DNA from: a virus
Direction: 5' to 3' (one strand)
Virus record (IMG/VR): IMGVR_UViG_3300022542_001402
Location: 1-22,549 of that record
DNA length: 22,549 nt
The notes under the pieces are model-generated. The model was not told the DNA's origin and made no database searches. It saw only the letters and a program-made list of their open reading frames with translations. Every line of letters starts with the position of its first letter. The first letter of the stretch is position 1. Both the position numbers and the translations under genes were made by a program. Below are positions 1 to 22,549 of the stretch, piece after piece.

Positions 1-107
1 ACTTTCTTCACTATTGCAGCTATAGTTTTACTAATCTTCATGTTAGTAGGCTTACTTGCTATTGTGATGCAAATTGCAAAGGGTGGTAAGGAGAAAAAAA
101 GCTCTGG
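1..107. repeat. terminal overlap marking a circular molecule (copy 1)
   Basis: These 107 bases are identical to 22443-22549. The repeat lies within a coding frame that becomes complete when the ends are joined, which fits the overlap of a circular assembly better than a biological terminal repeat. The implied circle is 22442 bp. Confidence 0.9.
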
Positions 108-123
108 TTATTCAGGATACTGA
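1..123 (+). CDS. 3' end of small two-helix membrane protein (probable major capsid protein)
   Basis: This is the C-terminal part of the gene that begins at 22236 at the other end of the window. Bases 1-107 equal 22443-22549, so joining the ends gives one uninterrupted 109-residue frame ending in TGA at 121-123. This part encodes the second hydrophobic helix and a short basic, Ser/Gly/Tyr-rich tail (KGGKEKKSSGYSGY). A long T-rich tract follows directly, as expected for an archaeal terminator. The function is argued in the entry at 22236. Confidence 0.85.
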   Translation, partial: TFFTIAAIVLLIFMLVGLLAIVMQIAKGGKEKKSSGYSGY

Positions 124-127
124 TTAA

Positions 128-160
128 TCTAATTTATTTTTTTTATTTTTTTTATTTTTT
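128..160 (+). terminator. T-rich terminator after the capsid gene
   Basis: Starting five bases after the stop codon at 121-123 there are three long T runs broken by single A bases. Archaeal RNA polymerase terminates at such runs without needing a hairpin. The tract runs straight into the GTTAAC palindrome of the next promoter, so the strongly expressed capsid message is probably separated here from the following operon. Confidence 0.6.
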
Positions 161-171
161 GTTAACAAAAA
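156..171. promoter_or_regulatory. 16-bp palindrome TTTTTGTTAACAAAAA, putative operator
   Basis: Perfect 16-bp palindrome. It is identical to 7783-7798, and in both places the TTTAAA of the TATA box starts exactly 7 bases after its last base. The upstream position next to the TATA/BRE region suggests a dimeric regulator that acts with or against TBP/TFB. Confidence 0.65.
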
Positions 172-177
172 CGAAGA

Positions 178-185
178 TTTAAAAG
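178..185 (+). promoter_or_regulatory. TATA box TTTAAAAG for leaderless gene at 207
   Basis: The box centre lies about 26 bases before the ATG at 207, so the transcript should begin at or next to the start codon. No Shine-Dalgarno sequence is present. Confidence 0.65.
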
Positions 186-206
186 GTTCAGATTATCTTA
201 TTAGAT

Positions 207-887
207 ATGGTTTTTGGAATACCTGGAACAGAAAATATATTTGGAGATTTTGATATTTCTAGTGCTTTAGGCACTGCTGGAAAATGGATATTACTTATTT
301 TTCTATTTATTTTAGTTGGAGGAATTTTCTATTTTGTTTTTTATCTCAAGAAAAAGAAAAAACGTTATAATAAAAAAATATTCTGGTTCGAAGAAGTCCA
401 TGACAATATGATTCCAATAGGCGAAGATTTAGCATGTGAATTAATTATTCCTGGAACTAACATTAATGTTTTTTATATCAAAAAAAAGGACATGTATTTA
501 CCTAGACCTGTGAAAAGAATGGGAAAAGATGCTTATTGGTTTGCTATAAGGAATAATAGGGAAATAGTCAATTTTGCAATGAAGAATATTAACAAAGAGA
601 TGACAGAAGCTAATCTGGAGTATGATCATACAGATATGAGATATGCTTTAACAAATCTTAAAGAGTTAATTAAAAGAAATTATCGTGACAAATCTCAACC
701 ATGGTGGAGAGAATTTAAAGACGTAATAGGCTTAATAGTTCTTATATTTGTACTAACATTATCTTTTATATTCATAATTTCTAGAGTGGGAATTTTAATT
801 GATCAAGTGGGAACTCTAATCGAACATGCAGACCAATTAATTCAATTAGCAGAAACAAAAGCAGGTAGTGGGGTAATAATGAAATGA
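207..887 (+). CDS. bitopic membrane protein with central soluble domain
   Basis: 226 residues of unrecognised family. A hydrophobic helix spans roughly residues 26-47 and is followed at once by a KKKKKR stop-transfer cluster. A charged soluble domain of about 120 residues follows, its first half rich in beta-type sequence and its second half helical. A second helix lies at about 175-196 and a short amphipathic tail ends the protein. The gene sits just behind the capsid gene and is coupled to the next gene through an ATGA overlap. A TATA box 26 bases upstream supports a leaderless start at this ATG. A role in the virion membrane or assembly is inferred only from position and topology. Confidence 0.8.
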   Translation: MVFGIPGTENIFGDFDISSALGTAGKWILLIFLFILVGGIFYFVFYLKKKKKRYNKKIFWFEEVHDNMIPIGEDLACELIIPGTNINVFYIKKKDMYLPRPVKRMGKDAYWFAIRNNREIVNFAMKNINKEMTEANLEYDHTDMRYALTNLKELIKRNYRDKSQPWWREFKDVIGLIVLIFVLTLSFIFIISRVGILIDQVGTLIEHADQLIQLAETKAGSGVIMK

Positions 888-1189
888 TTTTGGAAATTAT
901 ACTATCTATTTTAGTATTTTGTGCTTTATGGTTTTTTATATTCAAAATCAAACTTATGCTTGAAAATAATAAAATGTTAAAAGATATTGTTAATAAAATA
1001 GAAAAACAGAATAAAAGGTTCTTTATGGATGGAAAGGAATGTGATATAAAAAAAGAGTTAAAATCACAATCTCCAAAAGACCCAAAATCTACTTTAATAA
1101 CTAAGAGGAAATCAATAATAAAAAAATCTCCTAACTTATTTTCTAGAATGATAAGTTTTCTAAAAAATTTAAACTTGGATTTAAAATAA
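884..1189 (+). CDS. small membrane-anchored coiled-coil protein
   Basis: 101 residues. One N-terminal hydrophobic helix (about 2-24) is followed by a helical, charged stretch (25-45) and a Lys-rich tail. The ATG overlaps the stop of the previous gene (ATGA), so the two are probably translated together. The shape, one anchor plus a basic cytosolic tail, suits a scaffold or a DNA-membrane tether, but no family is recognisable. Confidence 0.7.
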   Translation: MILEIILSILVFCALWFFIFKIKLMLENNKMLKDIVNKIEKQNKRFFMDGKECDIKKELKSQSPKDPKSTLITKRKSIIKKSPNLFSRMISFLKNLNLDLK

Positions 1190-1191
1190 TC

Positions 1192-1317
1192 ATGGGAAAA
1201 ATTAAACGATTCCTTCTTAACTTCTTTTTTCCAATTCGGCCACAATTTCCAGATATTCTTAAAGACAAAAAAAAAGAATCTATATGCTTATTTAAAAAAA
1301 ATGAAACCCAAAACTAA
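1192..1317 (+). CDS. hypothetical 41-residue protein
   Basis: Short frame beginning two bases after the previous stop and overlapping the first 17 bases of the next gene. It starts MGKIKRFLLNFFFP, a basic amphipathic head with an aromatic-rich hydrophobic core, and ends in a Lys-rich tail. Position within a close-packed operon favours a real gene. The small size and lack of homologues I can recall make it uncertain. Confidence 0.4.
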   Translation: MGKIKRFLLNFFFPIRPQFPDILKDKKKESICLFKKNETQN

Positions 1318-1603
1318 ATCAACTCTCACGATAGCAATAACAATAATTTTAGCCATTGCTTTTATCATAACGTTGATAGTGCTTATAATAGAAAATGGCA
1401 AATGTGTAGATGATCCTTTCAGATATAGTGCAATTAAATTAAAGGAAAGTGGTGGTAATTATGCTTGTTCTTGCAAGTCTTTAGATATGAACCTGGCAGA
1501 TTTTTCTTTTAGTGAAGACGGCATAGAAATAGTAAAGCCTATTTATACTCATACTTATGCTAATAATTCTTTTGATTTTTCAAATATTAATATGACAAAA
1601 TGA
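1301..1603 (+). CDS. small membrane protein with cysteine-containing outer domain
   Basis: 100 residues. Residues 1-7 are basic, 8-31 form an uncleaved-looking signal anchor, and the rest is polar with three cysteines (one near residue 35 and a CSC pair near 56-58) and late N-x-S/T type sites. The orientation with a basic N-terminus predicts the C-terminal domain outside the cell or on the virion surface. It lies in the operon behind the capsid gene and its stop overlaps the next ATG. The function is unknown. Confidence 0.65.
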   Translation: MKPKTKSTLTIAITIILAIAFIITLIVLIIENGKCVDDPFRYSAIKLKESGGNYACSCKSLDMNLADFSFSEDGIEIVKPIYTHTYANNSFDFSNINMTK

Positions 1604-1692
1604 AGAAAAATAATCATAAATTAACTAAAGATGCTCAAAGAGTTAAGCACTTCAAAAAGTTAAAGAAAATTAGAAAGAGGAAGAAGAAATAA
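1600..1692 (+). CDS. 30-residue extremely basic peptide
   Basis: Starts in an ATGA overlap with the preceding gene and encodes 30 residues, over half of them Lys, Arg or His, ending in RKRKKK. Such a composition fits a nucleic-acid condensing peptide, as small basic DNA-binding proteins are known in some archaeal virions (for example VP2 of fuselloviruses). That parallel is by analogy only, since no sequence similarity is claimed. Confidence 0.5.
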   Translation: MKKNNHKLTKDAQRVKHFKKLKKIRKRKKK

Positions 1693-1696
1693 AAAA

Positions 1697-1801
1697 ATGT
1701 GTAATTGTATTCCATCAAGAATTGGTAGATTAGAAAGAAAAAAAGGTTCAATCAAAAGATTTTATTTGTCTATACTTAAATTTTTTAAAAAGAATCAGTA
1801 G
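1697..1801 (+). CDS. 34-residue basic peptide with N-terminal CxC
   Basis: Begins four bases after the previous stop. It encodes MCNCIPSRIGRLERKKG followed by a hydrophobic amphipathic helix and a Lys-rich end. The CxC pair at residues 2 and 4 could bind metal or be lipidated or disulfide-bonded, but this is speculative. It is kept because it continues the chain of close-packed small frames. Confidence 0.4.
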   Translation: MCNCIPSRIGRLERKKGSIKRFYLSILKFFKKNQ

Positions 1802-1824
1802 GTCGCTAAAATTCCTAATAAAGC

Positions 1825-1888
1825 ATATATCTATTATATATACTTTATCACCATAATCTTTATAAAGTATATATATCTATTATATATA
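1825..1888. repeat. 18-bp AT-only-plus-C direct repeat at a promoter
   Basis: ATATATCTATTATATATA occurs at 1825-1842 and again at 1871-1888, 46 bases apart. The second copy ends on the first base of the ATG at 1888 and spans the predicted transcription start, while the TATA box lies between the copies. Two sites for a regulator, or a slippage duplication, are both possible. Confidence 0.6.
1858..1867 (+). promoter_or_regulatory. TATA box CTTTATAAAG for leaderless gene at 1888
   Basis: Perfect 10-bp palindromic TATA box centred about 25.5 bases before the ATG at 1888, so a leaderless message is predicted. Confidence 0.6.
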
Positions 1889-1992
1889 TGAAAATAAAAC
1901 AATTCATACAAAGATTGTTCGCAAGGCAATATGTGGACCTTGCAAAAATTAAACTTCTTAAGAGGGCTGGATTCCAGCCTTTATTTTTTTAA
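1888..1992 (+). CDS. 34-residue basic amphipathic peptide
   Basis: Encodes MKIKQFIQRLFARQY and continues as an Arg/Lys-rich amphipathic helix ending in PLFF. The TATA box at the leaderless distance supports the start, and the stop abuts the next ATG (TAAATG). The function is unknown. The helix could be membrane-binding. Confidence 0.5.
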   Translation: MKIKQFIQRLFARQYVDLAKIKLLKRAGFQPLFF

Positions 1993-2184
1993 ATGATATT
2001 TGAATTAGCTTCAACATGGAAAGAAGGTTTAACTTTATTTATTTTGGGAACATTAATGATTTTTGTTAGTGGATATTTAAAATATAAACGAGAACAGAAA
2101 GAAACTACTAATGGGATTAAATTACCTAATGGTAAATTATGGTTTCCAGACAAAACATCCAAACAAAAGGAGAGTAAAATATAA
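1993..2184 (+). CDS. single-pass membrane protein, 63 residues
   Basis: A hydrophobic helix spans about residues 11-29, followed by a basic polar tail rich in Lys and Thr. It is probably cotranscribed with the peptide at 1888 and with the DUF2080-like gene that follows one base after its stop. No family is recognised. Confidence 0.65.
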   Translation: MIFELASTWKEGLTLFILGTLMIFVSGYLKYKREQKETTNGIKLPNGKLWFPDKTSKQKESKI

Positions 2185-2185
2185 A

Positions 2186-2356
2186 ATGGAAAATAAAGAT
2201 ATAAAAAGTTTAAAGAAACAACTTGACGAAATGAACATAGATGAAGTTATAAGAGGAGAAGTAAAAGCTTTTGGAACTTCTGCTCACTTAAACATTCCCA
2301 AAAAACATATAGGAAAGAAAACAATTACCTTAATATTAAAAAACTCGCGAAAATAA
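2186..2356 (+). CDS. DUF2080-like (transposon-encoded/AbrB-like) small protein
   Basis: 56 residues from the ATG at 2186; a longer frame exists upstream but overlaps the previous gene. The C-terminal half contains VKAFGTSAHLNIPKKHIGK followed by a hydrophobic beta strand. This matches the pattern of archaeal DUF2080 proteins (G-x-S-x-x-x-x-V/I-P-K-x-x-x-G-K), which are annotated as transposon-encoded and resemble swapped-hairpin AbrB domains. The N-terminal half is a short charged helix. A DNA-binding regulatory role is likely from the fold type. The gene converges on the recombinase with a 13-base gap. Confidence 0.6.
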   Translation: MENKDIKSLKKQLDEMNIDEVIRGEVKAFGTSAHLNIPKKHIGKKTITLILKNSRK

Positions 2357-2369
2357 GGAATGTTAGGAA

Positions 2370-3263
2370 TTAATGACTTAACTTTTCTTTTAGGGACTCC
2401 TTATTAATATGTGTGTAAATTTGTGTGCTTTGCAATGATGCGTGTCTCAAGACTTCTTGAACTTCTTTTAAATTCAATCCTTTTTCATTTAATAAATAAG
2501 AAGCATAAGAATGTCTTAATCGATGAGGATGAACTACTGTATCCAATATTGGCTTATCCTTCCCATCTAGTTTAGTAATTCCTGCAACAATCCCTGCCTT
2601 TCTTAATTTCATTTGCCAGGTTCTAGATTTGTTTTTTAAATTAATATCTCCATCATCACTAATAAAAATCTTTGAATTTACAGAATTAAATTTGTTATTT
2701 TTAATATAAATAGATACTCTTTTCATAAGTACGGCAGGAACTAAAGCTATTCCTTCTTTATCTCCTTTACCGTAGACTCTACACTCTCCCATTTTAGAAA
2801 CATCTTGTTTCCATATTTCCCAATTAAATGACATAATACTAATTTTAAGCAGTTCTCCTAACCTTAAAGCACAATAATAACTTAAAAGAAGCTGCAATTT
2901 AAGTTGTTCAGTTTCCAAAGCCTTTTCTAATAATTGTATTTGTTCGTGAGGAATTGGTTTAACTAATCTTTCTTTGATCCTCCCAGTAAGTTTAGGCAGC
3001 TCTACTTCTGCTATTTCCATCCTAAATTCTTGCGAAAAGCCAAGCTCTTTATAATTAACCTTTAAAAACTTTTGAAAATTAACTAAAAAACTTCTTGCTA
3101 TGCTATTTCTATTTGCTTTGATAGAAAGAAAACGACTTATTGTTTCTTGATTAAAACACTCATACGTAAATTTATTATAATAATAAATATAATTTTCTAT
3201 AGTTCTTTTTTTAAGATTCTTATTTTCTAACCATGTTTCAAATTTATCTATTGGAACTATCAT
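2370..3263 (-). CDS. tyrosine recombinase/integrase (XerA-like)
   Basis: 297 residues, standard length for a simple Xer-type recombinase. The N-terminal SAM-like core-binding domain is followed by the catalytic domain, with Arg at about 134 (ALRLGE), a beta-hairpin Lys near 166 (YGKGDKE), HPHRLRH with His247 and Arg250, LRHAS with His274, and the nucleophile Tyr283 (IYTHI). The full R-K-H-R-H-Y set is present, so the enzyme looks active. I chose the ATG at 3263, which overlaps the zinc-ribbon stop as ATGA, over a TTG three codons upstream. It may integrate the element at a tRNA gene or resolve multimers. The tRNA-like element at 4079-4155 is a nearby att candidate. Confidence 0.93.
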   Translation of the reverse strand: MIVPIDKFETWLENKNLKKRTIENYIYYYNKFTYECFNQETISRFLSIKANRNSIARSFLVNFQKFLKVNYKELGFSQEFRMEIAEVELPKLTGRIKERLVKPIPHEQIQLLEKALETEQLKLQLLLSYYCALRLGELLKISIMSFNWEIWKQDVSKMGECRVYGKGDKEGIALVPAVLMKRVSIYIKNNKFNSVNSKIFISDDGDINLKNKSRTWQMKLRKAGIVAGITKLDGKDKPILDTVVHPHRLRHSYASYLLNEKGLNLKEVQEVLRHASLQSTQIYTHINKESLKEKLSH

Positions 3264-3400
3264 TGTACCCAATGATTTAATTTAGTTTGCTCAATATCCT
3301 TAGAAATTTTAGTTCCACAAAAAGCACATCTCCAATAAGTTGCAAAATCCACAACATTTTTATGTGAGCCGCATCTCGGACAATCTGGTTTAAGTGTCAT
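3260..3400 (-). CDS. 46-residue zinc-ribbon protein
   Basis: Contains two CxxC pairs, CPRCG at residues 7-10 and CAFCG at 25-28, the signature of a small zinc ribbon as seen in archaeal transposon and transcription proteins. Its stop overlaps the recombinase start and its start overlaps the stop of the upstream membrane protein, both as ATGA, so all three form one translationally coupled unit. A role as partner or regulator of the recombinase is inferred from this coupling. Confidence 0.75.
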   Translation of the reverse strand: MTLKPDCPRCGSHKNVVDFATYWRCAFCGTKISKDIEQTKLNHWVQ

Positions 3401-3621
3401 TTTTTCTTTTTTCTACCAATTTTTCTGAATATTATCAAGATGAAGATTATAACAAGCGAAATCCACCAATATTGAATCATTACTTTAACAACAATAACAC
3501 CAAACATAACTAAAACATTTAAGATTATAAAACAAATAATCGCTGAAACTATGGCCCACATTACATATTTAGAAATATCTTGTTTCTTTTCATTATACTT
3601 GACCATATTATTAATTTTCAT
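3397..3621 (-). CDS. two-helix membrane protein, 74 residues
   Basis: Two hydrophobic segments (about 19-41 and 48-66) are flanked by basic ends, with a KIGRKKKK tail. It is the first gene of the recombinase operon. A second in-frame ATG at codon 6 is an alternative start. No family is recognised. Confidence 0.7.
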   Translation of the reverse strand: MKINNMVKYNEKKQDISKYVMWAIVSAIICFIILNVLVMFGVIVVKVMIQYWWISLVIIFILIIFRKIGRKKKK

Positions 3622-3837
3622 ATTATTTTAATTCGGTTAGCCGTCTAATTTTTCATTTGAAAAAGTGCCAGGAACTTAAAAGGGTTTGACGGATATACCA
3701 ATCTATAACTGCAATAACTGACCTTGTCTGCCTTACGGTTTAGACATTCCTGACACGTGAGAGTCTCGATAAAAAATTGTGTTTTGGAATTACAGAATTT
3801 TTGTTTGTTACTCCAACTCTCTCGGTAACTATGATCA
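3622..3837. other. gene-poor stretch with inverted repeats
   Basis: No convincing gene is seen. It is richer in GC than its surroundings. Visible elements are a CGG-TTAG-CCG hairpin near 3643-3652, the direct repeat TAACTG separated by three bases near 3707-3721, a hairpin formed by GTCT-GCC and GGT-TT-AGAC, a CACGTG palindrome, and GAGAGT pairing with a distant ACTCTC around an inner A-rich/T-rich pair. It could be a structured RNA or the long leader of the recombinase operon. Confidence 0.35.
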
Positions 3838-3939
3838 CTAAGTATGAATACACCACCAAACGAAAAATAACAAGAAAAGCGAAACAATCACACCCCAGAA
3901 CACAACTCCAATCCAATTAAGTTCTTTTTTTTCTTTCAT
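3838..3939 (-). CDS. 33-residue single-pass membrane peptide
   Basis: Encodes a charged head (MKEKKELNW) followed by one strongly hydrophobic helix rich in Val, Phe, Leu and Trp, ending in CIHT. A purine-rich stretch GAGATAAAAA precedes the ATG. The clean topology supports a real membrane peptide, which could be holin-like or a virion component. It is isolated within a gene-poor stretch, so confidence is moderate. Confidence 0.45.
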   Translation of the reverse strand: MKEKKELNWIGVVFWGVIVSLFLLFFVWWCIHT

Positions 3940-3980
3940 TTTTTATCTCTATGTTTGATGTCCTAAGGACTATTCCCCGT

Positions 3981-4000
3981 TAAGGAACCTTGGTTCCTTA
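3981..4000. repeat. hairpin TAAGGAACC-TT-GGTTCCTTA
   Basis: Nine complementary bases on each side of a two-base spacer. No T run follows on either strand that would make it a clear terminator. It could be a recombinase arm site or part of an RNA. Confidence 0.6.
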
Positions 4001-4078
4001 CTCCGTAGAGCTTTTCCGAGGTGTCAGGTGAGATATACATCACCATGTCTGGGCAGCGCTATCAGCATATCCCAAATT

Positions 4079-4155
4079 GGAGACGGCAGGATTCTAACCC
4101 GCGATTGTGTTCCAGTAAGTGTCAAGGCACAATCCTTCTCCTTACCCTCGTCTCC
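4079..4155 (-). other. 77-base tRNA-like element (pseudo-tRNA, possible attachment site)
   Basis: On the minus strand the ends form a perfect 7-bp acceptor-like stem (GGAGACG with CGTCTCC). Just before the 3' arm is a 5-bp stem (GCGGG with CCTGC, one G-U pair) enclosing the seven-base loop TTAGAAT, which resembles a T arm in which C56 is replaced by A. Total length is tRNA-like, but there is no normal D arm or 5-bp/7-base anticodon arm. Instead a 7-bp stem (GATTGTG with CACAATC) holds an 18-base loop. I infer a degraded or mimic tRNA, possibly the site used by the nearby integrase. A working tRNA is unlikely. Confidence 0.4.
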
Positions 4156-4164
4156 ATTGTGAGC

Positions 4165-4242
4165 GGGGGTCTTAATGAAAAATAAAATTAAACGAGAATC
4201 TAATTCTCTTTCAAAATTAAGTCGTGTGTCAGTCCAACCCCC
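4165..4242. repeat. nested inverted repeats (three shells)
   Basis: GGGGGT at 4165-4170 pairs with ACCCCC at 4237-4242, CTTAAT at 4171-4176 with ATTAAG at 4216-4221, and GAGAAT at 4194-4199 with ATTCTC at 4203-4208 around a three-base loop. The shells are nested in order, as in one long imperfect hairpin. It adjoins the tRNA-like element. Confidence 0.5.
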
Positions 4243-4265
4243 ATGCTGACTATGATTTGTGATTT

Positions 4266-4427
4266 TCATTTTCTATATTTATTCATTATATCAAATATTT
4301 CCATTTGCATTTTTATTTTACATTCTTTGCATAAAGGAACTGGTTTTATATCTGGGTCTCCAACTCCAAAATATCCTATTGCTTTGTTCTTCTTACATTT
4401 ACAACATAATTCATTTTCAATTTTCAT
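4266..4427 (-). CDS. small zinc-finger-like protein, 53 residues
   Basis: Contains CCKCKK at residues 8-13 and CKEC about 22 residues later, a treble-clef/zinc-ribbon-like spacing, followed by an amphipathic helix. It is the last gene of the minus-strand run that starts at 6120, and its ATG overlaps the preceding stop as ATGA behind GGAGAAAAATTAAG. Many viral early operons carry such small metal-binding proteins; the specific role is unknown. Confidence 0.65.
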   Translation of the reverse strand: MKIENELCCKCKKNKAIGYFGVGDPDIKPVPLCKECKIKMQMEIFDIMNKYRK

Positions 4428-4558
4428 CTTAATTTTTCTCCAAATAATTCTTCATTAGACATACTTTTCCAAGGTTCCATAGGGTCATCAAATTTTGGAC
4501 ATTTACAATCTTCCTTAAAACATCCACATTTCAAACATTGATAACAATATTCACTCAT
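4424..4558 (-). CDS. cysteine-rich 44-residue protein
   Basis: The N-terminal half has six cysteines (CYQC, CGC, CKC), consistent with a small zinc-binding fold, and the C-terminal half is an acidic/basic helix ending in FGEKLR. Both ends overlap neighbours as ATGA. The end of the frame is dictated by the repeated junction sequence that also serves as the ribosome site of the next gene. Confidence 0.6.
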   Translation of the reverse strand: MSEYCYQCLKCGCFKEDCKCPKFDDPMEPWKSMSNEELFGEKLR

Positions 4559-4572
4559 CTTAATTTTTCTCC
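4424..4572. repeat. 18-bp repeated gene-junction sequence
   Basis: The same 18 bases occur at 4424-4441 and 4555-4572. On the minus strand they read GGAGAAAAATTAAGATGA, joining a Shine-Dalgarno-like GGAG, the stop of one gene and the ATG of the next. This looks like duplication of a translational coupling cassette. Confidence 0.7.
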
Positions 4573-4683
4573 TATAAGTTTAGCTCGTCTTTCCTTAAAT
4601 TCTTCCCAACTTATAAAATCTATTCTACTGCCATCAGGCATTAAAATATGTCCTCTTTCATCACTTAAACTTTCTTCAGTCAT
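4555..4683 (-). CDS. hypothetical 42-residue protein
   Basis: A short charged protein (MTEESLSDERGHILMPDG, then a basic helix) that ends in IGEKLR, like its neighbour, because the two share the same junction sequence. It overlaps the methyltransferase stop and the next gene by ATGA. No recognisable domain. Confidence 0.55.
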   Translation of the reverse strand: MTEESLSDERGHILMPDGSRIDFISWEEFKERRAKLIGEKLR

Positions 4684-5138
4684 TTTTTAAGTTTTTTACC
4701 TCTTAAAATAAATAAAGCACAGTTTGAAGGTTGTTTCCATCTCTCACCTGTTTCTGCGTGTATCCACTTAACACGGCCACATGACCTAACTTCTGCTCCT
4801 GCTTCAAATAACATATTTAATAAAGATAAAACTGGAAGAATTAGGACCGAAGTTTTTCCTTTCTTTTGCTCTTCTATTGCTTTTCTAACAAATGCTGTAG
4901 GACCATGCCCATTTATAGCATCTGCTCTTCTAAATGGAGGATTAACCCAATTAACACTTCTCCACTCGGCCTCAATTCCATCTTTTTTAAATGGATAAGG
5001 ACAAGGGTCAAAATCAAAATTAAATTCTTTATCTAAAGGTTCATAAATTTCGTTAGGTATGCACCAAAACTTCTTCTCACTTTCTTCCTGCCTTATTGGA
5101 AATAATGTATTTTCATCAAGTTTATAATCTTTTTTCAT
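4680..5138 (-). CDS. phage-type Dam DNA N6-adenine methyltransferase
   Basis: 152 residues, typical for the phage Dam family (PF05869). The N-terminal substrate/cofactor segment CIPNEIYEPLDKEF leads to DFDPCP (42-47), and the catalytic NPPF motif (66-69, DPPY-like) follows NW. Downstream come a hydrophobic strand, LILPVLS, and a late tryptophan-rich region. The motifs are intact, so activity is expected on adenine in DNA. No cognate restriction enzyme is visible, so it is a solitary enzyme that probably protects the element from host restriction or marks its DNA. It lies in the middle of a tightly overlapping operon. Confidence 0.85.
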   Translation of the reverse strand: MKKDYKLDENTLFPIRQEESEKKFWCIPNEIYEPLDKEFNFDFDPCPYPFKKDGIEAEWRSVNWVNPPFRRADAINGHGPTAFVRKAIEEQKKGKTSVLILPVLSLLNMLFEAGAEVRSCGRVKWIHAETGERWKQPSNCALFILRGKKLKK

Positions 5139-5350
5139 TTTAAATCCTCTTCTGTGATGTTGAAGAAATGTTTAATCCAAGACTCAGAAAAACATCGGAT
5201 ATCTTCTTTCTTTTGTGATGTTGATGGTGTTGAATTTCGGATATCTAAAACCCACTTCACAGCTTCGGCTTTTAGTTCTACATACCAGTATAAATCTCCA
5301 AGAGATTGTCCTTTTATTATATCTTTCAAAGTTTTATTTTCTTTTTTCAT
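5135..5350 (-). CDS. hypothetical 71-residue protein
   Basis: A mostly helical, soluble, mildly basic protein with an aromatic-rich stretch (GDLYWYVELK) and a conserved-looking SWIKHFFNITEEDL end. Its stop overlaps the methyltransferase ATG as ATGA, and its start lies within the last codons of the previous gene. Coupling suggests a helper for the methyltransferase or another early function. The family is not recognised. Confidence 0.65.
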   Translation of the reverse strand: MKKENKTLKDIIKGQSLGDLYWYVELKAEAVKWVLDIRNSTPSTSQKKEDIRCFSESWIKHFFNITEEDLK

Positions 5351-5489
5351 TTTGTAAGTAAAACTCCAATAATTTATGAATCATATCTAAATAATCAGTA
5401 ATTCTATAATCAGCATCCTTATTATATTTCTTAATCGCTTCTTCTAATCTCTGAATTGTCCATCTGTTTATTTCAATACTAAATGTCAT
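5334..5489 (-). CDS. hypothetical 51-residue helical protein
   Basis: Starts MTFSIEINRWTIQRLEEA with further helix (YLDMIHKLLEFYLQ), overlapping the next gene by 17 bases. The beta strand followed by two helices is reminiscent of a ribbon-helix-helix DNA-binding fold. This is a shape argument only. Confidence 0.55.
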   Translation of the reverse strand: MTFSIEINRWTIQRLEEAIKKYNKDADYRITDYLDMIHKLLEFYLQNEKRK

Positions 5490-5498
5490 TTTCTTTTT

Positions 5499-5747
5499 TC
5501 ATTTCAAAATCCCCTCACCTAAATGTTTTAAGGCAAGTTTGTCAATTTTCTGCTTAATCATTAATAAAAGTCCTGCTCTTGAATAATGTCTTCTTGTTTC
5601 TTTAGGCATATTTTCTGTTATAAAATCTTTCAACTCCACTAAAAACTCTTGGATTTTTTCTTTGACATGTGACTCTGGATACCAAAAAGCTTCAAGTCTG
5701 TCTATTCCTAAATCTTGTCTTTTATCACTCAATGTTTCTTCACTCAT
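5499..5747 (-). CDS. hypothetical 82-residue helical protein
   Basis: A soluble, charged protein predicted mainly helical (KEKIQEFLVELKDFITENM and LLLMIKQKIDKLALKHL). No membrane segment or catalytic motif is visible. It lies in the minus-strand early-type operon between a two-helix membrane protein and the methyltransferase group. Confidence 0.65.
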   Translation of the reverse strand: MSEETLSDKRQDLGIDRLEAFWYPESHVKEKIQEFLVELKDFITENMPKETRRHYSRAGLLLMIKQKIDKLALKHLGEGILK

Positions 5748-5781
5748 TTTGATAGCTCCTTTTGTATTTGCTCATCTCTAC

Positions 5782-5994
5782 CTAATAAAATAACACACCT
5801 AATAATAGAAAACCAACAAAACCTAATAATAACATGCCCATAAAAGCTGATGGTATTTGAATGTCATTACTGGCTAAGGAAATAATCTGATTCATTCCTC
5901 TAATAATTCCTATGGTTAAACCTGCCAAGACTAAAGAGGTACAACCAAGAGTCATAGTAATAGGTTTAAGGACCTGTATGTTATGCTTTGTCAT
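5782..5994 (-). CDS. two-helix membrane protein, 70 residues
   Basis: Two hydrophobic helices (about 11-33 and 48-69) are separated by a short polar loop and the protein ends within the membrane (LLLGVLFY). The size and topology are holin-like, but also common for virus membrane proteins of unknown role. It follows the 40-residue leader gene by only three bases. Confidence 0.65.
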   Translation of the reverse strand: MTKHNIQVLKPITMTLGCTSLVLAGLTIGIIRGMNQIISLASNDIQIPSAFMGMLLLGFVGFLLLGVLFY

Positions 5995-5997
5995 TTG

Positions 5998-6120
5998 TTA
6001 ATAGTTATTGCAGACTAATTTAATTGTATCTTTATTAGCTTCGAAGTGCCAGACATGGCCAGTCTTTTCTGCTAACTCTTTACGCTTATTTATAGCCTGT
6101 GTTATAGTTAATTCTTTCAT
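5998..6120 (-). CDS. 40-residue protein, first gene of the minus operon
   Basis: Encodes MKELTITQAINKRKELAEKTGHV and continues with a short polar C-terminus. A TATA box (TTTAAAAAC on the minus strand, 6141-6149) lies about 25 bases before the ATG, predicting a leaderless message that opens the operon running to 4266. The function is unknown. Confidence 0.55.
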   Translation of the reverse strand: MKELTITQAINKRKELAEKTGHVWHFEANKDTIKLVCNNY

Positions 6121-6140
6121 AAAGAAATTAGTGCCTCATT

Positions 6141-6149
6141 GTTTTTAAA
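6141..6149 (-). promoter_or_regulatory. TATA box TTTAAAAAC of the 6120-4266 operon
   Basis: Centred 25 bases before the ATG at 6120 on the minus strand, with the 11-bp dyad 6152-6177 immediately upstream. Confidence 0.55.
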
Positions 6150-6151
6150 CC

Positions 6152-6177
6152 TTTCGCCTAATAGTAATTAGGCGAAA
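6152..6177. promoter_or_regulatory. 11-bp inverted repeat, putative operator
   Basis: TTTCGCCTAAT and ATTAGGCGAAA are separated by four bases. The dyad starts two bases upstream of the minus-strand TATA box, so a bound protein would touch the TBP/TFB site. There is no T run, so a terminator is less likely. The sequence differs from the GTTAAC boxes, suggesting a second regulator. Confidence 0.55.
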
Positions 6178-6286
6178 ATAAGCTAAAAGTCAGGCAAAAG
6201 ATTGTTTATTTCGGACTGAACCTTACTATTGAAAAAGTTTAGATGCTTTGGTAATCCAATTCTCACACACCCCTATTATTCATCCC

Positions 6287-7207
6287 TTAATAGCTCACTA
6301 TTTTGTGTACTTGTCTCCTTACCTCTTCACTAGCACTTTTGTTCCTCGATTCACAAAGCAAATCCTTAACAGTCTTATGAACTCCATTATCCTTAAGTCT
6401 TCGGCCAAGTAATTCATAAGTAGCACTATCTTTCTTCCCTTCAACTAAAGATGCTTGTGCTATACCTTCACGAGTTAATTTACCTTCAAGTAATAGATTA
6501 TACAATTTCTGTATAAAAGGAAGTTCCTTATTATTTTCTCCTTCTGTTAAAAATGCTGTTTTTCTTTTCTCTTTCTTAATCTCTTTGTATAATTTCTTCT
6601 GTTTCTCTGTAGCATCACTAAAGAACAAATAACCTCTAAATGTGCTTAATCTATGATATGGCGGTTTAAAGTCAGGATTTTTCTGCATTTTTTTAGACCA
6701 AGAATCTTCTATCTTAGCATTATATTTAGCATCCCATTTATCAGGACTATAAAGTCTACCTTGCAAGGGCATGTGAATAACAGCAATACCCCTTTCTATT
6801 ATATGCAGATGAATAAAATATAAATCCCTTAAATCTTTATCAAGGCTAAAAAAATTAGGAATAGCACTAGCATAAATATTATAATTATCTCTGTAAGCTG
6901 TAATAATTTTAATTAATTCTTGCTGACCTTTTTCCATGAAATTTCTTTTATAACCTGAATTGATAGCTTCATCATCCCAACATAAACCAAATTGCTGATT
7001 TTTTAATAAGTTAATAACATCATCCCTATTATAAACCTGGACTTTCCATGGCCTAAATCCTTTAAATCTATAAAATAATTTATTAATTACTGTAGACTTA
7101 CCATTTCCTCTTTCTCCAGAAACGGCCATATTAGAATCAAATTCATTAGCTTGTCTAGAATTAATAACATCTACAAGCTCTTTAAGAGTCCAAACAATAG
7201 CTTTCAT
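6287..7207 (-). CDS. P-loop ATPase, Zot/packaging-type
   Basis: 306 residues from the ATG at 7207, preceded by a good Shine-Dalgarno sequence (GAGGT) inside the previous gene's end; a GTG seven codons upstream is less likely. Walker A is GERGNGKST at about 31-39 and Walker B with its acidic pair is FGLCWDDEA around 77-81, followed by a region on restraint of membrane-associated ATPases (TAYRDNYNIYASAIPNF). The C-terminal third is Lys-rich and helical. This layout resembles Zot-like and viral genome-packaging or assembly ATPases, and archaeal membrane viruses usually carry one such enzyme. Genome packaging or virion extrusion is therefore likely, although a role in DNA handling is possible. 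Confidence 0.75.
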   Translation of the reverse strand: MKAIVWTLKELVDVINSRQANEFDSNMAVSGERGNGKSTVINKLFYRFKGFRPWKVQVYNRDDVINLLKNQQFGLCWDDEAINSGYKRNFMEKGQQELIKIITAYRDNYNIYASAIPNFFSLDKDLRDLYFIHLHIIERGIAVIHMPLQGRLYSPDKWDAKYNAKIEDSWSKKMQKNPDFKPPYHRLSTFRGYLFFSDATEKQKKLYKEIKKEKRKTAFLTEGENNKELPFIQKLYNLLLEGKLTREGIAQASLVEGKKDSATYELLGRRLKDNGVHKTVKDLLCESRNKSASEEVRRQVHKIVSY

Positions 7208-7208
7208 T

Positions 7209-7748
7209 TTAACCTCTTGTTTTAGCACCCTCTATTATTTGTTTTTTATAAGCCTGGGGATTAAATTCAAGCTTATCTGTAAAAATTAAATGGTTTTTAT
7301 TTAAGGGTTCATTTAATTTAGATTTAATTTTTATAACTATATCCAATGCTTTATTATATTTGTCTTTTTCCAAAACCAATTTTTGTTTTCTTTGTTTTTT
7401 GATTGTTTTAGAAAGAAATGGTATAATTTTTTTAATGGTTTGCAATTCTTTTTCCAAGTTTTCTAATTCTGTTCGAGTACCACCAACTTTCATAGCAAAC
7501 TTAGAATTTCCACATAGTTTAAGCAATTCATTAACCAGTCTTTCAAATCCAATAAGTTTTAATGTATCTAAAGGAACACCAAAATTTTCTAATTCTTCTA
7601 TTAAAGTATCATAACCAAATCTGGCTATATTTTCGTAATGGTCGCAATAATCTAATGGTTTCATAATTTTGATTCTTGCAAACTCACTAGCAACATTCCA
7701 GTTACCGAGTTCTGAAACATTGTATTTATCCTCTTTTGAAAAATCCAT
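7209..7748 (-). CDS. coiled-coil protein, partner of the ATPase
   Basis: 179 residues. The N-terminal half is a compact helical region and residues about 92-145 form a Lys/Glu-rich coiled coil. No membrane helix is present. It is the promoter-proximal gene of a two-gene operon whose second gene is the P-loop ATPase. The stop lies one base before the ATPase ATG, so stoichiometric production is likely. An adaptor or DNA-recognition subunit is a reasonable guess, but no family is recognised. Confidence 0.7.
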   Translation of the reverse strand: MDFSKEDKYNVSELGNWNVASEFARIKIMKPLDYCDHYENIARFGYDTLIEELENFGVPLDTLKLIGFERLVNELLKLCGNSKFAMKVGGTRTELENLEKELQTIKKIIPFLSKTIKKQRKQKLVLEKDKYNKALDIVIKIKSKLNEPLNKNHLIFTDKLEFNPQAYKKQIIEGAKTRG

Positions 7749-7768
7749 AGTGTAGCGTAGCGTTTTAA

Positions 7769-7777
7769 CTTTATAAA
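7769..7777 (-). promoter_or_regulatory. TATA box TTTATAAAG of the ATPase operon
   Basis: Centred 25 bases before the ATG at 7748, predicting a leaderless message. It shares the GTTAAC palindrome at 7783-7798 with the divergent DGR promoter. Confidence 0.6.
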
Positions 7778-7782
7778 TTGTG

Positions 7783-7798
7783 TTTTTGTTAACAAAAA
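7783..7798. promoter_or_regulatory. 16-bp palindrome TTTTTGTTAACAAAAA between divergent promoters
   Basis: Identical to 156-171. The rightward TATA box TTTAAA begins 7 bases after it, the same spacing as at 178, and the leftward TATA box lies 5 bases on the other side. A single bound dimer could control both the ATPase operon and the DGR. Confidence 0.7.
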
Positions 7799-7804
7799 GG
7801 AAAA

Positions 7805-7814
7805 TTTAAATATA
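7805..7814 (+). promoter_or_regulatory. TATA box TTTAAATATA of the DGR
   Basis: About 25 bases downstream of its centre is 7833-7834, exactly the beginning of the inverted repeat that encloses the template RNA. This fits a transcript starting at the foot of the helix. Confidence 0.65.
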
Positions 7815-7831
7815 AGAAGATTATCTATTTT

Positions 7832-8088
7832 TGCCTTAGAGGTTTACTCTACAGGCTACACGCATCTGTCATAGTGTTAAAAACCATAAAATACAATGAT
7901 GATAGTTGGTAGCAATGAATAACCTTGGGTAAGTTAAGAGAGAACACTAAAATCATGGTGGAACTTAATGAAGATGCTATATGAGTCGCTAGGTTCTATA
8001 CGAATTCGGATTATGCTAACTTGAATTGTAATAGGAACTCTGATAATTCGAACTCTAACCTCGAAATAACCTGCTAATCTCTAAGGCA
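7832..8088 (+). ncRNA. DGR template RNA enclosed by a 13-bp terminal helix
   Basis: Bases 7832-7844 pair with 8076-8088 over 13 consecutive positions (one G-U), and an inner helix pairs TAGTGTT at 7872-7878 with AACACTA at 7943-7949. The template repeat occupies 7985-8069 just inside the 3' arm. Known DGRs require a structured RNA around the template. A competing local hairpin, TAGAG-GTTTA-CTCTA at 7837-7851, uses the same 5' arm. The 3' arm contains the only Shine-Dalgarno-like element (TAAGG) before the reverse transcriptase and includes the A of its ATG, so folding could limit its translation. Confidence 0.7.
7985..8069 (+). repeat. DGR template repeat (TR)
   Basis: Aligns without gaps to 9522-9606 (VR1) and 10095-10179 (VR2). 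Of 28 adenines in the TR, 17 differ in VR1 and 15 in VR2, while none of the other 57 bases differs in either. Read in the frame of the targets it is rich in AAT/AAC codons, as is typical, because A-mutation of these yields many amino acids without stops. The last bases before and after 8069 differ from both VRs in the same way, suggesting IMH* versus IMH. Confidence 0.96.
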
Positions 8089-9146
8089 TGATGATGAAAA
8101 CATACAATAAATTATATGAAAAACTTTATTCAGAAGAGAATTTAATATCAGCATTCAAAAAAGCCAGAAAAGGAAAATCAAAAAGAGATTATATTATCAA
8201 TTTTGAATCCAATCTAAATAAAAATCTGAAATTATTACAAAGAGAACTTAAATTAAAAACATATAAACCACAGAATCTAAAAAAATTTATTATTAGAGAC
8301 CCAAAGACAAGAACAATTCACGCATCATTATTCAGAGATAGAATAATTCATCATGCAATAATAAATCTTATCCAACCAATATATGAAAAAATATTTATTT
8401 ACGATTCTTTTGCAAGTAGAAAATTTAAAGGAACACATCTTGCAGTAGAAAGATTTAAATATTTTATTAACAAAGTGTCTTCAAATGGAAAAAAGATTAA
8501 GAAACCATTTAGTAATAATTCAATCACAGGTTATGTATTCAAGGCAGATATTAAACATTATTTTGATACTATTGACCATAAAATTCTGATACATATTTTG
8601 AGAAAGAAAATCAAGGATGAAGATTTTATAGGATTAATCCAAATTGTGTTAGATAATTTTGAGACATCAGAAAAAGGATTGCCTCTTGGAAATTATACTT
8701 CACAATTTTTTGCTAATGTTTATTTGAATAATTTAGATTATTTCATAAAGCACAGACTTCATGCAAAATACTATATTAGATATGTGGATGATTTTGTTAT
8801 TCTGCATAAAGACAAAAAAGTTTTATTAGAATTCAGAAATAAAATAGAAAAATATTTGAAAAGTTTAAAATTAGAATTGCATACAGAAAAATCCAAAATT
8901 TATCCATTAAGAAATGGAATTACTTTTTTAGGATACAGAATATTTTACCATTATAAATTATTAAGGAAGAGAAACATAAATTATTTTCTTAGGCAGTTTG
9001 AGAAAAAAGTTAATCTTTATCGCTGTGGATTAATAGAAAGAAAAGATTTAGAAGGTTTTTTACAGGGTTGGTTTGGTTATTCTAAATTTGCTAATACTTA
9101 TAATTTTAGGAAGAATATTGAAAAAATTATGAACAGAAACATTTAA
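8088..9146 (+). CDS. DGR reverse transcriptase
   Basis: 352 residues, typical for a DGR reverse transcriptase. In order: RDRIIHHAIINLIQPIYEK with IYDSFASRKFKGTH (84-117, the characteristic DGR motif 2 region), FKADIKHYFDTID with catalytic Asp154, GLPLGNYTSQ (197-206, motif 4), YVDD at 232-235 with the two catalytic aspartates, then LHTEKSKI and GITFLGYRIF, and a basic thumb. No maturase or endonuclease domain is present. Three ATGs in a row open the frame and the true start is uncertain by two codons. It copies the template RNA with adenine-specific errors. No Avd gene of the usual four-helix type is seen nearby. Confidence 0.96.
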   Translation: MMMKTYNKLYEKLYSEENLISAFKKARKGKSKRDYIINFESNLNKNLKLLQRELKLKTYKPQNLKKFIIRDPKTRTIHASLFRDRIIHHAIINLIQPIYEKIFIYDSFASRKFKGTHLAVERFKYFINKVSSNGKKIKKPFSNNSITGYVFKADIKHYFDTIDHKILIHILRKKIKDEDFIGLIQIVLDNFETSEKGLPLGNYTSQFFANVYLNNLDYFIKHRLHAKYYIRYVDDFVILHKDKKVLLEFRNKIEKYLKSLKLELHTEKSKIYPLRNGITFLGYRIFYHYKLLRKRNINYFLRQFEKKVNLYRCGLIERKDLEGFLQGWFGYSKFANTYNFRKNIEKIMNRNI

Positions 9147-9149
9147 ATA
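9142..9149 (+). promoter_or_regulatory. TATA box TTTAAATA for the first target gene
   Basis: Overlaps the reverse transcriptase stop and is centred about 25.5 bases before the ATG at 9171, so the target operon may have its own leaderless promoter in addition to read-through from the DGR promoter. Confidence 0.55.
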
Positions 9150-9170
9150 GTAATTATAATTATAATAAAT

Positions 9171-9644
9171 ATGATAAAAGATATTAGAAAGGAGATAAAA
9201 TCTCTTGAAAAGAAAAAAGAGGAAATAGACAAGAAAATTAATTCTCTCAACATTAAGTTAAATAATGAGTCTGAAAAATCAGAATGGATTGAAATTCCAG
9301 GAACAGATTATGAAGTTACAAAAAATGTTCTACATAAAGGAAAATCTTATGATGAAATAATGCAGTTAAAAAAGCCAGAAGAAGAATTATTGACTTTAAA
9401 GATGGTAGGAATAATCTGTGAAAATCCAAATCTATTGAAGGAATTAAAGATGGATTCTTCAAGCACAAATGATGACTTTTTTTTCAAGCAACCATTCCCG
9501 CAGAATGAAAAAAGAGGTAGAGTCGCTTGGTTCTGTGCGTATTCGGATTATGCTTACTTGGTTTGTAATAGGTACTCTGATGATTCGGTCTCTGTCCTCG
9601 GGGTACGGTTTGCACGCAAAAAAATTTCTGAAAGGAAGAAATAA
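9171..9644 (+). CDS. DGR target protein 1, C-type-lectin-like with N-terminal coiled coil
   Basis: 157 residues. Residues 1-40 form a Lys/Glu coiled coil, followed by a compact domain (WIEIPG, EEELLT, KMDSSSTNDDFFFKQPF) and the variable C-terminus that ends LGVRFARKKISERKK. The GVRFAR ending after a hypervariable stretch is characteristic of DGR-diversified CLec folds. It is paralogous to 9777-10217 over most of its length. No signal peptide or membrane helix is visible, so it acts in the cytoplasm or is incorporated into virions from inside. The coiled coil probably makes it oligomeric, giving multivalent display. The binding partner is unknown. Confidence 0.9.
   Translation: MIKDIRKEIKSLEKKKEEIDKKINSLNIKLNNESEKSEWIEIPGTDYEVTKNVLHKGKSYDEIMQLKKPEEELLTLKMVGIICENPNLLKELKMDSSSTNDDFFFKQPFPQNEKRGRVAWFCAYSDYAYLVCNRYSDDSVSVLGVRFARKKISERKK
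9522..9606 (+). repeat. DGR variable repeat 1 (VR1)
   Basis: Differs from the TR at 17 positions, all of them adenines in the TR. Its 3' end, CTCGGGGTACGG, and about 36 bases beyond are the same as in VR2, marking the initiation-of-homing side. The substitutions change to G or T except for one C in the shared 3' end. Confidence 0.95.
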
Positions 9645-9645
9645 A

Positions 9646-9780
9646 ATGGCATTAACACAAATTGATTTTGATGAAAAAGAAGAGAAAAAAATAGAAACTT
9701 TCTCTAAAAAGTGGAAGATGAACAAGCCTAAAACTGTCAGGAGAATGATTGCAGAATTTAAAGATGAAGTAAAAAAATGA
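9646..9780 (+). CDS. 44-residue ribbon-helix-helix-like protein between the two DGR targets
   Basis: A short beta strand (ALTQIDF) is followed by helix A (DEKEEKKIETFSKKW) and helix B (KPKTVRRMIAEF), the order and spacing of an RHH DNA-binding dimer. The ribosome site is the conserved GAAAGGAAG just after VR1, and the stop overlaps the start of the second target as ATGA. A longer upstream frame exists but overlaps VR1 and is rejected. It may repress the DGR or target operon, or take the nucleic-acid-binding part usually played by Avd. The latter is speculation. Confidence 0.75.
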   Translation: MALTQIDFDEKEEKKIETFSKKWKMNKPKTVRRMIAEFKDEVKK

Positions 9781-10217
9781 CAAATAAAATTAAACAAGCT
9801 CAAGAACTTTTAAAAAAAGAAGGTTACAAAGTAATAGTCCCTAATGAAATCTCAAACGAAGGATGGTTAGATATTCCAGAGCTAAAAATCTCTGTTGAAA
9901 TTGAAGTGCATGATAAAGATAAATCCTGGGATGAATTGAAATTATCTGAAAGAGAAAAAGAGCTATTGACAGCAGAACAATGTATCTGGTTAGCTAATTC
10001 TAAATATGCTAAAATTCTTAAAATGGATGGAAGTTCAAGTGAAGATGATTTCTTTATTCAGCAACCTTTTAATTTAAGCAGAAAGAATGGCTATGTCGCT
10101 GGGTTCTATACGTATTCGGATTGTGCTAACTTGTATTGTGATTGGGTCTCTGGTAATTCGGACTCTTACCTCGGGGTACGGTTTGCACGCAAAAAAATTT
10201 CTGAAAGGAAGGAGTAA
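9777..10217 (+). CDS. DGR target protein 2, C-type-lectin-like
   Basis: 146 residues. Paralogue of target 1: W(I/L)xIP near the start, EKELLTAEQCIWLANSK, KMDGSSSEDDFFIQQPF, then the variable region ending LGVRFARKKISERKE. It lacks the coiled coil, having instead a short basic helical head. No export signal is visible. It is translationally coupled to the RHH gene. Two targets fed by one TR give two independently diversified binders, possibly with different scaffolds. Confidence 0.9.
   Translation: MTNKIKQAQELLKKEGYKVIVPNEISNEGWLDIPELKISVEIEVHDKDKSWDELKLSEREKELLTAEQCIWLANSKYAKILKMDGSSSEDDFFIQQPFNLSRKNGYVAGFYTYSDCANLYCDWVSGNSDSYLGVRFARKKISERKE
10095..10179 (+). repeat. DGR variable repeat 2 (VR2)
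   Basis: Differs from the TR at 15 positions, all adenines in the TR. Ten of these positions are also changed in VR1. Together 22 of 28 TR adenines are changed in at least one VR, and the six unchanged ones (8004, 8010, 8019, 8031, 8046, 8068) include several second positions of AAY codons. Confidence 0.95.
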
Positions 10218-10266
10218 AATGGATTTAGAAGATAAATGATAAATAAATTTAAACAAGGAGGAAAAA

Positions 10267-10410
10267 ATGAAATATAGATATGAAAGAATTAGTGAAAAGA
10301 CTGGTCGTGTTGTAGATAGAATTACTGTTAATAGTGCAGAAAAATTAATCAAATGTATCCAGAACTTTGAAAAGTTTTTAAAGGTTAATTATAAACCTAA
10401 AAGTGCTTAA
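10267..10410 (+). CDS. hypothetical 47-residue protein
   Basis: Begins after a strong ribosome site (AAGGAGG seven bases before the ATG), unusual in this mostly leaderless genome, so it is probably cotranscribed with the DGR targets. It encodes a basic protein (MKYRYERISEKTGRVVDRIT) with a helical second half. No family is recognised. Confidence 0.6.
   Translation: MKYRYERISEKTGRVVDRITVNSAEKLIKCIQNFEKFLKVNYKPKSA
10389..10396 (+). promoter_or_regulatory. TATA box TTATAAAC for gene at 10419
   Basis: Lies inside the end of the preceding gene, centred about 26 bases before the ATG at 10419. Confidence 0.4.
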
Positions 10411-10418
10411 AAGATAAA

Positions 10419-10679
10419 ATGCCAAGAGCAAGAAACACTGGGAGAAGACTAATAAAACCGAGCAGAAAAATGGAAACATATAAAGAAGACACAATTAGGT
10501 ATACAACATTATCTTTTATTTTTATTTTTATATTTGGAATTCCTTTTGGAGTTGGGTTTATTCAGAAAAGTAATAATATTTTATTAATGTGGTGTTTAGG
10601 TATAATTATAGTTTTATCATTTATTTTGTTATTTGTTAGTTTAAGAAGAATTGAAAATGAAGTTGGAGAAGAGAAATGA
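10419..10679 (+). CDS. two-helix membrane protein with basic head
   Basis: 86 residues. A basic N-terminal segment (MPRARNTGRRLIKPSRK) precedes hydrophobic helices at about 29-47 and 54-74 and a charged tail. The gene ends in an ATGA overlap with the next. The positive head predicts a cytosolic N-terminus. The function is unknown. Confidence 0.65.
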   Translation: MPRARNTGRRLIKPSRKMETYKEDTIRYTTLSFIFIFIFGIPFGVGFIQKSNNILLMWCLGIIIVLSFILLFVSLRRIENEVGEEK

Positions 10680-10831
10680 AAATTATAATCACAGACATGA
10701 ACGGAATTTGTTGGAAATTTAATTTGCCAAAAGATACAATGCTAACAGAAATTTTAGAATGTATAGAAAGGCAATTTTATCGACTGAATAAGAAGTGTCA
10801 AAGACAAAATGAAATACAAAGAAATATTTAA
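10676..10831 (+). CDS. hypothetical 51-residue soluble protein
   Basis: Starts in an ATGA overlap and overlaps the next gene by 23 bases. It encodes MKIIITDMNGICWKFNLPKD followed by a helix with two cysteines. The strand-turn-strand-helix appearance could be a small ubiquitin-like or regulatory fold, but this is not demonstrable. Confidence 0.5.
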   Translation: MKIIITDMNGICWKFNLPKDTMLTEILECIERQFYRLNKKCQRQNEIQRNI

Positions 10832-11042
10832 GAAATGGTGGTTTTGGTTAGCAATAGTTTTTTATTCTTTAATAGTTATTGTCGAAGATACACAAGAATA
10901 TGGTTCTTTATTCTTCGCCGAATATGTTGGAATCTTTATAGGGTCATCATTATCTATTTTAGGGTTTTTTACAATATTGTTTTTAATCATAAAGTTAGGT
11001 ATGAAAATTAAAAAAGTTATAATAAGACAAAAAATCAATTAA
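10809..11042 (+). CDS. two-helix membrane protein, 77 residues
   Basis: A basic head (MKYKEIFKKWW) is followed by two hydrophobic helices, about 12-26 and 39-62, and a basic tail (KIKKVIIRQKIN). Its end overlaps by eight bases the end of the convergent gene on the other strand. No family is recognised. Confidence 0.65.
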   Translation: MKYKEIFKKWWFWLAIVFYSLIVIVEDTQEYGSLFFAEYVGIFIGSSLSILGFFTILFLIIKLGMKIKKVIIRQKIN

Positions 11043-11631
11043 TTCTACTTTCTAACTCATTTTGGAACTCTGCTAATTTGTTGTTGTATCTTTCAACAGC
11101 ATTATCATGTGCTATAATTTTTTCATTCATCATTTCCATTTCACTACTTCCCATGTCATAGCTAGGATTATCATAACTTACATCTGTATCGAAATAAGTA
11201 TTGTAATATCTTGCAGCAACTTCAAAATGTTCACATGCTTCAAACATATTATTTGAGATTTCAGACAATATATCTAATTGCTCCACATAGATTGTTATTA
11301 GTTTGTCATGTAAATTTTGACTATTTAATTCTGCTTTGATTTCTTTATATCCTTGACTTTGTATAGAATAATAATCTCTTGCTAATCTGCAACTTCTCTC
11401 AACTTCTTTGTAATCCATTTCTTCATAAGAATAAGTTGCTTCGCTATAATAACTTTCAGCTTGTTGTGTATCTATTGAAATTTCCATTAGGTCAGCATTT
11501 GCTTTTAAAATCGTTTTGTATAGGTGTATCTCATACCCCGCAGAGACACACAATAAAGATACTAATATAAGAATCATTGTAATTATTATCGAAAATAAAA
11601 TAATTGGTTTAATCTTTCCTTTATTATTCAT
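11035..11631 (-). CDS. exported helical protein with N-terminal anchor
   Basis: 198 residues. A signal anchor spans about 9-30 and ends in LLCVSAGYE, where the cysteine may or may not be a lipid site. The outer part is acidic, rich in Tyr, Ser and Glu, and predicted almost wholly helical, with heptad-like stretches. It is the second gene of a two-gene unit and overlaps the RHH-like gene by eight bases. The role could be surface-exclusion or a cell-surface change in the host. This is only a guess from topology. Confidence 0.7.
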   Translation of the reverse strand: MNNKGKIKPIILFSIIITMILILVSLLCVSAGYEIHLYKTILKANADLMEISIDTQQAESYYSEATYSYEEMDYKEVERSCRLARDYYSIQSQGYKEIKAELNSQNLHDKLITIYVEQLDILSEISNNMFEACEHFEVAARYYNTYFDTDVSYDNPSYDMGSSEMEMMNEKIIAHDNAVERYNNKLAEFQNELESRIN

Positions 11632-11779
11632 TGTTTGTTACCTCAAAGTTTCCTTTATTCATTGAATCAACACAATGATTGTACATCAACAAAATAAAAC
11701 TCCTCCAGCTTAAATGCCCTTTAAGTTTCTTTAAACATTTGTGTTCATCATCTGAAAAAGTTTCATTAATCGTTTTCAT
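11624..11779 (-). CDS. 51-residue helical DNA-binding-like protein
   Basis: A short strand (KTINETF) precedes SDDEHKCLKKLKGHLSWRSF and a hydrophobic helix, an arrangement like small archaeal antitoxin or RHH-type proteins with a K-x-H/K-x-S-W element. A TATA box at the leaderless distance (11800-11808) supports the start. It may regulate the divergent promoters between 11779 and 11855. Confidence 0.6.
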   Translation of the reverse strand: MKTINETFSDDEHKCLKKLKGHLSWRSFILLMYNHCVDSMNKGNFEVTNNE

Positions 11780-11780
11780 G

Positions 11781-11800
11781 TAAATAAGTAAATAAGTAAG
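11781..11800. repeat. 8-bp tandem repeat TAAATAAG at divergent promoters
   Basis: Two full copies and a partial third between the ATG at 11779 and its TATA box. It occupies the predicted initiation region of the minus-strand gene, where a bound repressor would block transcription. Confidence 0.5.
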
Positions 11801-11808
11801 TTTATAAA
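11800..11808 (-). promoter_or_regulatory. TATA box TTTATAAAC for gene at 11779
   Basis: Centred 25 bases before the ATG at 11779 on the minus strand. Confidence 0.55.
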
Positions 11809-11825
11809 TCTTTATATTAGTTAAA

Positions 11826-11833
11826 TTTATAAG
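11826..11833 (+). promoter_or_regulatory. TATA box TTTATAAG for gene at 11855
   Basis: Centred about 25.5 bases before the ATG at 11855, so the large basic protein is probably made from a leaderless message. Confidence 0.6.
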
Positions 11834-11854
11834 TTCTAATTTCTTTAAAAATAG

Positions 11855-14509
11855 ATGGTTACAATTTGGACTCCTTCAGGTCTTCAAACAGTTGCACCAG
11901 GAACAACTATATGGACTCCTTCAGGTCCTCAATCCGTTGCTCCATATTATGGTAGTGGTGGAAAAATGACTAAACTTACATCTGCCCAACAATTAGCATT
12001 ACAAAGTGGAAGGATAAGTAAAAATCGTGGGGAATCTATAGCTGCTTTTAATTCTCGTTTATCTTCATTAGGAAAAGCAATTCAAGGAGAACAAAGACAA
12101 GCAGCGATTACAAGACAAAGAATAGAAAGACAAAGAGGAGAAGAACAAGTAAGAAAGGAAAAAATGAGAATTGAATCTTTAAGGAAATCAGCAGAAGTCA
12201 AAAGAGAACGAGAACAAAGATTGTTGAGAGCAAAGTTAACAAAACAAAAAGCAAGTAAACAGGTTATACGACAAGCTTTAATGAGACAAAGGCGACAACA
12301 ATTAAGGCAAGAAGAAATCAAACGACCAGTTTTAGAAGTTACAGCTGTGAAGAAACCAGAAAAGAAATTAGAAAGACTTACTTATGATATAAAAACTAAA
12401 AGAAGAATATTAGAAACAAAATTAGAAAGAGGAAAAAAACTTCCTGTTAAGAAACATTTAGAATTAGCTGGATTGGTTGCTACACAAGTTGGACTTGAAT
12501 TTATTACAAGTCTAATTCAATTACCACAAACTTTAGTTAATGTAGCTAAAGACCCTAAAGTTTTATTAGAAGTTCCATCTGCAATAAAAAGAGAAGGGAT
12601 GCAATTTGGACAATTACTAAGAGTTAGTCCAACATCAGCAGTAGCAAAAGTAGGTGCGGAGATACTTCTTTTAAAGGGGACAGCAAAGGGTATAAAAGTT
12701 GTTGGAAAATTAGGTTCAAAAGCAACAGCAAGATTAAGCCCGAAATTTGTGGGTGTTAAAAAGAGTGCTATTGTAATTCCTTCACAAGTTAAAGGAAAAA
12801 CTGTCAAGATAGAATTAGGAGCTCCTGTTAAAAAATTAGCAGAACCATTAAAAGTTCAAGCGAAATTAGCAGGGAAAGAAGTAACAGCTGTTTCTGCACA
12901 AGCAGATAAAATTATTAAATTTATAAAAACTAAAAGAGTAATTAGAAAACCAATTCCTGGAGAAGCAAAATTATCTATATCCACAAAAAAATTATTATTT
13001 AAATTTGATAAGGGAACAATAAAGAAAACAGATTTAATAAAACTCAATAAAAATATCATAAGAGAAACTGGTGGAGAGGGTTCTTTATTAGAACGTTCAT
13101 TTTTTGCTGACCCAAAAGGAAGATTAAGACCATCAAGATTAAAATTAAAAGATGGCGATGCGTCATTATTAGATATTCTTTCTGGAGATGTATCATTTAA
13201 AGCAAGTAAACCACAAGTTTTAGTTTTTGAAAAAACAAAGGTTCAACAATTTCCAAAAACTAAAATATTTAATCAAATAAAATCAAAGTTCAAATCTGGA
13301 AAGACATTAACAAAATCAGAAGCAGATGAATTATTAAAATTTCAAGTAAAAACATCTGGAAAGTTTAAACCAATAGGAGCATTAACTAAAGAACCAGAGA
13401 TAACTTTAGCTCCAGGAGAGATAATAAAAAAAGAAAAAACTATCGCTGTAACTTTAATTAATGGAAAAAAAGTTCCAATAATAAGAGCTAAGGTTGTAAA
13501 GGCTACTAAGAAAACAAAAGACTTATTAAAAAAAGCAGACAAGGGAATAATCAAATCTAAAGAACTAAAAGAATTAAGAAAAAGATTAAAAACAGAAACA
13601 GGATTTACTCCTTCTTTATCCAGAACTCCAGGAGTGAAGCCAAGAGTTAGATTACCAATTCCAAAAGTTCCAAGAGTTAGAGGAAGACCTAAACCAAGAA
13701 AACCTGTAAGAAAAGTAACTCCAAGAGCAAGACCTAAACCTAGAAAGCCAATAAGAAGAGTTCCAAGAAAACCTGTGCCTAGAAGAATTATTAGACCACC
13801 AAGAAGAGTTCCAAAGAAACCTGTAAGAAGAGTTCCTCCAAGAAAACCTCCAAGAATTATTAGACCACCAATAAGGCCACCAATTATTCCACCAAAATTA
13901 AGAAAAGTAACAAAAAAAATAACCATCAAAAAAAGAAAACAAGGATATAGTGTTTATGCTCGTCCATTAAAAAGAAAAGGTGTAAAGAAAATTCCAAAAT
14001 TAATTAAAATAAATAAAGTTCCTCTATCAAAACAAAGAGCAAAAGATTTAAGGAATTATATTATTGACACAAGTCTATCAAGAACAGGAAAAATAAAACC
14101 TTCTGGTAAAATGCAAAAGCCAAGATTAAGAGTTCCTTCTAGATATGGAGCTAAAACAAAATACAAGTTTAGAACATATAAAATAAGAAAAAAGAAAAGA
14201 ATCCCATTAAAAAAACATAAGGTTATTGAAAGAAGAAAAAGATTGTTAGATACTCCTCAAGAGAAAAAGCAAATCTCACTAGCTCGGAGATTAGCACAAT
14301 TAGAAAAGCAATCAGGGATAAGAAAGAAAGTGAGAAGACCAGTTCAAGTTAAAAGAACTAGAAGACCGAAACAAATTAGAAGAACTAATACCCGGGTTCG
14401 AGTGCCGGACCGGCAACAAAGATCTAAAGGTCCTAGTCAAGCTCAGTTACAAAATCTTGCAAGAGGAAGAAGAATCAGAATGGAAAATCTTAAGAAAAGA
14501 AAAAGATAG
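11855..14509 (+). CDS. 884-residue highly basic, Pro/Arg-rich protein (probable structural protein)
   Basis: The N-terminus carries two 15-residue repeats of the form TIWTPSG-x-Q-x-VAP (DNA period 45 bp). A long Arg/Lys/Gln/Glu coiled coil (about 60-160) follows, then a hydrophobic helical zone near 195-290 that could touch a membrane (LVATQVGLEFITSLIQL). Residues 300-600 are Lys-rich and soluble, and 610-690 is a striking Pro/Arg/Lys array built from units such as RKP(I/V)RRVP. The end is again Arg/Lys-rich. The charge and length suggest a protein that condenses or scaffolds the genome in the virion. No family is recognised and tape-measure-like roles cannot be excluded. Confidence 0.8.
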   Translation: MVTIWTPSGLQTVAPGTTIWTPSGPQSVAPYYGSGGKMTKLTSAQQLALQSGRISKNRGESIAAFNSRLSSLGKAIQGEQRQAAITRQRIERQRGEEQVRKEKMRIESLRKSAEVKREREQRLLRAKLTKQKASKQVIRQALMRQRRQQLRQEEIKRPVLEVTAVKKPEKKLERLTYDIKTKRRILETKLERGKKLPVKKHLELAGLVATQVGLEFITSLIQLPQTLVNVAKDPKVLLEVPSAIKREGMQFGQLLRVSPTSAVAKVGAEILLLKGTAKGIKVVGKLGSKATARLSPKFVGVKKSAIVIPSQVKGKTVKIELGAPVKKLAEPLKVQAKLAGKEVTAVSAQADKIIKFIKTKRVIRKPIPGEAKLSISTKKLLFKFDKGTIKKTDLIKLNKNIIRETGGEGSLLERSFFADPKGRLRPSRLKLKDGDASLLDILSGDVSFKASKPQVLVFEKTKVQQFPKTKIFNQIKSKFKSGKTLTKSEADELLKFQVKTSGKFKPIGALTKEPEITLAPGEIIKKEKTIAVTLINGKKVPIIRAKVVKATKKTKDLLKKADKGIIKSKELKELRKRLKTETGFTPSLSRTPGVKPRVRLPIPKVPRVRGRPKPRKPVRKVTPRARPKPRKPIRRVPRKPVPRRIIRPPRRVPKKPVRRVPPRKPPRIIRPPIRPPIIPPKLRKVTKKITIKKRKQGYSVYARPLKRKGVKKIPKLIKINKVPLSKQRAKDLRNYIIDTSLSRTGKIKPSGKMQKPRLRVPSRYGAKTKYKFRTYKIRKKKRIPLKKHKVIERRKRLLDTPQEKKQISLARRLAQLEKQSGIRKKVRRPVQVKRTRRPKQIRRTNTRVRVPDRQQRSKGPSQAQLQNLARGRRIRMENLKKRKR
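14391..14414. repeat. GC-rich dyad inside the basic protein gene
   Basis: About 24 bases with CCCGGG and the perfect dyad GCCGG-A-CCGGC (14404-14414), using CGG and CGA arginine codons in a region that otherwise uses AGA. It includes GGGTTCGAGT, which looks like a tRNA T loop. Possible recombination core or chance. Confidence 0.35.
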
Positions 14510-14510
14510 C

Positions 14511-14519
14511 TTTAAATAA
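14511..14519 (+). promoter_or_regulatory. TATA box TTTAAATAA for gene at 14540
   Basis: Centred about 25 bases before the ATG at 14540 and starting right after the stop codon of the basic protein. The GTTAAC box at 14522-14531 lies between TATA and start. Confidence 0.6.
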
Positions 14520-14521
14520 AC

Positions 14522-14531
14522 TTGTTAACAA
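14522..14531. promoter_or_regulatory. GTTAAC box (TTGTTAACAA) downstream of TATA
   Basis: Ten-base palindrome sharing the core of the 16-bp operators, but placed between TATA and the start site. Binding here should block transcription, unlike the upstream placement at 156 and 7783. Confidence 0.5.
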
Positions 14532-14539
14532 AGCTTCTT

Positions 14540-15217
14540 ATGGAAGATGAAGATAAAGATTTCCTGCACAAACTTGAAAAAGAAAATATTGATTCAAGAG
14601 ATAAAATCAACCAACTAAGTACTGCACTTTCTACATCATCATACCAGAGCCAAGAAGACGCAAATTTAATCCAATACCAAATAGATACCGCAGAGATGCT
14701 AGGTAAGATAGAACATTTTTTAAGAGGAGAGTATATCACAACAGACAAGGATGGAAATGAATACTGGGCTAAGCCAACTATTAAAATAAAAGAAAAAGGA
14801 AAAAAAGGAAAAATTATAGATGTTCTAGATACAAATTTGATTTTATTAAATGAATATGGAGTAAATGCTATATTAACTGTAATAGGAAATTACATAGATA
14901 AAAACACAATTCTTTCTTTTTATGATGAAATGAGAATCAACGAAATCTTAGCAGATTTAGGGGATGAACTAGCAAATTTTATTTATTGTAATTATGAAAT
15001 AATGGGTATGGATACAGAATTTAAAAAGACTAGATTTCAGTTATTAGTATTAACAATTTTACATACTATTGAATCAACTTATAGAAGATCACTTAGAGGT
15101 AAGACTATGGAAGATTTAAACAGTTCAAGAATATTTACTCAATTAGATTCTATTGGGAATAGGCCACAAGCGTTATTAAAGAAAAAGTTTAATTTGCTTA
15201 AACCTCATACATGGTAG
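14540..15217 (+). CDS. 225-residue soluble helical protein
   Basis: I chose the ATG at 14540, which has a TATA box at the leaderless distance, over a TTG six codons upstream that lies within the GTTAAC box. The acidic helical N-terminus (MEDEDKDFLHKLEKEN) precedes a core of strands and long helices (LLNEYGVNAILTVIGNYIDK, INEILADLGDELANFIYCNY) and a basic tail. No membrane helix is present. It follows the large basic protein and may be a virion or assembly protein; the family is unknown. Confidence 0.75.
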   Translation: MEDEDKDFLHKLEKENIDSRDKINQLSTALSTSSYQSQEDANLIQYQIDTAEMLGKIEHFLRGEYITTDKDGNEYWAKPTIKIKEKGKKGKIIDVLDTNLILLNEYGVNAILTVIGNYIDKNTILSFYDEMRINEILADLGDELANFIYCNYEIMGMDTEFKKTRFQLLVLTILHTIESTYRRSLRGKTMEDLNSSRIFTQLDSIGNRPQALLKKKFNLLKPHTW

Positions 15218-15220
15218 TGA

Positions 15221-15232
15221 TTTGTTAACAAA
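15221..15232. promoter_or_regulatory. GTTAAC box (TTTGTTAACAAA)
   Basis: Twelve-base palindrome just after the stop at 15217, with no TATA box at the usual spacing. It may be an additional regulator site or mark the boundary of the origin region. Confidence 0.45.
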
Positions 15233-15430
15233 AAATAAGCTCATATCTCAACGCTACTGCATTTAATTTACTTATATGATGTAAAGTATGACTAACTTTT
15301 GAGTAGTGCCTATTAGCAAACATTTAAATATATGTAGTGCCTAATATTTTAAGGGGTAACGGGGGTTTAGTAAAACGTCTAGTGATTCGTACGTATAACT
15401 AGCAACTCCTAACTCTCTCTTTTCTTAATG

Positions 15431-15481
15431 GAAGTCCGAATTTAACCTACCGAAAGATATATAAAGAAGTCCTAATTTAAC
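15431..15481. repeat. 16-base direct repeats around the promoter of the winged-helix gene
   Basis: GAAGTCCGAATTTAAC (15431-15446) and GAAGTCCTAATTTAAC (15466-15481) are 35 bases apart and bracket the TATA box. A third relative, GAAGTCCCAATCCAAC, lies in the gene at 15670-15685, and inverted GGGACTT elements occur near 15507 and 15712. The pattern fits autoregulation or iterons bound by the gene product. Confidence 0.65.
15458..15465 (+). promoter_or_regulatory. TATA box TATATAAA for gene at 15487
   Basis: Centred about 25.5 bases before the ATG at 15487. A nearer ATG at 15483 is followed by a stop after four codons. Confidence 0.6.
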
Positions 15482-15486
15482 TATGT

Positions 15487-16449
15487 ATGAAAAATAGCAA
15501 AAAATTGGGACTTAACCAGATATTAATTCATATAAAAGAAGGTTTATCTCCTTCTATGATCAGCAAAAAATATAATATCCCTAAGCAAACTTTATCTTAT
15601 AGCGTCAATAAGCTAAAGATGTTTGGATGTATAGAGAAAGAAGGTTATGGAGTTTGGAAGTATATTAAAGAAGTCCCAATCCAACATAAGGGTAGTATAA
15701 GTGGTAAGAATGGGACTTATCAAAAACAAATAAGAGGCCACGCTTTTATATGGAAAATAGAATTTTTTGAAGATATTTTATGGGAGAAATTTATTAAGAA
15801 ATCTAACATCAATTATCAATTAATATGTAATAATAGAGTGTTTAGAATTATATTACACAATAGAAAAATATGGCTAACAAAGAAAGGAATGATAATCTAT
15901 GAACCGATTGATTTCTTAGGGAGATCTTCATTTCAAGTTAAAGGGACGGCTGTTTTTGAGATGGATAAATTAGTTAAGAGTTTATTAAAAAAATTAAAGA
16001 TAAGATTTGCACCTTACAAATTTACAACTTCAAGGGAACATTACTCTATGATTAAGAATAAGTTAGCTAAGCAATATAATGATAAAAAAGAAAAGCTATT
16101 CGTTTATGGAAAAGATGGGGGAATTTGGTTGTGGATTGACCATTCTCATGGAGTACATGAATTAGAAACAAAAGACCCCAAAATAAGTAGACAAATTCAA
16201 AAATGGTATAATAGCCACAAGAAAACTAATTTTGATGTTACTCCTGAATTTGTTTTAAAAGCTATATTAGAACAAGGAAAGAACGTAAACAAAAACGCAG
16301 AACATTTAGAATATCATGCTGAAAATATGGGGGCGCACGTAGGAGCAACAAAAGATTTAAGCCAGGCCACAAAAACCTTAAATAAAAATTTAGAAAAACA
16401 AACAGAATTATTCGAAAAAATGATTGCACTATTAACTAGTAAGTTGTAA
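15487..16449 (+). CDS. winged-helix DNA-binding protein, candidate replication initiator or master regulator
   Basis: 320 residues. Residues about 9-60 form a helix-turn-helix of the winged type (ILIHIKEGLSPSMISKKYNI, then PKQTLSYSVNKLKMFGCIEK and a wing). The middle domain, about 75-245, has mixed strands and helices with RGHAFIWKIEFF and WLWIDHSHGVHELE, and the end (275-320) is a coiled coil suited for dimerisation. It sits directly beside repeats that resemble iterons, and no other replication protein is visible in the circle. Initiator is therefore a fair guess, with transcription regulator as the main alternative. Confidence 0.7.
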   Translation: MKNSKKLGLNQILIHIKEGLSPSMISKKYNIPKQTLSYSVNKLKMFGCIEKEGYGVWKYIKEVPIQHKGSISGKNGTYQKQIRGHAFIWKIEFFEDILWEKFIKKSNINYQLICNNRVFRIILHNRKIWLTKKGMIIYEPIDFLGRSSFQVKGTAVFEMDKLVKSLLKKLKIRFAPYKFTTSREHYSMIKNKLAKQYNDKKEKLFVYGKDGGIWLWIDHSHGVHELETKDPKISRQIQKWYNSHKKTNFDVTPEFVLKAILEQGKNVNKNAEHLEYHAENMGAHVGATKDLSQATKTLNKNLEKQTELFEKMIALLTSKL

Positions 16450-16462
16450 ATAAAAAGAAAAA

Positions 16463-16472
16463 TTCTATAAAC
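16463..16472 (+). promoter_or_regulatory. TATA box TTCTATAAAC and GTTAAC at the start of the late module
   Basis: The TATA box is centred about 25 bases before the ATG at 16493. A GTTAAC hexamer (16487-16492) touches the ATG, placing it on the transcription start. Confidence 0.6.
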
Positions 16473-16492
16473 TACTATGTCTTCTAGTTAAC

Positions 16493-17311
16493 ATGGAAAA
16501 AAAGAGTATTTTAGTGATATTTATATGTTTATTTCTGATTAGTCTTGTTTCTGCACAACCACCAGGAGATATATTTCTCTCTGTTGGAGATAAGAATTTG
16601 GAAATAGAATTTCCTGCAATAAGATACTTACAAATAAATACAGAGCATACATTTAATTTTCACGTTTTTAATAAATCAAATGGTATTCCTGTAACTTCTG
16701 GTATTGGATGTTATTTTCATATATTTAATGCTTCAGGAAAGCATATAGTAGAATTATTTAATGATACTATTGGAGATTTTGCATTTGATTATCAGTTTTC
16801 TATTCCTGGAGATTCTTTTTCCAATATAGGTTCTTATTCTTATGTGATTCAGTGTAATAGTTCATCACAGGGTGGTTTTGTAACAGTTCCATTTTTAGTA
16901 ACAAAAACAGGAACAGCATTAGAAACACCAGAAGCTTTAATTTATTCTATCTTAGCCTTTGGGGTTTTATTACTATTCATCATAAGTTTTTATTTTATGA
17001 TTACAGTAGAATATGGGAATAATATTAATGAAAAAGGAGCAGTAATAAAATTAACAAAAACAAAATATGTTAAACTTGGATTAATTCTTCTAACATGGGT
17101 CTTATTTACCTGGTTTTTAAATATTTTAATTGGATTATCAGATAACTTCGTAAGCTTAACTATGTATTATGGCCTATTTGGTTTTATATTCGAAACAATG
17201 AATAATTTAGCATTACCTTTGGGAATAGTTATAATTGTCATTTGTCTATTTGAAATTATTAGGGATGCTAATATTCAAAAAGCTATAAGTAAATTTGGGA
17301 GTTCAAAATAA
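16493..17311 (+). CDS. exported beta domain with multiple C-terminal membrane helices
   Basis: 272 residues. A signal peptide (1-21, ending VSA) leads to a beta-rich, Ig-like outer domain of about 120 residues with two cysteines and several N-x-S/T sites. Three to four membrane helices follow (about 146-170, 191-210, 222-240 and 243-261) and a short basic tail. This is the first gene of the long membrane-protein module. A virion envelope or assembly protein is likely from context. The stop overlaps the next ATG (TAATG). Confidence 0.75.
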   Translation: MEKKSILVIFICLFLISLVSAQPPGDIFLSVGDKNLEIEFPAIRYLQINTEHTFNFHVFNKSNGIPVTSGIGCYFHIFNASGKHIVELFNDTIGDFAFDYQFSIPGDSFSNIGSYSYVIQCNSSSQGGFVTVPFLVTKTGTALETPEALIYSILAFGVLLLFIISFYFMITVEYGNNINEKGAVIKLTKTKYVKLGLILLTWVLFTWFLNILIGLSDNFVSLTMYYGLFGFIFETMNNLALPLGIVIIVICLFEIIRDANIQKAISKFGSSK

Positions 17312-17529
17312 TGCCTGGTAAAATAAAAGACCCTCTAAATGTAACAGCTAGAATCGGAGAAAATTTTAGTAAAGAGATAGAAGAAATTAAGGAAGAAAGA
17401 TTAAAGAGAGGGATTGATAAAAAAAGAAAATCAACTAGGAGATTAACTAACTTACTGATTAAACATGATAATTGGGAAAAGATTAAAGAAGATACAATAC
17501 TTATAAATTTGAGTGAGGCTGGAGAATGA
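17311..17529 (+). CDS. ribbon-helix-helix-like DNA-binding protein, 72 residues
   Basis: A strand (LNVTARIG) precedes a helix rich in Glu and Lys (SKEIEEIKEERLKRG) and a second helix (STRRLTNLLIKH), matching an RHH fold of Arc/CopG type. It is embedded between membrane-protein genes and is coupled to both by overlaps, so it is made together with the structural proteins and may regulate late transcription. The GTTAAC palindromes are a possible target, a guess without direct support. Confidence 0.65.
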   Translation: MPGKIKDPLNVTARIGENFSKEIEEIKEERLKRGIDKKRKSTRRLTNLLIKHDNWEKIKEDTILINLSEAGE

Positions 17530-18083
17530 AATATAAAAAAGGAAGCTCAATAATCTGGGGATTTATTATAATTTTTGTAGCTTTGTTATTTTCAATTTTT
17601 TTAGGTGTAGTGGTATATACTTTTAATTTAGTAGCAGAAACATTAGGTCAAGATGTAGAAGTAGGACAAGTTAATTTAAAAGATATAACCGACAGTACAT
17701 TCGGTCAAATTAGCACAGGAATGATAGACAATGCAGATACAATAGGAATTTTATTTTTATTCGGTATGTGTTTATTAATGATATTTAATGGTTATTATAT
17801 TGGAAGTAAAAATCCAAAATTATTTTTTGTGGTAGATGTTTTTATATTAGGATTATTTTTTATACCAGCTATTTATGTATCACAAGTATATGAAATTTTC
17901 ATAAATAGTACAACTTTATTTGAAGATACATATATCAATATTATTCCAAAGGTTTCTAAATTCATGCTTAATTTACCTACGATAATAGCAACAGTAGGAG
18001 TTATAACAATGATATTAAGTTATGCAGGCATAAGAAGAGATGATGAAATGAGGGGAGGGGATGTAAATGTTTTGGGTACTTAA
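17526..18083 (+). CDS. four-helix membrane protein, 185 residues
   Basis: Hydrophobic helices lie at about 9-33, 73-92, 100-120 and 150-168, with a polar loop of about 40 residues between the first two and a charged tail (RRDDEMRGGD). The start overlaps the previous stop as ATGA and the stop abuts the adhesin ATG, so it is coupled with both. It probably supports export or anchoring of the adhesin. The family is unknown. Confidence 0.75.
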   Translation: MKYKKGSSIIWGFIIIFVALLFSIFLGVVVYTFNLVAETLGQDVEVGQVNLKDITDSTFGQISTGMIDNADTIGILFLFGMCLLMIFNGYYIGSKNPKLFFVVDVFILGLFFIPAIYVSQVYEIFINSTTLFEDTYINIIPKVSKFMLNLPTIIATVGVITMILSYAGIRRDDEMRGGDVNVLGT

Positions 18084-21000
18084 ATGATAAAAAAAATATT
18101 AATATTTATGTTTATGTTAGTTTTGTTAGTTGGACCTATATCTGCATTTGAATTTGATAATATTGGAACTTATGATAAAGAAACTCAAACAATAGATGTA
18201 AGAAATTCTATTTTAGGAATACCTTTTTTACAATTAGATAAGATAGCAGAAGTTAAGTTAGATACTCCATTAGTTAATTATGTTATAAGAGGAAAAAATA
18301 GATTAGTCGCAGAATTTACAATAGAAACTTTTGATATTTATACAGAAGGAACTTTTGATGACTTGGAGTTTTATAATATTAAAAAAGATATGGATAAATT
18401 TGATAGAGAATTTGTTTATAAGTATAAAAATTTTTATGATATTGAAGTTACAGATTATAAAGAAGTTTGTAAAAAAAGGTTATCTATTAATGCTACACTT
18501 GAGAAGTTCGATTGTTATGATAATCAAATTGGAACACATTTAGAACAAAGATTTAATTGGGTTGAATTAAATGAAAAATTAGATTTACCTAAAGGAAAAA
18601 TAACTATTGGAATATTCATAGATGTTTATGCTAATGAAAATATAGAATGGATACCAACTTTATTTGGAGTTAAAATTGATGAATGGGCTGTATGGACAGA
18701 AGGTATGAATGTGGGGCTTCATTCATACTATAATTTTGAACAAAGCAGTTTATTAGAAGATGTAGTTGATGGGACTAATAATGGAACGATTAATGGAGCA
18801 ACTAATACTTCTGGAATAATTGGCTCAGGAAGATATTTTATTACTGATGATTGGATTGGTATATCAGATGCAGGTGATGTTTTTGACTTTGGAAGTGAAA
18901 ACTTTACAATTAATTTTTGGTCTAATAGAACAGGAGTAGGATATATTTTAGGAAGAGATAATACAGTAGCATATGGTTCTTATTATTTTGGTTATGCTTC
19001 TGAAAGTTGTTATGCTTCAACTACTGGTTCAAATTGGGATTTGTTTTCTAATGCGAATTGTATAGCACCAACTATTCAAAGTAATTGGGCTATGATTACT
19101 ATAATGAGAAGAGGAGAAGTTTTATCTACTTTTGTAAATGGAACATTAGAGCAGAATATTTCTATGGGAGCAGGAGGTTTTTTAGATGTTTCTTCTGACT
19201 TGTATTTAGGGAGAATGCAAAATGCACCTCCTCCACTTTATCATTCAGGAGCAATAGATGAATTAGGATTTTGGAATAGAAGTTTATCAATTTCTGAGAT
19301 GACCGATTTATATAATGATGGAATAGGAATTACATACACAGATATATTTCTTCAAATTGACACAATACAAAGTTTTCCTGCTGATAATTTTATTACAACA
19401 GATGTTTCAATAGAGATGGGATGTAATTTTTCAACAACAGGTGGAGAAAATATAACAGATGTTACAGTTTTGGTTTATAATAATTCTGAAAATTTAGATT
19501 ACACAAATACAGAAAGTGGTTTGAGTTTAGTTTCTTATAATAAAACTTGGACAACAACAGCTTTAACAGATGGTATTTATTTGTGGGCTTGTCATGGAGA
19601 AGGATTTACTACCGAAAGTTATGCAGGAAATAGAACATTTACTGTTGATACAATAGCACCAATTATTAATGTAACATATCCAACAGGAAATATTCCTTAC
19701 CATCTTTCAGGAATTAATTTAACATTAAACTGGACTGCTGACGATTCGCATATACAAAATTGTTGGTATGATTATAATAGTACGAACATAAGTGTAACTT
19801 GTGGAGATAATTCAACACAATTTTTAATAACAGAAAATTCTAATAAGAATGTGACTTTTTACGCTAACGATAGTGCTGGAAATGAAGGTTCTTATTTTAA
19901 GGTATGGAATATAAAAGTAATAGAAATAAATCAGATATATAATAATGAAACAACAGAAGGAAGTTTAGAAACGTTCTTAGCGAATATTAGTTTAAGTCCC
20001 GGATATTCAATAACCAATGTTTATCTTAATTATAATAATTCTCTTATTATTGGTCAAAGTTTTATTAGGGGAGAAAATACAATTTTAAGAAAAACAGATT
20101 TATTAATTCCAAATGTAGATGCAAATATAAATATAAGTTTTTATTGGGATATAACTCTTTCAGATTCAACACATGTAAATTTATCAACTAACAACCAATC
20201 AGTTTTTAATCTTGGTTTGGATAATTGTTCTGTTTTTACAACCGAATTACTAAATTTTACAGTTGTAGATGAAAAAAAACAAACAAGGTTACCAAATGTG
20301 ACAATCGAAGTGGCTATTAATATTTATGACAAGGCAAGAACTATTCAAATTTTAAATCTATCAAATATTTATGAAAAAGTAAATCCATTAAGAATCTGTT
20401 TAAGTAAAACTATTGGTGTAAATACATCTTATTCTTTAGATACTATAGTAAGATATGAAGATGTTGGTTTTGCCAATGAGTATTATAATATTGTAAATTA
20501 TAATTTGGAAAATGCTACAGCATTGCAGCACATAATATTATATGATTTAAACATATCAGATTCAACAGAGTTTCAATTAACTTTTACAGGTTCTGATTTC
20601 TTATCAGTAGAAAATGCTTTAGTTTATATAAATAGACAATACATAAGTGAAGATATATTTAAGACAGTAGAATTACCAAAAACAGATTTTAATGGACAAG
20701 CAGTTTTACATTTGGTTAGGAATGATGTGATTTATAACATTCAAATAATTAAGGACGGCGAAGTTTTAGGAACATTTGAAAATATAGTGGCTTTTTGTGA
20801 TGATTATTCTATAGGAGATTGTAACATAGAACTTAATGCTTTTGATTCAGTAACAAATATATTTGATTATGATGCTGATTTAGGAATAATTTTTACTAAC
20901 CCAGAATATAATGATACAACTAACACGGTTAGTTTTGATTTTATTACTTCTGATGGTTCATCTAAAGTAGTAAGATTAGAAGTTTCAAGAAATGATATAT

Positions 21001-21386
21001 TTGGAAATAGAAGTATTTGTAATGATTCTTTGACATCTTCTGGTGGAACTTTAATTTGTAGTATTGACCCAAGCATAGATGAAAGTATTTTAAAAACAAA
21101 TGTTTATGTGGATGGGGTTTTAGCAGTAACAGGGAGTGTTAAGTTAGACACTACTAATTATGGAGTAGCAGGTTATTTGATTATGTTTGTAATGGCTATA
21201 AGTTTTATCCTTATGTTTAGTGGTTCTAAAACAGGAGTTTTAATTTCAATGGTAGTAACATTGGCAGGTGCAATAGGATTAGGTTTAGTATCTGGAGATT
21301 TAATAGGAATCGGAGCTAGTGGTTTGTGGCTTATGATAATAATATTCATCGGAATTTATAAATTAAATAAGGAGAGGATTTCTTAG
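18084..21386 (+). CDS. 1100-residue LamG/Ig adhesin with C-terminal membrane anchor
   Basis: A signal peptide (1-21, ending ISA) is followed by an N-terminal beta domain (about 25-205), a LamG/concanavalin-like domain (about 210-445; contains YYNFEQSS, INFWSNRTGVG and the typical IDELGFWNRSLS ending), then Ig-like domains (about 450-620 with TDGIYLWACHGEG and DTIAPIINVTYP), further beta repeats, and three membrane helices near 1029-1095. It is rich in N-x-S/T sites, expected to be glycosylated outside the cell. The layout resembles receptor-binding spike proteins of enveloped archaeal viruses, anchored by their C-termini. LamG domains bind sugars in many proteins, so host-surface glycans are the likely target. 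Confidence 0.85.
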   Translation: MIKKILIFMFMLVLLVGPISAFEFDNIGTYDKETQTIDVRNSILGIPFLQLDKIAEVKLDTPLVNYVIRGKNRLVAEFTIETFDIYTEGTFDDLEFYNIKKDMDKFDREFVYKYKNFYDIEVTDYKEVCKKRLSINATLEKFDCYDNQIGTHLEQRFNWVELNEKLDLPKGKITIGIFIDVYANENIEWIPTLFGVKIDEWAVWTEGMNVGLHSYYNFEQSSLLEDVVDGTNNGTINGATNTSGIIGSGRYFITDDWIGISDAGDVFDFGSENFTINFWSNRTGVGYILGRDNTVAYGSYYFGYASESCYASTTGSNWDLFSNANCIAPTIQSNWAMITIMRRGEVLSTFVNGTLEQNISMGAGGFLDVSSDLYLGRMQNAPPPLYHSGAIDELGFWNRSLSISEMTDLYNDGIGITYTDIFLQIDTIQSFPADNFITTDVSIEMGCNFSTTGGENITDVTVLVYNNSENLDYTNTESGLSLVSYNKTWTTTALTDGIYLWACHGEGFTTESYAGNRTFTVDTIAPIINVTYPTGNIPYHLSGINLTLNWTADDSHIQNCWYDYNSTNISVTCGDNSTQFLITENSNKNVTFYANDSAGNEGSYFKVWNIKVIEINQIYNNETTEGSLETFLANISLSPGYSITNVYLNYNNSLIIGQSFIRGENTILRKTDLLIPNVDANINISFYWDITLSDSTHVNLSTNNQSVFNLGLDNCSVFTTELLNFTVVDEKKQTRLPNVTIEVAINIYDKARTIQILNLSNIYEKVNPLRICLSKTIGVNTSYSLDTIVRYEDVGFANEYYNIVNYNLENATALQHIILYDLNISDSTEFQLTFTGSDFLSVENALVYINRQYISEDIFKTVELPKTDFNGQAVLHLVRNDVIYNIQIIKDGEVLGTFENIVAFCDDYSIGDCNIELNAFDSVTNIFDYDADLGIIFTNPEYNDTTNTVSFDFITSDGSSKVVRLEVSRNDIFGNRSICNDSLTSSGGTLICSIDPSIDESILKTNVYVDGVLAVTGSVKLDTTNYGVAGYLIMFVMAISFILMFSGSKTGVLISMVVTLAGAIGLGLVSGDLIGIGASGLWLMIIIFIGIYKLNKERIS

Positions 21387-21815
21387 ATGGTAAAATTTAT
21401 AGATTTATTTACAAATTTTATGTTAATAGGTTTGGTTGTATTTGGTTTATTTGCTTTTAGTTCATTCTTCCAGGAAGAAAATAAAGTAGAAAATAAATTT
21501 ATGGAAAATTCATTAATGAGTAGCACGTATGCTAGTCTTAACTCTAGTTTATCAGGTTTAAGTGGACAAAGCCAAGCACAAAAAACATTATTTGAAAGTG
21601 AAAATCCAACAAGCGGATTTGGAACTATTTTATTATTCTCTATTGTTTCAACTGGAAAAATATTTAATGGAATGGTAATTGGATTATTTAACACATTAAT
21701 CAGATTACCTGTTACAGTATTAGGTGTAGACCCTATAGTGATTTCGGTTTTAAGTACAATTTTAATTTTAACTATTATAATTGGATTGTGGATAGTGTAT
21801 AAATTAGGTGGATAA
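21387..21815 (+). CDS. membrane protein, 142 residues
   Basis: Helices at about 10-28, 75-98 and 112-136 surround a Ser/Gln-rich polar segment (SSLSGLSGQSQAQ). It starts immediately after the adhesin stop. It has the size and layout of an envelope or minor capsid protein and is probably cotranslated with its neighbours. No family is recognised. Confidence 0.7.
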   Translation: MVKFIDLFTNFMLIGLVVFGLFAFSSFFQEENKVENKFMENSLMSSTYASLNSSLSGLSGQSQAQKTLFESENPTSGFGTILLFSIVSTGKIFNGMVIGLFNTLIRLPVTVLGVDPIVISVLSTILILTIIIGLWIVYKLGG

Positions 21816-21817
21816 AA

Positions 21818-22132
21818 ATGGTATGCGCAGGATTAGAAACATTAACAGATAATAGCATCACAGGAATATTGGCCTTTCCTACTAGTTGTGACTATCAATT
21901 TTATGCAAAGATTATGTTGGCATTTTTTATTATATTATCTTCAATTCTTTTTTATAGAGATAAAGAGCAAGGAAGAAAATCAGATATAATAAGTGCTTTT
22001 GGAGTTAGTGCTATTGCTACAATATTTGTGGCTTTAATTGGAACATTTTTAACAATAATCCAACCAGACATTTTTACAGAAATCTTTGTGGGTGGACTGA
22101 TTTTTATTGTAATTTGGCTTCTAAAGAAGTAA
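21818..22132 (+). CDS. three-helix membrane protein, 104 residues
   Basis: An outer N-terminal segment with two cysteines (MVCAGLETLTDN, TSCDYQF) precedes helices at about 28-46, 60-82 and 88-103, ending in KK. All phenylalanines are encoded by TTT, in contrast to the following capsid gene. It is the last gene before the capsid promoter region. Confidence 0.7.
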   Translation: MVCAGLETLTDNSITGILAFPTSCDYQFYAKIMLAFFIILSSILFYRDKEQGRKSDIISAFGVSAIATIFVALIGTFLTIIQPDIFTEIFVGGLIFIVIWLLKK

Positions 22133-22166
22133 TTTTTTGTTAACAAGCTTGTTTTTTTTGTTAACA
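22133..22166. promoter_or_regulatory. double GTTAAC element with T runs upstream of the capsid gene
   Basis: TTGTTAACAA (22137-22146) and TGTTAACA (22159-22166) are 21 bases apart and separated by the palindrome CAAGCTTG and a run of eight T. The T runs can end the late operon, and the two boxes can bind the proposed regulator. No other locus has two copies. Confidence 0.5.
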
Positions 22167-22235
22167 CACGTTCTTAAGGGGTGATTGACTACCTTTAGTA
22201 GTATATTGTTTGAAAGGGGGTTTTAAAAATTAAGA
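22167..22235 (+). promoter_or_regulatory. leader of the capsid gene
   Basis: Unlike other genes here, no TATA box lies 25 bases before the ATG. A possible box, AGTATATTG (22199-22207), would start RNA about seven bases before the ATG; a site further upstream would create a leader including GGGGTGATT (22178-22186) and GAAAGGGGG. Either purine run could pair with 16S rRNA. Confidence 0.4.
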
Positions 22236-22549
22236 ATGAGTGTAGCAAATAAAGTAAGAGATGCTGGTTTGATTTTAGGAGGCTTAGGAGTTATTGGTTT
22301 TATCGGTGTAATTTGGATGATGATTTACGGTAATATATCAGGTAACTTAGGTTTCGACACTGCTACTGCAGGGTATAACACTACAGAAGGAGTAATCGGC
22401 AATCTTACAGCAGGTTTCGCAACTTTCTTCGGATTCTCTAACACTTTCTTCACTATTGCAGCTATAGTTTTACTAATCTTCATGTTAGTAGGCTTACTTG
22501 CTATTGTGATGCAAATTGCAAAGGGTGGTAAGGAGAAAAAAAGCTCTGG
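22236..22549 (+). CDS. 5' part of a small two-helix protein, probable major capsid protein
   Basis: With bases 108-123 of the window start this gives 109 residues: a short basic head, helix 1 (about 11-31, GLGVIGFIGVIWMMIY), a Gly/Thr/Asn-rich loop (32-68), helix 2 (about 71-94) and a Lys/Ser/Gly/Tyr tail. Capsid proteins of spindle-shaped archaeal viruses have this size and two-helix layout. Phe is TTC in eight of nine cases, while the preceding gene uses only TTT, a codon bias expected of a very highly expressed gene. The gene has its own regulatory region and a strong terminator. I infer major capsid protein. A different abundant envelope protein is the main alternative. Confidence 0.7.
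   Translation, partial: MSVANKVRDAGLILGGLGVIGFIGVIWMMIYGNISGNLGFDTATAGYNTTEGVIGNLTAGFATFFGFSNTFFTIAAIVLLIFMLVGLLAIVMQIAKGGKEKKSS
22443..22549. repeat. terminal overlap marking a circular molecule (copy 2)
   Basis: Exact second copy of bases 1-107. See the first copy for the interpretation. Confidence 0.9.

Follow-up and report, generated by a model that had tools for sequence, protein, structure and literature searches.

Does the folded RNA in front of the reverse transcriptase (RT) gene of a diversity-generating retroelement (DGR) belong to the messenger of that gene, or to the template RNA from which the variable repeats (VRs) of the target genes are rewritten? The question is raised by a window of 22,549 nt, the whole stretch analysed here (positions 1 to 22,549 of IMGVR_UViG_3300022542_001402, catalogued as a virus record). 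An exact 107-bp repeat at its ends closes the record to a circle of 22,442 bp, which confirms the 22-kb circle of the preliminary description. The complete DGR reported there was recovered as well: an RT of the DGR clade, a template repeat (TR) with matching VRs, an IMH, and VRs located in coding genes were all found. The interval given for it, 7985-10179, does contain these DGR parts, but omits a folded RNA leader at 7833-7984. All features lie on the + strand and coordinates refer to the window.

The TR was located at 7985..8068, VR1 at 9522..9605 and VR2 at 10095..10178. The TR aligns without gaps to both VRs, and these deviate from it at TR adenines only, as had been stated. The earlier end of the TR at 8069 was shifted to 8068 while the start was kept; the A/C difference at 8069 lies outside the repeat. 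Similarly, the former count of 17 (VR1) and 15 (VR2) differences, all at TR adenines and none at the 57 other bases, is correct, but not all of these are due to mutagenesis. VR1 and VR2 share the last four of these differences (8064-8066 AAA>GGG and 8069 A>C), and throughout the relatives the VRs read GGGGTA where the TR reads GGAATA or GAAATA. Because it is the same in both VRs and recurs in the relatives, AAA>GGG at 8064-8066 was taken as a fixed difference between the IMH* of the TR (8063..8068, GAAATA in the window and GGAATA in relatives, partly paired in helix P3 described below) and the fixed IMH GGGGTA of VR1 (9600-9605) and VR2 (10173-10178). When the IMH positions are excluded, 13 of 23 adenines are changed in VR1 and 11 of 23 in VR2, compared to 0 of 55 other bases; the chance of such a restriction to adenines is 5e-9 for VR1 and 2e-7 for VR2. 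The changes in VR1 and VR2 differ at many adenines, hence the two repeats are indeed mutated at different subsets. The TR can be read in the target frame up to a stop just beyond its end, and the VRs continue into a common GVRFARKKISERK end.

Both target genes encode short proteins with a helical N-terminal part and a C-terminal VR. Target gene 1 (9171..9644) encodes 157 aa and target gene 2 (9777..10217) 146 aa, each with the VR near the C-terminus. They had been described as C-type-lectin targets with VRs at the 3' ends of the genes. The position of the VRs is as described; the fold is plausible, but not proven. The AlphaFold2 model of target 2 (pLDDT 80) is C-type-lectin-like and, when a target model was compared with the PDB and with viral structures, C-type-lectin domains were among the top matches at non-significant E-values of 0.04-0.3 (none < 0.001). 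The target sequence gave no significant match in the PDB. A binding role, probably with a C-type-lectin fold, may be assigned to the targets because of what DGR targets in general do. The presence of two targets for one TR, regarded before as notable, is ordinary, as relatives in the clade have 1-4. A small inverted repeat, TTTGCACGCAAA, follows the IMH of VR1 (9609..9620) and is repeated after VR2 (10182-10193). It corresponds to the hairpin that other DGRs carry behind the IMH (PMC4372165, PMC5006420). In VRs of relatives, a post-IMH stem of ≥ 5 bp was found in 43 of 73 cases (7.7 expected); that of the window itself is weak.

Using cmscan, the leader was assigned to the RT-16 RNA family (Rfam RF03019) at 7834..7985 with 68.1 bits (gathering score 50, E 1.7e-10), and its final base, 7985, is the first base of the TR. 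The Rfam model ends where the TR begins, and its one-line description states no function. The RT-x motifs are said to originate from Weinberg 2017. A literature search, with the original motif paper outside its scope, gave no paper naming 'RT-16 RNA' or tying it to DGRs.

The RT relatives compared were L002-L006, of which L002 is a MAG contig with the same element as the window (6 differences in 8,388 bp). RT-16 is present in L003-L006 as well. Single-sequence searches of IMG/VR with the RT or a target gave no relatives. Among 371 genomes of the CSMAG_2753 archaeon phylum, RT-16 was found in 106, often in several copies, and this RT in 111; 99 genomes have both, 7 RT-16 alone, 12 the RT alone and 253 neither (p=5e-67). 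The genomes of this phylum are mostly about 1 Mb in size. We infer that the phylum corresponds to DPANN/Nanoarchaeota because of its Ca. Pacearchaeota relatives, the genome size and the AvpA-like nanoarchaeal targets of some of its DGRs. The carrier of the retroelement is probably a circular virus-like element of a DPANN archaeon. RT-16 was found in 0 of 198 genomes of the bacterial phylum of L007, which carries a different DGR with the TR after the RT. RT-14, another such motif, was searched for in 148 genomes from the archaeal phylum bearing RT-16 and gave no match. A search for the core DNA pattern of RT-16 returned a single contig (L009), which is unrelated and was discarded, as it lacks RT-16.

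For the position of RT-16 relative to the TR, 65 loci were evaluated (60 further loci with their surroundings, L003-L006 and the window). An adenine-variable TR starts at or within about 20 nt of the RT-16 3' end in 53 of the 65, with 1-4 VRs nearby; in the other 12, several of them at contig ends, no VR was found. In most loci, including the window, no more than about 100-150 nt lie between the RT-16 end and the start of the RT. This proximity, together with a family name given for the position before RT genes, would also fit an ordinary DGR in which RT-16 is a cis-regulatory 5' UTR of the RT gene without any role in templating. However, 17 of the 65 loci have no downstream RT, and 13 of these 17 keep a TR and adenine-specific VRs at the end of RT-16. 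The leader therefore appears to be part of the template RNA and not of the RT mRNA. RT-16/TR units without an adjacent RT may use an RT in trans.

The leader is also connected to the TR by two helices, which the Rfam model does not contain. RNAalifold, when run unaided, recovered the leader helices only (20 of 23 pairs with compensatory changes) and missed both P1 and P3, which is why these two were tested explicitly. In P1, the 5' end of the leader (GCCUUAGAG, 7833..7841) is complementary to a stretch right after the TR (CUCUAAGGC, 8079..8087, immediately 5' of the RT start), so that the helix encloses the TR. In P3, a GGGCUA-type stretch of the leader is complementary to a UAGCCC-type stretch at the TR 3' end; in the window, CAGGCUA (7852..7858) pairs with UAACCUG (8067..8073) with one mismatch, C7856 x A8069. 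True partners were compared with permuted partners from other loci, which gave z=-13 for P1 (64 loci) and z=-16 for P3 (63 loci). P3 occurs in the compensatory forms CUA/UAG, CCA/UGG, UUA/UAA and UCA/UGA. In a separate MAFFT alignment of 36 of these sequences, changes on both sides were found somewhere for 8 of 8 pairs of P1 and 8 of 9 pairs of P3. In the same alignment, 87.8% of the cells of the whole structure are paired compared to 67.8% after shuffling and 33-43% after sliding, whereby the slid control favours the structure, as it was drawn up after viewing the sequences. Permuting the sequences gave 80% vs 67% for P1 and 82% vs 67% for P3; in permutation tests the bias from a hand-drawn structure is smaller, while kinship among the sequences is uncorrected. 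Folding the window RNA alone predicts a closed P1 (z -2.4). P1 is not kept in all loci (unpaired cells amount to about 20%) and is absent in L005. Since P3 joins RT-16 to the 3' boundary of the TR itself and P1 encloses the TR, the pairing speaks against a 5' UTR of the RT gene too, and we consider that explanation unlikely.

As a further alternative, the TR and VRs could be old duplicates in a decayed or frozen element with an inactive DGR. The VRs of the window and L002 are identical, i.e., there is no variation between these two near-identical assemblies, which is what a frozen element would give. On the other hand, the RT is open with intact motifs, and neither VR has any non-adenine difference to the TR. 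Furthermore, 5 non-adenine sites distinguish the TR of the window from that of L003, and there each of the four VRs has the base of its own TR (10 of 10 comparisons), while the target gene bodies are 94% and 91% identical. The orthologous VRs agree at only 13 of 25 and 14 of 25 shared TR adenines, compared to 51 of 51 at other shared TR bases. As the VRs track their own TR and diverge at adenines, both targets were rewritten, in one or both lineages, after the window and L003 had split. Thus, the sequences record past homing to both target genes, and a frozen element is improbable. In L004, the VRs have 2 and 4 non-adenine mismatches to their own TR, and the second VR retains the other sequence at sites 36-37. 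This single case would fit homing tracts which start at the IMH and end early.

Covariation by itself fits DNA and RNA equally, and P1 and P3 could accordingly act in DNA, either as inverted repeats moving the TR unit or as a cruciform. Several observations point to RNA instead. A TATA-box-like TTTAAATA was found at 7805..7812, about 25 nt upstream of the RNA start, and in the 65 loci TTTAWA boxes peak 27-31 nt upstream of RT-16 (34 of 65 loci compared to 6 of 63 in a control stretch). T-runs of ≥ 5 after P1 were found in 12 of 18 loci without an adjacent RT and in 7 of 46 with an RT. The TATA-like box at fixed distance before P1 and the T-runs after it suggest a discrete transcript. In addition, the RNA which P1 and P3 enclose belongs to a family that has covarying helices of its own. 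A function in DNA is hence rated as improbable, slightly below either of the explanations above, and the helices are regarded as parts of a template RNA.

The RT (8088..9146, 352 aa) matches RVT_1 (8.5e-23) and PHROG 1423 (E=1e-118). Its best solved-structure match is 8ub7 (E=2e-43, next match 4e-22), which we take, from its series, to be the Bordetella DGR RT-Avd-RNA complex. These matches and the position in the tree agree with the DGR-type motifs YVDD and GLPLGNYTSQ noted earlier. The nearest RTs are found in 'archaeon' and Pacearchaeota MAGs and the nearest annotated RT in the archaeal virus ANMV-1 (43%), both of which support the archaeal setting proposed in the preliminary description. 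An RT phylogeny had been suggested there as a check; in a maximum-likelihood tree, the RT of the window and those of the other RT-16 loci group with known DGR RTs opposite the group II intron RTs (100/100). The branch separating the RT-16 RTs from other DGR RTs is weaker (91/80), and therefore a single origin is likely, but not firm. A retron was tried and rejected (retron RT model 52 of 235 bits; the leader RNA matches RT-16 only). Another RT system of retron or group II-like type with incidental repeats is extremely improbable: group II and DRT/retron RTs are the best NCBIfam models, but all score far under their cut-offs (153 of 300 bits), and the adenine-only repeats, the IMH pair and the tree position contradict it.

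The DGR of BPP-1 and the Rfam family Phage_DGR (RF03022) share with the window adenine mutagenesis, the IMH, the RT clade and a structured RNA beside the TR. According to PMC12875486, the spacer RNA of BPP-1 folds, recruits bRT-Avd and primes cDNA from an internal adenine. This structured RNA (Phage_DGR) lies 3' of the TR, between TR and brt, with avd located 5', whereas the window has a 150-nt scaffold 5' of the TR and no avd was found. An Avd profile gave no match in the 65 RT-16 loci, whereas avd-like ORFs were found in four avd-type DGR control loci, two of which are in the training set of the profile; an accessory protein of strongly diverged sequence would escape it. A structured RNA adjoining the TR is also shared by RT-14 DGRs (RF02921; Bacillus phage BalMu-1 and, with a match under the gathering score, Vibrio phage VP58.5), but RT-14 starts at the TR 3' end, i.e., on the opposite side from RT-16, and avd-like ORFs were detected in RT-14 DGR loci.

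Among archaeal systems, the nanoarchaeal DGRs of Paul 2015 and AvpA, as presented in parts of PMC4372165 and PMC5006420, share archaeal hosts, several DGRs per genome, short VRs and the post-IMH hairpin. The features described in these parts are TR, RT, IMH, hairpin and an ORF regarded as Avd-like because of its size and charge; an RNA leader is not among them. AvpA-like targets occur in some RT-16 DGRs (target of L057 vs 5ioo, E 5e-10), but those of the window are shorter than AvpA and not AvpA-like by sequence. The DGR of ANMV-1, likewise from an archaeal virus and with the closest annotated RT, has no RT-16 and a phage-DGR-like layout with 113 nt between TR and RT; vir525 has about 100 nt at this position and no RT-16 either. 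In the window, about 20 nt separate the TR (end 8068) from the RT (start 8088), and the scaffold is 5' of the TR. RT-16 elements thus look like a mirror layout of the phage DGRs examined, with the scaffold 5' instead of 3', and we read the template RNA of the window as an archaeal form that is mirrored and avd-less. What appears to be new, with the literature other than the original motif paper as reference, is that RT-16 would make up the 5' half of a template RNA, together with the P1/P3 architecture of the latter.

The mechanism proposed below is based on a circular virus-like element that carries a complete DGR with a distinctive scaffolded template RNA, and is considered quite probable as a whole. 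A TATA-type promoter would drive a separate transcript of about 255 nt that begins with the 5' strand of P1, and the first 150 nt of this RNA (RT-16) would fold into a scaffold. The TR would form a long loop on this scaffold, closed by P1, which reaches past both its ends, and by P3. The scaffold is expected to bind the DGR RT independently of Avd and to hold the TR 3' end (IMH*) in place where cDNA synthesis begins, with priming presumably near P3. The RT would misread template adenines, and the cDNA would home to the IMH (GGGGTA) of both targets and replace the VRs. The more general reading goes further and is favoured with less confidence, though still above its negation: RT-16 would be the 5' scaffold of a separate, Avd-free class of DGR template RNAs in one archaeal phylum and its viruses, in which P3 clamps the TR 3' end, the RT is recruited and primed from the 5' side, and RT-less units are served in trans.

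With this assignment, an Rfam family without stated function would gain a job and its location beside RTs would be explained, and an archaeal DGR template RNA would obtain a structure backed by covariation. DGR template RNAs are predicted to exist in two layouts, with the scaffold either 3' or 5' of the TR. The choice of the TR 3' end as starting point by the RT becomes testable, and an avd-free system with an RNA of ~255 nt would be a simpler start for reconstituted targeted mutagenesis.

The window represents a complete circle of 22.4 kb, its two ends carrying an exact repeat of 107 bp (1-107 and 22443-22549). Family assignments were obtained for the integrase, a Dam-type methylase, the RT and an 1100-aa LamG-type protein, whereas no convincing family match was obtained for the other genes that were searched. 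Three consecutive small hydrophobic proteins are encoded at 21387-22547, next to the LamG-type protein; they may serve an unclassified archaeal virus as capsid or membrane components.

Downstream of the VRs, the two target genes are identical over more than 30 nt (9606-9638 and 10179-10211). Since the gene bodies differ, this sequence identity suggests a conversion or duplication reaching past the IMH, the fixed GGGGTA at the VR 3' end.

Relatives of the window's structural genes were found on three contigs (C15, C24 and C45) of the archaeal MAG CSMAG_2753 with 66-71% DNA identity, and two of the three carry RT-16 DGRs of their own. These contigs are related elements forming a family within one MAG. 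A further contig, 99.93% identical to the window, belongs to CSMAG_44, a MAG titled 'bacterium' which contains four RT-16 copies; either this title is probably wrong or the bin is mixed.

Several units of RT-16, TR and VR have no RT downstream (L051, L052, L055, L089, L105 and other compared loci). For some, the RT is absent from the entire 8-16 kb of surrounding sequence retrieved. Such units are possibly cassettes served in trans, or relics. Two loci encode long DGR RTs of 550-570 aa (L057, 249-1952, minus strand; L087, 2846-4498, plus strand), which are not located immediately 3' of the TR unit and match an HTH_40 domain at the C-terminus (E-values 1e-18 to 2e-19).

In the DGRs of Bacillus phage BalMu-1 (L117, 1337-1480) and Vibrio phage VP58.5 (L114, 1376-1495, scoring below the gathering score), the 3' side of the TR is adjoined by another Rfam RNA, RT-14. 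RT-14 may be a DGR spacer RNA as well.
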